Shown here piece after piece: positions 1 through 64,000 of a stretch of 64,000 nucleotides of DNA (positions are counted from its first letter, which is position 1; the number at the start of each line of letters is the position of its first letter). Both the position numbers and the translations under genes were made by a program. Location of the stretch: NCBI GenBank assembly GCA_024276305.1, contig JAJRXK010000020.1, positions 1 through 64,000 of the forward strand. Direction: 5' to 3'. This DNA comes from Candidatus Krumholzibacteriota bacterium. Its GTDB lineage: Bacteria; Krumholzibacteriota; Krumholzibacteriia; JAJRXK01. Under the pieces are notes generated by a model, which was given only the letters and a program-made list of their open reading frames with translations, was not told where the DNA came from and did no database searches.

Positions 1-713
1 AGGGTCTGCAAGCTATCACCCTGAGCCACCGAGTTGGTATCGGGCGCCGCCGAAGAAGATTCCGTGCTGTCCGGCTGGTCCTGTTGATCCTGTTGATCCT
101 GTTGATCCTGTTGGTCCTGCTGGTCCTGCTGGTCCTGCTGATCCTGTTGATCCTGCTGGTCCTGCTGGTCCTGCTGGTCCTGAGAATCACCGCCATCGGT
201 GGACTGAGACTCCGAAGATTCGACCATGGCCTGGGTGAGTTCGAGATTGTGGAGCAGATCCTCATCGGCCGGTTGCGCCGGGTCCGACCGCAGGAGAGCC
301 TCCGTGTAGTACTCGAGGGCCTTCTCGTAGTCCTTCTGGCGAAAGGCGACGTTCGCGGTGTTGTACAACAGATCCGAGATTCGGAAATCCGCCGACGAGC
401 CGTCGGTCGTCTCTTGGTCTCGCAGAGCATCGAAGATGCGCTCTGCCGACGAATACTGCTGACTCTGGTAGAAGATTTCTCCGAGGGCATGACGGATTCG
501 TGGATCGTCCGGCTCGAGGGCTTGGGCTCGGAGCATCTCGTCGATGGCCTCCGTCGTGTCCCCCGCGGCCATCGCTTCCCGGCTCCGGCGCACCGCGCGC
601 TCCGCCCGCTGAAGGGGGTCGAAAGCCGAAGCCGGAGCCGTCACCGCGATCAGCACCAGAGCGGCGAGAATGCCCACCCGCGGTCCAGGGATGACGCTGG
701 CGATGCCGCTCAT
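1..713 (-). CDS. BatC-like TPR protein, 3' end outside window
   Basis: This is the downstream member of the Bat (Bacteroides aerotolerance) operon. The N-terminus is a signal-peptide-like hydrophobic stretch ending near an ASA-F junction (about residue 25). TPR-type helices follow at about residues 35-140, including a typical AL-EYYTEALL pattern. The C-terminal part is a low-complexity linker of 11 consecutive QQD units (about residues 179-211), then a Ser/Asp-rich tail that runs off the window. Q/D-rich repeats after a TPR domain are usual for BatC. The start ATG overlaps the stop of the upstream vWA gene (ATGA), so the two are translationally coupled. It probably acts in the periplasm as a scaffold for the vWA proteins; this is inferred from family and context. 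Confidence 0.82.
   Translation of the reverse strand, partial: MSGIASVIPGPRVGILAALVLIAVTAPASAFDPLQRAERAVRRSREAMAAGDTTEAIDEMLRAQALEPDDPRIRHALGEIFYQSQQYSSAERIFDALRDQETTDGSSADFRISDLLYNTANVAFRQKDYEKALEYYTEALLRSDPAQPADEDLLHNLELTQAMVESSESQSTDGGDSQDQQDQQDQQDQQDQQDQQDQQDQQDQQDQQDQQDQPDSTESSSAAPDTNSVAQGDSLQT
80..178. repeat. 9-bp tandem repeat coding for QQD units
   Basis: Eleven near-identical 9-bp units (cctgttgat / cctgctggt variants) lie head to tail inside the BatC-like gene. On the minus strand each unit reads Gln-Gln-Asp. Unit variants differ at only two positions, which suggests recent slippage expansion. The same repeat makes a long Leu/Ile/Val open frame on the plus strand, which is a by-product. 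Confidence 0.9.
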
Positions 714-1726
714 CGGGCTCTCCTCGGCTCGGGTCGCCGATCGTTCAACAGGGCCTCGATCCCCAACAGAAGCATGGACAGAATGAGTGGCCAGGCGAAA
801 CGCTCCTGATAGCTGACCACTCGCTGCTCGGAATAGGAACGGCCCTCGACCGCATCGAGTTCCGTTCGAAGACGCGCCACATCGATCCCTGCGGTACCCG
901 CCCGGAGATAGATTCCCCCGGTCGACCGCGCCAGCTCGAGGAGTGCCCCCTCCTCCAGACGACTCATGGCCACATTTCCTTGGGAGTCGCGCACGAATCC
1001 CTCTCGCCGACCGTCATCGGAAATCTTCGGGATGGGCGCGCCCCCCGCGGTGCCGATCCCCACTGCGTGCAACACCACCCCACTCTTGCGCAACTTCTGG
1101 GCTGCAGCCTCGATCCCGTCCGCAAAGTCTTCCCCATCGGTGACCAGGAGGATGACTCGATGTCGGCCTCGGTCCTGATCGAAGAGCTTCAGCGCGACGT
1201 CGACCGCCGTCCCGATGTCCGTGCCCTGGCTGGAGATCATGGAGGGATCCGCCTGGGACAGAAAAAGCCTCGCGGCCGGATAGTCGACAGTGACCGGACA
1301 CTGAGGAAACGCTCCTCCGGCGAAGAACACCAATCCCACTCGGTCGCCTTCGAGTCCGTCGATGAGGTCTCCCAACTCTGCCTTGGCGCGAAAGAGCCGG
1401 TTGGGTTGAACGTCTTCCGCCAACATGGATCGGCTCACATCCAGAGCGATGACCAGGTCGATGCCCTTCTGCTGAACTTCCACTTCGCTCGCACCCCACT
1501 GGGGTCGAGCCGCTGCGAAGATCAGCAGGGCCAGACCGAGAATCCGGAGAGTGGCTCGCCATCGCCGCCGCCGGTGGTCCACCGAGGCACTGAGCTCGTC
1601 GCGCAGCACGGACCCCGTGAACTCCTCCACTCTCTCCGTCGCTGCCGATCGGCTGCGGACCAACACCAACACGAAGACCGGCAGGGCCCAGAACAACCAG
1701 AGGACATGAGGATAGGCGAATCTCAT
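710..1726 (-). CDS. BatB-like von Willebrand factor A membrane protein
   Basis: A protein of 338 residues. An N-terminal transmembrane segment (about 8-24) and a second (about 59-73) precede a vWA domain (about 88-290) with an intact MIDAS motif DVSRS at 96-100. A C-terminal transmembrane helix lies near 312-332. This TM-TM-vWA-TM layout is that of BatA/BatB. The ATG at 1726 is 2 bp after the stop of the preceding vWA gene. The gene sits in the order MoxR - DUF58 - DUF4381-like - vWA - vWA - TPR, the standard bat arrangement. MoxR/vWA pairs are thought to act together in metal-dependent chaperoning or complex assembly at the envelope; the substrate is unknown here. Confidence 0.9.
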   Translation of the reverse strand: MRFAYPHVLWLFWALPVFVLVLVRSRSAATERVEEFTGSVLRDELSASVDHRRRRWRATLRILGLALLIFAAARPQWGASEVEVQQKGIDLVIALDVSRSMLAEDVQPNRLFRAKAELGDLIDGLEGDRVGLVFFAGGAFPQCPVTVDYPAARLFLSQADPSMISSQGTDIGTAVDVALKLFDQDRGRHRVILLVTDGEDFADGIEAAAQKLRKSGVVLHAVGIGTAGGAPIPKISDDGRREGFVRDSQGNVAMSRLEEGALLELARSTGGIYLRAGTAGIDVARLRTELDAVEGRSYSEQRVVSYQERFAWPLILSMLLLGIEALLNDRRPEPRRAR

Positions 1727-1728
1727 GA

Positions 1729-2715
1729 TCAGGGAAGGACGCGAGCCAGAGTCGCGCCCAACAGGCTTTCGACTAGGAGGAAGAACAATCCGGCCCACAT
1801 CCATGGGCCGGCCAACTGCTGGTAATCCGTGTACACGGTGGTCTCGATCTTGGAGGTCTCGAGCTCGTCGATCACATCGAAGACTCGCTGCAACCCTTCC
1901 CCGGTCTGGGCTCGGAAGTACTGTCCTCCGGTGAGAGCGCTCATCTGCCGCAGGAGCTCCTCGTCGATGTGGGTCTCGATCTGAGTGTAACGTCGTCCGA
2001 GTATCGGATGATCGATCGGGTAGGGAGCCAGACCCTCTTTGCCAACTCCGATGGTGTAGATCTTGACCCCCAGGCTCTTGGCCGCCTGCGCCGCGGTCAT
2101 CGGGTCGACGGTAGTGACATTGTTCACTCCATCGGTGAGCAACACCAGGATCTTGGACTTCGCGTCGCTTCGGGCCAGACGCTTGACTGCGGTGGCGACG
2201 CCCATTCCGATGGCCGTCCCGTCTTCGATGAGTCCGATCTGGACCTCGTCGAGAAAGCGGCTGAGCACCCGATGATCGAGGGTGAGAGGGCACTGCGTGA
2301 ATGCCCGCGCCGCAAAGACCACCAACGCGATCCGGTCGTTCGGCCGGCCCTCCACGAATTCCTCGATGGTTCTCTTGGCCACGGTGATGCGGTCATCGGG
2401 CTCGAAGTCCAACGCCCTCATGCTTCCGGAGATATCGAGCGCCATCGCGATGTCGATTCCCTCTCCCTCGATCTGCCGCCGCTCGTGCGCCACCCGAGGC
2501 TGAGCCAATGCCACCAACAGCGCGGTCCAGGCCAATAGACGTGCCGCGTGGTGCAAACGCCTCCACCGGACTCGCCGACCTCCGCTGACCCCGAACCACA
2601 CCCTACGATCGCTGAACCGCAGAGTGGCCCCGCGATCGCTCCGGCGCAGCCCCCACCAAAAGACCAACGCCAAGAGTGGGAAGAGGCCCAACACCATCGG
2701 CCGTGCGAATTCCAT
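1729..2715 (-). CDS. BatA-like von Willebrand factor A membrane protein
   Basis: A protein of 328 residues with an N-terminal transmembrane helix (about 6-22), a second hydrophobic helix (about 57-71), a vWA domain with MIDAS DISGS at 94-98 and a C-terminal transmembrane helix near 305-325. It is a paralogue of the following gene with the same topology, which identifies the pair as BatA and BatB. Its ATG overlaps the stop of the upstream DUF4381-like gene (ATGA). The MIDAS is complete, so metal-dependent ligand binding is expected. Confidence 0.9.
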   Translation of the reverse strand: MEFARPMVLGLFPLLALVFWWGLRRSDRGATLRFSDRRVWFGVSGGRRVRWRRLHHAARLLAWTALLVALAQPRVAHERRQIEGEGIDIAMALDISGSMRALDFEPDDRITVAKRTIEEFVEGRPNDRIALVVFAARAFTQCPLTLDHRVLSRFLDEVQIGLIEDGTAIGMGVATAVKRLARSDAKSKILVLLTDGVNNVTTVDPMTAAQAAKSLGVKIYTIGVGKEGLAPYPIDHPILGRRYTQIETHIDEELLRQMSALTGGQYFRAQTGEGLQRVFDVIDELETSKIETTVYTDYQQLAGPWMWAGLFFLLVESLLGATLARVLP

Positions 2716-3590
2716 CAGCGGAGCCTCCCCGCGTTCAGACGTCGCGCCGCCTCGAGGGCTTCGGGCAGGCTGTAGACGACATCGACTGCCGTCGACTCCA
2801 CGAAGGCCTCGATGTCATCGACCCAGACTCTCGCCTGGTTCTCGGTGGGTCGCTGGGCCGCGAATTTCACGCGATCTGCTTCCTCCAAGAGAGGCCGTAG
2901 GCGGGCGATCTCTTCACTCGCGTGTCCAGCGTCGAGAAGGCGCTGCGCCAACTCGACGCTCGTCCAGTCCAAGGCCGCCACTCGATAGCGCCCACTGATG
3001 TACTCCCTCAGGATGTGACTTCCCTCCACATACCACTCGTCGAAACGACCCTCCCCCAACCAGGGTCGATCCCGCAAGGCCCGTAGTCGCCGCTGGGCCG
3101 TCAGATGGGGTGGATCGACCACCGGGAGGGGAGCCTCGAAGGGCGCCGCATTGCGCCTCAACCAGCGGCGGAGGAGTAGGACCAAGGCCAACAGGAGCAG
3201 CGCCGCGCCCAGGATCTGCCTCCACCAACTCGGCTCGATGTCGCCAACCCGATGCAACCCTCGCAGGGTGGACGGGTCGGGCTCTTGGATGGCCCGGGGG
3301 ACCTCCCACCACAGGGTGTCGGAGGCCGCGGGCAGAACAACCCCCACTCGGCCCACGCGCAACGGACGCACCCGGAAACGACGGGGGTCCGGAGTGGTCC
3401 AGATGCTGACTCCGATTCCCGTCGGAATCCGAGTGCTGTCGGTCGGCGCCTGGTCCAATACGAGGGTCGCATCGTGGCCGAGAGACGGCCGCTCGGGTTG
3501 GAGCTCCACGCCCGCCTTCGCCGAGCCCCCCGGCACCACGGCCACCAGCCAGAGCAGGAGCAGCCCCCCGCGCGAGTGCCGAAGTCTCAT
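2715..3590 (-). CDS. DUF4381-like membrane protein of bat operon
   Basis: A protein of 291 residues: signal peptide (about 1-25), extracytoplasmic beta-rich domain (about 27-120), one transmembrane helix with the run LLLLALVLLL (about 129-145), then a cytoplasmic Arg-rich region and a helical domain. The size, topology and position between a DUF58 gene and batA match the DUF4381/BatD-like proteins common in MoxR-Bat operons. The ATG at 3590 overlaps the upstream DUF58 stop (ATGA), which argues against the longer reading frame that begins inside the DUF58 gene. The biochemical role is not known. Confidence 0.72.
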   Translation of the reverse strand: MRLRHSRGGLLLLWLVAVVPGGSAKAGVELQPERPSLGHDATLVLDQAPTDSTRIPTGIGVSIWTTPDPRRFRVRPLRVGRVGVVLPAASDTLWWEVPRAIQEPDPSTLRGLHRVGDIEPSWWRQILGAALLLLALVLLLRRWLRRNAAPFEAPLPVVDPPHLTAQRRLRALRDRPWLGEGRFDEWYVEGSHILREYISGRYRVAALDWTSVELAQRLLDAGHASEEIARLRPLLEEADRVKFAAQRPTENQARVWVDDIEAFVESTAVDVVYSLPEALEAARRLNAGRLR

Positions 3591-4507
3591 CTCCGGCGCC
3601 CCCGTCGCAGGAAGAAACGCTGAAGAGGGTCGACCACCGACTCGCTGATGTCGAAGGCGACGTGGTCGCAACCCGCCCGGCGCAGAGATCTTTCCAATTC
3701 GGTCTGCCGTCGGCGGGCACGAGTCGCGAACTCCTCTCGAACCCGAGGGTCGGAGGTGTCCACCAACACCTCTGCCCCGCTCTCCGGATCCTCCAAGCGC
3801 ACCAACCCCACTCCCGGAAGCTCTCGCTCGCGGGGGTCGATGAGCTGCATGGCGATGAGGTCGTGACGCCGAGAGGTCATGGCCAGTGCCTTCTGATATC
3901 CCTCGTCCAGAAAATCACTGAGGAGGAACACCACGGCCTTCTTCTTCTGAACTCGGTGCAACGTGGTGAGGGCCTCGCCCAGATCGGTCCCCCGCCCCCG
4001 CGGGGGATGGTAGAGGAGCTCCCTGACCACCCGCAGGCCGTGGGACCGCGTCTTCCTGGGCGGTAGAAAGAGTTCGACTTCGTCGGTGAAGAGAATCAGA
4101 CCCACCTTGTCCTGATTGCCGATGGCAGAGAAGGCCAACAGAGCTCCCAGCTCCGCCAGGGCCGCCGTCTTCATTCTCTCCCCGCTGCCGAAACGGCCGG
4201 AGGCCGAAAGATCGGCCAGAATCATGACCGTGAGTTCTCGCTCCTCCTCGTATTGCTTCAAGTAGGGAGAACCCATCCTCGCGGTGACATTCCAGTCGAT
4301 GGCCCGGGTATCGTCGCCCGGAAAGTATTCCCGAACCTCGCGGAACTCCATCCCCTGGCCCTGGAATACCGAGTGGTACTCGCCGCCGAAGAGTTCCGAC
4401 ACGATCCGCCGGGTCTTGATCTCGAGACGGCGCACCCGCTCGAGAAGGTCCGGGGGAATCCCCCGAACCGAATCATCGGCATCCTTCTGCGGGCGTGGGT
4501 GCACCAT
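3587..4507 (-). CDS. DUF58 domain protein
   Basis: A protein of 306 residues. It contains the DUF58 signature region YFPGDDTRAIDWNVTAR (about 61-77) and a vWA-like strand with DLSAS at 99-103, so the fold is probably a degenerate vWA domain. DUF58 proteins are nearly always encoded directly after MoxR ATPases, as here (29 bp gap), and are presumed partners of the AAA+ ring. The start at 4507 is the first ATG that keeps the domain intact; its Shine-Dalgarno is weak, so coupling to moxR translation is likely. No transmembrane helix is seen. Confidence 0.88.
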   Translation of the reverse strand: MVHPRPQKDADDSVRGIPPDLLERVRRLEIKTRRIVSELFGGEYHSVFQGQGMEFREVREYFPGDDTRAIDWNVTARMGSPYLKQYEEERELTVMILADLSASGRFGSGERMKTAALAELGALLAFSAIGNQDKVGLILFTDEVELFLPPRKTRSHGLRVVRELLYHPPRGRGTDLGEALTTLHRVQKKKAVVFLLSDFLDEGYQKALAMTSRRHDLIAMQLIDPRERELPGVGLVRLEDPESGAEVLVDTSDPRVREEFATRARRRQTELERSLRRAGCDHVAFDISESVVDPLQRFFLRRGRRR

Positions 4508-4536
4508 GGTTCTTCTGCCATCGCCGCCGCTGCGAC

Positions 4537-5532
4537 TCAGGGCACCTCGATCTGGTCGAAGATGGAACGCACGATGTCCTCGCTGCTGAGCTCTTCGGCC
4601 TCGGCCTCGTAGCTGATCGCGATGCGATGACGCAACACCATCGGTCCCACCGCCTTGATGTCCTCCGGAGTCACGAACGCCCGACCCCGCAGGAATGCGT
4701 GGGCCTTGCCCGCCCGAGTGAGAAAGAGCGTCGCCCGGGGGCTTGCCCCATTGGTGATCAGCGGTGCGAGACTGAGGTCGAAGTCCCCGGGATCCCGGGT
4801 GCAGCGCACGAGGTCGAGGACGTAGTCCTTGACCTTGTCATCGACGTAGACTTCGGCCACCACCTCTCTCGCGTCCATCAATTCCGGGACGGTCATCACC
4901 GCGTCGATGGCGGGGAGCTCGCCGCCCACCATGCGATCCAGGATCAGGCGCTCCTCTTCGCGGGTGGGATAGGCAACGAGGGCCTTGAGCATGAAGCGAT
5001 CGACCTGCGCTTCGGGCAGGGGATAGGTCCCTTCTTGCTCGATGGGATTCTGGGTCGCGAGCACCAAGAAGGGCTCCTCGAGCCGATGGCTCTCGTCGCC
5101 CAGAGTCACCTGCAGCTCTTGCATTGCCTCGAGCAATGCCGACTGCACCTTGGCCGGCGCCCGGTTGATCTCGTCGGCGAGAATCACGTTTGCGAAGATG
5201 GGCCCCTTTCGGGTGATGAACTCGTTGGTCCGCTGGTCGAAGATCAAAGTCCCCACCAAATCGGCCGGCAAGAGGTCCGGGGTGAACTGGATGCGCTGGA
5301 AGCTCATGTGCAGCGCACGGGCCAGGCTGCTGACCGCCAGGGTCTTGGCCAAACCGGGAACGCCTTCCAGGAGGACGTGACCGCCGGTCAGCAGACCGAG
5401 CATCAGCGCCTCGATCATGTCCTTCTGGCCCACCACCACCTTGGAGACCTCGTCCTCGAGGCGACGCAGAGAAGCACACTGCTCCTCCACCCGCCCCTGT
5501 AATTCCCGCAGGGCTTCGTTCACGGTGCTCAT
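4537..5532 (-). CDS. MoxR-family AAA+ ATPase
   Basis: A protein of 331 residues, the usual length for MoxR (AAA_3). Walker A is GVPGLAKT at 57-64 and Walker B is VILADE at about 116-121, followed by the conserved INRAP. The sensor region ATQNPIEQEGTYPLPEAQ and the C-terminal lid are intact. It heads the bat operon and probably remodels or activates the vWA partners encoded downstream, as in other MoxR-vWA systems. An AGAGGGG stretch lies immediately before the ATG. The 217 bp upstream separate it from the divergent DUF507 genes. Confidence 0.95.
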   Translation of the reverse strand: MSTVNEALRELQGRVEEQCASLRRLEDEVSKVVVGQKDMIEALMLGLLTGGHVLLEGVPGLAKTLAVSSLARALHMSFQRIQFTPDLLPADLVGTLIFDQRTNEFITRKGPIFANVILADEINRAPAKVQSALLEAMQELQVTLGDESHRLEEPFLVLATQNPIEQEGTYPLPEAQVDRFMLKALVAYPTREEERLILDRMVGGELPAIDAVMTVPELMDAREVVAEVYVDDKVKDYVLDLVRCTRDPGDFDLSLAPLITNGASPRATLFLTRAGKAHAFLRGRAFVTPEDIKAVGPMVLRHRIAISYEAEAEELSSEDIVRSIFDQIEVP

Positions 5533-5630
5533 CCCCTCTTCGATCGAGTTCGGGCGCTTCGTCGCATCGACTGCGGTCCTACGCGAAGGCTCCCACCGAA
5601 GTTCCGGCGCCCATTCAACTCACAAAAGCC

Positions 5631-5658
5631 TTGCAATGAAAGGTGATGGCGCTAGCGT
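5631..5658 (+). promoter_or_regulatory. possible sigma-70 promoter for DUF507 operon
   Basis: A TTGCAA hexamer at 5631-5636 is followed after 16 bp by TAGCGT at 5653-5658, upstream of the DUF507 gene at 5750. The -35 is good and the -10 is poor. The rest of the 217 bp between the divergent moxR and DUF507 genes shows no other clear signal. Confidence 0.3.
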
Positions 5659-5749
5659 GGAGCCGATCGGACCGGGCTGGCCCAGCTTAGCGTGGGCCCG
5701 TCGGTCCGGCAACCCGGTAGCGGAGCCACCGCGCAGGAGGTAGGGAGCG

Positions 5750-6031
5750 ATGCGCTTCTCTCAGGAAAAAGTCAAGGATCTCGCGCGGCAGATCGTGACG
5801 ATGATGGAAGAGCACCCTTCTGTCACTCTCCAGGACACTCCCACCGCGGTCGCCGTCGAGGTTGGAAGTGTCATTCTCGACAACCTTCGGGAAGAGGACG
5901 AGATCGACGCCGAAGTCGATGACCTGCTCCGTGAGCATTCGGCGGACATTCGATCCCAGGACATGGATGTCGAATCACTGCGATTGAAGTTCCGCCGCCA
6001 GATCGCCCGCGAACGGGGCTTCGTGCTGTGA
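5750..6031 (+). CDS. DUF507 family protein (copy 1)
   Basis: A small acidic helical protein of 93 residues starting MRFSQEKVKDLARQIV, with an acidic middle (EEDEIDAEVDDLLREH) and a basic tail RRQIARERGFVL. Length, the N-terminal MR(F/L)S and the C-terminal RGF/RGY motif match DUF507, a family of unknown function. A strong AGGAGG lies 9 bp before the ATG. A second DUF507 gene follows 37 bp downstream, so the pair probably arose by duplication and is co-transcribed with the glycosyltransferase and porin genes. Confidence 0.85.
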   Translation: MRFSQEKVKDLARQIVTMMEEHPSVTLQDTPTAVAVEVGSVILDNLREEDEIDAEVDDLLREHSADIRSQDMDVESLRLKFRRQIARERGFVL

Positions 6032-6068
6032 CCGCACCCACCTGCGCCCCCCGAAAGGGAGAACGCCG

Positions 6069-6353
6069 ATGCGACTGAGCGAAGAGCGAATCGAATCGAT
6101 CAGTCTGGCGATCACCGATCGCCTGGCCGAAGACGAACTGGTCGATCTGACCCTGGACGAAGAGGATCTCGCCCACCTCATCGCCGATGTGATCACCCGA
6201 GATCTGAAAATCGAGGACGAGATCCAACGAGATGCCGTGGAGTGGATCTCGATCAATCGCAAACACCTCGAGTCGGGCACCACGAATTGGCAGATCGAAT
6301 TGGAGAAGCAGCGAGAGCTCCTCGCCGTTCGACGCGGCTATACCTTGCCTTGA
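6069..6353 (+). CDS. DUF507 family protein (copy 2)
   Basis: A protein of 94 residues beginning MRLSEERIESISLAITDRL and ending VRRGYTLP. It is a diverged paralogue of the preceding gene: same length, same MR-S opening, acidic centre, and basic C-terminus with RG-aromatic. Tandem DUF507 genes are known in several lineages, and the two chains may form a hetero-oligomer; that is an inference. The gene ends 6 bp before the glycosyltransferase start. Function unknown. Confidence 0.85.
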   Translation: MRLSEERIESISLAITDRLAEDELVDLTLDEEDLAHLIADVITRDLKIEDEIQRDAVEWISINRKHLESGTTNWQIELEKQRELLAVRRGYTLP

Positions 6354-6359
6354 CCACCG

Positions 6360-7673
6360 ATGCGCTGGCTCGTCATCTCTCCCTATCTGCCTCATTCGCA
6401 GATCGGACACGGCGGAGGCCGCTGCGTCTTCGACCTCTGTCGGAAGCTGGCCCAAGCGCATGAAGTCGAGCTTCTCTGCTTCCAGCGAAGTCAGGAAGAT
6501 GGTCTCGATCAGGACCTGCGTGAGGCGGGAGTAGCGGTTCATGGCATCGCCTTCGCCAGCGAACAGGACCGAGGGATGGCCTCGGTCTCGCTGCGGATGG
6601 ATCGCCTCCGCTGCTTGATCGAAGCCCGTCGGCGCGGGGAACCCTTGATGGTCACCAAGTACCGGCGCAAGTTAATGTTCCAGGCCGTACGCGAGCGCAT
6701 TCTCGACTTCGAACCCGAGGTCGTCCAAGTCGAATACGGTTTTCTCGCGGGCTATGCACGTTGGGTGCGAAATCTCTTTGACACTCCGTCCGCGTTATGG
6801 GACAAGAACCTGCGAATTCGAGATGACTCACGCCCGGTGGTGTTGCTCAACACTCACGAGTTGACGACGCTGGCGCGCTTGCGTGCGCTGACTACGGCGA
6901 AGGGCCCTGCTCGGAGGAGGCGCCTACAGCATGAGGTCGACATTGCCTCTCGGCATGAGCGGCAATTCGGTCAGTGGGCAGACACTGTGATATGTGTGAC
7001 CGAACAGGATCGCGTGCTTCTGCATGCGCTGAGCGGATCGAGGAATCTCCGCACCATTCCCCTGGGAAGCGACGTGGCATTGCTGCCTCCGGCCGCCGGT
7101 CTCGACACCAGACCACCCCGAATCCTCTTCGTCGGAAGTTTCGACCATCCGCCCAATGTGGATGGAGCCCTACACCTCGTGGAGAGGATCATGCCTCGAA
7201 TCTGGGGCCGGGCGCCCGACCTCCAATTGGACATCGTCGGCGCTGGAGCGCCCCCCGAATTGCTGAGCGCGGCCAGAGAGGCGGGTGACCGAGTTCACCT
7301 TCTGGGCTTCGTCCCGCAGCTCGATGCATGTTTCGACCGGGCTGCCCTCTTCGTAGCTCCGCTCCTGAGCGGGGGCGGCATCAAGATCAAGATCCTCGAA
7401 GCCATGGCTCGTCGCATGCCGGTGGTGACGACGCCCATCGGGGCGGAGGGAATCGACGAAGACGGCCGAGCCATGGGCATCGCCTCTTCGAAGGAAGAAT
7501 TCGCGGAACTCGTTCTCGATCTCCTCGAGAACGAAGATCGACGAGAGGAGCTCGCGCGCGCGGCGCGGGCTCACATCCAGGCCCACTTCGGCTGGGAAGC
7601 CATCGTGGACCAGCTCACCGGATGTGCGCGGGACGCCGCATCCACCCTTACGGAGGGAAGAACGCAATGTTGA
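6360..7673 (+). CDS. GT4-type glycosyltransferase
   Basis: A GT-B glycosyltransferase of 437 residues. The N-terminal Rossmann-like half begins RWLVISPYLPHSQIGHGGG. The C-terminal half carries the nucleotide-sugar binding pattern: ILFVGSFDHPPNVDGALHL, then a GFVPQLDACFDRAALFVAPL segment and the acidic donor-site motif GGGIKIKILEAMARRMPVV (about 345-363). This is the GT1/GT4 (Glycos_transf_1) signature; it is soluble or peripheral at the inner membrane. It lies between the DUF507 pair (6 bp upstream) and an outer-membrane porin gene (7 bp overlap), so envelope glycan synthesis is likely. The sugar and acceptor cannot be told from the sequence. Confidence 0.88.
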   Translation: MRWLVISPYLPHSQIGHGGGRCVFDLCRKLAQAHEVELLCFQRSQEDGLDQDLREAGVAVHGIAFASEQDRGMASVSLRMDRLRCLIEARRRGEPLMVTKYRRKLMFQAVRERILDFEPEVVQVEYGFLAGYARWVRNLFDTPSALWDKNLRIRDDSRPVVLLNTHELTTLARLRALTTAKGPARRRRLQHEVDIASRHERQFGQWADTVICVTEQDRVLLHALSGSRNLRTIPLGSDVALLPPAAGLDTRPPRILFVGSFDHPPNVDGALHLVERIMPRIWGRAPDLQLDIVGAGAPPELLSAAREAGDRVHLLGFVPQLDACFDRAALFVAPLLSGGGIKIKILEAMARRMPVVTTPIGAEGIDEDGRAMGIASSKEEFAELVLDLLENEDRREELARAARAHIQAHFGWEAIVDQLTGCARDAASTLTEGRTQC

Positions 7674-9028
7674 ATCGATCCCGACTGACGATGTGGGTCA
7701 CCGGTCTGGCGCTGGTGGCCAGCCTTTGCCCGCGCCTTGCCGTGGCGACCGAACCTGTGCTCGATGCACAAGTCCGCGTTCGCGAGTATGTCCTCCTCAA
7801 CCACGACTTCAATAGCGACGTCGATGATCCCGACAACTACGCGCGAATGCGGACGCGGATCGGGATGACCTTCGACGCGGGGGAATACACCTCCGCCTAC
7901 ATCCAATTCCAGGACACCAGAGCGCTGGGAGAACCGGCCAACACCCTCACCAGCCTCGAGCAGACCGACCTGCATCAGGGCTATGTCCTCATCCACAGCG
8001 CCTTCGACAGTGATCTGTCCTTCCAGATCGGACGGATGGAGATGAAGTACGGAGCGGAGCGCCAGATCGGACCCGTGGGCTGGTCCGACGTGGGACGTTC
8101 CTTCGACGGGATTCGTCTCTTGAGCGACATCGAGGGCTTCGGATGGTTCCACGCCTTTGCGATGAAACTGAACGAGACCGGCGGCGTGAGCACGATCAAC
8201 AGCGGTGCCGGAGTCACTTCCAATCCCAATGGCGAGCAAGCCTTCATCGGCGCCTACCTCCACTACGACGCCAGCGAGGATGCGGCCATCGAGGCCTATG
8301 TCTTCGACGTCTACAAGGATCAGGGTGATCTCACCGACACCTCGACCGGAGACACCGAGAACGCCACCGGGAACCTCTTCACCGCGGGTGGACGGGTCAC
8401 CGTCGACATGCCCGACCAAGACCTGAAGCTCTTCGGTGAGGGTGCGATCCAATTCGGGAGCGCTCCTCAGACCACCTTCGGTGCGGATGGGGCCGACTAC
8501 AAGGGCGTCGCCGCGGTGGCGGGATTCCAGTACGGCCTTCCCACCGCGGTCAAGAGCTGGATCGGATTCGAGTTCAACTACGCCTCCGGCGACGACGGAA
8601 CCGATCCCACCGAGATCGGCACCTACCAGCAGCTCTTCCCCACCAGCCACGGCGTGCTGGGCTACATGGACTTCGTGGGCTGGAGGAACATCCTCGACTA
8701 CCAGACCACTCTGGGCCTCAAGCCGAATGACCGGTGGAAGCTCTGGAGCAGCTACCACTACTTCCAGGTTGCCGAGTCGGCAGACAGCGCGTACCTGGCC
8801 AACGGTACGGCCTGGTTGAGCGGCGATCCGACCTTCGACAACACTCTCGGCAGCGAAGTCGATGTGGTGGCCACCTACAGTCCGGAACAGAACCTGACCT
8901 TCCTGGCGAAGTTCGGCCTCTGGCTTCCCGGAGATTATCAGGAGCAGTCCATGGGCGGTGGAGTGAGCAATCCGGCGAAGCTCGACTCCGCGATGAGCCT
9001 CTTCGTCCAGACCACGGCAACCTTCTGA
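7667..9028 (+). CDS. alginate-export-type outer-membrane beta-barrel
   Basis: A protein of 453 residues with a signal peptide (hydrophobic run WVTGLALVASLCPRLAVA, cleavage near 26). Alternating beta-strands with aromatic girdles follow throughout. The opening of the barrel, with NYARMRTRIGMTFDAGEYTS and the later QIGRMEMKYGAERQIG, resembles the alginate_exp (AlgE-like) porin family. The ATG at 7667 lies 8 bp after GGAGGGA and overlaps the glycosyltransferase stop by 7 bp. A longer frame starting inside the glycosyltransferase gene lacks the signal peptide at its start and is rejected. Transport of an anionic carbohydrate is plausible, but nothing here shows it is alginate. A strong terminator follows. 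Confidence 0.82.
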   Translation: MLNRSRLTMWVTGLALVASLCPRLAVATEPVLDAQVRVREYVLLNHDFNSDVDDPDNYARMRTRIGMTFDAGEYTSAYIQFQDTRALGEPANTLTSLEQTDLHQGYVLIHSAFDSDLSFQIGRMEMKYGAERQIGPVGWSDVGRSFDGIRLLSDIEGFGWFHAFAMKLNETGGVSTINSGAGVTSNPNGEQAFIGAYLHYDASEDAAIEAYVFDVYKDQGDLTDTSTGDTENATGNLFTAGGRVTVDMPDQDLKLFGEGAIQFGSAPQTTFGADGADYKGVAAVAGFQYGLPTAVKSWIGFEFNYASGDDGTDPTEIGTYQQLFPTSHGVLGYMDFVGWRNILDYQTTLGLKPNDRWKLWSSYHYFQVAESADSAYLANGTAWLSGDPTFDNTLGSEVDVVATYSPEQNLTFLAKFGLWLPGDYQEQSMGGGVSNPAKLDSAMSLFVQTTATF

Positions 9029-9057
9029 CCCGCGGTCATTGCATCGGACCACGACAG

Positions 9058-9092
9058 AAGCCCCGGCCATCACGGCCGGGGCTTTTTCTTTT
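9058..9092 (+). terminator. intrinsic terminator after porin gene
   Basis: An 11-bp perfect stem (9058-9068 with 9074-9084, AAGCCCCGGCC paired with GGCCGGGGCTT), a 5-nt loop, and a T-rich tract to 9092. It ends the DUF507-GT-porin operon. On the minus strand the stem is not followed by T residues, so it acts mainly in the plus direction. Confidence 0.93.
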
Positions 9093-9123
9093 GGGGATCC
9101 CAATCCTGGACGACAACCCCGCT

Positions 9124-9885
9124 TCAGCCCTCTGCGGCCAAGCGCTTCTTGTAAGTCTCGACCAAGCGACGAAGCCTCTGCTCCTCGCCCTCGAGAAACT
9201 CGACTGCCGTGGATGGGGAGGAGGAGCTACAAGCTGCGACTTTTCCGTGCAGACCATATCCCTCCCGGATTTCCATCAGGGCGGAGACCTGCTCTGGGCT
9301 GAGCGCCACCGCTCCCCCCAGGCTCTCCGCGATCCAGGTGATGCGAGCCAACTGCTCGACGGTTTCCAATCGATCGAGCGCTCGCAGGGGATCCGCGCCC
9401 ATGGTCACCACGCCGTGGTTGCGCAGCAGAATGGCGGGGTGGTGCCGGGCCAGCTCTCGCACCGCCCGGGGAATCTCATCGGTCGACGGAGTGCCGTAGT
9501 CACTCAGGGGCACCTGACCGAGGTCGACGACCACTTCGGGGAGAAGACACTGGTCGAGGGGGCGGCCCGCCACGGCGAAGGCCGTGGCGTGGGCAGGATG
9601 CCCATGGGTGACGGCATCCACCTCCGGTCGCACCTCGTAGATCGCGAGGTGCATGGGGGTCTCCGAGCTGGGCTGCCCCTGCGACAGGACCCGGCCCCGG
9701 ATGTCCACCAAGACCAACTCTTCTGGACCAAGCTCTCCCTTGTCCGAACCGGCGGGAGTGGTGAGGAAGAGGTCTCTGCCGACTCTTGCGCTGAGGTTTC
9801 CCTCGCGCGCCACGATCAACTGACGCTCCCGCATCCGCCGACCGGCCTCGACGATGAGGCGACGGGCTTGCGACTCCTCGATCAC
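9124..9885 (-). CDS. class II aldolase / L-fuculose-phosphate-aldolase-like
   Basis: A protein of 253 residues in the class II aldolase/adducin family. Zinc-site residues fit the fuculose-1-phosphate aldolase pattern in position and spacing: E75 (SSETPMH), H94 and H96 (THGHPAH) and H157 (LRNHGVV). EGNLSAR near 28-34 is the phosphate-binding loop. The start is GTG at 9885, 7 bp after the TolB-like gene stop. The chain has a C-terminal extension of about 40 residues, with a Ser-rich patch then a basic helix, beyond the usual 215-residue FucA. It could cleave a sugar phosphate to DHAP and an aldehyde; the exact substrate is not fixed by the motifs. Confidence 0.85.
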   Translation of the reverse strand: MIEESQARRLIVEAGRRMRERQLIVAREGNLSARVGRDLFLTTPAGSDKGELGPEELVLVDIRGRVLSQGQPSSETPMHLAIYEVRPEVDAVTHGHPAHATAFAVAGRPLDQCLLPEVVVDLGQVPLSDYGTPSTDEIPRAVRELARHHPAILLRNHGVVTMGADPLRALDRLETVEQLARITWIAESLGGAVALSPEQVSALMEIREGYGLHGKVAACSSSSPSTAVEFLEGEEQRLRRLVETYKKRLAAEG

Positions 9886-9892
9886 GGCGGGA

Positions 9893-11128
9893 TCAGGGAG
9901 TGAAGTCCCGCAAGATCCACACGTCGGTCTTCTGATCGTCGAAATCGGGAAGCAGATTCATCCGGGTGGTGAACACGATGGTATTGCCACCTCGGGGATC
10001 GACCGACGCATACTGATCATCGCTGCGGGTCTGGAAGAGAATCTTCTGGTCACCACCATCGGCATCCATCGACCACAGGTTGCGATCCCGAAGCGAGCTG
10101 CAAGGGGGACGCCGAGTGCTCGTGAACACGATGCGGCCCGAACCCAGCCAGGCCGGTTGCATCGACCCTGCGGGAACCTTCGGGCGGGGATCGATGTCGG
10201 TGAAGGTCAGTCGCACCGCACCGTCTGGCCCACCCTCCACCGCAGGATTCGCGGGGTCGAATCCCACTTTGAACACCTCGGTGTGACCGGTGAGAGTCCC
10301 CCGATTGCTGGTGAAGGCGATTTCCGTTCCCGAGGGCGACCAGCTCGGCTCCCATTCGATGGGGGCTCCACTCGTCACCCGGATGGTCCGCCCGTCGAGG
10401 AGATTGTGAGCGAAGATCGCCGGAGCCTGAGTGACCGCGGGGGTCCCATTCGCCGGATCTGCGGCCTTGAAGAAGAAGCGACTGTAAGCGATCCACTCTC
10501 CATCGGGGGAAAAGGCCGGAGTGGCGTAGTGGTACTGATTCTCCAGACCCAGTCCCCCCAAACCCACGTCGTCGACCAGCACGGGGTTGAGTCCGGTGAT
10601 CTCCTGACCGGTGGCTCCGGCCAGGTCGGGTTCGAAGATGTAGAGCCGCTCGAGTCGCTTGAGTCCACCGATCTGCACCGTGACCACCAGAGCCATCCGC
10701 ACACCATCCGGGTGCCAGTCCGGCCACGAGCTCTGCAATCCCCCAAAACTCGAGAAGTTCGTGCCATCGTCGATGGGGAGAGAGGCGAAGACCACCCGAC
10801 GCGCATTCCCGAGGTCGAAGAGTCGAGCCACCGGAGACCTCTGCTCGCCGGGCATCGGCACATCGATGATGGCCAAATCCCGGCGGCCATCACCATCGTA
10901 TTCCTTGGTGCCCCAGAAGTCGGTGGTGAAGGCGACTCGGGTCCCGTCCGGAGACAACTTGGGGAAGAAGTGATCGGTGGAGAGGGTGTCCGTGGTGACG
11001 GCCAAGGCCTCACCCGTCGGAACCCAGCAATCCTCGTCGGTTTGATCGCAGCCCATGGAGATGACAGATAGCAGGATCGCGAATGCGAAGAGAGCGACGA
11101 TCTGCCACGAGCGTCCGGCTCGACTCAT
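9893..11128 (-). CDS. TolB/PD40-like beta-propeller lipoprotein
   Basis: A protein of 411 residues. The lipoprotein signal ends in LSVISMGC with the acylated Cys at about 27. The mature part is a beta-propeller of PD40 (WD40-like) repeats, recognisable from repeated motifs of the type FPKLSPDGTRVAFTT, PDWHPDGVRMALV, TPAFSPDGEWIAYS, EPSWSPSGTEIAFTSNRG and QPAWLGSGRIVFTSTR. These are typical of TolB-like envelope proteins. It is not TolB itself, since no Tol-Pal genes are nearby and the N-terminal TolB domain is absent. It probably sits on the periplasmic side of a membrane and binds protein or glycan ligands. Confidence 0.85.
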   Translation of the reverse strand: MSRAGRSWQIVALFAFAILLSVISMGCDQTDEDCWVPTGEALAVTTDTLSTDHFFPKLSPDGTRVAFTTDFWGTKEYDGDGRRDLAIIDVPMPGEQRSPVARLFDLGNARRVVFASLPIDDGTNFSSFGGLQSSWPDWHPDGVRMALVVTVQIGGLKRLERLYIFEPDLAGATGQEITGLNPVLVDDVGLGGLGLENQYHYATPAFSPDGEWIAYSRFFFKAADPANGTPAVTQAPAIFAHNLLDGRTIRVTSGAPIEWEPSWSPSGTEIAFTSNRGTLTGHTEVFKVGFDPANPAVEGGPDGAVRLTFTDIDPRPKVPAGSMQPAWLGSGRIVFTSTRRPPCSSLRDRNLWSMDADGGDQKILFQTRSDDQYASVDPRGGNTIVFTTRMNLLPDFDDQKTDVWILRDFTP

Positions 11129-11197
11129 GATGAACCCCTACGAACAAAAGTCGAAAGATGGGCTGTCCCGACGCAGCCCGAGAGCACAAGGCGCTAT

Positions 11198-11227
11198 AAG
11201 GTACGGTGACTCCTTGGGGATTGACAA
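11198..11227 (-). promoter_or_regulatory. candidate promoter for TolB-like lipoprotein gene
   Basis: On the minus strand TTGTCA (11222-11227) is followed after 18 bp by TACCTT (11198-11203), about 70 bp before the lipoprotein start. The spacer is at the upper end of the normal range. Confidence 0.4.
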
Positions 11228-11233
11228 CCCGTT

Positions 11234-12370
11234 TCAACGAGGAAAACGCTCGTCGAGATTCCGGCGTGCGTCGGAATGATGGGGATTGCGATCGAGAATC
11301 GCTTCCCACCCCCGACGAGCCTCGTCGCGGCGACCCAGTTCGTAGAGAATCACGCCGCGCAGGTTGGCCAGGTCCAGGTCCTCCGGAGCCAATTCCGACG
11401 CGGACTCGATCGCGGTCAGCGCCTGATCGAGCTGCCCCGCCTGCCGCCGCGAGAGGGCGATGATTCCCCAACCTCCCGCCGCCCGGGGTGGTCTCTTCAC
11501 CGCCAGATCTTCGAGGGCCGTCGCCTCGGCAAGACGTTGGAGGGCCAGATAGAGATTCTGGAGTCCGGCTTCGGTGAGATCGGGGACGTGGGGCTGGAGA
11601 AGGTCCCGCGCCCTCTCGGCCTTCCCTTGCCCAAGCAGGATTTCGGCCGCCCTCTCCCGGCAGTCGAGGGCATTGGGGTCTCGTTCCACACAGAGGAGGT
11701 ACCACTCCGCCTCCCCTACTCCTGGCCGCAGACGACCCATGCGTCGGGCCGATTCGGCGGTGGGGTCGTGTTCTTCGAACCAACTCCAGACCTCGATGGC
11801 GGCGGCGGTGTCCCCCACCGCCTCGCTCAGCTCCGCACGTTCCCACTGAATCCTTCCGTCGTCGGGAGCGAGTTCGTGGGCCCGGTCGAGGGCCTTCTGC
11901 GCCGGATCCCATCGTCGAAAGGATCGCAGCAGGCGCCCGTAGCCCAGCTGGGCTTCGACCGATCGGGGATCGAGGCGAATGGCTTCCTCGAATTCGGCCA
12001 TCGCTCGCCCGGTCGCCCCCTGCTTCAGGAGGGTGACCGCCAGATTGGCGTGGAGCTCGGGGCGTTCGTAAGCCAGGGCCAGCCCCTTCTCGAAACTCTC
12101 GATCGCCTCGGATCCTCGGCCCAGCTGGTCCAAGCTGAGTCCTCGCAGATTGTAGAGCCGTCCGGTGAGCTGGCGACGCCCCTCCAACTCATCGAGGACC
12201 TGCACCACGCTGTCCGGTCGACCCGCCTCGAAAGTGCGGGTCAAAGATCCCAGAAGTCGCTCGAGATCTCTTGCGCTTGCGTATTGGTCCTCGGGACGGG
12301 CGGCCACGCCGAAGAGGAGGAGACCCACCAGAGCGACCCATTTGACACCCTTCGACCGGGCCAAATACAC
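11234..12370 (-). CDS. secreted TPR-repeat protein
   Basis: About 378 residues. A short basic N-terminus followed by the hydrophobic run VALVGLLLFGVAA makes a signal peptide. The rest is tetratricopeptide repeats, for example LYNLRGLSLDQLGRGSEAIE, AEFEEAIRLDPRSVEAQLGY, ALDRAHELAPDDGRIQWERA and the C-terminal ALTAIESASELAPEDLDLAN. The start is uncertain. The GTG at 12370 is the best fit because it places the signal peptide at the N-terminus, though the GGGAGGG upstream is about 14 bp away; a TTG at 12364 is possible. It is probably a periplasmic scaffold with no catalytic residues. The gene diverges from the glycosidase-like gene at 12476. Confidence 0.78.
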   Translation of the reverse strand: MYLARSKGVKWVALVGLLLFGVAARPEDQYASARDLERLLGSLTRTFEAGRPDSVVQVLDELEGRRQLTGRLYNLRGLSLDQLGRGSEAIESFEKGLALAYERPELHANLAVTLLKQGATGRAMAEFEEAIRLDPRSVEAQLGYGRLLRSFRRWDPAQKALDRAHELAPDDGRIQWERAELSEAVGDTAAAIEVWSWFEEHDPTAESARRMGRLRPGVGEAEWYLLCVERDPNALDCRERAAEILLGQGKAERARDLLQPHVPDLTEAGLQNLYLALQRLAEATALEDLAVKRPPRAAGGWGIIALSRRQAGQLDQALTAIESASELAPEDLDLANLRGVILYELGRRDEARRGWEAILDRNPHHSDARRNLDERFPR

Positions 12371-12475
12371 TTGTAGCGAAGCGATCCCTCCCTGGCATGG
12401 CCAGCTGGTAGTCAGCGGCGGACGAGCGCCGCGTCGAGTCGACCTGAACACGCCCCCTCCGGCGAGACGATAGGC

Positions 12476-14272
12476 ATGAACCGAGGCTGGTACATCGGAT
12501 TGGTCGGCGTATTGCTGTGGCTGCCTGCGGTCGGCCACTCTCAACTCCTCTTCGACTTCGAGGGGCCCTATCTCGTGGACCCCGGTCACACCATCAAGGA
12601 CCACGAGATGGTCTTCGATGGACAGAAGTGGCACTGCATCTACATCCGGGGCCTCGAGGGCGTCTCGGGAACCAGCTCGGAAACCGAATTGGGACACGCC
12701 ACCACCAACGACTTGCAAGAGTGGTCCATCGAGTTTCCGGTCCTGGCGGCTGGGCCCGAGAGTTGGGACGCCCGCAACGTATGGGCGCCGGCCATCTTCC
12801 CCAAACCCGATGACCCCAGCCGATGGACCATGCTCTACACCGGCACCGACGTCACCATTGTACAGAGAATGGGCCGTGCCTACACCTACAACAGCGCCCT
12901 CACTCAGTTCACGAAATTCTCGCAGAACCCCGCACTCGAGCCCGATTCCACGGTCTACGACTGGGCCCGGGGACAACTGTTCAGCAGCTTCCGCGATCCC
13001 TTCTACTTCTTCTACGGGGGAGTCCATCACGTCCTCCACACGGTGGGCCTCCGGGACGGAGTCCGTCGTGGTGCGATCCATCACGCCACGAGCCCCGACC
13101 TCTGGACCTGGACCGACGTGGGGGTCCTGGCTTCGAACAACAACGATGCCCTGGGTACCCAATGGCATGACCTCGAGTCGGTCCAACTGATCGAGCATTC
13201 GGGCCAGTGGTACTTGTTCTACACCGAACAGAATGTCGAGGGGGTCCGCTGGATTCGCTCCTCGCAGATGGACAGCGGCTGGGACGTGTCATCGGCTCGG
13301 GTGGTCGACCCAAGTGGAATCGCGGCCGAAGTCACGCCCATCGACACCGAGAGCTATCTGTTCACTCGGCACATCCCCGAAGTCCACAGCCCCTCGAGCC
13401 CCCTCTTCGGGACTGTCACCTGGACCCTCCGAGCCGACACTCTGCGCTTCCATCCCACCACCGGCGACCCCTACCTCGTGCTCACCGATCCCTTGGCCGC
13501 GAACTGGCCGGTGCGCAGCGGTAGCGCATTTCTCGCCGCACCGACCTTCGGCGACAATGCTCTCGAGCGCGGAGGCACCACTGCTCTGGCCAACGGTCAC
13601 GGCTACCTCAGCTCTCGTGATTTCTACGCGGGGCCGGGCTCGGGCACCGGCCAACCCGGTGGTGATCTCGGAGGGACGGCCACCGGTACCATGAAATCCC
13701 GGGTCTTCGCCATCACTCCGGGCACGGTGTCGATGTCGATGCGGGTGGGCGGTGGAAGCGATCTCTCCTGCTTCGTGGCTCTGGTCCAGGCCGACAACGA
13801 TTCGATTCTCTACTCGGTGAGGGGCCACGGCTCGGACACCATGCGTCCGGTGTGGTGGGATCTGACCGGACTCAGCGGGGTCAATGCCTACATCTGGGTC
13901 GAAGATGCATCCACCGCTCCGAGCGGGTGGATCTGTGTGGACGAGATCCGGCTCAACCAATCTGCGGTCCCGACTCCGGAGCTGCCCACGCGGCGGGCGC
14001 GGCTCCTTCCGAATCGCCCGAATCCCTTCAACCCTCGAACGGAGTTGGGCTTCGAGATCGACACCTCCGCTCGGATCGACCTGCGCATCTTCGATCTCCG
14101 GGGACGGCTGGTGCGGACTCTCGATGCCGGCCGGCTCGAAGCCGGAACTCACCGACTGAGCTGGGACGGCACCGACGCCCGCGGCCGCGAGGTCGCCAGC
14201 GGAGTCTACATCGTGGGCCTGCAAGCCGACTCCGTCACGCTGGACCAACGAAAGATCACTCTCGTCCGTTGA
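12476..14272 (+). CDS. secreted glycosidase-like protein with FlgD/Por-type C-terminal domain
   Basis: A protein of 598 residues. A signal peptide ends near HSQ (about 23). Residues about 25-320 look like a five-bladed propeller of the GH32/GH43 type: an early Asp in the stretch DPGHTIKDHEM, repeated Trp-rich blades, and YLFYTEQNVEGVRWI. A glycine-rich lectin-like module follows (about 360-490). The last 80 residues carry the conserved NRPNPFNPRTELGFEI... pattern ending in WDGTDARGREVASGVYIV. That is the FlgD-Ig/Por-secretion-like domain seen at the C-termini of exported proteins in FCB-type bacteria. It is probably secreted or surface bound and acts on a polysaccharide. The glycosidase family is a tentative call because catalytic acids cannot be assigned by eye. 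Confidence 0.75.
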   Translation: MNRGWYIGLVGVLLWLPAVGHSQLLFDFEGPYLVDPGHTIKDHEMVFDGQKWHCIYIRGLEGVSGTSSETELGHATTNDLQEWSIEFPVLAAGPESWDARNVWAPAIFPKPDDPSRWTMLYTGTDVTIVQRMGRAYTYNSALTQFTKFSQNPALEPDSTVYDWARGQLFSSFRDPFYFFYGGVHHVLHTVGLRDGVRRGAIHHATSPDLWTWTDVGVLASNNNDALGTQWHDLESVQLIEHSGQWYLFYTEQNVEGVRWIRSSQMDSGWDVSSARVVDPSGIAAEVTPIDTESYLFTRHIPEVHSPSSPLFGTVTWTLRADTLRFHPTTGDPYLVLTDPLAANWPVRSGSAFLAAPTFGDNALERGGTTALANGHGYLSSRDFYAGPGSGTGQPGGDLGGTATGTMKSRVFAITPGTVSMSMRVGGGSDLSCFVALVQADNDSILYSVRGHGSDTMRPVWWDLTGLSGVNAYIWVEDASTAPSGWICVDEIRLNQSAVPTPELPTRRARLLPNRPNPFNPRTELGFEIDTSARIDLRIFDLRGRLVRTLDAGRLEAGTHRLSWDGTDARGREVASGVYIVGLQADSVTLDQRKITLVR

Positions 14273-14818
14273 TCAGGCGTGGAGGAAGCGGCGCCAGGTC
14301 GGGAGCAGGCCGGCGGGCTGACGATTCTGGACCATGGGAAGATATCCCCGCGGCGGTCCGGGCTTGCGAAGCAGACGCATTCCGACTTCTTCCGGGAGGC
14401 GATCTCCCTTTCGGAGGTTGCAGGAGAGACAGGCGGTGACGCAATTCTCCCAGGAATTGATGCCGTGTTCGAGGCGAAACTCGTCCTTGCGACTCCGTGG
14501 AACCACGTGGTCGAGGGTGAGGTTTTCCTCCCCCCCGCAGTACTGACAACGGTAGCCATCTCTCGCGAAGACATTGCGTTTGTTGAAGCGAACGTGGAGC
14601 GCGCGGTACAGTCGATGCGCGACGGCGATGAAGAGACGAATCACCACTGGGCATTTCAGTTGCCATCGCTCGCTGTGGAAGACCACAGACTCATCCTCTT
14701 CGACGGCCACCGCACGTCCCGCCGCCAGAAGTCGCAGGGCACGTCGCATCGGGACCACGTTGACCGCCTGATAACCGGCGTCCAACACCAGAACCGGCCT
14801 CAATAGCTGGCCGCTCAT
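14273..14818 (-). CDS. HNH endonuclease family protein
   Basis: A protein of 181 residues. It has the HNH fold with structural zinc ligands CQYC (91-94) and CLSC (130-133), catalytic DH at 103-104 (TLDHVVPRS) and the central Asn near 121 to 125. The N-terminal opening PVLVLDAGYQAVNVVPMRRAL is that of the common stand-alone bacterial HNH proteins of about 160-190 residues. No intron, toxin-immunity or restriction genes lie beside it. The gene is convergent with the glycosidase-like gene and abuts it directly. Its DNA target and role are unknown; it may act in DNA repair or as a domesticated homing-type nuclease. Confidence 0.88.
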   Translation of the reverse strand: MSGQLLRPVLVLDAGYQAVNVVPMRRALRLLAAGRAVAVEEDESVVFHSERWQLKCPVVIRLFIAVAHRLYRALHVRFNKRNVFARDGYRCQYCGGEENLTLDHVVPRSRKDEFRLEHGINSWENCVTACLSCNLRKGDRLPEEVGMRLLRKPGPPRGYLPMVQNRQPAGLLPTWRRFLHA

Positions 14819-14911
14819 GATACCCGGGGTCCGCTTGAGTCAGGCGCGGGGGACCCTCTCCGCGATGCTGGGCCAGAGAAACCGAACCTCCTCCTGCCTT
14901 CGCCGCACGAA

Positions 14912-16465
14912 TCACCGCTCGTGCGGCATCCGTTCCTCCAATCCGGTGAAATAGAAGTCACCGGGATAATGCAGAAAGTTTGCCACGCGCGAGGTGTAAA
15001 TACACGCAAATTCCTTGACCTGCCGTCCGAAGCGGCTGATTTCGCTTCCCTCGCGGAAGACCCGACCCCAGGTGTGATTGTGCGCATCCCGCACCCGCCT
15101 CTCCAGGACTTCGCGCCGGCCCACGGTCTGGCGCAAGAGAAAATCCAGCCCCGCGAGAGTGTGTTCGAGCTCTTCCATGTGCTGCTGCCTCGCTTCGGGG
15201 GACCGGGCGAGGAAGGCCTTGAGCTCTCGGGAGGCGAAGCCTTGAGCCCAGGAGGGCACCGGCGGAGCAGGATCCTCCAGACGCCGGCGCATGGCCCGCA
15301 ACAGGAGGTGGAGCTGGTCACGGTCTCGTCGCAAATCGCGAGCCCGGCCCATCAGGTCGTTGATCTCCCGATTGAGGTGACTCCGCCTCTCGTTGATGCG
15401 GATCTCGCGCTCCAACTCGAAGATCACCATGGCGGTCCGCCAGCCCACGGCCTTCTTGCTCCGCAGGATGTCGCCGTAGGTGTGGTCCCCGAAGTAGAGG
15501 ATTTCGTCCCCCTGGTGCCCGAGAAAACCCTCGATGAAGGCGGCGTTCCCTCCTCGGAAGCAGTAGTCCCGGCCCTCGTGATCCCCGGTGTGGATCGCGA
15601 CCTCGGGCCGGCCCTCGAGGAAGAAATCCGGCTTCTTGGATTCGACAATGATCAGATCGAAGAGCTCTCGCCAGGATTCGTTCTCGGTGGTGAGCAGATG
15701 GGAGAGCACCGCATCGGTGTACTCGTATTCACTGTTGGTCAGAAGAAAGAGCTTCTTTCCCATCGCCCGAAAGCGTTCGAGGGTCGGACGCAGATTCTCG
15801 TCGGCCACGAAGTAGTGGTCGAGGTCCTTCATGATGACCGCTTTGAGCGAACCATCCCGGTGGATCTTGTCGACACAGGACCGCACATCGTCGTAGATCT
15901 GCGATACCTCGATTCTCCGCATCTCCCCCTGGGGATCCGACTCCTTCAGGGACACGATTGCAGCGTAGAGCGAACCCTCCGGCATGCTGAAGAAGGTGTC
16001 GAAACTCTGGTATCTGGCCTGTCCCAAATCCACCTGGCGATTGCGGTAGGCCTCGAGTCTCTCCTCGCGGCTCAATACCCGCGTGCCGTGGGTGGCGATG
16101 GCAATGTAGTTGTGAGAGTCCATCTTGAGCAGGTTGCCCAGCTTCTTGTCGACGAGCAGACCCCGGATGATGAAGTCGGGGGCGTATTGCAAGTCGCGGA
16201 TCTGATCGGGATAGCCTCGCCACTCGATGAGATTGGTCACCGCCATGTCGAAGGTCAGTTGCTCGAAGGAACGACGATCGTAGAGAGCCAGGGTGTGGTC
16301 CATGTCGAAGCCAATGGCATGGATCCCCTCCATCCTCAGATTCCGGTTCGTATAGATCCTCTGGTGCGCAGGAATGTTCCGCTCTCCGGGGAGAAAATGA
16401 TCGCCGAAGACCGAAGCGGTCTCCTGAGCCAACGAGCCGTCGTGGGAGTTCACCGATTCTTGCAT
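14912..16465 (-). CDS. HAD-family purine 5'-nucleotidase-like protein
   Basis: A protein of 517 residues similar to the HAD-IG 5'-nucleotidase family (cytosolic purine nucleotidase II-like). The nucleophile motif is DMDHTLA with D54 and D56. Motif II is FLLTNSEYEYTD, and the acidic motif is YFGDHTYGDILRSKK. A long C-terminal helical region with coiled-coil character (about 380-480) follows, as is usual in this family. Expected activity is dephosphorylation of IMP/GMP. The ATG at 16465 has GAAGAG upstream; a longer frame adds 41 unconserved residues. It stands alone. The 196 bp before the divergent wecB hold no motif I can support. Confidence 0.86.
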   Translation of the reverse strand: MQESVNSHDGSLAQETASVFGDHFLPGERNIPAHQRIYTNRNLRMEGIHAIGFDMDHTLALYDRRSFEQLTFDMAVTNLIEWRGYPDQIRDLQYAPDFIIRGLLVDKKLGNLLKMDSHNYIAIATHGTRVLSREERLEAYRNRQVDLGQARYQSFDTFFSMPEGSLYAAIVSLKESDPQGEMRRIEVSQIYDDVRSCVDKIHRDGSLKAVIMKDLDHYFVADENLRPTLERFRAMGKKLFLLTNSEYEYTDAVLSHLLTTENESWRELFDLIIVESKKPDFFLEGRPEVAIHTGDHEGRDYCFRGGNAAFIEGFLGHQGDEILYFGDHTYGDILRSKKAVGWRTAMVIFELEREIRINERRSHLNREINDLMGRARDLRRDRDQLHLLLRAMRRRLEDPAPPVPSWAQGFASRELKAFLARSPEARQQHMEELEHTLAGLDFLLRQTVGRREVLERRVRDAHNHTWGRVFREGSEISRFGRQVKEFACIYTSRVANFLHYPGDFYFTGLEERMPHER

Positions 16466-16661
16466 GCTCTCTTCTCGAAATAGGGACCTCGAAGCCAATC
16501 CGAAGCTTTCCGTCGTGCACCGGATCAGAATACGCCATAATCTGGGGCGCGAAATGTGAGATTCGCCCAATGCGCCCGAACCTTGCAATGCCCGTTCCCG
16601 AGTGGGTGGATCACCCCCACCGCCTCGGATCCGAGATCACTCACGAAAGCACGAGGTCTCC

Positions 16662-17801
16662 GTGTCGTCTCCCCATTCCCCTCTGCGGATCATGGTCGTC
16701 CTGGGCACGCGTCCCGAAGCGATCAAGATGGCTCCGCTCATCCACGAACTCCGACGACACCCAGCGGATTTCGACACCTCGGTGGTGAGTACGGGCCAAC
16801 ACCGTGAGATGCTGCGTCCGATGCTCGACCTCTTCGAGATCGCCCTCACCGCGGACCTCGACCTCCAGAAGCCGGGCCAGACTCTGGAGCATGTCATCTC
16901 CTCGGTGCTCACCCGATTGCCGGAGATCATCGAAGAACACCGTCCCGAAGTCCTCGTCGCCCAGGGAGACACCGCCACCACCTTCGCGGCGTCCTTGGCC
17001 GCATTCTTCCGGGATGTGCGCGTGGTCCACCTCGAGGCGGGCCTGCGCACCGACGACCGCCGCGAGCCCTTTCCCGAGGAGATGAACCGAAGGCTCACCT
17101 CCCGCTTGGCCGACCTCCATCTCGCCCCCACCGAAAAGGCTGCGCAAGCGCTGCGCCTCGAGGGCATCCCTTCCGATCGCATCGTCCTCACCGGCAACAC
17201 GGTCATCGATGCCCTGCGATGGCTCCGAAGCCACCAGTCCGCCGCGGTCGCAGAATCGGCGGCCGAGGCCCTTCGGGGAATCGACTTGGAAGAGCGCCGT
17301 CTCTGCGTGGTGACGGGCCATCGACGCGAATCCTTCGGCGAACCCTTCCGCGATTTCTGCCGGGCCCTGGTGGAAGCGACCCGCCGACACCCGGACCTCG
17401 AGGTCGTCTACCCGGTCCACCTCAACCCCCAAGTCCAAGCCCCGGTCCACGAACTCCTGGGCCAACACCCCCACATCCACCTCCTAGAACCGGTCTCCTA
17501 CCCTGCAATGGTGGGCCTGCTCGAACGAGCCTCGGTGGTGATCACCGACTCGGGGGGAATCCAGGAAGAAGCCCCCAGCTTCGGCGTCCCGGTGTTGGTG
17601 ACCCGGGAGCGGACGGAACGGACCGAAGGAGTCGAGGCTGGGGTCTCGGTGCTGGTGGGAACGGACCCCGAGCGCATCCTGGCCGCCCTCGACGAGGCCC
17701 TCCGCCGCGGCCTGAGCCCGAATGTCCGCAACCCCTTCGGGGATGGCCATGCAGCCCAGAAGTCGGTGGACGCGATCCGACGCACCTTCGGGCCAGCCTA
17801 G
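16662..17801 (+). CDS. wecB: UDP-N-acetylglucosamine 2-epimerase
   Basis: A protein of 379 residues, normal for non-hydrolysing UDP-GlcNAc 2-epimerases. Signatures seen are MVVLGTRPEAIKMAPLI, VAQGDTATTFAASLAAFF, VVHLEAGLRTDDRREPFPEE, LTGNTVIDALRW and SGGIQEEAPSFGVPVLV. It converts UDP-GlcNAc to UDP-ManNAc for surface glycans in the cytoplasm. The GTG at 16662 has GAGG 5 bp upstream; the ATG at 16692 would drop 10 residues and is also possible. It is a single gene away from the main polysaccharide operon, converging on a GT2 gene. Confidence 0.95.
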   Translation: MSSPHSPLRIMVVLGTRPEAIKMAPLIHELRRHPADFDTSVVSTGQHREMLRPMLDLFEIALTADLDLQKPGQTLEHVISSVLTRLPEIIEEHRPEVLVAQGDTATTFAASLAAFFRDVRVVHLEAGLRTDDRREPFPEEMNRRLTSRLADLHLAPTEKAAQALRLEGIPSDRIVLTGNTVIDALRWLRSHQSAAVAESAAEALRGIDLEERRLCVVTGHRRESFGEPFRDFCRALVEATRRHPDLEVVYPVHLNPQVQAPVHELLGQHPHIHLLEPVSYPAMVGLLERASVVITDSGGIQEEAPSFGVPVLVTRERTERTEGVEAGVSVLVGTDPERILAALDEALRRGLSPNVRNPFGDGHAAQKSVDAIRRTFGPA

Positions 17802-17824
17802 CGGTGGACTCGGATCCCGGGCCT

Positions 17825-19225
17825 TCAGTCCGCGGTGGTCTCGGCGGCGTAGGCCGGCCGAGTCTGTTCGAGCAATTCTCTCACCCGCGGATGCTCGGGG
17901 AGGAAGGTCGAGAGCTTCTCGAGCCAGCTCCTCGCGTTGTCGGTGAAACCGATCCCGATGAGCAGCTCGGCCCCGCCGATCCAGGCCTCGAACTCGTTCT
18001 CGTTGAGGGTCAATGCCTTGAGATAGATCTGCAGCGCTTCTTTCCTTCGCCCCTCCGCTTCGGCAATGCGAGCCAGACCGCAGAGAGGTCCGGTGTAGTC
18101 AGGATCCGCCTCGAGAGCCCGCTGGAAGAAGGTGCGGGCCCCTGCGAGATCCCCATCCGCGAGAGCGATCTCGCCCAGATAGCGCAGGGGATAGACCTCG
18201 AAGTAGGCGTCGGAGATCGGAGCCGGTTCCAGGCTTTCCCCCGGCTGCATCATGCCCTCCATCCGCTCCCGGGCCTGGATTCTGAGGCGAGCGCCTTGGT
18301 CGGCGTCCTTCTCGAAACGGGACTGTTCCAGCAGCGCCCGGCCCTCGGTGAATCGGAGGAGCGAGGCCTCCCCGAAGAATTCCTGTCCCTGCAAGCAAAT
18401 GGCTAGCGCTTCCCCATGTCGGTTCACGGCCAAGAGCGCCGAAGCATAGCGTCCGAAGAGGTCCGCTCCGTATCCCAAGTGCTCCCTCCGGTCCGAAGAC
18501 ATCTCGGCCACCAGTTCACAGCCCTGCTGCAATTCCTCCAGGATTTCCCGGAATCCTTTCACCGGTAGAATCTGCTCTTCGAGGTGCACGGACCCTTCAC
18601 AGGCGATCTGGTAGTGAAAGTAGGGCTCCTCGGGGTATTGGTGGATGGCGCGATGCAACAGCCGTTGGTTGCGCGCGCGCTTTCCCTTTTCCGTCCGATC
18701 GACGCTGCCGTGGTGGACGATCTGAATCGGGCTGGAAAGGAAGCGCCCTCCGGTTCGCATCGCGACATTGGCGATGGAGGGAGTGATCTGTTCGTGGATG
18801 GGAAAGCGATAGCGAATCTCGGGGTGATTCCGGAAGATGCGCACCTTGTCGTAGACGGTGGTGGCGCGTCCCTCGACCTCGTTGCGAATGCGCGCATAGT
18901 AGGCGATGGCGGAAGCATCGGCCAACAGCCGCCCCATCTCCACCGGCCGAATCGATTCCAGCACCTCATCGGCATCCAGAATCAGGATCCAATCGCCATA
19001 GGCCGCGGCCAATCCGGCATTGCGCGCGGCCGAAAAATCCTCGCACCAGGGGAAGTCGATGACCCGCGCTCCGTAGCCCTCGACGATGAGCCGGGTGTTG
19101 TCGGTGGAGCCGGTGTCCACGACCACCACTTCGTCGACGACGGCCAACGCGGACTTCAAGGTGCGACCGATGGTCTCTTCTTCGTCCTTGGCGATCATGC
19201 ACAGCGTGAGCGAATTCTTCTGCAT
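17825..19225 (-). CDS. family 2 glycosyltransferase with TPR-type C-terminus
   Basis: A protein of 466 residues. Residues 1-230 form a GT-A family 2 glycosyltransferase: LTLCMIAKDEEETIGRTLKS, VVVVDTGSTDNT and the metal-binding DAD at 84-86. Residues about 230-460 form helical repeats of TPR type, for example RTFFQRALEADPDYTGPLCG and EALQIYLKALTLNENEFEAW. This GT2-TPR architecture is common in Gram-positive and delta-type bacteria (SunS-like 'SPBc2 prophage-derived glycosyltransferase' family). SunS members glycosylate peptides or proteins, so a protein acceptor is possible. A GCGAGGGAAGAG stretch precedes the ATG. Confidence 0.88.
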   Translation of the reverse strand: MQKNSLTLCMIAKDEEETIGRTLKSALAVVDEVVVVDTGSTDNTRLIVEGYGARVIDFPWCEDFSAARNAGLAAAYGDWILILDADEVLESIRPVEMGRLLADASAIAYYARIRNEVEGRATTVYDKVRIFRNHPEIRYRFPIHEQITPSIANVAMRTGGRFLSSPIQIVHHGSVDRTEKGKRARNQRLLHRAIHQYPEEPYFHYQIACEGSVHLEEQILPVKGFREILEELQQGCELVAEMSSDRREHLGYGADLFGRYASALLAVNRHGEALAICLQGQEFFGEASLLRFTEGRALLEQSRFEKDADQGARLRIQARERMEGMMQPGESLEPAPISDAYFEVYPLRYLGEIALADGDLAGARTFFQRALEADPDYTGPLCGLARIAEAEGRRKEALQIYLKALTLNENEFEAWIGGAELLIGIGFTDNARSWLEKLSTFLPEHPRVRELLEQTRPAYAAETTAD

Positions 19226-19276
19226 CTCTTCCCTCGCGATGGTTGAATCCGAACGGGGAAGGTCGCCACGACTCCG

Positions 19277-19516
19277 TCAGCGCTTTCGCCGCCGAACGAA
19301 CGCTCGATGAATCCGGCCTTCGGTCCTGAGGTCGAGAACTTCGTTCCCAGTCCCGGCACACCATGCCCGCAGGTCCAGCGGGAAGGCCAGATCGTCCGAA
19401 ACGACCTCCAGCACCGCCCCCTCGGCCATGGTCCGAACTCTGCGCGCCAACTCGATGATCGGCTGGGGGCAGAGTTCTCCCCGCGTATCGAGCGAAGGAT
19501 TCCCCGCTCGACTCAT
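19277..19516 (-). CDS. TusA-like sulfur carrier protein
   Basis: A protein of 79 residues with the TusA/SirA/YedF signature LDTRGELCPQPIIELARRV. The sulfur-carrying Cys is at about 16 in a CPxP motif. The predicted beta-alpha-beta fold and length match the family. It overlaps the stop of the upstream PP-loop gene by ATGA, so the two are co-translated. The likely role is passing persulfide sulfur to the partner enzyme for tRNA thiolation or a related reaction; the pairing is the basis for that inference. Confidence 0.9.
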   Translation of the reverse strand: MSRAGNPSLDTRGELCPQPIIELARRVRTMAEGAVLEVVSDDLAFPLDLRAWCAGTGNEVLDLRTEGRIHRAFVRRRKR

Positions 19517-20577
19517 CGCAAGATCCAGGCCTCACAGGCCTCCGGAGTCGCGGGCTGCACCGCGATCTCCGTCTCGTGATCGGGTGCACTCAACTCGACG
19601 ACCACTCGGGCTTCCCCTCGCCCCTTGCCGTAGCGGGCCAGCACCGACGCCGCCACTTCGAGGTCCTCGGCCTCGGGCAATTCACCATCCCGCAGGCTCA
19701 CGAGTGCGGTGGCCCCCTTGTGCGCGGTGGCCACGAGGCGAGCGTGACGGCTGCGGAAGCGGTCGAGGAAGAGATTCTCCTCTTCGAAGCGGCCCACGAT
19801 AAGCCGACCTCCCCGGGGCAGACGAAAGTGCCGGCCGACCTTGCAGAGCAGAAGATCCTCCTGCTCCACCTCGGTCCGATCGTGATCGCGGAGGAGATCG
19901 AAGACCCGTCGAGCGTAGTTGGCGTCGGTCAGATAGCAGCACCCTCCCGCCGGTTGGGGGTAGTCGACCACTCCCAGTTGCTCCGCCAACTCGATCTGCG
20001 GATTGCGATCCCGACCGTGGAATCCCTTCAACTGATCGCGGTCGAGGATCCCGACCTTCTCGGGCCAAGTGGGAGCGAGGAGCTTGGCGGACAGGGGCCG
20101 GACCAGCCGATCTCCGAGTCCGCACTCCGCATCGATGATGCGCATGGCCCGTCGATGCTGACTCTTGGGACGCTGACCCAATACCTCGCCGGTGAAGACG
20201 AAATCTGCGCCCACCTCGGCCATGAACTCCCGCGCCTTCTGGAGCATGAAAATGCGGCAGTCCACACAGGGATTGAGATTCTTTCCGAAGCCGAAGCGCG
20301 GGCGACGCAGCACTTCCATGTACTCGGTGGAGATGTCGATGATCTCCACCGGCACCTGCAGATCGGCTCCGGCCCGAAGCGCCTCGTTGCGGAGTTTCTC
20401 CGGCCGCGCGTCCTTGCGTCCGATCATCCGCTGATGATCGGTCATGCAGAAGCCGGTGCTGAAATTCACCCCGATGACCTCGATCCCCTGCCGCAACACG
20501 AGCGCCAGGGCCAGGCTGCTGTCGAGGCCACCCGAGAGCATGGCGACCGCTTTGGCGCGGGAAACTTCCTGGGGCAT
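19513..20577 (-). CDS. PP-loop ATPase, tRNA thiolation enzyme-like
   Basis: A protein of 354 residues. The ATP-pyrophosphatase PP-loop is SGGLDSS at about 15-21. Possible catalytic cysteines are in NPCVDCRIFML and AGGCCYLTD. The C-terminal part (about 215-350), with LPRGGRLIVGRFEEENLFL, resembles the DUF814/NFACT-R module found after PP-loop domains in ThiI/MnmA-like proteins of deltaproteobacteria and relatives. It lacks the THUMP domain of classical ThiI. The coupled TusA gene downstream suggests sulfur transfer to tRNA (U8 or U34) or another acceptor. The ATG at 20577 excludes a poorly conserved 94-residue N-terminal extension. Confidence 0.8.
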   Translation of the reverse strand: MPQEVSRAKAVAMLSGGLDSSLALALVLRQGIEVIGVNFSTGFCMTDHQRMIGRKDARPEKLRNEALRAGADLQVPVEIIDISTEYMEVLRRPRFGFGKNLNPCVDCRIFMLQKAREFMAEVGADFVFTGEVLGQRPKSQHRRAMRIIDAECGLGDRLVRPLSAKLLAPTWPEKVGILDRDQLKGFHGRDRNPQIELAEQLGVVDYPQPAGGCCYLTDANYARRVFDLLRDHDRTEVEQEDLLLCKVGRHFRLPRGGRLIVGRFEEENLFLDRFRSRHARLVATAHKGATALVSLRDGELPEAEDLEVAASVLARYGKGRGEARVVVELSAPDHETEIAVQPATPEACEAWILR

Positions 20578-20689
20578 GTGGGGTCCTGAGCTCGAGGGAC
20601 GGGGTGCTAGATGCCCGAGACTACGGCCGCGGCGCCCAGCTGGCAAATCCGGGCCTTGCTGCCGGCGGCATCGGCGGTAGACTGGGCTC

Positions 20690-21202
20690 ATGAGAAGCCA
20701 ACGGGTCCGCTCCGACCTTCCCCCCATCATCGGGATTCTCGAGAACCTGCGCAGCCTCTGGAATGTGGGAAGCATCTTCCGCAGCGCCGACGGGGCCGGG
20801 ATCGAGAGACTCCTGCTCTGCGGATTCACCGGACATCCTCCGCGCAAGGAAATCTCCAAAACGGCCCTCGGGGCCGAGACCGCGGTCGATTGGGAATACT
20901 GGTCCTCGGCAGCCCAAGCCTGTCAATTCCTGCGAGAAGAGGGCTATGAGGTGCTGGCCCTGGAAACCGGCTCGCAGAGCCGGATCCTCTCCGAAATCGA
21001 GATTCCTTCCCGGGTGGCCTTCGTCGTGGGCAACGAAGTCGAAGGGATCTCCCCCGAGACTCTCGCCGCCTGCGACGGCCGAATCCGTCTGCCGATGCTG
21101 GGACAGAAGGACTCCCTGAACGTCGCGGTCGCCTTCGGAATCGCTTCCTACATGTTGCGCGGTCGCAGTCTCGACCTGGCGTCACCGGCGATCCCCGGCT
21201 GA
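20690..21202 (+). CDS. SpoU/TrmH-family RNA methyltransferase
   Basis: A protein of 170 residues with the three SPOUT motifs: ENLRSLWNVGSIFRSADGAG (motif 1), FVVGNEVEGIS (motif 2) and LPMLGQKDSLNVAVAFGIA (motif 3). It is a short catalytic domain without the N-terminal RNA-binding extension of RlmB/TsnR, like TrmL or stand-alone SpoU proteins. It transfers a methyl group from SAM to 2'-OH of tRNA or rRNA. The exact nucleotide is not predictable here. It is convergent with adenosine deaminase (7 bp gap). Confidence 0.93.
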   Translation: MRSQRVRSDLPPIIGILENLRSLWNVGSIFRSADGAGIERLLLCGFTGHPPRKEISKTALGAETAVDWEYWSSAAQACQFLREEGYEVLALETGSQSRILSEIEIPSRVAFVVGNEVEGISPETLAACDGRIRLPMLGQKDSLNVAVAFGIASYMLRGRSLDLASPAIPG

Positions 21203-21209
21203 ATCCTCC

Positions 21210-22292
21210 TCAGAGTGCAATCCGGCGACGACGCGAGATCTCCTGGCCGTAGGGAATCCCCAGCGCGTGCAACTGCTCGAAGACCTCATCGAGGAGCCGG
21301 ACCCGCTCCGGGAGGGGCAGGAACGCGCTCTTGAACCCCGCCACCGCCAGCTCGACCACCTCTTCCATGGACAGGCCGAAGGTGTCCACCGCGCGCTGGA
21401 ATTCCTGGGTGGAATTGGTGGCCGAGATCAGACGGTTGTCGGTGTTGAGGGTGACTCGAAGGCCCAGGTCCATGAATCGTTTGAGAGGATGCGAGGCGAA
21501 GTCCGGAACCGCTTTGGTCTGGACATTGCTCGTGGGGCAGAGCTCGAGGGGAATGCGGTGATCATTGACGTAGTCGAGAAGATCCTGGTCCTCCACGAGC
21601 CGGACCCCATGCCCAATGCGCCGGGCACCGCAATAGTGCAGGGCCTGGTGGATACTCGCCGGCCCGAAGGCCTCCCCGGCGTGGATGGTGATGTTCACAT
21701 TGTTGTTCTGCACCAGATAGAACGCCTCCCGGTGCTCCTTGGCGGGATAGTCCCGCTCTGCCCCTGCGAGGTCGAATCCCACCACTCCTCGATCCTTCCA
21801 CCGAACCGCACACTCGGCCAGCTCGAGGGAAGCCTCCGGACTGATGTGCCGGATTCCGCAGAGAATCTGTCCGCAGCGGATCCCGAAACGGTGACGTGCC
21901 CGTTGCAATCCCGATTCCACCGCGAAGACCACTTCGTCCATGGACATGCCCTGATCCCGGTGAAGGAGCGGCGAGTAGCGAATCTCGGCGTAGAGGACGT
22001 TCTCGCGGTGAACGTCCTCCGCCAATTCGTAGGTGGCCCGGCTCAGGGCCTCGGCGTCCTGAAGTAGGGGGAGCGTGATGTCGAATACCCGGAGATACTC
22101 CTCAAGACTCCGGCATTCCAATCCGACTTCTACGATGGGTCTCAGCCCTTCGACGGAGTCGGCGGGAAGATCGATTCCGCGCTGCGAGGCGAGGGCGAGG
22201 ATGGTCTCCGGACGCAGACTCCCGTCGAGGTGCAAGTGGAGATCGGTCTTCGGGAGACGTCGCAAGAGTTCGGCGGTGGGCTGCATCATCAT
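21210..22292 (-). CDS. add: adenosine deaminase
   Basis: About 360 residues. Zinc ligands are in TDLHLHLDGSLRPETI (H19 and H21 from the first Met), the substrate loop is ITIHAGEAFGPASI, and the later motifs are CPTSNVQTKAV and LNTDNRLISATNSTQEF. The sequence is closest to bacterial adenosine deaminases with TDNR in place of TDDP. It hydrolyses adenosine to inosine for purine salvage. Three consecutive ATG codons (22292, 22289, 22286) directly follow GCGAGG; the third has the best spacing, so the true N-terminus may be two residues shorter. A divergent K+ channel gene starts 71 bp away. Confidence 0.92.
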   Translation of the reverse strand: MMMQPTAELLRRLPKTDLHLHLDGSLRPETILALASQRGIDLPADSVEGLRPIVEVGLECRSLEEYLRVFDITLPLLQDAEALSRATYELAEDVHRENVLYAEIRYSPLLHRDQGMSMDEVVFAVESGLQRARHRFGIRCGQILCGIRHISPEASLELAECAVRWKDRGVVGFDLAGAERDYPAKEHREAFYLVQNNNVNITIHAGEAFGPASIHQALHYCGARRIGHGVRLVEDQDLLDYVNDHRIPLELCPTSNVQTKAVPDFASHPLKRFMDLGLRVTLNTDNRLISATNSTQEFQRAVDTFGLSMEEVVELAVAGFKSAFLPLPERVRLLDEVFEQLHALGIPYGQEISRRRRIAL

Positions 22293-22363
22293 CCTCGCTT
22301 GAGTCGAGCCAGAGTCGCTGGCAGGATAGGCCCACGATCCATCAGACTCAACCGATAGCCGCA

Positions 22364-23416
22364 ATGAAGGAGCCTTTCCGCGTGGCAACCCCTTCGCCGA
22401 AGTACTCCGGTCTCTCTGGGAGCGGACTGCGTCTGCCCATCTTCCTCGCCACCAGTCTCACCCTCTTCGGAGGCATTGGATTCCGCGTCATCGAGGGCTG
22501 GGGCTGGATCGACTCCTTCTACATGGTGTTCATCACCCTCAGCACGGTGGGCTTCTCCGAAGTCCACCCCTTGTCCTCGGCGGGGCAGCTCTGGACCCTC
22601 GTGCTCATCATCGGGGGTGTGGGGACCATCGGCTACTTGGTTGCTCGGCTCTTCGAAGTCCTCATGGAGGGCTCTCTCAACGGCCTCAGGAGGTATCGTC
22701 AGATGCGCAAGTACATCGAGTCCGTCGAAGGACACACCATCATCTGCGGTTTCGGGCGAGTCGGACGGCAAGTCGTGAGCGACTTCCTGAAGGCCCAGAA
22801 GAGCATCGTGGTCGTGGACGCAGCGGATACCTCGGAGGATCTGGCCGCTCTCGACGTGCCCCACGTCATCGGGAGTGCCCAGGACGAATCGGTGCTGATC
22901 GAAGCGGGAATCGAGAGAGCGGCGGGGCTGGTCTCGGCCGTGGACTCGGACACGGTGAATGTGTTCATCACGCTCACCGCCCGTCAGCTCAATCCCGACT
23001 TGCGCATCATCGCCCGCGCCAGCAACAACGACACCGCCAAGAAACTCAAGCTCGTCGGCGCCGAACGGGTGGTTTCTCCCTATATCGCCAGCGGACGTCG
23101 CATGGCCCATCTAGCGCTGAGACCCCAGGCGGTGGATTTCTTCGATGTGCTGAGCGATCCGGTGCGCGAACTCCAAGTCGAGATGCACGAAATCGAGATC
23201 GGTGCGGACAGCCAACTCGCGGGCCGAACTCTCCGCGACGTGGATCTCCGCCGCACCACCGGGACCATCGCCGTCGCCCTGCGCAACGGCGGGGAGATCG
23301 AGGTGAATCCCGACCCCGACGCCCGCATGGAAGTCGGCTGCCGACTGGTGGCCATGGGCACGGCCGAGCAGTGCTCGAAACTGGAGGCCCTCAATCAGGC
23401 ACCGACGACGAGGTGA
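22364..23416 (+). CDS. two-TM potassium channel with TrkA-type RCK domains
   Basis: A protein of 350 residues with MthK-like architecture. TM1 is about 22-43, the pore loop has the selectivity-filter-like TVGFSE at 61-66, and TM2 is about 74-97. A TrkA-N/RCK domain (HTIICGFGRVGRQVVSDFL, about 123-140) and a TrkA-C domain (about 255-340) follow. The filter reads GFS where the canonical sequence is GYG; similar variants occur in this bacterial subfamily. Predicted role is ligand-gated K+ flux in the inner membrane. The 3' end overlaps the convergent glcF gene by 22 bp. Confidence 0.9.
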   Translation: MKEPFRVATPSPKYSGLSGSGLRLPIFLATSLTLFGGIGFRVIEGWGWIDSFYMVFITLSTVGFSEVHPLSSAGQLWTLVLIIGGVGTIGYLVARLFEVLMEGSLNGLRRYRQMRKYIESVEGHTIICGFGRVGRQVVSDFLKAQKSIVVVDAADTSEDLAALDVPHVIGSAQDESVLIEAGIERAAGLVSAVDSDTVNVFITLTARQLNPDLRIIARASNNDTAKKLKLVGAERVVSPYIASGRRMAHLALRPQAVDFFDVLSDPVRELQVEMHEIEIGADSQLAGRTLRDVDLRRTTGTIAVALRNGGEIEVNPDPDARMEVGCRLVAMGTAEQCSKLEALNQAPTTR

Positions 23417-24597
23417 TCCGCCAGGAAGCAGGCGATGTGGGTCACGGGAATCCGAGTGCCCGCCTCGAGGAAGAACTCGCATCCGGGATTGGCAGTGAGG
23501 ATCAGTTCGGGGTGGGATTCGAGGAGAACGCGAAGCTTCTCCTGGCGCTGGCGCACTGCAAGTTCGGGTTGGGTCAGGGAATAGCTCCCCGCACTCCCAC
23601 AGCAGAGACCCTCTCCGGCCGCTTCGACCAGGTCCAGACCCGGCACCAACTTCAGGAGTTCTTTGCCCTCGTCCCGCAGGCCCTGCGCGTGCTGGTGATG
23701 GCAGGGGTTCTGGTAGACCACCCGCTGTCGGCAGGGGCGAAAACGCAGGTCCCCGCGGTGTCGCCACAGCCACACCAGAAGGTCCTCGCTGCGGGCTCCG
23801 AGTTCGTGGGCCCGACTTCGTTCGGGATCCTCGGGTGCAAAGACCGATGCCTGCTCGCGGAAGAACGCGCTGCACCCCGCACTCGGGATCACCACCGTCT
23901 CCACACCTTCGAAGGCCCGCAGGTTCTGCCGCACCAATTCGCGGGCCCGCCTCGCCGAAGCTTGATGATGACTCAATGCCCCGCAGCAGCCCTGGTCGGG
24001 GGGAACCCAGGCCTCCACTCCGGTCGCCCGCAACAGACGCAGAGTGGCGGTCAGAACCTCGGGCTCGAAGACCCATTGGGCGCACCCTCTCAGGACGGCC
24101 ACTGGCCCCACCGTCGTCGCCGGACTTCGCGGCCACCGGGGACGGCGCTGGGGCAGAGCGAAGAGGGCCTGATGCAGGGCCCGCGGGCGGCTGGGAAACC
24201 AGCCGCGCACCGCCCCTCCGAGCCAGGCTCCTCCCGCGAGGAGGCGCGGTCGACTCAAGACCTGGTCGACGAGCCAGCGCCCGAAGCGTGACCCCAGCTC
24301 TTGCGGCGGCGGAGCCTGCAGCCGAGCCTGGAACAGGAGATCGCCATAGGGCACGCCCGAGGGACAGATGCTCTGGCAGGCCAGGCATCCCAGGCAGCGA
24401 TCGAGAGGACCGAGATCGGCTCCTTGGACCCCTTCGCGCAGCACCTGGCCCATGAGCCCCAGCCGCCCCCGGGGACTCTCGACCTCATCCCCCGTGAGTC
24501 GATAGGTCGGACAGTCGTTGAGACAGAGCCCACAGTGAATGCACTGGCGGAGCCAGAGGTCGAGGGCATCCACCCCGCCGTCGCGCGGCCCCTTCAT
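23395..24597 (-). CDS. glcF: glycolate oxidase iron-sulfur subunit
   Basis: A protein of 400 residues. There are two ferredoxin-type 4Fe-4S motifs: C19, C22, C25, C29 (CIHCGLCLNDCP) and C68, C71, C74, C78 (CLGCLACQSICP). Two CCG domains follow, with QGCCGALSHHQ and EGLCCGSAGSY. This is the GlcF layout. With GlcD and GlcE it forms a membrane-associated glycolate (or D-lactate type) dehydrogenase passing electrons toward quinone. Its ATG overlaps the glcE stop (ATGA). It is the last gene of the DUF72-cstA-glcDEF unit. Confidence 0.93.
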   Translation of the reverse strand: MKGPRDGGVDALDLWLRQCIHCGLCLNDCPTYRLTGDEVESPRGRLGLMGQVLREGVQGADLGPLDRCLGCLACQSICPSGVPYGDLLFQARLQAPPPQELGSRFGRWLVDQVLSRPRLLAGGAWLGGAVRGWFPSRPRALHQALFALPQRRPRWPRSPATTVGPVAVLRGCAQWVFEPEVLTATLRLLRATGVEAWVPPDQGCCGALSHHQASARRARELVRQNLRAFEGVETVVIPSAGCSAFFREQASVFAPEDPERSRAHELGARSEDLLVWLWRHRGDLRFRPCRQRVVYQNPCHHQHAQGLRDEGKELLKLVPGLDLVEAAGEGLCCGSAGSYSLTQPELAVRQRQEKLRVLLESHPELILTANPGCEFFLEAGTRIPVTHIACFLADHLVVGA

Positions 24598-25697
24598 GGA
24601 CCCAACGGGGTGGGCAGAGGAGGAAAAATCTCTCCGGGATCGTAGATCTGACGCAGCCGGCCCTTCCACTCGGCCGTTCTTCCCCCTGCCGGTCGGGTCG
24701 CGGCCGGGATCGGTCCCCGATCGACGAAGGCCCGCGAAGCCATCGGACCCAATCGCCGACTCACTCGGTCCAGATCGCTGAGGTCGGCCAGGATCCACCG
24801 ATTCACTCCGGTCGCCGCATCGTGGATCCACCCTCGCCCTCCCCCCCCCGAGGCGAAGGCAGGATCCCCCTCGAAGCACTCGCGGGTGGACGCGAAGACC
24901 CGCACCAAGACCGCTGAGCTCTCGGTCCAACCCAGATCGCGGAGGATCGGCAGAGCATCGGTCGACTCCTCACCTCCCACCGCATCCGCCCAGGCCCCGA
25001 CTTCTTGCTCGCTCCCTTCGGCCAGGAGAAACCATCCTCCCCGCCCCTCCAGCCCGAGCCGAGCCAGAGCCGCGGCGTCGAGCCACCACTCCCCCACGGT
25101 GGTCGTACTGCCCCGGTCCCGCAATTGCTGGAGCCGACCAAGCGCTTCCTGGGGCGAGGACTCCGACCAGCGCAGCATCCTCGACGGGGGCCGACTCCGA
25201 CTCCGGACCACCAACTCACAGAGCCCACCCCAAGCCCCACCAGCTCCGAAATGGGGACGGAGGAGGTCGTAGCCCGCGACATTCTTCACCACTCTCGTGC
25301 CGAGCTCCAGGGGCCGCCCTCGTCCCTCGACGAGGAGAGCGGAGAGCGCGAGCTCCCTCAAGCTCCTCGCTCCACCCCCGGTCATCCCTCCCTCGCCGCG
25401 AGCGAAGGCCCCTCCGAGGGTCGTCCGATCGGGCTGGGGAAGGAGTACTCCCAATTCCAGTTCCCAGGGCCGGAGGAAGTCGTCGACCTCCGCGAAGGTG
25501 GACCCCGCTCCCACCCGCACCACGAGATCTTCGGGCCAGTGATCCACCACTCCCGCCGGAGCCCGCACCCTCGTCCTCGACCCGGTCGCGCTCCGGTCGC
25601 CTTCGCCCCAGGTCAAAGGCTGGCGCGCCTCGTAGCAGAGCTCCACCTCGCGGCGGAAGGCTTCACGATGAAGCCCAGGGGAGGAGAGATGCTTCAT
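24594..25697 (-). CDS. glcE: glycolate oxidase FAD-binding subunit
   Basis: A protein of 367 residues with a PCMH-type FAD-binding half (VRVGAGSTFAEVDDFL, LPQPDRTTLGGAFARGEGG, LGTRVVKNVAGYDLL) and a shortened substrate-cap region. The length and the missing C-terminal oxidase part identify GlcE rather than GlcD. The ATG at 25697 overlaps the glcD stop (ATGA). The C-terminus ends QIYDPGEIFPPLPTPLG, the usual GlcD/E ending. It is required with GlcD and GlcF for activity in studied species. Confidence 0.92.
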   Translation of the reverse strand: MKHLSSPGLHREAFRREVELCYEARQPLTWGEGDRSATGSRTRVRAPAGVVDHWPEDLVVRVGAGSTFAEVDDFLRPWELELGVLLPQPDRTTLGGAFARGEGGMTGGGARSLRELALSALLVEGRGRPLELGTRVVKNVAGYDLLRPHFGAGGAWGGLCELVVRSRSRPPSRMLRWSESSPQEALGRLQQLRDRGSTTTVGEWWLDAAALARLGLEGRGGWFLLAEGSEQEVGAWADAVGGEESTDALPILRDLGWTESSAVLVRVFASTRECFEGDPAFASGGGGRGWIHDAATGVNRWILADLSDLDRVSRRLGPMASRAFVDRGPIPAATRPAGGRTAEWKGRLRQIYDPGEIFPPLPTPLGP

Positions 25698-27124
25698 GGG
25701 AGAATTCCCCTCCGATGCCGAGGGCGTCCCTCTCCACATCCCGCTCCCGAGGGAAGCAGCTTGGCGGGGTTGCACCGCTCCTGGGGATCGAAGACTTGTC
25801 GGAGCTGCGCCATCTGCTCCAGCTCGTATCCGGACCACAGGCGATCGAGAAAATCGCGCTTCTCGAGACCCACCCCATGCTCTCCGGTGGGGGACCCCCC
25901 GAGGGAGATGCAGGCTTCGAGGATCTCGTGGCCGGCGTCGAGAGCGGCTCGAACGCTGCGGGGGTCTCGGTCATCGTAGAGAATCGCGGGATGAAGGTTG
26001 CCGTCGCCGGCATGAAGGACGATGCCGATGGTGAGATCATGGGCCCGCGCCACCTCGCCGACCCGCCGTACGATGGCCGGCACTTCGGCCCGCGGCACGA
26101 CCCCATCCTGAGTGGCATAGCGGGGAGCCAACCGCCCCAATGCTCCGAAGGCGTGTTTGCGCGCCTTCCACAGTCGAGCTCGTTCCCTCTCTTCACCGGC
26201 TTCGCGCAGCTGCCGCACCCCGTGAGACCGGCACTCGTGGAGCACCCTTTCCTTCTCCGCCGCTACGGCCGCGGCACTCCCCTCCACCTCGACCAAGAGC
26301 ACCGCCCCCGCCTCGACGGGCAAGCCCAATTCGAAGGCCTCCTCCACCGCGCGGAGGACCACCCGATCGATGAATTCCATGGCGGCGGGAACCACTCCGG
26401 CGGCGACGATGGCCGCCACCGTATCCGCCGCGTCCTCGGCCTCGTCGAAGGCGGCGAGAACGGTGTACACCGCACGGGCTCGAGGGCTGAGCCGAAGTAT
26501 GAGTTCGGCCACGATTCCCAGAGTCCCCTCCGCCCCGCAGTGCAGGCCCAGAAGGTCCCCCCCCGGCATCGGGGCGTGGGGTCCTCCCAATTCGACCCAT
26601 TCTCCCTCTGCATCGATCATGCGGATGCCCAGAACATGGGCTCGTGTCACCGCATACTTGAGGGTGTGAGGACCGCCGGCATTCTCCGCGAAGTTGCCTC
26701 CCACCGTGCTCGCGATCTGACTCGAGGGGTCCGGAGCGAAGTAGAGCCCCCACCGCCGCGCCTCCTGGCTGAGTTCGAGGTTCACCACTCCCGCTTCGAC
26801 GACGGCGATGCGATCGAGGGGATCGATTTCGACGATGCGCCGCAATCGAGAGCAACCGATCTGAACCGCTCCCTCCCGACTCACGCAGCCTCCGCTCAGG
26901 CCGGTCCCCGCTCCGCGGGGGGCCATCGGAAGGTCGTGTTCCACGCAGGCCTTCACCACTCGCTGCAATTCGGTCTGAGTCCGCGGCAAGAAGACCGCGG
27001 GCGGCGGCTGCGAATCGAAGGCATAGGCATCCGCTGCGTAGGCACGGGCATGGGCCGGGTCGAGGTAGAGACACTCTTCCAACCACTCCGCACCGTGTTC
27101 GGCCAGGAGCGACTGGAGACTCAT
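25694..27124 (-). CDS. glcD: glycolate oxidase FAD-linked catalytic subunit
   Basis: A protein of 476 residues in the FAD-linked oxidase (GlcD/D-lactate dehydrogenase) family. It has PRGAGTGLSGGCVSREG, SSQIASTVGGNFAENAGGPH and the C-terminal motifs LHAGDGNLHPAILYD and SPTGEHGVGLEKRDFL, the latter containing active-site His residues. It oxidises glycolate or another 2-hydroxy acid to the 2-oxo acid. The ATG at 27124 overlaps the cstA stop (ATGA), which ties the enzyme to a carboxylate/peptide transporter. Confidence 0.93.
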   Translation of the reverse strand: MSLQSLLAEHGAEWLEECLYLDPAHARAYAADAYAFDSQPPPAVFLPRTQTELQRVVKACVEHDLPMAPRGAGTGLSGGCVSREGAVQIGCSRLRRIVEIDPLDRIAVVEAGVVNLELSQEARRWGLYFAPDPSSQIASTVGGNFAENAGGPHTLKYAVTRAHVLGIRMIDAEGEWVELGGPHAPMPGGDLLGLHCGAEGTLGIVAELILRLSPRARAVYTVLAAFDEAEDAADTVAAIVAAGVVPAAMEFIDRVVLRAVEEAFELGLPVEAGAVLLVEVEGSAAAVAAEKERVLHECRSHGVRQLREAGEERERARLWKARKHAFGALGRLAPRYATQDGVVPRAEVPAIVRRVGEVARAHDLTIGIVLHAGDGNLHPAILYDDRDPRSVRAALDAGHEILEACISLGGSPTGEHGVGLEKRDFLDRLWSGYELEQMAQLRQVFDPQERCNPAKLLPSGAGCGEGRPRHRRGILP

Positions 27125-28782
27125 GGCTTCCCCTCGGTCGCCAGCCCTCCGCGGCGCCAGCGGAGCAGCGCCTCGACGACCAGCCACCCTGCGAGCACGA
27201 TGAGTACCATCCCCAACCCCAGGAGCGGGAACTCTCGCAGCCGCCAGAAATCCACTACCTTCTCCACCATCGCCACCAAGGTGGTCAACAGCAAGAGCAC
27301 CATCGGCACCAGCGTCACCCAGAAATTTCTGCGCCGCTGCGCCAGGTAGACGGTGACGGTCAGAAGGGTCAGGCCCCCGAGGACCTGATTGGTCGTCCCG
27401 AAGAGCTGCCACAGGGCCAGCCCCGCCGCCTTGCCCTGGATCTGGTAGAAGGCGAAAAAGGCGATGGCGCCGCAGGCCACCGCCGACGAGAGGTAGCGGT
27501 TCTTCAGCAGACCGAGCCCCGGAGCCTCCCCGATTTCATTGAGGTTGAAGCGCAACAGGCGGGTGGCGGAATCGAGACTGGTGAGAGCAAAGCTCACCAC
27601 CACCAATGCGATGAAGGTCGCGCCAAAGGATTCGGGAATCCCCAATGCGGCGGTGAAGCGCGCGGTTCCTTCGATGAACGCGCCGATGCGCTGTCCGAGA
27701 TCCGCCGCGGAAGTCCAATCCGCATAGTGCTGATCCCAACTCAGGCGATCGCTGAATCCAGCGGTACAAGCGAGAACGGCCAACAGACCGAGCAAGCTCT
27801 CACCGATCATCCCCCCGTATCCGATGAAGGTCGCGTCCGTCTCCCGGTCGATCTGCTTGGCGGTGGTTCCACTGCTCACCAACCCGTGGAAACCGCTCAC
27901 CGCTCCACAGGCGATGATGATGAACACGAAGGGAAAGAGGGGAGGCGCCCCCGGAGGACCGGTGGTGACCGCTGGAGCCTGGAACTCCGGGGACATCCAG
28001 AAGAAGCCCACGTAGGCCAAGATCAAACCCAAGTAGAGCAACAATGAATTCACGTAGTCGCGCGGCTGGAGCAGCATCCACACCGGAAGTACCGAGGCCA
28101 GGAATGCATAGCCCAGGAGCAGCCACTTCCAGCTTCCCGCGGCCATGGCGGGTGGAGTCACCATCTGGGCCACGAAGACCAGGGCCAGGGTCAAGGCGAA
28201 GGCCCCCAGGGTAAGGGGTCCGAGCGATCCTCGCCCCGAGTGCACCAGGAGGCCCATCACTACCGCGATGGCCATCAGTCCGAAAGTCGGCAGCACCGCC
28301 TGGGGGTAGAATGCCTCGGTGAACAGCAGGGCCACCACATGGACGAAGACGCCCATGGCCAGCGCAACGAGAAAGAAGATGATGGCGTGAAAGAGAGATC
28401 GGGCGCGGGCCCCGATGACGTCTTCGGCGACCTTGCCGATGCTCAATCCCTTCGCCCGCATCGACACCACCAACGCGCTGAAGTCGTGCACTGCCCCGAT
28501 GAACAGGGTCCCCAGGACCACCCACAGCAGAGCCGGCAGCCACCCCCAGATCACCGCGATGGCCGGACCCAACATCGGACTCAGCCCGGCGATGGACGCG
28601 TAGTGATGACCGAAGAGCACCGGGCGCGGAGTCGGAATGTAGTCCACGTCGTCGCGCAGGGCGTGGGCAGGAGTGACGGCCTCGGAATCGAGGCGAAAGA
28701 CCTTCTGCCCCAAGTAGCGGGCATAGAAGCGGTAGCCCAGGAAATAGCAGGCGAAGGCGAGGATTCCTACGAGTGCCGGCAA
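27121..28782 (-). CDS. cstA: CstA-family carbon starvation transporter
   Basis: About 553 residues with at least 14 hydrophobic helices. Family signatures seen are YFLGYRFYARYLGQKVFRL near the N-terminus, HHYASIAGLSPMLGPAIAV and GAVSGFHGLVSSGTTAKQI. The start is TTG at 28782, 5 bp after a strong GGAGGGA and 14 bp after the DUF72 stop; no ATG precedes the first helix. CstA/BtsT proteins import peptides or pyruvate. Here it is co-translated with glcD, so a hydroxy- or oxo-acid substrate is a reasonable inference. Confidence 0.93.
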   Translation of the reverse strand: MPALVGILAFACYFLGYRFYARYLGQKVFRLDSEAVTPAHALRDDVDYIPTPRPVLFGHHYASIAGLSPMLGPAIAVIWGWLPALLWVVLGTLFIGAVHDFSALVVSMRAKGLSIGKVAEDVIGARARSLFHAIIFFLVALAMGVFVHVVALLFTEAFYPQAVLPTFGLMAIAVVMGLLVHSGRGSLGPLTLGAFALTLALVFVAQMVTPPAMAAGSWKWLLLGYAFLASVLPVWMLLQPRDYVNSLLLYLGLILAYVGFFWMSPEFQAPAVTTGPPGAPPLFPFVFIIIACGAVSGFHGLVSSGTTAKQIDRETDATFIGYGGMIGESLLGLLAVLACTAGFSDRLSWDQHYADWTSAADLGQRIGAFIEGTARFTAALGIPESFGATFIALVVVSFALTSLDSATRLLRFNLNEIGEAPGLGLLKNRYLSSAVACGAIAFFAFYQIQGKAAGLALWQLFGTTNQVLGGLTLLTVTVYLAQRRRNFWVTLVPMVLLLLTTLVAMVEKVVDFWRLREFPLLGLGMVLIVLAGWLVVEALLRWRRGGLATEGKP

Positions 28783-28796
28783 CGGATCCCTCCGGC

Positions 28797-29681
28797 TCAG
28801 CCCGATTCGGCCAACGCTGTGCGGTACATCTCCTGCAGCCGGCGCACAGTCGTCGGGGCATGTCCCGCGTAATGGTTGTTCACACAGACCAGAGTGCTCA
28901 CGCCCCGACGCTGCAAACGCACCAGAAAATGAGCCCACCGCTTCAGACGTTCCCGACGATCGATCACCTCCGTATCCCAAGTACGGGTGATGGCTTCGAT
29001 CTCCTTGCGGTCACCCAACAGACGAATGTAGACCGGCTGGCTCGTGACCGGATCGAAGCGATCCACCACTTCGTCGCCGTGCGGCATCCAGGCCTGGTCG
29101 ACCAAGACCAGGGACACGTCGTGGGTGCGGCAGATGTGGGCGAGGTCGGGCGAGAGCCAGTTCCGATTGCGAACTTCGACCGCATAGTGGAATTCCGGCG
29201 GAAGATCCAGAAGGAAACGGTTCAGTCTTTCGAAGAAGCGCGCCTCGTTGCTGAAGATCTTCTTGGTGAAGTAGGGAAACTGCAGAACGAGAGTGCCGAG
29301 CCGAGTCTCCAGATGGGCGATGGACTCCAAGAACTCGTCACGGATCGCATAGGTGGCCTCCGGCTCGAGCACCACCTCGCCGTCGGGAGTGGCACCTTCC
29401 CCCCCGTGCACGATGCTCCGTGGAAACTTGGCGTGGATCAGGAAGCCCTCTGGCGTCTTGTCTCGCCACCCCTCCACCATCGACACCGCGGGAACGGCGT
29501 AGTAGGTCGCATCGATCTCCACGGTGTCGAAGTGCTGGGCGTAGATCCGGAGAAAGTCCCGCGGTACCGTTCCTTCGGGGTAGAAGGGGCCCACCCAATC
29601 TTCGGAGGAGAAGGACGAGCAACCAAAACGCACCTGAGGCTGTGCCACCGCGGTGGCTCTCTGCAGGCGAGCCTGGGTCAT
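28797..29681 (-). CDS. DUF72 family protein
   Basis: A protein of 294 residues in the DUF72 (YecE-like) family, a TIM-barrel of unknown activity. Conserved features are RFGCSSFSSEDWVGPFYP near the N-terminus, HFDTVEIDATYYAVP, FLIHAKFPRSIVHG, LGTLVLQFPYF and CVNNHYAGHAPTTVRRL at the C-terminus. It is the first gene of the cstA-glcDEF unit. The 181 bp before the divergent POT gene contain an imperfect GAGGTC...GACCTC inverted repeat but no promoter I can support. Confidence 0.9.
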   Translation of the reverse strand: MTQARLQRATAVAQPQVRFGCSSFSSEDWVGPFYPEGTVPRDFLRIYAQHFDTVEIDATYYAVPAVSMVEGWRDKTPEGFLIHAKFPRSIVHGGEGATPDGEVVLEPEATYAIRDEFLESIAHLETRLGTLVLQFPYFTKKIFSNEARFFERLNRFLLDLPPEFHYAVEVRNRNWLSPDLAHICRTHDVSLVLVDQAWMPHGDEVVDRFDPVTSQPVYIRLLGDRKEIEAITRTWDTEVIDRRERLKRWAHFLVRLQRRGVSTLVCVNNHYAGHAPTTVRRLQEMYRTALAESG

Positions 29682-29862
29682 TCCCTCTGCCTTTCCTTCC
29701 TCGACCTTGCCATTTCTCCGAACCCTGTCAGCTTAACCCCATTCCGCTCCGAGGTCATCCAGAAGGACCTCCTTGCGCATTCGCCCATCTGTCGAGTAGG
29801 CTTTGCCGTCTGTTTGTCGACTTCGCGAGTACTCCCCCCAGAACTCAGGAACTCCACCCATC

Positions 29863-31353
29863 ATGTCCGATTCCGTCTCCCCCGCGAACCCGGCCGGCGA
29901 CCGCTCGTTCTTCGGCCATCCCGCCGGCCTGGCCACGCTCTTCTTCACCGAGTTCTGGGAGCGCTTCAGCTACTACGGCATGCGAGCCCTGCTGGTCTTG
30001 TACATGACCGACACGGTGCGCCACGGGATGGGAATGGCCACCGAGAAGGCCACTGCGATCTACGGACTCTACATCTTCGGGGTCTATGTCCTGGCCCTGC
30101 CTGGTGGTTGGATGGCCGACCGCATCTTCGGCCAGCGTCGGGCGGTCTTCTACGGCGGAGTGATCATTGCCCTCGGCCACTTCACTATGGCCATCCCCGC
30201 CGAACCGACCTTCTTCCTCGGAATGATCCTCATCGTGATCGGCACGGGACTGCTCAAGCCGAATGTGAGCTCCGTGGTCGGCGATCTCTACCCCGAGGGA
30301 GGCGCCCGGCGAGATGCGGGCTTCTCCATCTTCTACATGGGAATCAACCTCGGTGCCTTCTTCGGCCCCCTGATCTGCGGCTATCTCGGAGAGGAAGTCA
30401 ATTGGCACTACGGCTTCGGAGCCGCCGGAATCGGGATGACCGCGGGACTCATCCAATATGTCCGAGGCACGCGCAAGATGGGCAATGCCGGACTGCTCAA
30501 GGGAGATGCCGCCTCGGACGCTTCGGTCAAACGCGCGACCGGCCAATTCCTTCGGGCTCTGGCGATCATGGCGGTATTCACCGCGGCCCTGGTCGGATTG
30601 ACCAAGAGCGGAGTGGTGGCGATCACCCTCGTGGGCTTCGCCCAGTCCATCGGAGTGATCGTGTTGGCGCTGGCTGCGGTCTACTTCCTGTATATCGCCT
30701 TCTTCGCCTGTCACGACCCGGTGGAGCGTTCGCGCATCGGAGCCATCTTTCTGCTCTTCCTGGGAGCCGCGATGTTCTGGTCCGGTTTCGAGCAGGCGGG
30801 ATCTTCCATGAACCTCTTCGCCGAGACCTATACCAACCGGTTCATCTTCGGGTGGGAGGTGCCCACGAGTTGGCTCCAGAGTGTGAATCCGATCTTCATC
30901 ATCCTCCTCGCGCCGGTCATCGGCGCGTTGTGGGTGAAGCTCGGAGATCGCAACCCCTCCATTCCGGTCAAGTTCGGCATGGGTTTGGTGCTTCTGGGAG
31001 TCGGTTTTCTGGTCCTCGCCTGGGGAGCCCAGTTCATCGAAGCCGGCAAGGTCAGCCCGATGTGGCTGGTGACCACCTACTTCTTCCACACCGTCGGTGA
31101 GCTCTGCCTCAGTCCCATCGGCCTCAGTTCGATCACCAAGCTTGCGCCCGAGCGCCTGGTGAGTCAGATGATGGGTACGTGGTTCGTGGGAGCGGCGATC
31201 GGCAATCTCATCGCCGGACTCATCGCGGGCTATATCGAGGACATGCCGCAGACCGAGCTCTACACCACGGTCGCGGTGATCGTGGCCGGCACGGGCGTGC
31301 TCTACCTGCTCTTCTCCAAGCCCATCGCCAAGCTCACCCACGGAATCAAGTAA
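29863..31353 (+). CDS. POT-family proton-dependent oligopeptide transporter
   Basis: A protein of 496 residues with about 14 transmembrane helices. PTR2 signatures are present: FFTEFWERFSYYGMRALLVL (the ExxERF proton motif on TM1), GGWMADRIFGQRRAVFYGG and FYMGINLGAFFGPLICGYLG. It imports di- and tripeptides with protons across the inner membrane. The ATG at 29863 gives the compact MSDSVSPANPAG start; the upstream in-frame ATG at 29803 adds unconserved sequence. A GroES-like gene follows after 31 bp. Confidence 0.94.
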   Translation: MSDSVSPANPAGDRSFFGHPAGLATLFFTEFWERFSYYGMRALLVLYMTDTVRHGMGMATEKATAIYGLYIFGVYVLALPGGWMADRIFGQRRAVFYGGVIIALGHFTMAIPAEPTFFLGMILIVIGTGLLKPNVSSVVGDLYPEGGARRDAGFSIFYMGINLGAFFGPLICGYLGEEVNWHYGFGAAGIGMTAGLIQYVRGTRKMGNAGLLKGDAASDASVKRATGQFLRALAIMAVFTAALVGLTKSGVVAITLVGFAQSIGVIVLALAAVYFLYIAFFACHDPVERSRIGAIFLLFLGAAMFWSGFEQAGSSMNLFAETYTNRFIFGWEVPTSWLQSVNPIFIILLAPVIGALWVKLGDRNPSIPVKFGMGLVLLGVGFLVLAWGAQFIEAGKVSPMWLVTTYFFHTVGELCLSPIGLSSITKLAPERLVSQMMGTWFVGAAIGNLIAGLIAGYIEDMPQTELYTTVAVIVAGTGVLYLLFSKPIAKLTHGIK

Positions 31354-31384
31354 GTCGAGGATGCCCACCGGGGAGGCGACCGCG

Positions 31385-31783
31385 ATGCCCAAGATCCGCA
31401 AAGACCTGCTGGTGGTCGGCGATCGAATCCTGGTCGAGCCCCAGGAAGGAGAAGGCCGCACCGAATCCGGTTTGGTCCTCCCCGCGACGGCGGTCAACGA
31501 ACAGCAGGTGGGGCGAGGTCGAGTGGTCAAAGTGGGTCCGGGAATTCCGGTGGCGGATCCCATGGACCACGATGAGCCCTGGAAGAAGACCAAGGAACAC
31601 GAGGCGCGCTACCTGCCCCTGCAGGCCAAGCCGGGAGACACTGCGATCTTTCTCAAGAAGGCCTCGATCGAGATCACCTACGAAGGTCGCAAGTTCCTCA
31701 TCGTCCCCAACAGTGCAGTTCTTCTGCTGGCCCGGGAAGAGATCGACCTGGGGACGGACTTCGAGGATCTTCCCGGCCTGTGA
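31385..31783 (+). CDS. GroES-like (Cpn10) protein
   Basis: A protein of 132 residues. The Cpn10 fold is recognisable from LLVVGDRILVEPQEGEGRTE, SGLVLPATA (mobile-loop region) and GRGRVVKVGPG, then GDTAIFLKKASIEITYEGRK and a C-terminal FLIVPNSAVLLL strand. Compared with the roughly 95-residue GroES it carries an insertion of about 20 charged residues after GPG (about 60-80) and a short C-terminal tail. No groEL is adjacent, so it is probably an accessory co-chaperone rather than the main GroES. GGGGAGG lies 8 bp before the ATG. Confidence 0.78.
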   Translation: MPKIRKDLLVVGDRILVEPQEGEGRTESGLVLPATAVNEQQVGRGRVVKVGPGIPVADPMDHDEPWKKTKEHEARYLPLQAKPGDTAIFLKKASIEITYEGRKFLIVPNSAVLLLAREEIDLGTDFEDLPGL

Positions 31784-31801
31784 TTCCCAACCCGATCAAC
31801 T

Positions 31802-34162
31802 TCACCCTAGACGTTTCAACACCAGTAGGGTGATGTCATCGGACTGGGGCCTTCCCTCGGTGAAGGCACGCACTTCCCGCAGGATCCGCTGACGCAGATC
31901 TTCTGCTCCCAGTCCCCGCGACTGCCTCACCACCTCGAGAAGTCGCTCCTCTTCGAAGAAGTTGGTCGCACTCTCGTCCAACGAATCGTCATCGTCCTGG
32001 TCCTCGGGGCCGATGTGTCCCGGGCCGGTGGCTTCGGTCACTCCATCGGTGTAGAGCACCATCAGGTCGCCCGGCTCGAGAGTCAGTGAATGTTCCGCGT
32101 AGCTCTGTCCCGGGAGCATCCCCAGGATCAACCCACCAATGCGAACCCTCTCCACTCTCCCGTCCGCCCGCAGCAGGATCGGCGGCTCGTGCCCGGCGTT
32201 GGTGCACACCGCCTCTCCCGTCGCGGGATCGAGGACCCCGTAGAAGAAGGTGACGAACATATGGGGGTCCGTGGACTCCGCGAGGAGGGTGTTCATTCTC
32301 TCGACGGTGGCCGCCACCCCCCCCGGATGCAGGGCCTGCCCGTGCAGCGAGGCCTGGACATTCGACATCAGCAGAGCCGCGGGCACTCCCTTGCCGGTCA
32401 CATCCCCCACTGCGAAGCCCCACCGTCCATCTCCAAGCTGGAGGAAGTCGAAGTAGTCACCGCCGACCTGCTGGCTGGGATCGCTACTGGCCGCCACCTC
32501 GAAGCCCGGAATCCGGGGCATCGACGAGGGCAACAGACGTTCCTGAATGCGCCGGGCCATGAGCACCTCACGCTCGAGTACTTCGCGCTGCAATGCCTGC
32601 TCCTGCCCGACTTCGAGGGCACGAGTCATCTCGTTGAAGGAATCCGCCAGATCTCCGAATTCGTCCTCGTTGGGCAAATCGATCCGAGCATCGAGATCGC
32701 CACGCGCCACCGCCTCGGTGGCGCGGTGCAACTTGCCGACAGCTGAGGTCACTCCCCCCACGATTCGCATCCCGAAGAGCACGGCCAGCATCTGCATGAG
32801 GAGGAAGACTCCGCCCACGATGGCGAGCACGACCGCGATGGCCCCGTGAATGGAGTTGTCCCTGGGGACCAATTCCCGCAGCAAGTCCACCGGGCGAGCC
32901 TTCAGCACCAGCAACACGGACCGGGCCTCCAATTCCGGACCGAAGACCCGCGCTTCCATCGGAACCGCTCCGAAGGGAACCCAACGCCGCAAGAGATCCG
33001 GAGTCGAAAGAGAGTCCGTCGCGCTCTCGGGACGAGCCCAGAGCGCGGATTCGCCATCTCGGTCCGGGCTCGGTTGTGATCGCTGCCCTCGCAGTCGCAG
33101 ATCCAGCTCTTCTTCGGGCTCGAGGACGACCCGCACCTCGCAACGCAGCATTCGGGCCAGGCGACGCAGAGTGGTCTGGCCGAATCGGTATCCGGCTTCG
33201 ACCCGCGACCCCTCACTCGAAGGGTCCAAGAGGGCCAACCACAATTCGCTTTCCCTGACGACCAGCAGAGTCCGGGGGATGGGATCCCACTCCGCCTCCG
33301 CAATGCAGATCTCCAGCGAGTCCCCCCAATCCGGACGGGGCCCCAGTTCGGGTCCAAAGGCCTCGGCAAAGGGGCCCGGGCCGGCGAGCTCTCCGCTCTC
33401 CACCGACTCCACCCACTGATCGATGACCGCCCGTCCCTGCGAAGCCCGGCTTCCTCCCAGAAACCCGAAGATTGCGATGGCTGCAAAGACCAGGAGAAGG
33501 AGAATCGGGATCTCTGCCACCAAGAGAGAGATCACCGCGATCTTGGGCCGCAAGCGAAGGAAGTGCAGACGCGCCCGCACCACCAACCACAGTGCGGTCA
33601 TCAGCCAGAAGAGGATCAGGCCGAATCGCGCCACCCAATAGATGTTGCCGGCGAATCCAACGAACCAGTTCCCCGATCCCGTTGGATCCGGAGCCAGGGA
33701 CCACAGCACCACCCCCAGAAGCGACCCGGCGAAGACCGCGGCCCGCTGTCGGGAGCGAAGCCGACGATGAATCCGATGGCGACGGAAAACCAAGTAGAGG
33801 GTGAGCCAGGTGGCGAAGAGGACCCGACCCAGTTCGAAGGAGCCCGAAAGGACCAACCCTGCGGTCGCTGCCGCGAAGGAGATCCTCCACCACCGGGGCA
33901 GACTGATCTCCAGGGCCACCGCCCGCAGAGCGCAGAGCAGAGCGACGACCCCGACCGCTCCCCCGAGGAGAATGCCCATCGATCCAGGGAGGTGCGCGAG
34001 AACCGCCGCCGATAGACTGAGCACCACGCAGGCGCGCAACAGCCACCAACCGGTCGCGCCTTCGGAGGACTGAAGACGCAGGCGGACCCCGTTTCGCAGA
34101 GATTCGATCGGACTCCGACTCGGAGCGATCGGCATCCGACGAGGCGCCCTCGGAGAAATCAT
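31802..34162 (-). CDS. membrane-bound SpoIIE-type serine phosphatase with HAMP domain
   Basis: A protein of 786 residues. About six N-terminal transmembrane helices lie within residues 40-250. A periplasmic or extracytoplasmic sensor region (about 260-440) follows, then another helix and a HAMP domain ([20 protein letters not shown]). The C-terminal PP2C/SpoIIE phosphatase has metal-binding acids in [23 protein letters not shown] and SDDITLLVL. RsbU-like enzymes of this type dephosphorylate anti-anti-sigma factors in partner-switching pathways. Its ATG overlaps the stop of fructose-bisphosphate aldolase (ATGA). No anti-sigma partners are encoded nearby. Confidence 0.9.
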
Positions 34163-35178
34163 GCGTATCGCTTGGCCATCTCTTCGAGGGTGACGGCGGG
34201 AATCTTGTCCGCCCACCCAGCCTGGCCGAAGGCGATCATCCGCGCCTTCACCACCTCTTTCATCGCGTCCCGGGCCGGCGTCAAATACTTGCGGGGATCG
34301 AAGGCCTCCGGATGCTCGTGGAAGACCCGGCGAATGGCGCCAGTGATCGCCAGGCGGTTGTCGGTGTCGACGTTGATCTTGCGGACCCCATGACGGATCC
34401 CCTCCTGGATCTCTTCGACCGGAACACCGTAGGTCTCCGGCATGGACCCCCCGTACTCGTTGATGATGTCCACGAGTTCCTTGGGCACGGAACTACTCCC
34501 ATGCATGACCATGTGGCAGTCCGGCAATCGGCGGTGGATCTCCGCGATGATGTCCATCTTGAGGACCTCGCCGGTGGGCTTTTCCGAGAACTTGTAGGCT
34601 CCGTGGCTGGTCCCGATGGCGACCGCCAAGGCATCGCAACCGGTCTGGGCCACGAAGTCCTCGGCCTGAGCGGGATCGGTCAGAAAGGCGAGTGCTTCGT
34701 CTCCGCTGAGGCCCGCCCCGTGACCGTCTTCGATCCCTCCGAGACAACCGAGTTCCGCTTCGACGGTGACCCCCTTGGCGTGGGCGCGGTCGACCACCTG
34801 CCGGGTGACGTCGACGTTGTACTCGTAGGTTGCAGGAGACTTGCCGTCTTCTTCGAGCGACCCATCCATCATCACCGATGTGAATCCCATGTCGATGGCC
34901 GAGAAACAGGTCGCTGGACTGTTGCCGTGATCCTGATGCATGGCCACCGGAATCTCGGGGTGAAGCTCCGTGGCGGCGATCATCAGATGCCGCAAGTAGT
35001 TGTCCTTCGAATACTGCCGAGCCCCTCGACTCGCCTGCACGATCACCGGCGAGTTGGTCTCGACCGCAGCCTCCATGATGGCCTGGATCTGCTCCATGTT
35101 GTTGACGTTGAAGGCGCCTACGCCGTAGTCGTGTTCAGCCGCATGGTCGAGCAGGGCCCGCATCGGAATCAGAGCCAT
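34159..35178 (-). CDS. fba: class II fructose-bisphosphate aldolase
   Basis: A protein of 339 residues, close to the CbbA/Fba type of class II aldolases. Zinc ligands lie in [10 protein letters not shown] and [19 protein letters not shown] and [10 protein letters not shown] form the phosphate and substrate site. It interconverts fructose-1,6-bisphosphate with DHAP and glyceraldehyde-3-phosphate in the cytoplasm. GAGGAG lies 6 bp before the ATG at 35178. The downstream phosphatase gene is translationally coupled, an odd pairing for a glycolytic enzyme. Confidence 0.95.
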
Positions 35179-35221
35179 GGTATCTCCTCGAAATCGTAGT
35201 CGCAGGAACCGACGGAATCGC

Positions 35222-35239
35222 CGGTCTCGAACGAGACCG
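35222..35239. repeat. small inverted repeat upstream of fba
   Basis: CGGTCTC and GAGACCG form a 7-bp perfect inverted repeat with a 4-nt GAAC loop in the 84 bp between lipA and fba. There is no T tract on either side, so it is not an obvious terminator. It could be an operator or an RNA hairpin in the fba leader. Confidence 0.3.
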
Positions 35240-35262
35240 TGGGTCTCGGGTCGGGCTGAAGA

Positions 35263-36174
35263 CTAGCACTCTTGAGCCGAATTGTCGGCGGGGGAAACAT
35301 GGTGGCTCGCGCGGTAGGAGCTGCGAACGAAGGGAGCCGCCTCCACGTGGAGAAATCCCATCTGGAGAGCTCGGTCCCGGATCTCCTCGAATTCCTCGGG
35401 AGAGACGTAGCGCTCCACCGGAAGCTGAGCCGGCGAGGGCTGGAGGTATTGTCCCACGGTCAGCACATCCACTCCCGCCTCGCGCAGATCCTCGAAAAGA
35501 GCCTCGAGTTCCTCTCGAGTCTCGCCCAATCCGAGCATGCAACCGCTCTTGGTGCGTCGGATCCGATCGGGGCGGGCCTCGCCCGCCCACCGCAGGACCT
35601 GGAGACTGCGCTGGTAGTCGCTGCCGTGGCGGGCGCGGCGGTAGAGACGGGGAACCATCTCGATGTTGTGGTTGAGCACTTCGGGCCCGGCATCCAGGAG
35701 AGTCTCGAGAGCCGAACGCCGGCCTCCGAAATCGGGGATCAGAACCTCGATCGCACAATCGGGATTGAGCTGACGCACCCGGGCGATGGTCGCTGCGAAA
35801 TGCGCAGCACCGCCGTCGGAGAGGTCGTCGCGATTCACGCTGGTGATGACCGCGTGGGAGAGTCCAAGACGCTGAACCGCTTCGGCCACGTGTTGAGGCT
35901 CGTGAGGATCGAGACCGCCCGGGATCCCTTTCCCCACGCTGCAGAATCCACAGTGGCGAGTGCAGACCTCGCCCATGAGCATGAAGGTCGCGGTCCGATC
36001 GGCCCAGCACTCGAAGAGGTTGGGGCATCGCGCCGCTTCGCAGACCGTGGTCAGCCGCAACTCCCGCATCATCTCGGTCACCGACGCCACTCCCTGCGCG
36101 TCGGTGAGCCGAACCTTGAGCCAGTCCGGCCGCTCGGCGGAGAGTTCGAGGTGGGTCTTGCGCTTCTTGTTCAT
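35263..36174 (-). CDS. lipA: lipoyl synthase
   Basis: A protein of 303 residues, the normal LipA length. The auxiliary cluster ligands are C45, C50, C56 (CEAARCPNLFEC), the radical-SAM triad is C71, C75, C78 (CTRHCGFC) and the C-terminal serine ligand is in VRSSYRASH. It inserts two sulfurs into octanoyl groups on lipoyl domains such as the E2 encoded two genes upstream. The ATG overlaps the lipB stop (ATGA). Confidence 0.97.
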   Translation of the reverse strand: MNKKRKTHLELSAERPDWLKVRLTDAQGVASVTEMMRELRLTTVCEAARCPNLFECWADRTATFMLMGEVCTRHCGFCSVGKGIPGGLDPHEPQHVAEAVQRLGLSHAVITSVNRDDLSDGGAAHFAATIARVRQLNPDCAIEVLIPDFGGRRSALETLLDAGPEVLNHNIEMVPRLYRRARHGSDYQRSLQVLRWAGEARPDRIRRTKSGCMLGLGETREELEALFEDLREAGVDVLTVGQYLQPSPAQLPVERYVSPEEFEEIRDRALQMGFLHVEAAPFVRSSYRASHHVSPADNSAQEC

Positions 36175-36863
36175 TCGAAGACCTCGGCCTTCGCGGGGCG
36201 CGGCCTCTCTTCGACGATCCGACGATTCATGACTCGACCGAAATGCTTCACCAATCTGCGGCGCACCAGAGCCGCCTGCGGCGCACGACCCAAGACCTCT
36301 TTCATCGACGTGACTCCGTGGTCCCGGATCCCACAGGGCACGATGGTCTCGAACCAATCCAGATCGCAGTCGATGTTCAGAGCGAATCCGTGGCTGCTCA
36401 CCCACTTCGAGAGCCGTACTCCGATGGCCGCGATCTTGCGGGAATCCACCCACACCCCGGTGTGAGGAGGACGGCGCTGCGCTTCGATGGAGAAATCTTC
36501 GAGGGTGTCGATGAGAACTTCCTCGAGGCGACGGAGATAGCGATGAGCATCGCGTTCTTCCTCTTCGAGAGCCAGGATGGGATAGCCCACCAGCTGTCCC
36601 GGACCGTGGTAGGTCACGTCCCCTCCTCGGCCGACCTCGTGCACGGTGGCGCCCCGGCGACGCAGCTCCTCGAGAGGGAGAAGGACATTCTCCCGGTGGG
36701 AATTGCGGCCCAGAGTGAGGACATGAGGGTGCTCGAGGAGAAGAAGTCGATCCCGTTCTCCCCCGGATTGGCACCGCTCCACCCATTCCTGCTGGAGTGC
36801 GAGTCCGGCCGCATATTCCACGCGGCCGAGCCATTCGCTGATGCAGATGGGGTCGATCGTCAA
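36171..36863 (-). CDS. lipB: lipoyl(octanoyl) transferase
   Basis: A protein of about 230 residues. The LipB signature GRGGDVTYHGPGQLVGYPIL is present. The catalytic Lys is in VDSRKIAAIGVRLS and the catalytic Cys in ETIVPCGIRDHGVTS. It transfers octanoate from ACP to lipoyl domains in the step before LipA. No ATG is available before the conserved WLGRVEYA opening. TTG at 36863, directly after GAGGAG, is the most likely start although the spacing is unusually short. It follows E2 by 11 bp, and the frame continues open far upstream inside the E2 gene, where it is spurious. Confidence 0.93.
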   Translation of the reverse strand: MTIDPICISEWLGRVEYAAGLALQQEWVERCQSGGERDRLLLLEHPHVLTLGRNSHRENVLLPLEELRRRGATVHEVGRGGDVTYHGPGQLVGYPILALEEEERDAHRYLRRLEEVLIDTLEDFSIEAQRRPPHTGVWVDSRKIAAIGVRLSKWVSSHGFALNIDCDLDWFETIVPCGIRDHGVTSMKEVLGRAPQAALVRRRLVKHFGRVMNRRIVEERPRPAKAEVFE

Positions 36864-36874
36864 CTCCTCATGTT

Positions 36875-38182
36875 CTAGATCGCGGTCTCGTCGAAGTTCT
36901 CGAGGGTGGCCTTGATGCGTCCCAGGAATTGCTCGGCCACCGCGCCATCGATCAGCCGATGGTCGTAGCCCAGAGAGACGTACATCCTCGGGCGCACTGC
37001 GATCATGTCGTCGACCACGACCACCCTCTTCTCCACCTTCCCCATGCCGAGAATCGCCGAATTGGGCTGGTTGATGACCGGAGTCCCCATGAGGCTGCCC
37101 AGGCTTCCCGGATTGGTGATGGTGAAGGTCGAGCCCTGGATCTCGTCGCTGCTGAGCTGCTTGTTGCGAGCCCGGGTGGCGAGGTCGGTGATGGACTTCG
37201 CCAATCCCACCATGGAAAGGTCTTGAGCCCGCGGAATCACCGGAACGATGAGCCCCCAATCGAGGGCCACTGCCATTCCCAGATTCACATCTCCGTGGTA
37301 GAGAATGTCCGAGCCCGAAAGCGAGGCGTTGATGATCGGCATGGCCTGCAGCGCATCGACGACCGCCTTGGCCATGAACACCGTGTAGGTGAGCTTGGCG
37401 CCTCCGCTGGACTCGAGGAAGCGCTCCTTGTGCGCCCGCCGGATCCGGTCCACCTGTGACATGTCGATCTCGTAGAAGGTGTGCACATGGGGTGCGGTGT
37501 GCTTCGATTCGACCATCCGTTCGGCAATGATCTGCCGCATCCGGCTCATGGGTTCGAGATGGTCCCCACTGCCCGGAGCAGGGGCGGGCGCCGCCGCTCG
37601 CGAGGGTGCCACGACGGCGGGCGCCGAAGCAGAAGCCGAGGCAGAAGAAACCGAGGGAGCACCGCCCCCCGAGACATGGGCCAGGATGTCCTCCTTGGTC
37701 ACTCGCCCCTGCACTCCACTTCCCTGGACCCGGGTGAGATCGACCCCGTGCTCCGCCGCAATCTTCCTCACCAGCGGCGAACTCTTGGTCTGGAGTCGTT
37801 CCTCCCTCGATGCACTTCCTCCGGAAGGAGGCGAAGAGACCGCGGGAGCGGGGGCTGGCGCCACCGGAGCGGGGGCGGAAGCGGGTGCCGGGGGCGTGTC
37901 CGGCTGGGCCTCGGGCGGGGTCTCGGACGCCACCTCCTCCCCGCCTTCGGCGGCGATGCGGGCAACCACGGTCTGTACCTCCACCGTCTCTCCCTCTCCC
38001 ACCACGATCTCGGTGAGCACTCCCGACAGCGGCGAGGGGATCTCCGCATCGACCTTGTCCGTGGAGATTTCGTAGAGCGGCTCGTCGACCTCCACCGTGT
38101 CGCCGACCTGCTTGAGCCACTTGGTGATCGTGCCTTCGGCGATGCTCTCACCCATTTGTGGCATCAATACGTCGCTGGCCAT
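36875..38182 (-). CDS. 2-oxoacid dehydrogenase E2 (dihydrolipoyl acyltransferase)
   Basis: A protein of 435 residues. The N-terminal lipoyl domain has the target Lys at about 43 (EISTDKVDAEIPS). An Ala/Pro-rich linker follows, then a peripheral subunit-binding domain (about 133-170, SSPLVRKIAAEHGVDLTRVQ), a second Ala/Pro linker and the catalytic core ending with YDHRLIDGA (His and Asp of the active site). A strong AGGAGG lies 6 bp before the ATG. The core cannot be assigned to succinyl, branched-chain or acetyl transfer by eye. The E1 gene is not in this window. It ends with a TAG stop. Confidence 0.93.
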   Translation of the reverse strand: MASDVLMPQMGESIAEGTITKWLKQVGDTVEVDEPLYEISTDKVDAEIPSPLSGVLTEIVVGEGETVEVQTVVARIAAEGGEEVASETPPEAQPDTPPAPASAPAPVAPAPAPAVSSPPSGGSASREERLQTKSSPLVRKIAAEHGVDLTRVQGSGVQGRVTKEDILAHVSGGGAPSVSSASASASAPAVVAPSRAAAPAPAPGSGDHLEPMSRMRQIIAERMVESKHTAPHVHTFYEIDMSQVDRIRRAHKERFLESSGGAKLTYTVFMAKAVVDALQAMPIINASLSGSDILYHGDVNLGMAVALDWGLIVPVIPRAQDLSMVGLAKSITDLATRARNKQLSSDEIQGSTFTITNPGSLGSLMGTPVINQPNSAILGMGKVEKRVVVVDDMIAVRPRMYVSLGYDHRLIDGAVAEQFLGRIKATLENFDETAI

Positions 38183-38205
38183 GTCTTCCTCCTGAATCCG
38201 ATTCG

Positions 38206-39606
38206 CTAGAAAGAAATGGAGTGCCCCGCCGCCGCGTGGCTCGCCTCCAACATTCCTTCGCCGAGGGTGGGATGGGCGTGCACGATCCGAGAGAGTTCCT
38301 CGTTCGTGCACTCGAGCTGCATCAGCGCGACGGCTTCGGCAATCAGATCGGTCGCATGCGGACCGATGATGTGGACGCCGAGGATCTCGTCGTACTTGCG
38401 GTCGCGGATGATCTTCAAGAAGCCCGACGCCTGATTCTGAATCCGGGCCTTCCCCGACGCGGCCCAGGGGAACTTGCCGACTTCGATCTCGTAGCCAGCC
38501 TCCTTGGCCTGGGCCTCGGTCAACCCCACGCTCGCCACTTCGGGACGGCAGTAGGTCGCTCCGGGAACCAACCCGTAGTTCACTGGCCGAGTCTCCACTC
38601 CCGCGATCGTCTCGGCCGCAACCATGGCCTCGGCCGTCGCGCAGTGAGCGAGCATGGGCGTGGGAACGATGTCTCCGATGGCATAGATCCCCTCTACCGC
38701 GGTGCGCATGAACTCGTCGACCACCACGAACGATCGGTCGAGCTGAATGCCCACATCTTCGAGACCACAGTCGGAGGTCCGCGGACTCCTGCCCACCGCC
38801 ACGAGGAGCATGTCCGTCTCGAGCTCGGAGGCCTGGCCCTTCTTCTCGAGGGTCAACTTGACGCCCTTCGCACCCACCTACGCGGAGAGGAGCTTCGTGG
38901 CCACGTGGATGTCGATGCCGTCCTTCTCGAGCGCCTTGGCCAACTCGGCCCCGACATCGAGGTCTTCGAGGGGAAGCAGCTGCGGAAGCATCTCGATCAG
39001 GGTGGTCTCGCTCCCGAAGCGGGCGAAGACCGAGGCGAATTCGACCCCTACCGCCCCTCCTCCGAGCACCGCGAAACGAGAGGGCACCGCCTGGAGCTCC
39101 AGAACCTGATCGCTGTTGACGATCCTCTTCCCGTCGATGGGAAAGGCGGGAATCTGGGTCGGCACCGAACCCATGGCCAGGATGATCCCCTTCCGGGCCA
39201 CGAGCTGTCGCTTCTGTCCTTCGTGGTCGACCTCGACCGTCCGAGGCCCCACCAATCGTGCGCGGCCCGGCTCGCGGGTGATCTTGTTCTTCTTGAACAG
39301 GAATTCGACCCCCTTCGCATTCTTGGTGACGACCTTGTTCTTGTTCTTCATGACCGCCGCGAAGTCGAGCTCCACCGATCCCACCACCACCCCCGCGTCG
39401 GCGGCATGCTGAAGCTCGCTCAGGAGGTCAGCCGAATGGAGCATCGCCTTGGTGGGGATGCAGCCCCTCAGAAGGCAGGTCCCCCCGAGGCGCTGGTCCA
39501 TTTCGACCACCCCGGTCTCCAGACCGAGCTGAGCCGCCCGAATGGCTGCGGTATAGCCTCCTGGACCCGCCCCTATCACCAAGACGTCGTATTGCTGTTG
39601 GGACAC
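38206..39606 (-). pseudogene. lpdA: dihydrolipoyl dehydrogenase interrupted by one in-frame TAG
   Basis: The gene encodes a normal lipoamide dehydrogenase if codon 243 (TAG at 38878-38880) is read through: 466 residues in one unbroken frame. The first part (38878-39606) has the FAD motif VLVIGAGPGGYTAAI, the redox disulfide C44/C49 (GGTCLLRGCIP) and the NAD motif VLGGGAVGVEFASVF. The second part (38206-38877) has YAIGDIVPTPMLAH and the interface motif HAHPTLGE with the catalytic His. The TAG falls in a variable loop (KLLSA-stop-VGAKG) where family members vary widely. GTG at 39606 with AAAGG upstream is the preferred start; TTG at 39615 is possible. It may be a base-call error, a true nonsense mutation, or readthrough. 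Confidence 0.85.
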
Positions 39607-39649
39607 AGAACTCAACCTTTCGCCGGGAAATCCGCCTCTCGGAGATCAC

Positions 39650-39677
39650 AGCTTAGCACTTGTCCGGGAGTTGCCAA
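39650..39677 (-). promoter_or_regulatory. candidate promoter for lpd-E2-lipB-lipA
   Basis: On the minus strand TTGGCA (39672-39677) and TAAGCT (39650-39655) are separated by 16 bp. Transcription would start about 37 nt before the GTG start of the lipoamide dehydrogenase gene. Confidence 0.5.
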
Positions 39678-39695
39678 GAGAGATGGGTTGGTAGC

Positions 39696-39725
39696 ATTGA
39701 TGTTGACCATCAATATAAGTATGAT
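39696..39725 (+). promoter_or_regulatory. promoter with palindromic operator before pqqD-like gene
   Basis: TTGATG (39697-39702) and TATGAT (39720-39725) are 17 bp apart, a good sigma-70 pair. A perfect inverted repeat, ATTGATG and CATCAAT around TTGAC (39696-39714), covers the -35 and much of the spacer, as a repressor operator would. The patch is AT-rich against GC-rich surroundings. The leader to the PqqD-like gene would be about 165 nt. The rest of 39726-39895 shows nothing else I can support. Confidence 0.55.
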
Positions 39726-39895
39726 ATTCCGCAGAAATCGCCCCTCCGGATGCGGGTTCCCCGCCGCGGAATCGGTCGAATACGATAGTCCACGAGGATC
39801 ACATTCCCATGGCTTGACCGTAAGTGGAGTGCCCTCTACGTTGAGCCTGCGTCGTTCGTGTGATCTCTTCCCCGCCCCCAAGCATGGAGCCCAGG

Positions 39896-40189
39896 ATGAA
39901 TTCCACCCCATGCCCGCTCCGATCTGCGACCGTCAAGTGGCGAGTCCTCGACGAAGAGGGGGTCCTCGTCGATCTGGACCGATCCACCTACTTCACCCTG
40001 AACTCCGTCGGTCTCTTCATTTGGGATCGTTGCAATGGCGAGTTCAGCCCCGAAGAGATCGTCGAAGGCATCGTGGAGGAATTCGAGATCGATGCGGAAA
40101 CTGCCCGGCAGGATCTGGAGACCTTCCTGGACGCGCTCTCCGACCAGGGCCTCATCGATTACATCGTCGAACCCGCAGCCGCGAGCTGA
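39896..40189 (+). CDS. PqqD-like (RRE-fold) protein
   Basis: A protein of 97 residues with the PqqD pattern: VKWRVLDEEGVLVDLDRSTY, then FTLNSVGLFIWDRCNGEFSP and helices EEIVEGIVEEFEIDAETARQ and DLETFLDALSDQGLIDYI. PqqD-fold domains (RRE) bind leader peptides of ribosomally made, modified peptides and hand them to modifying enzymes. The ATG at 39896 has GGAG 8 bp upstream; earlier in-frame starts add unconserved sequence. The gene is not near pqq genes. A candidate peptide gene follows after 101 bp, and no radical-SAM or other maturase is adjacent. Confidence 0.85.
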   Translation: MNSTPCPLRSATVKWRVLDEEGVLVDLDRSTYFTLNSVGLFIWDRCNGEFSPEEIVEGIVEEFEIDAETARQDLETFLDALSDQGLIDYIVEPAAAS

Positions 40190-40290
40190 GTTCGGCCGCC
40201 TTCGGGTGGCGGAACCACCCCCCCCTGTGCTATTCTCTTCTGGTCCCCTGATGTTGATTGAAAGTGGTCCCCTCCACTGGAGCCCCGCGC

Positions 40291-40470
40291 ATGAATCGTT
40301 CTTCTGTCTCTTCCGCCACGACGGCGGTCCGTCGCCCCTACCTCCGACCTCTGGTCGAGGCCACCGACGCCAAGTCTCCCAAGATCCAGGCTCTCCGGGC
40401 CATGCGAGATGGCTGCGTCGGAACCGAGACTCCTCTGCCCTCCGACGAGCCGGTTCAGGATCCGAAGTAG
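40291..40470 (+). CDS. small peptide, candidate RiPP precursor
   Basis: A 59-residue peptide starting MNRSSVSSATTAVRRPYLRP. GGAG lies 8 bp before the ATG in the same setting as the PqqD-like gene, and third codon positions are GC-rich as in other genes here. The segment PYLRPLV approximates the YxxPxL leader motif that RRE domains recognise in lasso-type precursors. A Pro/Asp/Glu-rich C-terminus with a single Cys (RDGCVGTETPLP) would be the core. The last 16 bp overlap the convergent antiporter gene. The product is not recognised from any family; the RiPP reading rests on size, motif and neighbour. Confidence 0.45.
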   Translation: MNRSSVSSATTAVRRPYLRPLVEATDAKSPKIQALRAMRDGCVGTETPLPSDEPVQDPK

Positions 40471-41423
40471 ATCCGAGCCGCGAATCCGAAGTAGAGAACG
40501 AGGAGAAGTGCTCCCTCGCGGCGACCGATCTGTGGACGCCGCGCGAGCACGACCCACAGCATTCCCGCAAACGCGAGCATCGTGCCCAGCACCCATCCCT
40601 CTTCGCGACCCGCGAGGCGAAGAGGCGTGATCGCGCTGCTTCCACCCAGCACGAAGAGCAAGTTCATGGTGTTCGACCCGACCACATTTCCCAGCCCCAA
40701 TTCGTGCTGTCCTTTGAGCACCGCCGCCACGCTGGCCGCGAGTTCGGGCAGGGAAGTTCCGACCGCAACCATCGTCGCTCCGATCACCGCCTCGCTGATC
40801 CCCAATGCCAACGCGATGTTCTCGGCCCCGTAGACCAGCCACTTCGCGCCGAGAACCAGCAGGATCAGACCCCCCACCACCATCGCCACCGCCAGAGGGA
40901 GAGACCCTGAGGAAGGGATCTCTTCGACTCCGGAGCTCCGGGGGTCGTCCGCCGACCGCTCCCGCCGCGCGGCTCGAGCGTAGGAACAGAGCAGGCCGAC
41001 CTGGACCGCGAGGAAGATCCATCCCGCGACGTGCCCCATCCAACCCAGCACCAGCAGGGTCCCCGCCACCAACGATACCGACAGCATCACGTAGACATCC
41101 GACCGAAGGCGGTTCCACTCCACTCGCATGGGCCTCAAGAGCGTCGCAATTCCCAGAATCAGGCCCACGTTGGCGATGTTGCTGCCGAGGACGTTGCCCA
41201 ATGCAATCCCTCCCACCCCGCGCGCCGACGCCAAGAAGCTCACCACCGCCTCGGGACTCGAGGTTCCGAAAGCCACGACCGTGAGTCCCACGATGAGCGG
41301 AGAGATCCCCAGATACAGGGCCAAACGGACCGCGCCCCGCACCAGAGACTCCGCGCCCCACCACGTCGCCACTACGCCGGCCAGAAGATAGAAGAGATCA
41401 GAAGATTCCATGTCGTTTTCCAT
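40455..41423 (-). CDS. CaCA-family calcium/sodium antiporter
   Basis: A protein of 322 residues with about 10 transmembrane helices in two inverted halves. Each half carries the alpha-repeat signature: VVAFGTSSPEAVVSFLAS with GNVLGSNIANVGLILG, and VAVGTSLPELAASVAAV with GNVVGSNTMNLLFVLGG. This is the YrbG-type K+-independent Ca2+/Na+ exchanger. A hydrophilic loop rich in Arg and Ser separates the halves. It is divergent from the polysaccharide operon and convergent with the small-peptide gene. Confidence 0.94.
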   Translation of the reverse strand: MENDMESSDLFYLLAGVVATWWGAESLVRGAVRLALYLGISPLIVGLTVVAFGTSSPEAVVSFLASARGVGGIALGNVLGSNIANVGLILGIATLLRPMRVEWNRLRSDVYVMLSVSLVAGTLLVLGWMGHVAGWIFLAVQVGLLCSYARAARRERSADDPRSSGVEEIPSSGSLPLAVAMVVGGLILLVLGAKWLVYGAENIALALGISEAVIGATMVAVGTSLPELAASVAAVLKGQHELGLGNVVGSNTMNLLFVLGGSSAITPLRLAGREEGWVLGTMLAFAGMLWVVLARRPQIGRREGALLLVLYFGFAARIYFGS

Positions 41424-41480
41424 GAGGCAACGCCTGCGGTGGATCGCGGCGCGGCATCATAGCACAGGCCTCGGGCCACG

Positions 41481-41509
41481 TTGACCCCGGAAGCGGGAGC
41501 CTCTAGACT
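41481..41509 (+). promoter_or_regulatory. sigma-70 promoter of polysaccharide operon
   Basis: TTGACC (41481-41486) and TAGACT (41504-41509) are separated by exactly 17 bp, one of the best matches in the window. The predicted start point, near 41516, lies downstream of the GTG at 41513, so translation from that GTG is unlikely. Confidence 0.6.
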
Positions 41510-41566
41510 GCAGTGAGTGGCGGCCTGGAAGCGGCCGCCTTTTCCCGGATGGCTTCGGAGGCAGCA

Positions 41567-42544
41567 GTGCGCGTCCTGATCACCGGTTTCACCGGATTCG
41601 TCGGTAGTCACCTGGCCGAGCACCTGCTCGAGCGGGGAGATTGCGAGATCTTCGGACTCTACCGGTGGCGAAGCCGCATGGAGAATATCGAGCACCTCCT
41701 CGACCGCGTCACACTGGTGGAAGGAGACATCGCAGATGCCGCCGCCATGGTCGGCGCGGTGGAGGCCTCCCGTCCCGACTGGATCTTCCACCTCGCAGCC
41801 CAGTCCTTCGTGCCCACGAGTTGGACCAGCCCGGGCGAGACCCTCGATGTGAATGTGCAAGGGCAGGTGAATCTCTTCGAAGCGGTTCGGCGATCGGGAC
41901 TCACTCCGCGGATCCAGATTGCCTGCAGCAGCGAGGAATACGGTCTCGTCCACCCCGAAGAGACCCCGATCACCGAGGACAACCCTCTGCGTCCACTCTC
42001 TCCCTACGCGGTGAGCAAGGTCACGCAGGACATGTTGGCCTATCAGTATCACGCGAGCTATGGGGTGGATGCGGTGCGGACTCGCGGTTTCAACCACACC
42101 GGGCCTCGCCGCGGTCACGTCTTCGTCTGCAGCAACTTCGCACGACAAGTCGCCAGCATCGAGGCCGGGCTTCAGGACGCGGTGATCCGAGTGGGGAATC
42201 TACAGGCACGCCGGGACTTCACCGATGTGCGGGACATGGTCCGCGCCTATGCCGCCGCCCTCGAACACGGAGCGGCCGGAGAGGTCTACAATGTGTGCAG
42301 TGGTGGGAGCCATTCCATTCAAGAAATTCTCGACCTCCTGCTCTCGCTGAGCAATCTCGACGTGAAGATCGAGGCCGATCCCGAACGCATGCGTCCGAGC
42401 GACGTGCCCATCCTCGAGGGGAGCGCGGAGCGCTTCCACCTTGCGACCGGCTGGCAGCCGCGGATCGAGTTCCGCCAAACGCTCCAGGACTTGCTCGACT
42501 ATTGGAGAGACCGCCTCGCCCACCGCAGCCTGGCCTCGCTCTGA
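41567..42544 (+). CDS. GDP-mannose 4,6-dehydratase-like SDR
   Basis: About 325 residues in the extended SDR family. The NAD(P) motif is RVLITGFTGFVGSHLAEHL and the catalytic region is ACSSEEYG with YAVSK. FNHTGPRRGHVFVCSNFARQ resembles GDP-mannose 4,6-dehydratases of the prokaryotic type. It makes GDP-4-keto-6-deoxymannose. GTG at 41567 with CGGAGG 5 bp upstream is preferred; ATG at 41549 would add six residues. The next gene encodes the matching reductase, so the pair would yield GDP-D-rhamnose. Confidence 0.85.
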   Translation: MRVLITGFTGFVGSHLAEHLLERGDCEIFGLYRWRSRMENIEHLLDRVTLVEGDIADAAAMVGAVEASRPDWIFHLAAQSFVPTSWTSPGETLDVNVQGQVNLFEAVRRSGLTPRIQIACSSEEYGLVHPEETPITEDNPLRPLSPYAVSKVTQDMLAYQYHASYGVDAVRTRGFNHTGPRRGHVFVCSNFARQVASIEAGLQDAVIRVGNLQARRDFTDVRDMVRAYAAALEHGAAGEVYNVCSGGSHSIQEILDLLLSLSNLDVKIEADPERMRPSDVPILEGSAERFHLATGWQPRIEFRQTLQDLLDYWRDRLAHRSLASL

Positions 42545-42547
42545 GCT

Positions 42548-43513
42548 GTGGCTGACCGAAGCATCTGGGTCACCGGCGGGCGCGGCTTCGTGGGCCAGCA
42601 CCTCAGCGCAGAACTCCTTCGGCGGGGGATGGAGGTGGTGGTCATCGACCAACCCCGCCGCCGTGACCCTGCCGACCGCGGGCCGGTCCGCGAGCTCCCT
42701 CTCGACCTTCGCGACTCCACGGCGGTCGAAGCGGCCCTTCGCGAACACCTCCCCTCGGCCATCGTGCACTTGGCCGCGCAGAGCAGCGGAGCACGGTCCT
42801 TCGTGGATCCGAAGCACACCCTCCGCAACAACGTCGAAGCGACCCTGGGGCTGCTCGAAGCGCTCCGACGACTCACCGATCCCCGACCGCGCCTGCTGTC
42901 GATCGGGTCCTGCGAGGAATACGGTGCCCCCGCCGATGAATCAGAACTTCCCCTGCGCGAGTCACAACCGCTGCGCCCCGGGAATCCTTATGCGGTGAGC
43001 AAGGCCGCACAGACCCTGCTCTGTCAGCAATACCGGCGCGCCCACGGACTGAATCTGCTGTGCACGCGAAGCTTCACTCACACTGGGCCCGGACAGAGAC
43101 CCGACTTCGTGTGGAGCAGTTTCGCCCAACAGATCGCCCGCCTCGAACGCGCCGGAGGAGGAGACCTTCTCGTTGGCAATCTCGAGCCGAGCCGCGACCT
43201 GAGTGATGTCCGGGACGTCGTTCGGGTCTACGCCGACCTCCTCGCCGTCGAGTGGGAAACCGATGTGGTCAACGTCTGCAGCGGACGCGAGATCGTAGTC
43301 CGGGAGGCCCTCGAGATGCTCATCGCTCAGGCCTCCGCTCCGATCCATCCCGTCCCCGACCCCACGAGAATGCGCCCGCACGACGTGATGCGTTTCGTGG
43401 GCGATCCCTCCCGGCTGAAGGCCATGATCGGCTGGATGCCATCCACACCGATCGAGACTACACTGAGGGACCTTCTCGACGACTGGCGAGATCGTGTAGC
43501 TGCGTTGTCCTGA
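42548..43513 (+). CDS. GDP-4-keto-6-deoxymannose reductase-like SDR
   Basis: A protein of 321 residues in the extended SDR family: IWVTGGRGFVGQHLSAELL, IGSCEEYGAP and NPYAVSKAAQTLL, then FTHTGPGQRPDFVWSSFAQQ, which resembles Rmd-type reductases. It would reduce the 4-keto product of the preceding enzyme to GDP-rhamnose, though an epimerising GDP-fucose-type outcome cannot be excluded. The start is GTG at 42548, 3 bp after the dehydratase stop. Confidence 0.83.
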   Translation: MADRSIWVTGGRGFVGQHLSAELLRRGMEVVVIDQPRRRDPADRGPVRELPLDLRDSTAVEAALREHLPSAIVHLAAQSSGARSFVDPKHTLRNNVEATLGLLEALRRLTDPRPRLLSIGSCEEYGAPADESELPLRESQPLRPGNPYAVSKAAQTLLCQQYRRAHGLNLLCTRSFTHTGPGQRPDFVWSSFAQQIARLERAGGGDLLVGNLEPSRDLSDVRDVVRVYADLLAVEWETDVVNVCSGREIVVREALEMLIAQASAPIHPVPDPTRMRPHDVMRFVGDPSRLKAMIGWMPSTPIETTLRDLLDDWRDRVAALS

Positions 43514-43543
43514 GGGAAGTTCTTCCACCGTGGAGTTCGATTC

Positions 43544-44851
43544 ATGGCAAAGATCTGTATCGTGGGAACCGGCTATGTGGGACTGGTGTCCGGTGCGTGT
43601 TTCGCGGACTTCGGACATGAAGTCCACTGCATCGACATCGATGTCGATCGCATCTCCGCCCTCGAGCGCGGAGAGATTCCCTTCTTCGAACCAGGACTCG
43701 ACACCCTGGTCTCGCGCAATCGCAGTGCCGGTCGGCTCCACTTCTCCACCGAGCTCTCCGTCGGGGTCTCCTCCAGCGACGTGATCATGATCGCCGTACA
43801 GACCCCACCTCTCGAGAATGGCTCGGCCGATCTCAAACACGTCATGGATGTCGGACGCGACGTGGCCCAGCTCCTCCAGCCGGAACAGTACCGAGTGATC
43901 TGCACCAAGAGCACGGTCCCCGTGGGCACTGCCAAAGCCCTCGAGCAGGTGATCCGCGAACACGCCGCCGAAGGAACGGAATTCGATGTGGCCAGCAACC
44001 CGGAATTCCTCCGCGAGGGCTCATCGATCGAAGACTTCATGCGCCCCGACCGCGTGGTCATCGGTACGCGATCTGCACGTGCGGAAGAAGTGATGCGGAG
44101 TCTCTATCGGCCCCTCTACCTACTCGACACGCCCATTGTCGCGACCGACATCGAAACCTCCGAACTCATCAAGTACGCCTCCAATGCCTTCCTCGCGGTG
44201 AAGATCTCCTACATCAACGAGATCTCCAACCTCTGCGAGAAGGTCGGAGCCCGAGTGGACCAAGTGGCCAAGGCGATGGGCTATGACCGCCGCATCGGTC
44301 CGAAGTTTCTCCACGCCGGTCTCGGCTTCGGCGGAAGTTGTCTTCCCAAGGACACCAAGGCCATCGTCCAGATCGCTCGCAACCACGGAGAGGACCTGGC
44401 TCTGGTCGAAGCCGCAATGGCGGTGAATGACGACCGGGTCCCGCGGGCGATGGGCAAGGTCGAATCCGCCCTCGGATCACTGGAGGGGCGCAGGATCGGA
44501 GTCCTGGGCCTCGCCTTCAAGCCCAATACCGACGACGTTCGAGAGGCGCCGAGCCTGCGCTTGATTCCGGAGCTGAGAAAGGCCGGCGCGGCGACCGTCG
44601 CCTGCGATCCAGAAGCCGTTCCCAACTTTCGACGCCACATCCCCGACATGGAGATCGCCGAAGACGCCTATGCCTGTGCCACCGGGGCGGACGCATTGAT
44701 TCTGTTGACGGAATGGAATCCTTATCGTGAGTTGGACCTTCGACGCCTGGCAGAAGCCATGAACACCCCCGTCTTCGTGGACTGCCGGAATGTCTACTCT
44801 CAGGACCGAGCCGAAGGCGCGGGCCTGCAATACCACAGCTTCGGACGCTGA
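43544..44851 (+). CDS. ugd: UDP-glucose 6-dehydrogenase
   Basis: A protein of 435 residues. The NAD-binding start is ICIVGTGYVGLVSGACFADF. Further signatures are TKSTVPVGTA, ASNPEFLREGSS and the catalytic-cysteine motif GFGGSCLPKDTKA; the C-terminal UDP-binding domain has GLAFKPNTDDVREAPSL. It oxidises UDP-glucose to UDP-glucuronate (closely related enzymes use GDP-mannose). In this operon it supplies an acidic sugar for the polysaccharide. It begins 30 bp after the reductase gene. Confidence 0.94.
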   Translation: MAKICIVGTGYVGLVSGACFADFGHEVHCIDIDVDRISALERGEIPFFEPGLDTLVSRNRSAGRLHFSTELSVGVSSSDVIMIAVQTPPLENGSADLKHVMDVGRDVAQLLQPEQYRVICTKSTVPVGTAKALEQVIREHAAEGTEFDVASNPEFLREGSSIEDFMRPDRVVIGTRSARAEEVMRSLYRPLYLLDTPIVATDIETSELIKYASNAFLAVKISYINEISNLCEKVGARVDQVAKAMGYDRRIGPKFLHAGLGFGGSCLPKDTKAIVQIARNHGEDLALVEAAMAVNDDRVPRAMGKVESALGSLEGRRIGVLGLAFKPNTDDVREAPSLRLIPELRKAGAATVACDPEAVPNFRRHIPDMEIAEDAYACATGADALILLTEWNPYRELDLRRLAEAMNTPVFVDCRNVYSQDRAEGAGLQYHSFGR

Positions 44852-44894
44852 GAATCAAGTTCTGCGACCTGGGCTGGGCTGGAGCTGCGAGCGC

Positions 44895-46172
44895 GTGGGC
44901 GATCCCGATCTCAAGTCCGAGACATCGAATCGTCGGGACCTGAGCTGGAACCTGACCTCGGCCCTCCTGCCGATTCTGGGTTCCTTCTTGGTCTCCGTCT
45001 TCCTCGCTCCTTATCTCGGGGATGCGTTGTGGGGACGCTATTCCCTGGTGATGACCGCCACCACCCTCTGGCTCATCGTGGCCAAGTTCGGCGTGCACGC
45101 CGCCACCAGTCGGCTGGTCAGTGAACACGACGCCGACGCGGGAATCTGGATCCGAGCCGGCCTCCTCCTCCGCGGGAGCTTCGCGATGGGCGTGGCCCTG
45201 TTGAGCGCAGCCACCGCGATTCCCCTTGGCCACTCCTTCGGGCTTCAGGAGAGCGCCGGGATCTTCCTCTGGATCGTGCCCGTCCTCGTCGCCGCCAGCG
45301 CCCAGGAATTCGCCACCGAGCTCCTGGTCGGACTCCGGCAGTTCCGGGGACTCCTGGCGGCCCGAGCCTCCATGCTCCTGTTGCGCCTGGCCGCAGTCAG
45401 CCTGGTGGTGATCGGCTCTCGTCCTCTGGGCGACTTCTTGGGAGGGCACGCCCTGGCCCAGGCCATCCCCGCGACGGTGGTGCTGATCCTGTTGCTCCGA
45501 GCCCACCCCCGCCACCATGCGCCCCTGCGTCCCGCACTGCGTCGGACCTGGGAGCTGAGCCTGCCGCTGGCCTTCGGCTCGGCCAGTTTCCTGATCTTCT
45601 CCCACACCGATCGCCTCATGCTGGGTTGGTTCTGGAACGAGTCCACGGTGGGGCAATTCGCGGTGGCTCGAAACGTATTGGATGCCTCGCTCTTCCCCAT
45701 GACCGCAGTGGCCTGGTCCCTGCGTCCCGCCCTCGTCCGCGCCGCCACCGGAAGGGGGGACTTCGGACGAGAACTCCGCCGGGGAGCCCTCTTGGGAGGA
45801 GGCTTCGCCCTTCTGGCTCCCCTGCTCCTGGGACTCCTGGGCCCACGCCTGGTGGTGATGGTCTTCGGCCCGGGATATACCCCCGCGGCGGAGCTCCTGC
45901 GGTGGATGCTACCGATTCTCGCCCTGAGGGCGGCGGGAGTCCTGATCTTCCCGGCCCTGATCGCCTTGGACGAACAATCCCACTACGCCCGCCTCATGGC
46001 CATCACCGCCGCCGTCAATGTCCTCGCCAACCTCTTCCTCATTCCCCGCTGGGGATCGGAGGGAGCGGTGGTGGGGACTCTGATCGCCCTGCTGGTCCTC
46101 ACCGTCGGGGGCTACCTGAGGGTGGGTCGGCGGCGGGGGCTTTTCCTTGACGTAGGTCGGCGGGGAGCTTAA
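44895..46172 (+). CDS. Wzx-like oligosaccharide flippase
   Basis: A protein of about 425 residues with 12 or more hydrophobic helices, in the MOP/Wzx (polysaccharide_synt) family. It opens RRDLSWNLTSALLPILGSFL and has the typical LMLGWFWNESTVGQFAVARN segment before TM9. It would flip lipid-linked oligosaccharide across the inner membrane. GTG at 44895 with GGAG 10 bp upstream is preferred to an ATG at 44790, which overlaps ugd by 62 bp and adds unconserved sequence. Confidence 0.86.
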   Translation: MGDPDLKSETSNRRDLSWNLTSALLPILGSFLVSVFLAPYLGDALWGRYSLVMTATTLWLIVAKFGVHAATSRLVSEHDADAGIWIRAGLLLRGSFAMGVALLSAATAIPLGHSFGLQESAGIFLWIVPVLVAASAQEFATELLVGLRQFRGLLAARASMLLLRLAAVSLVVIGSRPLGDFLGGHALAQAIPATVVLILLLRAHPRHHAPLRPALRRTWELSLPLAFGSASFLIFSHTDRLMLGWFWNESTVGQFAVARNVLDASLFPMTAVAWSLRPALVRAATGRGDFGRELRRGALLGGGFALLAPLLLGLLGPRLVVMVFGPGYTPAAELLRWMLPILALRAAGVLIFPALIALDEQSHYARLMAITAAVNVLANLFLIPRWGSEGAVVGTLIALLVLTVGGYLRVGRRRGLFLDVGRRGA

Positions 46173-46231
46173 GAAAGGCTCAGTTCGGTGCGTTGCGCCG
46201 TCTTCGCGCCTTCCCTCTGGAGCATCACTTC

Positions 46232-47338
46232 GTGACGCTTGTTGCCACTACTTTCGGCTTCTGCATCGCGTGCGTGGGTTCCCTGGGCGCATCCAGCCTC
46301 TTCCGGCGCCTGGCGGTGGCGAAGACCTGGCGCGACCTGCGAGACCTACCCGGAGAGCGCAAGCCCCACCGAGCGGCTCGATCCCAGATCGGCGGCCTGG
46401 CCATCCTTTCGGCGTGGATGTTCGCGGTCGCGACCGTAGTGCATTTCTTCGGTGCGGTCGGAAGCGAAACCCTCCAATGGATCCGTGGCATCGTCCCCGC
46501 CATGGTCCTGATGGCCTGCGTGGGACTGGTGGACGATCTCCAGTCCCAAGAAGTCTGGCCCAAGCTCGGCGGTCAGCTCTTGGCCATCCTCTTGGTCTTC
46601 CTGGGATCTCCGCTGCTGCACACCTTCAGCTCCCAACCTTGGACTCTCCAATTGATGTGGGGGTTGGGGGCCGGCTTCTTCGCCCTCACCCTCACCAATG
46701 CGACGAATTTCATCGACGGACTCGACGGGCTGGCGGCCGGAGTGAGCGGCGCCAGTGCCCTGGGCCTCGTGGTCCTCGCCCTGCTCCTGGGAGACGAGAC
46801 TTCGGCAGTCCTCGCCGCCTGCCTGGCCGGAGCGAGCCTGGGCTTTCTCCGCTCCAACGTCGTGCCCGCTCGGATCTTCCTCGGAGACACGGGCAGCCTC
46901 TTCCTGGGACTGGGACTCTCCGTCACCTGTCTGCGAATCTTCAGTTTGAGTCCGACCTGGAGCACGGCCCTGGCCCTCGTCCTTCTCCACTCCATCGCCC
47001 TCGGTGACTTCACCTTCGCCGTCCTGCGCCGCGGTCTGCACCACGCCCGCATCTGGCGGGCGGACGAAGGGCACATTCACCACCGCCTCCTGCGGGGCGG
47101 CATGTCCATGCGCTTCGCCGTGGCCTCGCTCTGGTTGGTCGCGGCGCTCTCGGGAGTGACTGGAATCGAGACCTTCCGCCACGGTTCGGCCCGAGTCTGG
47201 GCGGCGGCACTGGTTCTTGCTACGTTGCCGGTGGTGTGGACAGCCTGGCGATCTGCGCCCCTCCTCGCGCCCCGCAGCTCGCGGGAAAAGGTCCCTCCAG
47301 ACGCCACTTCCGTCCTCGCGAGCGATCGCGCTGCCTAG
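46232..47338 (+). CDS. WecA/MraY-type undecaprenyl-phosphate sugar-phosphate transferase
   Basis: About 368 residues with some 10 transmembrane helices. Family motifs are VGLVDDLQ (metal-binding Asp pair), NATNFIDGLDGLAAGVSG, RIFLGDTGSLFLG and DEGHIHHRLLRGG, the last characteristic of WecA-type rather than MraY enzymes. It starts lipid-linked glycan synthesis by moving a HexNAc-1-phosphate onto undecaprenyl phosphate. GTG at 46232 has GGAG 9 bp upstream; a TTG at 46193 is the alternative. It is the last gene of the polysaccharide operon. Confidence 0.9.
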   Translation: MTLVATTFGFCIACVGSLGASSLFRRLAVAKTWRDLRDLPGERKPHRAARSQIGGLAILSAWMFAVATVVHFFGAVGSETLQWIRGIVPAMVLMACVGLVDDLQSQEVWPKLGGQLLAILLVFLGSPLLHTFSSQPWTLQLMWGLGAGFFALTLTNATNFIDGLDGLAAGVSGASALGLVVLALLLGDETSAVLAACLAGASLGFLRSNVVPARIFLGDTGSLFLGLGLSVTCLRIFSLSPTWSTALALVLLHSIALGDFTFAVLRRGLHHARIWRADEGHIHHRLLRGGMSMRFAVASLWLVAALSGVTGIETFRHGSARVWAAALVLATLPVVWTAWRSAPLLAPRSSREKVPPDATSVLASDRAA

Positions 47339-47382
47339 GCCCCACCGAGGTCTGTTTCGGATTCGGAGAGGAAATCGTCTGC

Positions 47383-48435
47383 ATGACGGAGCCCGCACTG
47401 ACAATCGGAGTCCAGCTCAGCGGCCTTGCGCGCGCTCAGGCCGAAGTCGTGGCCCGTCAACTGGTCAGTCGAGGCCTCTCGCACTCCGTGCACCTGGAGG
47501 TTCTCACCGAGACCAACCCCTCCACCGCCGTGGCCCACGACGATCACATCGCCGAGAATCGGGCCAAGATCCATCACCTCCACGGCCTGCTCCTCGACGG
47601 CGAAGTCGACGTCGTGGTCCACCGCGGCTTCGACCTGCGGGGAGAGATTCCCGAAGGCCTCCGTCTGGGAGCGGTGGTGGAGAGGACCAGTCCCTATGAC
47701 GCACTCATCGCCCCCGACGACCGCTGCTTCGATGAACTCGAGGAGGGAGACCGGGTCGGAGTCGTCTCGTTGCGATCCCGAGGCCAACTGCTCCACTACC
47801 GGCGGGACCTCGACTACGAACTCATTCGCGGAGATGTCAGTGGCTGGCTCACCGCGCTCATCGACGGACGCATCGATGCCCTGGTCGCTCCCGCCGCCGC
47901 CCTCGAACATCTGCGGCTGCAGGAAAGGGTCACGGAGGTCTTCCCTCCCGAAATGCTCCTCCCCGCGCCGGGCAGTGGCATCCTTCTCTGCTTGAGTCGG
48001 GAGGATGACGACCTCACCCGAGGCCGTCTCCGCTGCCTCCACTCCGCGGCCGCGGCTCATGAATACACCGCCGAATGCAGCGTCATGGAGGCCTTGGGCG
48101 GAGCCTGGGAAATGCCCATCGGAATCCTGGCCGAAAGCGTGGGGGCAGATCTGGCTCTCTGTGGAGTCGCCACCAGCGCAGATGGCCAACGCTACGTGCG
48201 TGAGGAGCACCTCACCGACGGCATCGATCCCTGCCGGGCGGGCAGCGAGCTGGCGGCGCTCCTCCTCGACGCCGGTGTGCTGGAGGTATTGGGACTTCCG
48301 GACACCCCGCAACTCGAAGGCGACCGCGAGGACGAAGACGATGCGGTCTGGGACGAAGACTTCGCGGGAGACGTCCTCGACTTCGCCAACTCCATCGAAG
48401 AACTCGAACGCGACCAAGGAGATTGCGACGATTGA
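47383..48435 (+). CDS. divergent porphobilinogen deaminase (HemC) paralogue lacking cofactor cysteine
   Basis: A protein of 350 residues that follows the HemC pattern end to end but has lost key residues. VDVVVHRGFDLRGEIPEGL replaces the usual AVHSxKDLP: the Asp is kept (about 84), the Lys is Phe. VGVVSLRSRGQLL replaces GTSSLRRxxQL and IRGDVSGWL replaces LRGNVxTRL. GGAWEMPIG (239-247) replaces GGCxxPIG, so the cysteine that carries the dipyrromethane cofactor is Ala. A very acidic tail of about 45 residues ends the chain. Hydroxymethylbilane synthesis is therefore unlikely; the present role is unknown. No other haem genes are nearby. GGAGAGG precedes the ATG by 11 bp. Confidence 0.72.
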   Translation: MTEPALTIGVQLSGLARAQAEVVARQLVSRGLSHSVHLEVLTETNPSTAVAHDDHIAENRAKIHHLHGLLLDGEVDVVVHRGFDLRGEIPEGLRLGAVVERTSPYDALIAPDDRCFDELEEGDRVGVVSLRSRGQLLHYRRDLDYELIRGDVSGWLTALIDGRIDALVAPAAALEHLRLQERVTEVFPPEMLLPAPGSGILLCLSREDDDLTRGRLRCLHSAAAAHEYTAECSVMEALGGAWEMPIGILAESVGADLALCGVATSADGQRYVREEHLTDGIDPCRAGSELAALLLDAGVLEVLGLPDTPQLEGDREDEDDAVWDEDFAGDVLDFANSIEELERDQGDCDD

Positions 48436-48436
48436 T

Positions 48437-49366
48437 TCAGGACCGACCGAGTTCTTCGCAGCGCATCTGCATCGGGCTGGCGCAACCCCGTGTGATCAGG
48501 GATTCCTCCAATTCCTTCACCAGATCATGGGCCAAGGTCGGTCGCGCGAAGAGAGCGGTCCCCACTTGCACCGCTCCCGCTCCCACTACCAGGAAACGCA
48601 GCACATCCTCCACCGATGAGATCCCGCCGATTCCCACGATGGGAAGGTCCACCGCCCGAGCGACCTCCCACACTTTGGCCAACGCGATGGGAAGAATTGC
48701 GGGTCCGCTGTAACCCGCGAAGGCCCGGGGGAACACCGGGCGCCGAGTCTCGAGATCGACTTCCAGTCCCACCACGGTATTGATGCAGCTGATGGCATGC
48801 GCTCCCGCGTCCTGAGCGGCCACCGCGAGGTCTGCGATCGAGGTCACGTTGGGAGTGAGCTTCACGAGCAGAGCCCGATCCGCGGGCAGGACCTGCCGAA
48901 CCGAATCTACGATCTCCCGGATTCGGAAAGGGTCGCGCCCGAAGTCCAATCCACCCTCGGCCACATTCGGGCAACTGAGATTGAGTTCGACGCCCTGCCA
49001 TCCCTCGTGCCGGGTGAGTTCGGCGACCATGGTGGCGAATTCCCCCGATTCACGCGCGGCCAAACTCAGAATGGTCCGCACTCCCCGCTCTCGCAGCGCC
49101 GGCAGCTTCTCGCGAAGGAATGCCTGGAGTCCGACATTCTCCAAGCCGATCGAGTTGAGGAGTCCATGTCGCAATTCGCGCACCCGTGGCTGGGGATTGC
49201 CACGCCGGGGAACGGCGGTGAGAGTCTTGGTGACCACCGCACCGAGGGCCGCGGGATCCACGAGATCCACGAAGTCGAGGCCGTATCCCCAAGTCCCCGA
49301 AGCAGTGAAGATCGGATTGGCGAAAGTCACCGGGCCCAGCTGGACGCTCAGATCGACACCCTTCAT
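48437..49366 (-). CDS. pyrD: dihydroorotate dehydrogenase B, catalytic subunit
   Basis: A protein of 309 residues in the class 1B family. It has NPIFTASGTWGYG near the N-terminus, VELNLSCPNV with the catalytic Cys, and the FMN-binding GIGGISSVEDVL and VGAGAVQVGTALF. With PyrK it oxidises dihydroorotate to orotate using NAD+. Its ATG overlaps the pyrK stop (ATGA). It is the last gene of the pyr operon and ends 1 bp from the convergent HemC paralogue. Confidence 0.95.
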   Translation of the reverse strand: MKGVDLSVQLGPVTFANPIFTASGTWGYGLDFVDLVDPAALGAVVTKTLTAVPRRGNPQPRVRELRHGLLNSIGLENVGLQAFLREKLPALRERGVRTILSLAARESGEFATMVAELTRHEGWQGVELNLSCPNVAEGGLDFGRDPFRIREIVDSVRQVLPADRALLVKLTPNVTSIADLAVAAQDAGAHAISCINTVVGLEVDLETRRPVFPRAFAGYSGPAILPIALAKVWEVARAVDLPIVGIGGISSVEDVLRFLVVGAGAVQVGTALFARPTLAHDLVKELEESLITRGCASPMQMRCEELGRS

Positions 49367-50178
49367 GCTGGCGTCTCCTCGGCCAGAAAACGGATTTCGG
49401 AGGATTCGAAGACCGGACCCTCACGGCAGACGGTGACCCGCTGACCTGGGTCACCACTCAGGTCGACCACGCAGGCCCGGCACACTCCGGCCCCACATCC
49501 CATTTGTTCCTCGAGACAGAGCCACACCCGGTTGCCCGTCCTTCGACCGATCCGGACCACCGCCTGCATCATGGCCGTCGGTCCGCAGGCCAGGATGGTC
49601 GCATCCGCTGCGTCGACCAGCGCCCGCTCGAGCCCCTCGGTCACCAGACCCGGGTGGAGGTCTCCCTCCTCGGCTCCCTCCTGGACCCACAATTCCCAGT
49701 CACCGCCTCGACCGTCGCTCCAGACCTGCCGGGGGAGGTCCTCCGGGGCCCGCGCGCCGAAGATCGCCCGCCGCGCGGGCCGGCCCCTCTCCACCAGTCG
49801 ACGGGCGGCAAGGTGCAGTGGCACCACTCCCACGCCCCCCGCCACCAGGATCAGGGTTTCGCAGGCCAGGGAATCGAGGTCGAATCCACGGCCCAGAGGA
49901 GCCAGAATCCTGACCGCAGACCCGAGGTCGGCCTCGACCAACGCCCGGCTTCCCCTCCCCGCCACCTTCACGAGGAAGTCGATCCAACCGTCCCCGGCGT
50001 CGAGGATGCTCAGGGGTCGAGGGAGCACGAAGAGCTCATCGCAGCCGGGGTGGACCATCGCGAACTGTCCGGGAAGGGCCACGGAGCCCATTTCGAAGTC
50101 ATAGCGCAACACCCAGGTCTCTCGGGCCACGGATTCCTTGGCTCGCAGAAGGGCCGGCCCGTAGCGTCGGTCGGTCAT
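49363..50178 (-). CDS. pyrK: dihydroorotate dehydrogenase B, electron transfer subunit
   Basis: A protein of 271 residues. The FAD-binding domain has LPRPLSILDAGDGW. The NAD-binding part has ILVAGGVGVVPLHLAARRL and ILACGPTAMMQAV. The C-terminal 2Fe-2S cluster uses the cysteines of MGCGAGVCRACVVD and the later TVCREGPVF. It passes electrons from PyrD to NAD+. The ATG overlaps the stop of the TPR lipoprotein upstream (ATGA) and its own stop overlaps pyrD. Confidence 0.94.
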   Translation of the reverse strand: MTDRRYGPALLRAKESVARETWVLRYDFEMGSVALPGQFAMVHPGCDELFVLPRPLSILDAGDGWIDFLVKVAGRGSRALVEADLGSAVRILAPLGRGFDLDSLACETLILVAGGVGVVPLHLAARRLVERGRPARRAIFGARAPEDLPRQVWSDGRGGDWELWVQEGAEEGDLHPGLVTEGLERALVDAADATILACGPTAMMQAVVRIGRRTGNRVWLCLEEQMGCGAGVCRACVVDLSGDPGQRVTVCREGPVFESSEIRFLAEETPA

Positions 50179-51719
50179 CGATAGTGATCCCGTGGTTGAG
50201 CGGCGCCGGGACCGCCGCTGCGCAGAGGCCAGTCCACATCCATCCGAGCCCGATTGCGCCAGAAGCCTCCGGCACTGGCGACCCTCGGACCGCCATTGCC
50301 CGGCTGTTCCTCCCCGTCGTTCCCATGAGAAGCGAAGGTCGGGACCACTGCGTCCAGAAACACTTCGCCCTGCAAGCTGCGAGCTTGAGGAGAGTCGGGA
50401 TAGTTTTCGATGAGCCTGGCAAAGGCCTGCTCGGCCGCCGTGGAATCTCCGAGTTCATGTTCCTCGATATATACGATGGCGTAGGCCGCCCGCGGAGCCA
50501 GAGGATCTTCGGGATCCTCCTCGAGGACCTTCTCGTAGTATTCCAATGCGGTCTCCGGCCGACGAAAGTCGATGTAGTAGGATTCGGCCAAACGGAAGGC
50601 GGAGTGAGCTCGGTTGGAGTCCGCACTCTCGTAGGACTCCAAGTACCGGTCGAAGCGTTGGAGCTGCTGCTGCCGGGACCGGACCCGCCTCGAGCCGGCG
50701 CCTCTCTGGCTTCGATCCTGATTGGCTTCCTCCACGGCCCGACGGAAACGCTCTCCGGTGGGACCCTCTTGTCTCAGGAGGTATTCGACGACGGCCTCGG
50801 TGGCATCCCCCGCACTCTCCTCGTTTCGGAACTCGAGCGCGACGGACTCCAGCGTGGAGAGCCCCTCCTCTTCCTTCCCCTGGGCCAATAGGATCCGGCC
50901 GGCGAGGAGCATGGTTCGGGCGCTTTCGCCATCGCCCTGGGCCGCCTTCTGGAGCTTGGGCAGCTCCGCGGCCGCCTCATCCGCCCGTCCCAATCGATTG
51001 AGAGCAGAGAGCCGCAGCCACTCGGCCTTGAAATACTCCGATCGGCTGAGTCGGTCCGGATCGACCTCCTCGAGCACGTCGGCCGCTTGTTCGTAGTCTC
51101 CCGCATCGTAGTAGGAACGCCCCAGAGACAGCAGAACCGTGGATCGAGCTTCGTGATCCGGATGCTCCTCCAGAAACTGCTGATAGTAATGAGCGGCTTC
51201 TTCGGAACGACCTTTCTCGAGATAGGCGTCCCCGAGACGAAAGAGCGCCTCGACCCCGAACTTCCCCGAAGGGAAAGACTCCCTCAGGCGTGCGAACCAC
51301 TCCAACCCCGCGTCTTCGTCCCCGCGCGAGATGAGAGCGATGCTCTTGAGATACATGGCCTCCTCGACGAACTTGGAATTCGGAAAGTTCGCCAAGAGGT
51401 TGTCGAAGGTCGATACCGCCTCGCTCCACTCCTTGAGGCGATAGTGCGACTTTCCGATGAAGAAGAGAGCATCATCGATGTAGGAACTGTTGGGATACTC
51501 TTCGATGAGCAATTCGCACTTTCGAATACAGCGCTGATAATCCGCCTTCTGTTTGCTCGTGGGCTGATTGCGGGGATCGATCTCGCGCCCCGATTCTTCG
51601 GCCGCGAAGAACGAGGTCTCCGCGTTGTAGAAGAGATTGAACTTTGCGCAGCCCGAAGCGAGGACGAAGAGCAGAACGCCCCCGCAGATCAGCAGACACC
51701 ATCTCGTGAGCCGTCGCAT
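50175..51719 (-). CDS. BamD/TPR-type outer-membrane lipoprotein
   Basis: A protein of 514 residues with lipobox LASGC (Cys at about 24). Tandem TPR-like repeats of the YfiO/YbgF type follow, for example CELLIEEYPNSSYIDDALFF, AVSTFDNLLANFPNSKFVEE, AAHYYQQFLEEHPDHEARST and ALEYYEKVLEEDPEDPLAPR. The first 150 residues resemble BamD; the rest is a longer repeat array and a disordered Gly-rich tail. ATG at 51719 with GGAG 5 bp upstream is preferred to the TTG at 51731. It lies inside the pyr operon, coupled to pyrK, with no evident link to pyrimidines. Confidence 0.85.
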   Translation of the reverse strand: MRRLTRWCLLICGGVLLFVLASGCAKFNLFYNAETSFFAAEESGREIDPRNQPTSKQKADYQRCIRKCELLIEEYPNSSYIDDALFFIGKSHYRLKEWSEAVSTFDNLLANFPNSKFVEEAMYLKSIALISRGDEDAGLEWFARLRESFPSGKFGVEALFRLGDAYLEKGRSEEAAHYYQQFLEEHPDHEARSTVLLSLGRSYYDAGDYEQAADVLEEVDPDRLSRSEYFKAEWLRLSALNRLGRADEAAAELPKLQKAAQGDGESARTMLLAGRILLAQGKEEEGLSTLESVALEFRNEESAGDATEAVVEYLLRQEGPTGERFRRAVEEANQDRSQRGAGSRRVRSRQQQLQRFDRYLESYESADSNRAHSAFRLAESYYIDFRRPETALEYYEKVLEEDPEDPLAPRAAYAIVYIEEHELGDSTAAEQAFARLIENYPDSPQARSLQGEVFLDAVVPTFASHGNDGEEQPGNGGPRVASAGGFWRNRARMDVDWPLRSGGPGAAQPRDHYR

Positions 51720-51752
51720 GTGCTCTCCCAAGGGGTGGTCGGAGCGCTTCTC

Positions 51753-53075
51753 TCAGAACAGAGGTTGGGGCTCCCGGCGCAAGTCGAAGGTACACCGTCC
51801 CCCGACATAGGTCGCGATGACTCTGCCCTGGAGAGACCGGCCGAGCCAGGGACAGTTGCGTCCCCGGCTCCGCAAAGTGCTGCTCTGCGGAACCCAACTC
51901 TCTTCGAGATCGAGGAGGACGAGGTCGGCAGTGGCGCCCGCTTCGAGGCGCCCGCCCTCCTGTTCCATGATAGCTGCCGGACGCGTGGACATCAATTCCA
52001 CCAATTGCAGAGGGGACAGAGGCCCGCGACACACCAGCCGATCATGGGCTGCGGCGAAGCTGGTCTCCAGGCCGATGACCCCGAAGGGAGCGTGGGGAAA
52101 GGTCCGTTCCTTGTCGGTGGGAGTATGCGGGGCGTGGTCGCAGGCGATGGCGTCGAGGGTGCCGTCGACCAGGCCCTCCACCAGCGCTTCCTGGTCGAAG
52201 GTCGATCGCAACGGGGGTTTGGCTTTGAAGCAGGTGTCGTAGTCACGACAATCCGCGTCGACGAAATCCAGATGGTGGGGAGTGATGTCCGCGGTGACGC
52301 CGAGACCCTGAGCCTTGGCCGATCGGATCAACTCCACGGTCTCTCGACAGCTCACATGGGGGACGTGGAGGTGGACTCCGGTCAATCGAGCCAGCTCGAT
52401 GTCCCGAGCGCAGGCGCTCACCTCGGCCGCGGCCGGGATCGCGGCCAAGCCCAGGCGCGTGCTCCAAGCTCCCTCGTGCATGACCCCTTCGCGACTGAGC
52501 GTCGGATCCTCGGGGTGACTGATCACGACGGTCCCCAACATCGCGGCGTATTCCATGCAGTGGCGCATGAGCCCCCCGTCCTGCACCCAGCGCAGATCAT
52601 CACTGAATCCCACCGCGCCTGCGTCCACCAGATCGCCGAACTCCACCATCTCCCTGCCCTCGAGCCCTTTGGTGATCGCACCGACGGGATGAACGCGGCA
52701 CAATCCACTCTCGCGGGCCCGATCCAGAACGAAGCGAATGGCGGCCGCGCTGTCCGCGCAGGGGCGTGAATTGGGCATGACCCAGACATCGCTGTAGCCC
52801 CCCGCAGCCGCAGCCGCACACCCACTCTCGATGGTCTCACGATCTTCGTATCCCGGCTCCCGGAAATGCACCCGCAGGTCACGGAAGGCGGGGGCGAGGG
52901 CCGCTCCCTTGGCTTCCACGTAGCGAGCGCGTTCGTGATCGCAGTATTCCTGCGGGAGCGGACCCAATTCGCAGGCCAGAATACGTCCTTCCTCGCAGAC
53001 GAGGTACCCCTCGCCATCGAGGCCCCGGTGAGGATCGAGAATCCTCAGTCCGGCAAAGATCAGTAGTGATGACAT
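51753..53075 (-). CDS. pyrC: dihydroorotase-like protein with altered metal motif
   Basis: A protein of 440 residues in the class I dihydroorotase family. The conserved DxHxH metal motif reads DLRVHFREPG, so the first histidine is Arg (about 68). Other ligands are present: Asp in VGFSDD, His in ISHPED, His in HVPHVSC and Asp in IACDHAPHT; FGVIGLET is also intact. With one zinc ligand missing it may be inactive or single-metal. Inactive dihydroorotases that support the adjacent aspartate transcarbamylase are known in Pseudomonas (PyrC'). GGAGGG lies before the ATG. It follows pyrB by 19 bp. Confidence 0.88.
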   Translation of the reverse strand: MSSLLIFAGLRILDPHRGLDGEGYLVCEEGRILACELGPLPQEYCDHERARYVEAKGAALAPAFRDLRVHFREPGYEDRETIESGCAAAAAGGYSDVWVMPNSRPCADSAAAIRFVLDRARESGLCRVHPVGAITKGLEGREMVEFGDLVDAGAVGFSDDLRWVQDGGLMRHCMEYAAMLGTVVISHPEDPTLSREGVMHEGAWSTRLGLAAIPAAAEVSACARDIELARLTGVHLHVPHVSCRETVELIRSAKAQGLGVTADITPHHLDFVDADCRDYDTCFKAKPPLRSTFDQEALVEGLVDGTLDAIACDHAPHTPTDKERTFPHAPFGVIGLETSFAAAHDRLVCRGPLSPLQLVELMSTRPAAIMEQEGGRLEAGATADLVLLDLEESWVPQSSTLRSRGRNCPWLGRSLQGRVIATYVGGRCTFDLRREPQPLF

Positions 53076-53094
53076 CTCGCCCTCCCTCTCCGAA

Positions 53095-54039
53095 TCACTC
53101 GAGATTCTCGCCCAGCGTTTCGCGGACTCCCCCGGACACGAGGTACAAGACGGCCATTCGCACCGCGACCCCATTGGTGACCTGGTCGAGAATCACCTGG
53201 CGCGGGCCGTCCGCAACTTCGGTCGAGATCTCGACGTCGCGATTCATCGGGCCGGGATGCATGATGATGCAGTGCTCGGGGGTGCGACGCAGCATCTCCC
53301 GATCGAGACGAAATGCGCGGGCATACTCTCGATTGCCGGGAAAGATCTGATGCTTCTGCCGCTCGAGCTGAATGCGAAGCACATTCACCGCATCGGCATC
53401 GCCGATCGCGCTCCCAAAGTCGAATTCCACCTGACAGCCCAAGGTCTCGATATCGGCGGGGATCATGGGGGCCGGTCCACAGACCGTCACCTCGGCCCCC
53501 AGCTTGGTCAGTCCCCAGATGTTGCTCCGCGCCACTCGGGAGTGGGCGATGTCCCCCACGATGGTGACCTTCCTGCCCTGCAGATCTCCGAGTCTCTGCC
53601 GCAGAGTGAGCAGGTCCAGGAGAGCTTGGGTGGGATGAGCATGCATTCCATCGCCGGCATTGATCACGCTGGCCGAGACCCGTTGCGCCAGATAGCGCGC
53701 GGCGCCGCTGTCCGGATGCCGCATCACGATCATGTCCACTTTCATCGCCAGGATGTTGTCCGCAGTATCCCTGAGGGTCTCCCCCTTCTGCACACTGCTC
53801 CCCGACGCGGAAAAGTTGACCACATCGGCCGAGAGCCGTTTCTCCGCCAACTCGAAGGAGATCCGGGTGCGAGTGCTGGGTTCGAAGAAGAGGTTGGCGA
53901 TGGTCTTGGCCCGCAGGACCGGTACCTTCGGGATAGGCCTCTCGAGCACTTGGCGAAAACTGTCCGCGGTATCGAGGATCTCGGTGATCTCCTCCGCGCT
54001 CAGACTCTCGAGGTCGAGCAAATGCTTCTGCTGGAACAT
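53095..54039 (-). CDS. pyrB: aspartate carbamoyltransferase catalytic subunit
   Basis: A protein of 314 residues. The carbamoyl-phosphate motif is FFEPSTRTRISFELAEKRL; SVQKGETLRDT supplies the Lys, and NAGDGMHAHPTQALLDLLTL, the DIAHSRVARSN segment and MHPGPMNRDVEI are all present. It forms carbamoyl-aspartate. No pyrI regulatory subunit is encoded, as in organisms where ATCase pairs with a dihydroorotase. It starts 3 bp after pyrR. Confidence 0.96.
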   Translation of the reverse strand: MFQQKHLLDLESLSAEEITEILDTADSFRQVLERPIPKVPVLRAKTIANLFFEPSTRTRISFELAEKRLSADVVNFSASGSSVQKGETLRDTADNILAMKVDMIVMRHPDSGAARYLAQRVSASVINAGDGMHAHPTQALLDLLTLRQRLGDLQGRKVTIVGDIAHSRVARSNIWGLTKLGAEVTVCGPAPMIPADIETLGCQVEFDFGSAIGDADAVNVLRIQLERQKHQIFPGNREYARAFRLDREMLRRTPEHCIIMHPGPMNRDVEISTEVADGPRQVILDQVTNGVAVRMAVLYLVSGGVRETLGENLE

Positions 54040-54042
54040 GAG

Positions 54043-54597
54043 CTAAGCCCCCTCCTCGATCTCTCCGAGAGCTACCCGACGAATTCCGTCGAAGTCCTCG
54101 ACCATCACCTTGATCACTTCCTTCTTGGAGGTCGGAACGTTCTTGCCCACATAGTCTGCTCGAATGGGAAGCTCCCGGTGTCCCCGATCGACGAGGACCG
54201 CGAGTTGGATCGCGCGGGCGCGGCCGAAGTCCATGAGTTCATTGAGGGCAGCCCGTGCGGTCCGACCCGTGAAGAGCACGTCGTCCACGAGCACCACAAC
54301 GGTGTCGTTGAGATCGAAGGGGAGATCGGTCTGTCCGACCCGCGGAGCCGGTCCCAGGGTGGAGAGATCGTCCCGGTAGAACGTGATGTCGAGGATCCCC
54401 AACGGCACCTTCCGCGACTCGATTTCTTCGATCGCGTCCTGCACCTCCCGCGCCAGGGTGACCCCGCGACGCTGAATACCCACGAGGGCGACCCGGTCGA
54501 TGCCGTGGTTGCGCTCGAGAATCTCGTGGGCGATGCGGATCACCGCTCGACGCATGTCGTCGGCATCGAGGATCTGTGCCTTCTCACGAAAGACCAT
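54043..54597 (-). CDS. pyrR: bifunctional PyrR regulator / uracil phosphoribosyltransferase
   Basis: A protein of 184 residues, the usual PyrR size. The PRPP-binding motif is [31 protein letters not shown] and the [13 protein letters not shown] loop are characteristic of PyrR rather than other phosphoribosyltransferases. PyrR binds a leader hairpin in pyr mRNA with UMP bound and promotes termination. The matching RNA element and terminator are present upstream of this gene, so the operon is most likely autoregulated by attenuation. Confidence 0.95.
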
Positions 54598-54635
54598 GGG
54601 ATGACCTCAGCCAAGGAAGAAATGGTGACGGGCAC

Positions 54636-54669
54636 AAAAAACCCCGTCACGCCGGATACGGCGCACGGG
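54636..54669 (-). terminator. attenuator terminator in pyr leader
   Basis: On the minus strand CCCGT-G-CGCCG-TATC-CGGCG-TG-ACGGG forms a two-part stem (54643-54669) followed by G and six T residues (54636-54641). It lies between the PyrR-binding hairpin and pyrR, 38 nt before the ATG. An alternative hairpin, GTGACGGG with CCCGTCAC (54625-54650), would place the T run in its loop. Confidence 0.8.
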
Positions 54670-54696
54670 TCGTCGACAGTTCATCCAGCACCACCA

Positions 54697-54728
54697 CCTT
54701 TCGGACCTCACAGGATCCGGATTAAAGG
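54697..54728 (-). promoter_or_regulatory. PyrR-binding RNA hairpin (anti-antiterminator)
   Basis: The minus-strand RNA folds as CCUUU...AAAGG (lower stem), an unpaired AAU bulge, CGGA...UCCG (upper stem) and loop UCCUGUGAGG. The segment matches the PyrR consensus ARUCCNGNGAGGYU at 12 of 14 positions. The CCGGAT inside its 5' side could pair with ATCCGG in the terminator, giving the mutually exclusive antiterminator; that pairing is inferred and only 6 bp long. Confidence 0.75.
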
Positions 54729-54788
54729 GCGCGGCGCGCAACGCGCGGAGCTCGTCGGGCCCAACTCGATTCGGCCCCGACACAGAGC

Positions 54789-54817
54789 AGCATAGTCGAA
54801 GCCGCGGCTGCGGGCAA
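54789..54817 (-). promoter_or_regulatory. candidate pyr operon promoter
   Basis: On the minus strand TTGCCC (54812-54817) and TATGCT (54789-54794) are exactly 17 bp apart. Transcription would start near 54782 and give a leader of about 185 nt that includes the PyrR element and attenuator. These elements fill most of the 315 bp gap between pyrR and the divergent GNAT gene. Confidence 0.55.
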
Positions 54818-54912
54818 CCAAGCCACCATGCGAGCGATGACACCGAAGCCCGGCGGGGATATGCTCCCGGGGTCCTCGCCTTGGCTCACGCGCTCCCGAA
54901 GGCGGTCTCTCC

Positions 54913-55419
54913 ATGAAGCGTTGGACCCTCCGCGCGGCGGAAGAATCCGACCGCAACCTCCTCCTGCGCATCTACGCGACCACCCGTCAGGACGAGTTGG
55001 AGGGCCTGGAGTGGAGCCAGGAAGACAAGGCCACCTTCCTCTACCACCAATTCACGGCGCAGGACCAAGACTACCGAGAGCAATTCCCGGGCTGCCGCTT
55101 CCAGATCATCGCGGTGGAAGGCCAGGACATCGGCCGTCTCTACCTCCATTGGCGTCAGAACGAGATCCGCATTGTCGACCTGACCCTCTTTCCCTCCTGG
55201 CGAGGTCAGGGACTGGGGACCGAGATCTTGGAGTGGATTCTGAACGAGGCGAAGTCGGCGGGACTGACGGTGCGCACCCGGGTCGAAGAATTCAATCCCG
55301 CCCAGCGTCTCTGCCGTCGCCTCGGATTCCGCGACTACCAGAAGGTCGACAACTACCTCCTGATGAAGTGGACGTGGGGCTCCGCAGGTCAGGAGCCCGA
55401 ATCGAGATCCTCGAGGTGA
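54913..55419 (+). CDS. GNAT-family N-acetyltransferase
   Basis: A protein of 168 residues. The acetyl-CoA pyrophosphate loop is FPSWRGQGLGTEILEWIL (about 97-114). The preceding strands carry DIGRLYLHWRQNEIRIVDLT, and the late NPAQRLCRRLGFRDYQ is the usual GNAT motif B. The acceptor (protein, sugar or antibiotic) cannot be told. The 3' end overlaps the convergent LysM-TPR lipoprotein gene by 31 bp. It diverges from the pyr operon. Confidence 0.88.
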   Translation: MKRWTLRAAEESDRNLLLRIYATTRQDELEGLEWSQEDKATFLYHQFTAQDQDYREQFPGCRFQIIAVEGQDIGRLYLHWRQNEIRIVDLTLFPSWRGQGLGTEILEWILNEAKSAGLTVRTRVEEFNPAQRLCRRLGFRDYQKVDNYLLMKWTWGSAGQEPESRSSR

Positions 55420-56156
55420 GTCCGGGCCTCCGCGGCCCACGCGCTCTCCGCATCCCGGCTCAAGTAGGACTGGAAGGCCCGCTTCGCGTCGAGTCGACGG
55501 CCCGCTCGCTCGAGAGCCAGGGCATAGGTGTAGCGGGCTCGGAGCAGCCCTGGCCCTAGCTCCAAGGCCCGTTCCAGAGCCGGAATCGCGTTGTCGAAGT
55601 CCCCCGCGTGGAAGTAGGCCGCGCCGATCGCATAGGCAGTGTCGGGATCCTGGGGACGTTGCTGCTCCACCTGACGAAGATGCTGGAGCGCGAGTTGGGG
55701 TTCCCCCTGACGCAGCAGGACCAGAGCGAGGTTGTAGCGGGCATCGACGAAGTGCGGGGCCCGATCCAGCGCGCGTTCGAAGGCCTTCCGCGCCCGATCG
55801 TCTCCCCCCTGTTGAGCCATCGACTCGACGCCCTCGTTGTAGGATCCTCGCGCTTCGGCGATGGCGCGCACGGTGTCGAATTCCCGGTCGAGGACGCGCA
55901 CCCGCACCATCGTCCCCGCCTTGGGCTGCAGGCCCAGGTCCAGATTGTCGGCTGCAATCCGCCCCGCGTTGCGCGCATCCCCGAAGAAGGACTCGGAAAT
56001 GGAATTCCAGGTGTCGTCGGGCTGCACCGGATAGTCGATCACCCGATCCCCTCCCACCGGAGCCGAAGGCGACACCCGCAGATCCCGAGGGCGCGGGGAA
56101 CAGCCGACCACGACGAGAAGTCCGCAGACCAAGACGGCCCACCTCGACGCCCTCAT
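55389..56156 (-). CDS. LysM- and TPR-containing lipoprotein
   Basis: A protein of 255 residues. Lipobox LVVVGC with Cys at about 19. Residues about 41-92 (DYPVQPDDTWNSISESFFGD then AGTMVRV) form a LysM-like peptidoglycan-binding module. TPR repeats follow (about 115-245), for example KAFERALDRAPHFVDARYNL and AIPALERALELGPGLLRARY. It is probably anchored in the outer membrane and attached to the cell wall. The ATG overlaps the dus stop (ATGA). Confidence 0.85.
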   Translation of the reverse strand: MRASRWAVLVCGLLVVVGCSPRPRDLRVSPSAPVGGDRVIDYPVQPDDTWNSISESFFGDARNAGRIAADNLDLGLQPKAGTMVRVRVLDREFDTVRAIAEARGSYNEGVESMAQQGGDDRARKAFERALDRAPHFVDARYNLALVLLRQGEPQLALQHLRQVEQQRPQDPDTAYAIGAAYFHAGDFDNAIPALERALELGPGLLRARYTYALALERAGRRLDAKRAFQSYLSRDAESAWAAEARTHLEDLDSGS

Positions 56157-57196
56157 GCCGCACGCTCCCCACCCGGTCGACCCACGCTCAATCCGGCGTA
56201 TTGGTCGCGGTAGTCCAGAAAGAAAGCGCGCACTGCAGCAGGATCGTCGCTGACGAAGACTTTCTTTCGCAGAGCGCTGACCCCCGGACAACTCTTCAAG
56301 TAGCAGGCGAAGTGCTTCTTCATCCGATTGAGTCCGGTGCGGGGTCCTTTGAGCGCGATCTCACGATCCATGTGTTCGAGAAGAACATCCACCACTCGGG
56401 CCACGGTGGGCGGCGTGTAGGGCCGATCCTCCACCGCGGCTCGGATCTCCTCGAAGAGGAAGGGATTCCCGATGGCGCCGCGCGCCACCATCACCGCGTC
56501 GCAACCCGTCTCTCGCTTGAGCCGCAGGAAGTCTGCTCCCGACCACACATCTCCATTGCCGATCACCGGCACCTCCGCGATCTGGACCATCTCTGCGATG
56601 GGCTCCCAATTCGCGACCCCTCCAAAACGTTGATCTCGCGTGCGTCCGTGCATGGTGATCGCACAGGCTCCCGCCTCCTGAAGCATCTGCGTGGTCTCGA
56701 GATAGTTCAGCTCCCCTTCGCTCCACCCCAGGCGAGTCTTGGCGCTGACCGGCAGCTCCGTGGCCTCGACCACCGCTCGCACGATGTTCTCCATGAGCGG
56801 CAGATTGCACAGCAGGGCCGAGCCTCCGTTGCGCCGCACCACCTTCTTCACCGGACATCCGAAGTTGAGGTCGATCAGGTCCGGTCCGAGCTTCTCCGCT
56901 TCCCGCGCCGCCGCCGCAAGTTTCTCCGGATCGCTCCCGAAGAGCTGAATGCCCACCGGATGCTCGTCGGGACCGAGCTCGAGCAATTCTTCCGACGCCC
57001 GATTGCCGCGCAGAATTCCGTCGGCGCTGGCGAACTCGCAGAAGGTGACATCGGCACCCATCTCCCGGCAGAGCCCTCGGAAGACCAGATCGGTGACCCC
57101 GGCCATCGGTGAGAGCAGCACTTCGGCGCGGGTGTAGAGCTCGCGCAACTCGCGCCGCTTGCGTTCGAGATCATTGCGTTCGAAGAATGAAGGCAC
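56153..57196 (-). CDS. dus: tRNA-dihydrouridine synthase
   Basis: About 347 residues. FMN-binding and catalytic motifs are LLSPMAGVTDLVFRGLCREM, LIDLNFGCPVKKVVRRNGGS (catalytic Cys), AKTRLGW, ITMHGRTRDQRFGG and PVIGNGDVWSGADF. It reduces uridines in the tRNA D-loop. The subtype (DusA/B/C) is DusB-like by general pattern. The start is uncertain: GTG at 57196, 14 bp after the DsrE-like stop, is the best fit; no ATG lies upstream of the domain within the likely region. Confidence 0.93.
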   Translation of the reverse strand: MPSFFERNDLERKRRELRELYTRAEVLLSPMAGVTDLVFRGLCREMGADVTFCEFASADGILRGNRASEELLELGPDEHPVGIQLFGSDPEKLAAAAREAEKLGPDLIDLNFGCPVKKVVRRNGGSALLCNLPLMENIVRAVVEATELPVSAKTRLGWSEGELNYLETTQMLQEAGACAITMHGRTRDQRFGGVANWEPIAEMVQIAEVPVIGNGDVWSGADFLRLKRETGCDAVMVARGAIGNPFLFEEIRAAVEDRPYTPPTVARVVDVLLEHMDREIALKGPRTGLNRMKKHFACYLKSCPGVSALRKKVFVSDDPAAVRAFFLDYRDQYAGLSVGRPGGERAA

Positions 57197-57210
57197 TGGA
57201 ACTGCGTCTC

Positions 57211-57645
57211 TCACAGGTAGAGGGTCTGATCCGCGGATGTCATCAAGTCCAGGACCGTGGGCCACCCGACCACTTCGTCGATTCCCGACCGATCCACCAC
57301 GGACTCGGTCTCAACTAAACGCAGGCTCGCACTACAGGCAAAAACCCGAGCTCGCCCCGTCGCCCGCGCTGCAGCCAAGTGTTGGGAGGGAAGGGGCAGG
57401 GGCAGGTCGTCGAGCCGATCTGCGATTCCCCGGGTCCATTCTCCGGACGGCGACGGGGGATCGTCCAGCCGACCGGAGATCAGGCGGGCCAGCGCGTCGA
57501 AGTAGAAGACCAAGTCCACTCTCCACCCTCCCGCGGTGGCCGCCGCCGCTGCGCTGGTCGCCTGGTAGAGATGCTCGAAGTCTCCCCGGTGGCAGAGCAG
57601 CAGCAGGCGACGCGCGTCGCCAGGGCAATCTCGAAGCTCTTCCAC
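57211..57645 (-). CDS. DsrE/DsrF-like family protein
   Basis: A protein of 144 residues starting at GTG (57645), 5 bp after AGGAG and 8 bp after the ETF-QO stop. The core strand RRLLLLCHRGDFEHLYQATS, the RVDLVFYFDALARL segment, FACSASLRLVE with a possible active Cys, and the C-terminal GWPTVLDLMTSADQTLYL match DsrE-like/peroxiredoxin-like small proteins. Such proteins handle sulfur or act as redox carriers. The same frame stays open upstream through the antisense of ETF-QO but that part is not coding. Function here is unknown. Confidence 0.8.
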   Translation of the reverse strand: MEELRDCPGDARRLLLLCHRGDFEHLYQATSAAAAATAGGWRVDLVFYFDALARLISGRLDDPPSPSGEWTRGIADRLDDLPLPLPSQHLAAARATGRARVFACSASLRLVETESVVDRSGIDEVVGWPTVLDLMTSADQTLYL

Positions 57646-57653
57646 TCCCGCTC

Positions 57654-59357
57654 CTACATGCCTGCGAAGTTGGGGCCGCCCCCTCCCTCGGGGGTGACCC
57701 AATCGATGACCTGGTAGGGGTCCATGATATCGCAGGTCTTGCAGTGCACGCAGTTCGAGAAGTTCACCTGGAATTCCTGCTCTCCCGGCGCGGCTCCCGG
57801 GGTCCATTCGTAGACATTGGCCGGGCAGAAGTGCTGGCAGGGATTGCCGTATTCCCGAGTGCATCGATCGGTGCAGACCGCTGGATCGAGAATCCGTAGG
57901 TGACAGGGCTGGTCCTCCTCGTGACCGGTGTCGGCGTGGTAGACGCAGGTATTCTTGTCGAGGGAGAGTTCGCCGTCGAAGCTGCGTTGGGGACGCTCGA
58001 TGCCTCCCACCACTGCCGCGGCACCATCCCCGGTCGGAGGGCTGTACTCCCGTCCGTAGAATTCCTCGACGGTCTTCATGTGTTCGTGACCGGCGGGGGC
58101 GAGCCACGGATCCTTCAAGCCTCGCCCCTTGGTGACCATCTGCAGTCCGCTGTGCACGAGGCCGGACCACAAACCTCCCTGGAAGGCCTGGTGGAAGTTG
58201 CGGGAGGACCTCAGCTCTTCCCACGCCCAACTGTTCTCGAAGAGTTCCTGGTAGCGCGAAAGCCTCGCCGCGGAACTGTCGCCCGACTGGAGGGCCTCCC
58301 ACACCGCCTCGGCCGCCATCATTCCACTCTTCATCCCGAGATGGATCCCCTTCAGCCGCATTCCGTTGAGGAAGCTCGCGGAATCGCCGACCACCACCAC
58401 CCCATCGCCCACGAGCTGGGGCATGGAATAGAATCCTCCCTCGGGAATGGTGGCCGCTCCGTACTTGTCCATCTGGCCACCCTCGAGAATGGGCGCGATG
58501 GCGGGGTGGCGCTTCAACTGTTGCAATTTGTAATGGGGATCCGCAAAGGGGTCCCGGTAGTCGAGTCCCAGAACATGCCCGACCACGACCCGAGTGGCGG
58601 TGAGCTGATAGACGAAGCCTCCGCCGAATTCATCCCGGCGATTCGGCCATCCCATGGTGTGGATCACCGCCCCCCGCGGAAGGCGACCCTCGGGAATCTC
58701 CCAGATCTCCTTCACTCCGGCGGCGTAGACCTGGGGCTGGCGGCCATGCATGTTCTTTTCTGCGAAGAGCTTCTTGCACAGACTGCCTCGCGCGCCCTCT
58801 CCCAGCACGGTCACCTTGGCGTGGATGTCGATCCCCGCCTCGAAGTTGGGCTTGCGATTGCCTTCGCGATCGATGCCCTTGTCTCCGGTGCGCACGCCGA
58901 TGACCCGGTCCCCGTCGTAGAGCATCTCCGCGCCGGCGAATCCGGGGAAGATCTGCACTCCCAATTCACTCACTTTGTCCGCGAGCCAACGCACCACCTC
59001 GTTGAGGCTCACGACGTACTTGCCGTGGTTGCGGAGGACCGGGGGCAAGAAGGGAGCCCTGAACTTGCCCCTCTCGGTGAGAAAGAGGAGTTGGTCACTG
59101 CAGACCGGGGTCTGGAAGGGCGGCGCCGCCGCGAAATCGGGGATGAGCTCGACCATCGCCCGAGGATCGAGCACCGCGCCACTGAGAATGTGTTGACCGA
59201 TGTCCGCCGATTTCTCGATGATCGCGATCAAGGGAGCTTCGCCCGAGTCCGCTTCGGTCACCCGTTGGGCCAGACGATAGGCCGAAGCCAGATTCGCCGG
59301 ACCGGCCCCCACGTAGAGAACATCGACTTCGAGGATTTCGCGCTGGGTTGCGTTCAT
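57654..59357 (-). CDS. electron-transfer flavoprotein:ubiquinone oxidoreductase
   Basis: A protein of 567 residues, the normal ETF-QO length. The FAD motif is VLYVGAGPANLASAYRLAQ. The membrane-surface and quinone-binding regions are present (GQHILSGAVLDPRAM, MPQLVGDGVVVVGDSASFLN). The C-terminal 4Fe-4S domain has FSNCVHCKTCDIMDPYQV and an extra Cys-rich stretch (CTDRCTREYGNPCQHFCPAN). It feeds electrons from ETF, and so from acyl-CoA dehydrogenases, to quinone. No etfAB genes are in the window. It ends with TAG. Confidence 0.95.
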   Translation of the reverse strand: MNATQREILEVDVLYVGAGPANLASAYRLAQRVTEADSGEAPLIAIIEKSADIGQHILSGAVLDPRAMVELIPDFAAAPPFQTPVCSDQLLFLTERGKFRAPFLPPVLRNHGKYVVSLNEVVRWLADKVSELGVQIFPGFAGAEMLYDGDRVIGVRTGDKGIDREGNRKPNFEAGIDIHAKVTVLGEGARGSLCKKLFAEKNMHGRQPQVYAAGVKEIWEIPEGRLPRGAVIHTMGWPNRRDEFGGGFVYQLTATRVVVGHVLGLDYRDPFADPHYKLQQLKRHPAIAPILEGGQMDKYGAATIPEGGFYSMPQLVGDGVVVVGDSASFLNGMRLKGIHLGMKSGMMAAEAVWEALQSGDSSAARLSRYQELFENSWAWEELRSSRNFHQAFQGGLWSGLVHSGLQMVTKGRGLKDPWLAPAGHEHMKTVEEFYGREYSPPTGDGAAAVVGGIERPQRSFDGELSLDKNTCVYHADTGHEEDQPCHLRILDPAVCTDRCTREYGNPCQHFCPANVYEWTPGAAPGEQEFQVNFSNCVHCKTCDIMDPYQVIDWVTPEGGGGPNFAGM

Positions 59358-59435
59358 GAATCGGAACTCCCCGGTGGAGGATGCTGGGGGCGCTCGCCCG
59401 CGAGATGACCCTCTCAGTCTATTTGGAGCCCCCCT

Positions 59436-60527
59436 ATGCGGCAAGAAAGCGAAAACCCGCGCCTCCTCCTCGCCAACGCTGTCCGCATCTGGGGAGGGGG
59501 AGAGCGCTTCCTCCTCGATGCAGCCGGGGGCCTGCGGGACCGCGGCTGGCCGGTCTGGATCCAGGCCCAACCCCACTCGCCGCTCGCGCGCCGAGCCCAG
59601 GAGGCCGGAATCGCGGTCCACGAGGTGGCCACCCGCGCCAACGGGGCCCCGTGGACCGTCCTCCCTCTGAGCCGGTGGCTTCACCGCAATCGCATCGACA
59701 TCGTCCTCACGAACTTCGACCGGGATCTGCGCACCACCGGACTGGCGGCCGCGCTCTGTCCCCGGCCGATCCGACTCGTCCACAGCTTCGAATGCGATGA
59801 ATCCCTCAAGGCACGGTGGTACCTCCCCCATCTCTACACCGGCCTCGCCCATGCTCTCCTCTTCAACAGCCAGGCCACCCGAAGGACGGTATTGGGCAGC
59901 GCCCCCCGCCTGGCAGAGCTTCCCCACCGCATTCTCCACAAAGGAGTCAGGCTTCCCTCCACCGCCGCGCGCCCTTCCCCGGCCGTTCCGCGCACCCTGG
60001 GATTCTTGGGGCAGCTCGTGGCCCGCAAGGACTTGCCGATCCTGTTGAGAGCGCTCTCCCGCCTCGACCCGGGCCGCGCCCCCTGGCGTCTGCGAGTGGC
60101 GGGGGAAGGTCCGCTCCGCCGCCGGTGGGAGGCGATGGCCCGGGATCTGGGCCTCGGGGAGACCGTGCACTTCGAGGGCTTCGTCTCCGATCCCTCGGCA
60201 TGGTTGGAGGAAATCGACTTGCTCGTTCACCCCGCCTACCGCGAGGGCTGGGGCTACGCCCCGATCGAAGCCTTGGCCCACGGCCGACACGTGGTGGCCC
60301 GCCGCGCCAGCAGCCTCGAAGAGCTCTTGGCCGATGCTCCCGCGGCCCATCTCTTCGAGGACGAAGACGAGCTCCTCGACCTCCTCCAACAGCTGGCCGG
60401 CCTCTCCCGGACCACGTGGATCGCAGAGGGCACTCTCGCCCGCGACTTCGTAGCCCAACACTACGGGATCGACAGAATGATCGCCGAGTTGGAGACTCTC
60501 CTGAAACGGTGGGCGCCCCGGCCCTGA
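59436..60527 (+). CDS. GT4-type glycosyltransferase
   Basis: A protein of 363 residues with a GT-B fold. N-terminal ANAVRIWGGGERFLLDAAGG is the acceptor-side glycine loop. The C-terminal half has LGFLGQLVARKDLPILLRAL, LRVAGEGPLRRRWEAMARDL and the donor-site EGWGYAPIEALAHGRHVVAR with the E-x7-E pattern. It is likely a soluble or peripheral enzyme adding sugar to a lipid-linked glycan. It is divergent from ETF-QO (78 bp gap with no clear signal) and precedes the amidase by 34 bp. Confidence 0.88.
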   Translation: MRQESENPRLLLANAVRIWGGGERFLLDAAGGLRDRGWPVWIQAQPHSPLARRAQEAGIAVHEVATRANGAPWTVLPLSRWLHRNRIDIVLTNFDRDLRTTGLAAALCPRPIRLVHSFECDESLKARWYLPHLYTGLAHALLFNSQATRRTVLGSAPRLAELPHRILHKGVRLPSTAARPSPAVPRTLGFLGQLVARKDLPILLRALSRLDPGRAPWRLRVAGEGPLRRRWEAMARDLGLGETVHFEGFVSDPSAWLEEIDLLVHPAYREGWGYAPIEALAHGRHVVARRASSLEELLADAPAAHLFEDEDELLDLLQQLAGLSRTTWIAEGTLARDFVAQHYGIDRMIAELETLLKRWAPRP

Positions 60528-60561
60528 TCGCAGTCCCCTTTCGATCTCAGGAGAATCCTTC

Positions 60562-61368
60562 GTGCGAGTTGCCCTCTACCAGTACGCCCCACGATTCGGA
60601 GAGGTGGCCAGGAACCTGGACCAGGTCGAAGCGGCCCTCCTCGGAGCCGGCGCCGATGCGGATCTGTGGATTCTTCCCGAACTCTTCTCCACCGGATACA
60701 ACTTCGCCGACCGCGACGAGGCCCGATCCCTGGCCGAAGAAGTAGAAGGAGAAACCTGGGACCGAGTCCGGAAGTGGGCCCAGCGCCTCGATTGCGCCAT
60801 TGCCTACGGATTCGCCGAGCGTGACCGGGATGTCCTGTACAATTCCGGGGCCATCGTCGACCGAAGCGGTACCCGACTCCACTATCGCAAGCTGCATCTC
60901 TTCGACCGAGAACGGCTCTTCTTCGAAGCCGGCAACCGAAAGCTGGAGGTCATCGAGATCGCCGGTGCACGGTGCGGAATGATGATCTGCTTCGATTGGC
61001 GTTTCCCCGAGACGGCCCGCAGCCTGGGCTTCCTAGGCGCCGACCTGATCGTGCATCCGAGCAACTTGGTCCTTCCCTGGTGCCCCGATGCCATGATCAC
61101 CCGGGCTCTCGAGAACAATGTCTACGTGGCGACCGTTGATCGGTGGGGAATCGAAGACCGGGCGGGGCAGAAGCTGCGCTTCATCGGTCGCAGCCAAGTG
61201 ATCAGCCCGGCCGGAGCACGGCTGGCCGCCCTGGGAGAGGCCGAAGACGGCTGGATTGTCGTCGACATCGATCCCGCCGTGGCGAGGCAGAAACAGGTGA
61301 ACTCGAACAATCACCTCTACCGCGACCGGCGTCCGGATTTCTATGTCGATGGACCCGTCGATGGTTGA
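60562..61368 (+). CDS. nitrilase-superfamily carbon-nitrogen hydrolase
   Basis: A protein of 268 residues with the full catalytic triad: E40 (ILPELFS), K110 (HYRKLHLF) and C143 (MMICFDWRFPE). The overall pattern, with NSGAIVDRSG and the C-terminal DIDPAVARQKQVN, is close to the omega-amidase/NIT2 and N-carbamoyl-hydrolase branches. It hydrolyses a C-N bond in a small amide. GTG at 60562 with AGGAG 8 bp upstream is the start. The substrate is not fixed by context. Confidence 0.92.
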   Translation: MRVALYQYAPRFGEVARNLDQVEAALLGAGADADLWILPELFSTGYNFADRDEARSLAEEVEGETWDRVRKWAQRLDCAIAYGFAERDRDVLYNSGAIVDRSGTRLHYRKLHLFDRERLFFEAGNRKLEVIEIAGARCGMMICFDWRFPETARSLGFLGADLIVHPSNLVLPWCPDAMITRALENNVYVATVDRWGIEDRAGQKLRFIGRSQVISPAGARLAALGEAEDGWIVVDIDPAVARQKQVNSNNHLYRDRRPDFYVDGPVDG

Positions 61369-61380
61369 GGCGATCTCGAC

Positions 61381-62268
61381 TCAGCTCGGAATGTCCTCGA
61401 TGGACTTCACCACGGGGGCCTCGGCGCGGACTCGCTGCGCCCACTCGCCGATGGTCTGCGAGTGCTGACCCCGAAGCGCTCGACGCAGCTTCTCGTAGAG
61501 ATCCCGCTTGCCTCCCTGGCTGCGTAGATTCTGCCACCTCCCGAGGTCCACCTCGGGGCGGAAGGAATCGAGTTCCCAGGGATGGAAGTAGTAGACCACC
61601 GGATCGTGCTGCACGTCCTGCACCCACCTCGCCGCGGCCCGGATCACCGGCAGCGGCAACAGACGGAAGTAGGCACCTCCGGCAAAGGGCCAGTTCTTCC
61701 CGAAGGCGCGCAGAGTGGGCATGGGGAGGACCAGGAGGTCGTCTTCCTCGCCCCAGCCCAGGCGGAAAGGATGTCTCGGGCCCCGAGGATTCCCGTAGCG
61801 GGAGTGCGACACCGGAAAGAGGCTGCTGTCGATTCGAAAACCCTCTTCCCTCAGGATCTCGAGGGCCCAATAGCTGCGGGCGACGATGGTGAAGCTGGCC
61901 GCGCGATAACTCTGGGGCGGTCGGCCCACAGCCGCCGCCACCGCCTCCCGACCCCGTCGCAGGTCGTCCCGGAACTCGGCCGGGCTGAGATCGTAGGTCA
62001 CCGGATGAGCGTAGGTGTGGCATCCGATCTCGTGGCCGGCCGACGCGATCTCCCGAACCAGCCCCGGGTCCCTCTCGGCGGTCCAGCCCAGCACGAACCA
62101 GGTGGCCCGAATCCCCTCTGCTTCACAGAGACGCAGAAGACGTTCCACTCCCTGATCCGCCCGCCGGGGCCGGGAATCCCAGCTCGCGGGGGAGACCTGG
62201 GAGAGGTAGTTGTGGGCGTGGAACCACTCCTCCACATCGAGAGTGAGGACTGCCCGGCGCTGCTTCAT
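61381..62268 (-). CDS. polysaccharide deacetylase, PEP-CTERM/exosortase-associated type
   Basis: A protein of 295 residues. The NodB-type domain opens LTLDVEEWFHAHNYLSQVS, the form seen in the XrtA/PEP-CTERM-associated deacetylases (TIGR03006-like). ATWFVLGWTAERDPGLVREI and HEIGCHTYAHPVTYDLSPAE carry the metal His pair. VVYYFHPWELDSFRPEVD is the DUF3473-like end. It de-N-acetylates a surface polysaccharide. The ATG overlaps the stop of the upstream glycosyltransferase (ATGA). No exosortase gene is in the window. Confidence 0.88.
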   Translation of the reverse strand: MKQRRAVLTLDVEEWFHAHNYLSQVSPASWDSRPRRADQGVERLLRLCEAEGIRATWFVLGWTAERDPGLVREIASAGHEIGCHTYAHPVTYDLSPAEFRDDLRRGREAVAAAVGRPPQSYRAASFTIVARSYWALEILREEGFRIDSSLFPVSHSRYGNPRGPRHPFRLGWGEEDDLLVLPMPTLRAFGKNWPFAGGAYFRLLPLPVIRAAARWVQDVQHDPVVYYFHPWELDSFRPEVDLGRWQNLRSQGGKRDLYEKLRRALRGQHSQTIGEWAQRVRAEAPVVKSIEDIPS

Positions 62269-63470
62269 CTCCTCGAGCCCTCCACTGCCGCCAACAACCG
62301 CTCTTCGAGCTTGGCGGCCGCCCGATCCCAGCTGTGGCACTCCCGCACGTATTCGAGGGCGGCCTCGCACTGGGCTTGGGCCCGGAAAGGATTCTCCAGA
62401 AGATCGCAGATCTGTTCGGCCAGCTCGGCGGGAGTTTCGGCCACCGTGATGTGATCACCACTCGGCCGGATGAGTCCCCGAGCGGCAGCCGGCGTGGCCA
62501 CCACCGGGACCGACGCGGCCATCGCTTCGAGGACTCCATTGGTGGTGCCGGTGGGAATCCGCAGGGGAGCGACCGCCACCGAGGCATTCCACAGGTAGGG
62601 CCGCACGTCCTCGACCCAGCCGGTGACTCGAATGTCGGGGCGCGCCCGCAGGGCCTTGAGATCGCGGACCGGATGGGCCCCCACCGCATCGAAGAAGGAA
62701 TCCACGCGATAGGCCCGGATGCGAGGATGCACATGATTCACATACCAGCGCACGGCATCGACATTGGCCTCCACATCGAGCCGGCCCACGAAGACCACCC
62801 GATGCTCCCGTGGACGACCGCCGAGCTGGGGACGGGCGAAGGATCCCCCATCGACTCCATTCTCGATGACATGGACCTTGCCCGCGAGACGCGGGCGGAG
62901 CAATTCGGCTTCGGCTTCGCTCACCACCAGAACATCCTTCGCGAGTCGGGCGATGCGCTCTTCATAGGCCCGCAGCAACCATTCCTCGCGGCGGTAGATC
63001 CAACGACGCGGAACGGAGGCATAGGCCGCCCGCTCCCGGTAGTCCTCGCTGGAAACATCGACGAAGTCCAGCACTGCTGGCAACCCGCTGCGAAGGTGCT
63101 CACGCACCCAGTAGGGAGCCATCTTGGCGTGGGACACCAAGGCGACATCGTAGTGTTCCTCGGAGACCCACTCGCGGAGCGTGGCCTCGACCTGCTTCTC
63201 GTGGAACCATCCCAAGGAGAGGGGCTGATGCCCCAACAAGGACCGCAGGGCATGGATCGATCGACGGGCGGGAGACATTCGGCGCACGAAGGAGCGCCGG
63301 GTGAAGCTCTCGATGCCCTCGCGACGGTCCACTCCGTAAGCCCCGGCGTCGGTGCAGATCAGATCCACTTCGTGCTTCTCGGCCAAGCGACGCAGCAATT
63401 GATAGCAGCGGATCCGGTCTCCGCGATCGGGAGGAAAGGGGGCACGGGGACAGAGAGCCAGAATCCTCAC
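62265..63470 (-). CDS. GT4 glycosyltransferase, PEP-CTERM/exosortase-associated type
   Basis: A protein of 401 residues. The start MRILALCPRAPFPPDRGDRI and the middle LDFVDVSSEDYRERAAYASV with WIYRREEWLLRAYEERIA and VSEAEAELLR match the TIGR03087-like sugar transferases found in PEP-CTERM/EpsH exopolysaccharide loci. The C-terminal half has VVFVGRLDVEANVDAVRWYV and the donor-site TGTTNGVLEAMAASVPVVAT. It is coupled to the deacetylase gene, which supports a shared exopolysaccharide pathway. Confidence 0.88.
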   Translation of the reverse strand: MRILALCPRAPFPPDRGDRIRCYQLLRRLAEKHEVDLICTDAGAYGVDRREGIESFTRRSFVRRMSPARRSIHALRSLLGHQPLSLGWFHEKQVEATLREWVSEEHYDVALVSHAKMAPYWVREHLRSGLPAVLDFVDVSSEDYRERAAYASVPRRWIYRREEWLLRAYEERIARLAKDVLVVSEAEAELLRPRLAGKVHVIENGVDGGSFARPQLGGRPREHRVVFVGRLDVEANVDAVRWYVNHVHPRIRAYRVDSFFDAVGAHPVRDLKALRARPDIRVTGWVEDVRPYLWNASVAVAPLRIPTGTTNGVLEAMAASVPVVATPAAARGLIRPSGDHITVAETPAELAEQICDLLENPFRAQAQCEAALEYVRECHSWDRAAAKLEERLLAAVEGSRR

Positions 63471-63618
63471 GGTGACCTCGGATCCCGAAGGCCGGGATCG
63501 TGATGGAGAATACAGAGGCGGGCGGTGCAGTCTCTCATTATCTCAGATTCTGACCGCGGTGGAAGCTCACATTTTTCCCGAATCGCGGGGGTCTCGGCCC
63601 CCCAGCCCGCCTCAGGGC

Positions 63619-63647
63619 TTGGCAGTCCTTCGGGCTGGTTCTACACT
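63619..63647 (+). promoter_or_regulatory. candidate promoter for SDR gene
   Basis: TTGGCA (63619-63624) and TACACT (63642-63647) are 17 bp apart, about 109 bp before the GTG of the SDR gene. The remaining part of 63471-63755 has a small open frame that lacks coding character; nothing else was recognised. Confidence 0.5.
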
Positions 63648-63755
63648 ACGGTTTCTTGCGAGGAGTTCCGACGGTCGAATCATGGTCGAGATTCCCTCCT
63701 CTTCTCCCGCTCTTCTCCTGCCCTCTCCCGCCCGAAACGATCCGAGGAGTTATTC

Positions 63756-64000
63756 GTGAGTGATGCCTCTCCGCCCCCCCGCGTTCCCGCCTTCGATGGA
63801 AAGTGGGCCCTGATCCTCGGAGCGAGTAGCGGCTTCGGGGGTGCTACCGCGCGTCACCTGGCCGCATTGGGACTCAACATCTTCGGAGTTCACCTCGACC
63901 GTCGGGCCACGATGGCCAATGTCGAAGCGGTGCGTTCCGACATCGAGTCCACGGGACAACAGGCGTGGTTCGTGAACATCAACGCCGCCGATGACAGTCT
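63756..64000 (+). CDS. short-chain dehydrogenase/reductase, 5' part
   Basis: The first 81 residues of a gene that leaves the window. GTG at 63756 follows GAGGAG by 6 bp. The Rossmann motif is WALILGASSGFGGATARHLA (about 23-42), the TGxxxGxG region of classical SDRs, followed by LNIFGVHLDRR. The form of the loop and the HLDRR after the second strand resemble enoyl-ACP/3-oxoacyl-ACP reductase-like SDRs, but the catalytic part is outside the window, so the substrate is open. Confidence 0.85.
   Translation, partial: MSDASPPPRVPAFDGKWALILGASSGFGGATARHLAALGLNIFGVHLDRRATMANVEAVRSDIESTGQQAWFVNINAADDS

Follow-up and report, generated by a model that had tools for sequence, protein, structure and literature searches.

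Dihydrolipoyl dehydrogenase (Lpd, E3; TIGR01350; PDB 1dxl, 6uzi, 3urh) is recognized by a full-length profile match and by its redox-disulfide and His-Glu motifs. The gene described here shares these properties and lies beside those for E2, LipB and LipA, but unlike the Lpd orthologues listed in relatives it contains one in-frame TAG. Pyrrolysine proteins likewise have a UAG inside the gene; Lpd is not known to be one of them. In the trypanosomatid Blastocrithidia, a genetic code that reads UAR as glutamate (PMC12153298) likewise results in UAA and UAG codons inside genes, often at Glu positions, while both keep their meaning as stops. Among the rows examined of the table in PMC8629427, a study that screened more than 250,000 prokaryote genomes, the known bacterial reassignments are UGA changes, and the word “glutamate” does not occur there; for some yeasts, its authors attribute spurious inferences to erroneous or pseudogene stops. 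Sequencing artefacts of the oxidative G>T type have also been described (PMC12390751). Like the lesions reported below, which are read from the consensus sequence, artefacts of oxidation or of draft assembly consist of nonsense substitutions with a Glu-rich spectrum, scattered over unrelated genes of one assembly.

The window, a stretch of 64,000 nucleotides from a Candidatus Krumholzibacteriota bacterium, carries on its minus strand a single lipoamide dehydrogenase frame running from 39615 or 39606 to 38206, with exactly one internal stop in sequence and translation. This is a TAG at 38880-38878, codon 243 from GTG 39606 and codon 246 from TTG 39615. When read through, the protein matches positions 1-460 of 461 of TIGR01350 with 550 bits (curated cut-off 408.8). 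The N-terminal part alone (codons 1-242 from GTG 39606, 38881-39606) matches positions 1-234 with 276 bits, and the C-terminal part alone (38206-38877) matches positions 243-460 with 264 bits. That two halves of one gene adjoin in frame, separated by a single codon, is far beyond chance. The original prediction of an Lpd split by a single TAG, with well-conserved halves in the same frame, therefore holds: identity to the orthologue of a same-genus genome (69% for the protein) is 161/244 before the stop and 163/223 after it. The translation contains both GGTCLLRGC and HAHPTLGEG, which we take to be the redox disulfide and the C-terminal His-Glu motif of Lpd, and the gene has its own TAG terminator at 38208-38206, where relatives also end in the alignment.

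All 23 aligned relatives have a sense codon in place of the internal stop, with eight different residues among them (E, K, R, D, A, T, G, V), in agreement with the variable loop that had been proposed for this site. No Lpd orthologue among the matches listed from 58 genomes, our own included, has an internal stop, and in relatives the listed orthologues that match over the full length each form a single open frame. No structured RNA from Rfam was matched in the window, including the vicinity of the lpd stop. A 697-codon open frame lies antisense to lpd on the plus strand (38158-40251); long antisense frames cover lpd in relatives too, and this one is a by-product of GC-rich coding, not a gene.

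Following lpd on the same strand are E2, a SucB-like dihydrolipoyllysine-residue succinyltransferase (36875-38182; TIGR01347, 379.3 bits, cut-off 378.65), the lipoyl(octanoyl) transferase LipB (36174-36860; TIGR00214, 164.6 bits, cut-off 83.55) and the lipoyl synthase LipA (35263-36168, start approximate; TIGR00510, 360.1 bits, cut-off 310.25), the latter being the C-terminal 300 codons of the open frame 36834-35263. These profile matches confirm the gene order that lpd had been said to head. Lpd should be needed in this organism, because its genome has E1-type genes and E2, together with a GcvH-like protein (recognized by eye) that adjoins the stop at C53:42620. A second lpd, which the original prediction proposed to look for, was absent from the whole draft genome, where the next-best match to TIGR01350 scored 64 bits.

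The in-frame stop is not peculiar to lpd. The draft assembly, by the look of it a metagenome bin, comprises 3.55 Mb in 119 contigs of up to 188 kb (97.9% complete, 0.35% contamination), and we scanned 1.327 Mb of it (37%) for stops flanked on either side by coding signal. The first candidate list came from a gene caller prone to antisense frames, and its lesions were re-examined with Pfam and homologues; an improved gene model listed 59 sites, most of which are ordinary gene junctions. With support defined as a profile match or a homologue that spans the stop, and with calls partly curated by eye, 16 in-frame stops in conserved genes remained (8 TAG, 6 TAA, 2 TGA). The 15 besides lpd are distributed over contigs C99, C23, C2, C54, C34, C42, C103 and C93. 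TAG interrupts genes that we presume, from motifs and domains, to encode Der (C99:121964), HemB (C23:47279), FlgC (C99:34973), FliH (C99:38342), RlmN (C2:54401), a membrane protein (C34:60787) and an SGNH hydrolase (C54:3015, with a profile match below its cut-off). TAA is found, with names assigned on the same basis, in CrcB (C42:4911), an MFS transporter (C23:55079), a Big_5 protein (C54:39864), an AMP-binding enzyme (C93:9633) and two proteins without a name (C103:42075 and C42:56308), and TGA in a DAO oxidoreductase (C34:31493) and a Mutator-type transposase (C42:54396), which may be a true pseudogene. Three sites without a spanning homologue or domain were dropped from the count (C93:49493, C34:59606, C42:183502), and a TGA in SelD (C42:67517) was excluded as natural. 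Error would be expected to leave lesions of this kind across many unrelated genes of one assembly, as is seen here.

Related assemblies, in contrast, lack such lesions, as an error confined to our own assembly would predict. The controls were a genome of the same genus (G001, 434 kb) and one of the same family (G003, 420 kb), together ~0.855 Mb, scored unblinded. The identical scan gave 16 and 13 candidate sites, respectively, all of which are junctions or antisense frames by eye except one redoxin TGA; ten of these 29 were run on Pfam, where only the redoxin match spans its stop, and the other 19 were judged by eye. Thus no in-frame lesion was found in the ~0.855 Mb of G001 and G003, bar this one probable selenocysteine TGA, against 9 or 10 expected (Poisson probability ~6e-5, based on 15 lesions with the transposase left out). 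The redoxin site itself (G003:C27:47622) has its TGA in a GYG-U-VFCR setting and is probably a selenoprotein in that relative. By tblastn, 239 kb of aligned coding sequence from our assembly contained 3 nonsense sites inside homologous genes, plus three further rows that look like gene ends, whereas no convincing nonsense site appeared in G001 (175 kb aligned), G003 (104 kb) or a further relative, G002 (22 kb). The same searches gave no frameshift pair in our assembly (239 kb) or in G001 and one doubtful pair in G003; frameshift or indel error in our own assembly was rejected on the absence of such pairs.

Lesion sites with homologues in G001, G002 or G003 have sense codons there. At 12 of them the G001 homologues have 7 Glu, 2 Asp and one each of Gln, Arg and Ala; the SGNH site, where the G001 match is weak (31% identity) and has Ser, was left out of this count and would make it 7 Glu of 13, and G001 offers no homologue for the membrane-protein and MFS sites. 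Under the codon usage of the genome, the expected share of Glu codons behind new stops is 25% for uniform substitution and 53% for G>T/C>A changes alone. The observed 7 of 12 is about twice the uniform expectation (p 0.014 under uniform substitution), in a small sample, and the excess appears in line with G-to-T/C-to-A-type changes. The density of nonsense substitutions in the assembly, roughly one per 80 kb, implies an overall error rate of ~3-4 per 10 kb, which is a lower bound if lesions were missed.

We propose that the TAG in lpd is most probably a residual base-substitution error of the draft assembly and that the gene is intact in the living organism. The original prediction had listed base-call error among its possible causes, and the many conserved genes with such stops here, against none in the two related assemblies scanned, favour base-call or assembly error. 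Several genes that should be indispensable are broken at once in one assembly, which points to residual substitution errors, and we infer that the lesions share one technical cause. Under this hypothesis every 10 kb of the assembly would contain a few substitution errors, and those visible as stops would be skewed to Glu codons, as expected of G-to-T/C-to-A errors. Error is also the economical answer because no decoder was found, RF1 is intact and TAG terminates normally, and because the same-genus genome is free of such stops and TAG, TAA and TGA are mixed among the lesions. However, the assembly looks good by completeness, contamination and contig size, and it counts against error that contigs of this kind would be expected to have a rate lower than one near 4e-4.

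The stops could instead be real nonsense mutations, lpd being a young pseudogene in the sampled strain whose lipoamide-dependent complexes are disabled or bypassed, and the other stops the product of a mutator or decaying lineage. That the TAG is the sole lesion in an otherwise conserved frame would suit a recent mutation, and a G>T skew would suit weak 8-oxoguanine repair. An Fpg/Nei-like glycosylase gene (G000:C54:4877-5584) is an open frame whose C-terminal end lacks the usual zinc-finger cysteines and which scores below the fpg cut-off, but MutY is intact. Moreover, the genome has E1-type genes, E2 and GcvH but a single lpd, and it is unlikely that one living cell would lack working Der, HemB and its sole Lpd together, Der being presumably indispensable; the stops are therefore either absent from the organism or read through. 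We consider the nonsense-mutation hypothesis improbable. It is scarcely credible that the gene is split, with the first half translated from its own start and the second from the GTG that directly follows the TAG, and that the two assemble into active enzyme. Such an arrangement would use that GTG and two conserved halves, but the GTG is preceded by a pyrimidine-rich stretch with no ribosome-binding site, the stop lies inside the nucleotide-binding region, the full-length orthologues listed in relatives are single open frames, and the halves would separate the disulfide from the His-Glu motif, whose roles we take as those given above. Of the causes originally proposed, then, separately translated halves find no support here, nor does suppressor readthrough.

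That UAG, and with it UAA, is decoded at some internal sites, probably as Glu, so that Lpd is made at full length, seems to us highly unlikely. The further claim that some UAA and UAG codons are read as glutamate and serve as terminators elsewhere, with Lpd, Der, HemB, RlmN, FlgC and others all full length, we regard as very improbable, although trypanosomatids offer a precedent. In favour of readthrough, 14 of the 16 lesions are TAG or TAA, indispensable genes are among those hit, and, besides the seven Glu sites in G001, the RlmN site is Glu in 4 of 4 homologues. However, at some lesion sites relatives have Gln, Arg, Ala, Leu or Met, and the congener has no such stops. Anticodons for reading UAG or UAA (CTA, TTA) are absent from the 40 tRNAs found genome-wide, and ARAGORN at a lowered threshold over 1.33 Mb returned tRNA-Sec as the sole stop-anticodon tRNA; a UAG/UAA-reading tRNA might lie in an assembly gap. 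PylS gave a best match of 21 bits in our genome against a cut-off of 178. Pyrrolysine decoding of the lpd TAG was rejected for want of PylS and a CUA tRNA, and this sets the genome apart from pyrrolysine systems.

RF1, moreover, is intact (502 bits), and UAG is still a terminator: 42 TAG-ended genes could be compared with a homologue from relatives, and in 33 of them the two ends lie no more than 15 residues apart; lpd itself is TAG-terminated. This upholds the earlier view that wholesale reassignment is unlikely. Seven genes in this screen end early. Two of these are Lpd and C103:42075; C3:46170 and C42:114393 were inspected and neither looks like a lesion; the remaining ones are two in C75 that match one G001 protein and one in C54. 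Unlike the Blastocrithidia code, the present case thus combines scattered stops without systematic use, no cognate tRNA found and an intact RF1.

With respect to UGA, the SelD gene carries a TGA in frame where the active site is encoded (G000:C42:67517) and a tRNA-Sec gene is present at C75:27427-27521; the organism probably makes selenoproteins. The 40 tRNAs do not include tRNA-Ile(GAT) or tRNA-Ala(TGC). These are often found in rRNA operons, and the assembly may lack the rRNA region.

If the substitution-error hypothesis is right, an assembly of high completeness and low contamination can still carry around a dozen false stops per megabase, and annotation, the counting of pseudogenes and the search for recoding would all be misled by such stops. 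Errors of this kind come to light quickly when stops within conserved genes are counted and the assembly of a relative serves as the control. If instead the error hypothesis is wrong, readthrough of UAR as glutamate in a bacterium would be a major discovery, and the genes bearing these lesions are the places to test it.

Follow-up and report, generated by a model that had tools for sequence, protein, structure and literature searches.

Hydroxymethylbilane synthase (HMBS), an enzyme found almost universally, makes its own unique cofactor. In the window analysed here, a stretch of 64,000 nucleotides from a Krumholzibacteriota genome, one ORF encodes a relative of this enzyme (HemC, porphobilinogen deaminase) that has no dipyrromethane-cofactor cysteine. 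The locus raises the question of whether such a protein can still make hydroxymethylbilane and, if not, what it is kept for.

Identification of the HemC-like gene

The ORF at 47383–48435 on the plus strand is unbroken, with an ATG at 47383, a stop at 48435 and a product of 350 amino acid residues. Pfam Porphobil_deam matches the protein with an E-value of 1.5e-34. TIGR00212 (hemC) matches residues 6–296 with 158.2 bits, slightly under its equivalog cut-off of 164 bits; since some HemC-like relatives in families f3, f7 and f8 exceed that cut-off, it is not by itself decisive for membership of HemC. Sequence matches in the PDB were porphobilinogen deaminases only. The alignment with E. coli HemC (1pda) has no gaps across residues 63–304, and the E. 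coli numbering is therefore shared with the window protein over that range. The full-length homology to porphobilinogen deaminase claimed in the first-pass annotation is thus borne out by Pfam, TIGR00212, the E. coli alignment and the predicted fold. The long acidic tail that it described is also real: residues 306–350 (48298–48432, plus strand) are predicted to be disordered, with pLDDT below 50 across most of residues 302–350 in the AlphaFold2 model. This Asp/Glu-rich tail of ∼50 residues is typical only of f1, the family of the window genome, and of f6. The core of HemC-like proteins is more acidic than that of true HemC.

An ordinary HemC is encoded in the same genome (G000) on contig C48. 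It scores 255 bits against PF01379, carries HSLKDV, SLRRR, RGNLNTR and the cofactor Cys, and adjoins an ORF which we take, from inspection of its sequence, to be protoporphyrinogen-oxidase-like. A search for the true hemC elsewhere in the genome, as had been advised, was therefore successful, and the window gene as the sole hemC of the genome was ruled out by this Cys-bearing copy. The window gene is a HemC paralogue, separate from the ordinary HemC.

Loss of catalytic residues

To compare active sites, 64 HemC-like and 31 true HemC sequences were aligned and 24 active-site positions were read. The 31 true HemCs were E. coli HemC and 30 sequences from Krumholzibacteriota genomes, including the truncated L009; all but L009 had been assigned to this class automatically. 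At the cofactor position, Cys242 was present in 31/31 true HemCs and in 0/64 HemC-like proteins, so the relatives do not keep the cysteine that the window protein has lost. The first-pass annotation had read the replacement as Ala. It is Trp242 (codon at 48106–48108, plus strand), and the Ala lies at the neighbouring position 241. The substitute depends on the family: f1 has Trp and f3 has Pro, and Gln and Gly predominate in f6 and f4, respectively.

The other motif changes had been described correctly. The KD motif has lost its Lys, position 83 being Phe, and retains Asp84 (both codons at 47629–47634, plus strand); the arginine pair of TSSLRR is reduced, with R131 retained and R132 replaced by Ser; and RGNVGTR reads RGDVSGW (N151D, R155W). 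Further changes in the window protein are R11 to Gln, W18 to Ala, S81 to Arg, T127 to Val, S128 to Val, R176 to His, Q198 to Ser and R232 to Cys. Among the arginines at 11, 131, 132, 149, 155, 176 and 232, only R131 and R149 remain. Across the 64 HemC-like sequences K83, R132, N151 and R155 are mostly gone; position 84 is Asp in 40/64 and Glu in 13/64, R131 is kept in about 47/64, and Q198 is often kept too. True HemCs retain C242, K83, D84, R11, R131, R132, R149, N151, R155, R176 and R232 wherever the sequences cover them. The roles of the active-site residues were taken from PMC3945110 and PMC8561815. In published mutants, cofactor binding is lost with R131L or R132L, and D84, R11, R149, R155, R176 and R232 are shown to matter (PMC3945110).

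These substitutions strongly support the view that the window protein lacks HMBS chemistry and makes no hydroxymethylbilane. The earlier statement that the known mechanism of HMBS is unavailable to it stands, on the residue loss in 64/64 sequences, the low dN/dS and the separate true HemC. A remnant or altered active site may persist, as D84, R131 and Q198 are often kept.

Distribution, phylogeny and selection

The HemC-like paralogue was found in 68 of the 80 Krumholzibacteriota genomes sampled, the phylum sample and the class sample being the same. It occurs in families f1, f3, f4, f5, f6, f7 and f8, and f2 has true HemC only. All four f1 genomes carry it, and the other three f1 proteins are 49–56% identical to the window protein. 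The relatives' records are mostly metagenome-assembled, which makes single absences weak. In three of the genomes where the gene is missing (G015, G021 and G025), the serS match is found at the edge of a contig or close to it, and these absences are probably assembly gaps. A contig search with f6 sequences gave 25 loci, labelled Krumholzibacteriota or carrying no phylum label, and is no test of other phyla.

In an IQ-TREE tree made without the 24 active-site columns, a branch with support 100/99 separates all HemC-like proteins from the rest, and E. coli HemC groups with the Krumholzibacteriota true HemCs. The branch persists without those columns, and a grouping driven by the lost sites themselves was ruled out. 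The tree is unrooted, and to call the HemC-like proteins a clade assumes a root on the HemC side. The phylogeny suggested at first pass thus gave a single cofactor-less branch, with Cys in 0/64 of its members. The best reading is that the HemC-like proteins are an old family of HMBS-fold pseudoenzymes in Krumholzibacteriota, with a single origin.

Pairwise dN/dS for close HemC-like pairs was 0.07–0.29, compared with 0.09–0.26 for true HemC pairs, after two pairs with saturated dS had been set aside. Two HemC-like pairs from f4, a family in which no HemB was found, gave 0.135 and 0.157. These values strongly support purifying selection on the HemC-like family, and the description of the window gene as not degenerate agrees with the intact frame and the low dN/dS.

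A decaying hemC duplicate would account for the lost catalytic residues and for little else. Frames are intact phylum-wide, dN/dS is as low as in true HemC, and new invariant positions have appeared. Decay was ruled out by dN/dS and the new invariants, and we regard it as barely credible.

Relation to haem synthesis

HemB (PF00490, porphobilinogen synthase) was detected in 40/80 genomes. True HemC, whole or in fragments, is present in 39 of these 40 and missing from one; HemC without HemB was seen in one genome, plus one further genome having short HemC fragments only. The HemC-like gene follows another distribution, being present in 38/40 HemB genomes and in 30/40 genomes without detected HemB. 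In other words, 30 of the 68 HemC-like genomes have no detected HemB, and most of these also have no true HemC. HemB is absent from all of f3 and f4 and from the f1 genome G003, which is 97% complete; some absences, mainly in f6, may be assembly gaps. The HemC-like gene lies outside haem clusters. These patterns of presence support well the view that the family has been kept for a task unconnected with haem synthesis.

The HemB gene of the window genome (L172:1600–2577, contig C23) contains one in-frame TAG ∼60 codons in, which is either an assembly error or a real interruption. The HemB match in the congener G002 has no internal stop.

Conservation pattern and predicted fold

With families weighted equally and a threshold of 90%, 12 positions are conserved in at least 90% of HemC-like proteins: R101, P104, Q135, E175, Q180, E185, P194, G197, G199, R206, E231 and L290. 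Domain limits were set according to PMC3945110. The hinges hold five of these 12 positions (hypergeometric p 8e-5) and the cleft holds one (no enrichment), compared with 22 of 46 conserved positions in the cleft of true HemC (hypergeometric p 2e-13); the tests assume independent positions, and the p-values serve as a guide only. Glu175 (codon at 47905–47907) and Glu185 (47935–47937, both plus strand) are present without exception in the HemC-like proteins (64/64), and true HemC varies at both positions. As read from the aligned sequences, the strongest conservation is no longer in the active-site cleft but in the hinges and at new invariant residues.

The AlphaFold2 model of the window protein, built with 26 sequences, is of middle confidence (mean pLDDT 78.4), with a disordered tail. 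In a fold search with this model, PDB ranks 1–32 were all HMBS, with target-normalised TM of 0.75–0.90. After these came weak matches to clamshell proteins (E about 1e-8, TM 0.3–0.5). The predicted structure keeps the three-domain hinged fold of HMBS.

HMBS/HemC (PF01379 and PF03900, TIGR00212) thus shares with the HemC-like proteins full-length homology, the predicted three-domain fold, the hinge residues R101, P194 and G199, and E231 of domain 3. The HemC-like proteins differ from it in having no cofactor Cys, in the loss of K83 and most of the arginines, in the new invariant E175, E185 and Q180, in a more acidic core, with an acidic tail in two families, and in occurring outside the haem cluster and without HemB. 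The next-best fold match, the type II periplasmic-binding-protein-like clamshells (YaeC/NlpA-type lipoprotein, Thi5), shares the two-lobe hinged architecture, and HMBS domains 1 and 2 are described as resembling periplasmic binding proteins (PMC3945110). However, these matches are weak (TM 0.3–0.5), the type II periplasmic fold is not a better match than HMBS, and the window protein has the third domain of HMBS. Its HemC homology starts at residue 6, which leaves no room for a signal peptide.

Gene neighbourhood

The HemC-like gene stands at the end of a run of surface-glycan genes on the plus strand; names of neighbouring genes come partly from Pfam and partly from inspection of the sequence. 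In the window the order is two NDP-sugar epimerase/dehydratase genes (41513–43513), a UDP-glucose/GDP-mannose dehydrogenase (43544–44851), a polysaccharide flippase (44790–46172), a glycosyl transferase of family 4 (GT4, WecA/TagO type; 46193–47338) and the HemC-like gene, followed by convergent pyr genes. The GT4 gene ends 44 bp before the HemC-like ATG, and it is adjacent in most families. In f4, f5, f7, f8 and partly f3 the upstream order is epimerases, UDP-sugar dehydrogenase, UDP-GlcNAc 2-epimerase, flippase (not in all), GT4 and HemC-like gene, and downstream of the latter lie serS, a histidine kinase, a receiver-PglZ gene and tsaE. In f6 a DegT aminotransferase gene is upstream. At nearly all loci GT4 or the DegT aminotransferase precedes the HemC-like gene on the same strand, and the two usually overlap or are no more than about 180 bp apart; the exceptions are part of f3 and one f6 locus. 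The linkage analysis proposed at first pass therefore yielded a same-strand adjacency to surface-glycan genes that is conserved across families.

The serS side of the locus is less constant. In f6 the serS-kinase-PglZ block is not beside the HemC-like gene. In f1 it lies on another contig, the HemC-like gene having remained beside the sugar genes, so the constant partner is the sugar side. In G033 (f5; L169:8821–11348) the sugar/serS locus is kept and the HemC-like gene is cleanly missing between GT4 and serS; the flippase is likewise undetected there. This is a true loss, and together with the absence from f2 it indicates that the HemC-like gene is not essential to glycan synthesis everywhere. 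The linkage with glycan genes could reflect inherited gene order.

Two further features of f1 genomes were recorded. Contig C33 of the window genome (L162:1177–9489) carries a block of serS, histidine kinase, receiver-PglZ (PorX-like), tsaE, tsaB, rimI, accD and folC, which in most other families comes immediately after the HemC-like gene. In G003 (L038:11074–12054) the HemC-like gene shares 4 bp with the gene downstream of it, whose product of 326 amino acids has no Pfam match and has a relative in G001.

Possible function

The HemC-like protein may be a neofunctionalised HMBS-fold pseudoenzyme, a cytoplasmic clamshell that, on binding a partner or a small ligand, would regulate surface-glycan assembly or serve it as an adaptor. 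We hold the chances of this explanation to be evenly balanced when it is taken whole, that is, with a pseudoenzyme of single origin, lost chemistry, independence from haem and a role in glycan assembly. The glycan role, for which gene linkage and the conservation pattern are the evidence, is the most likely one. The hinged two-lobe body would still open and close, and its ligand or partner would differ from one family to another; this would account for hinges that are invariant and a cleft that is not. Its output would act on the neighbouring glycan pathway at the first membrane steps, namely activated sugar supply, WecA/TagO-type initiation and flipping. The regulatory or structural pseudoenzyme of the first-pass annotation is still the best reading. 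Its suggestion of a tetrapyrrole or another ligand is kept for the other ligand; the tetrapyrrole is weakened by the unconserved cleft and by the persistence of the gene where no HemB was detected.

The invariant acidic residues E175 and E185, the retention of D84 or E84, R131, Q135 and Q198 in many members, and the linkage to sugar-nucleotide enzymes would also suit an enzyme with a new reaction on the HMBS fold, working without a covalent cofactor, for example on a sugar-pathway intermediate. However, a cleft that is not conserved between families, with one of the 12 top positions, is unusual for a shared catalytic site, and we consider a new enzyme unlikely. A role as a haem-pathway accessory that binds a tetrapyrrole or porphobilinogen, for instance in regulating HemC, is more doubtful still. 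Descent from HemC and the D84, R131 and Q19 kept in many members are in its favour, but the gene persists in the many genomes that have no detected HemB and, mostly, no true HemC, it sits apart from haem clusters, the arginines that contact tetrapyrroles are gone and the protein has a more acidic core.

Instead of glycan synthesis, the functional tie of the protein might be to the neighbouring PglZ response-regulator (PorX-like) two-component system and to type IX secretion. The serS, histidine kinase and receiver-PglZ genes are its downstream neighbours in four families and part of f3, PorV family proteins occur in 80/80 genomes, and the window genome has 63 matches to the type IX secretion C-terminal tail (TIGR04183/Por_Secre_tail). 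Since PorV is found in every genome, co-occurrence with type IX secretion is an uninformative test, and the block is elsewhere in f1 and not adjacent in f6, where the sugar side stays. We judge this tie improbable, much as we do the haem accessory. In Porphyromonas gingivalis, type IX cargo is linked to a special polysaccharide, according to the portion of PMC7712824 drawn on here. The A-LPS synthesis and PorXY regulation described there involve genes similar to those near the HemC-like gene (sugar dehydrogenase, DegT aminotransferase, histidine kinase, receiver-PglZ protein), but that portion mentions no HemC-like component. By analogy, one may speculate that the glycan of the Krumholzibacteriota cluster has the same purpose as the P. 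gingivalis polysaccharide. No paper on type IX secretion in Krumholzibacteriota was found in the open-access literature searched.

Returning to the glycan-linked pseudoenzyme, a more specific form of it is that the protein was born from HemC before the Krumholzibacteriota families split and became specialised in regulating how lipid-linked glycans are initiated, with type IX cargo as the possible destination of the glycan. So detailed a proposal has perhaps one chance in a handful of being right. If it is a regulator of glycan initiation, the HMBS fold would have its first known function unrelated to tetrapyrroles. From selection, distribution and gene linkage taken together, the fold appears to have been turned to a new function outside haem synthesis in this phylum. 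Our search of the open-access literature, with subscription literature outside its scope, found no cofactor-less HMBS family or HemC pseudoenzyme. A natural family with the hinged fold minus the chemistry would show what the scaffold is able to do without its cofactor.

Several HemC-like proteins pass the hemC equivalog cut-off, so genomes without haem synthesis may be annotated as having HMBS. One genome, G074 (L073, L075), encodes two Cys-bearing HemCs together with a HemC-like protein and two HemB matches.
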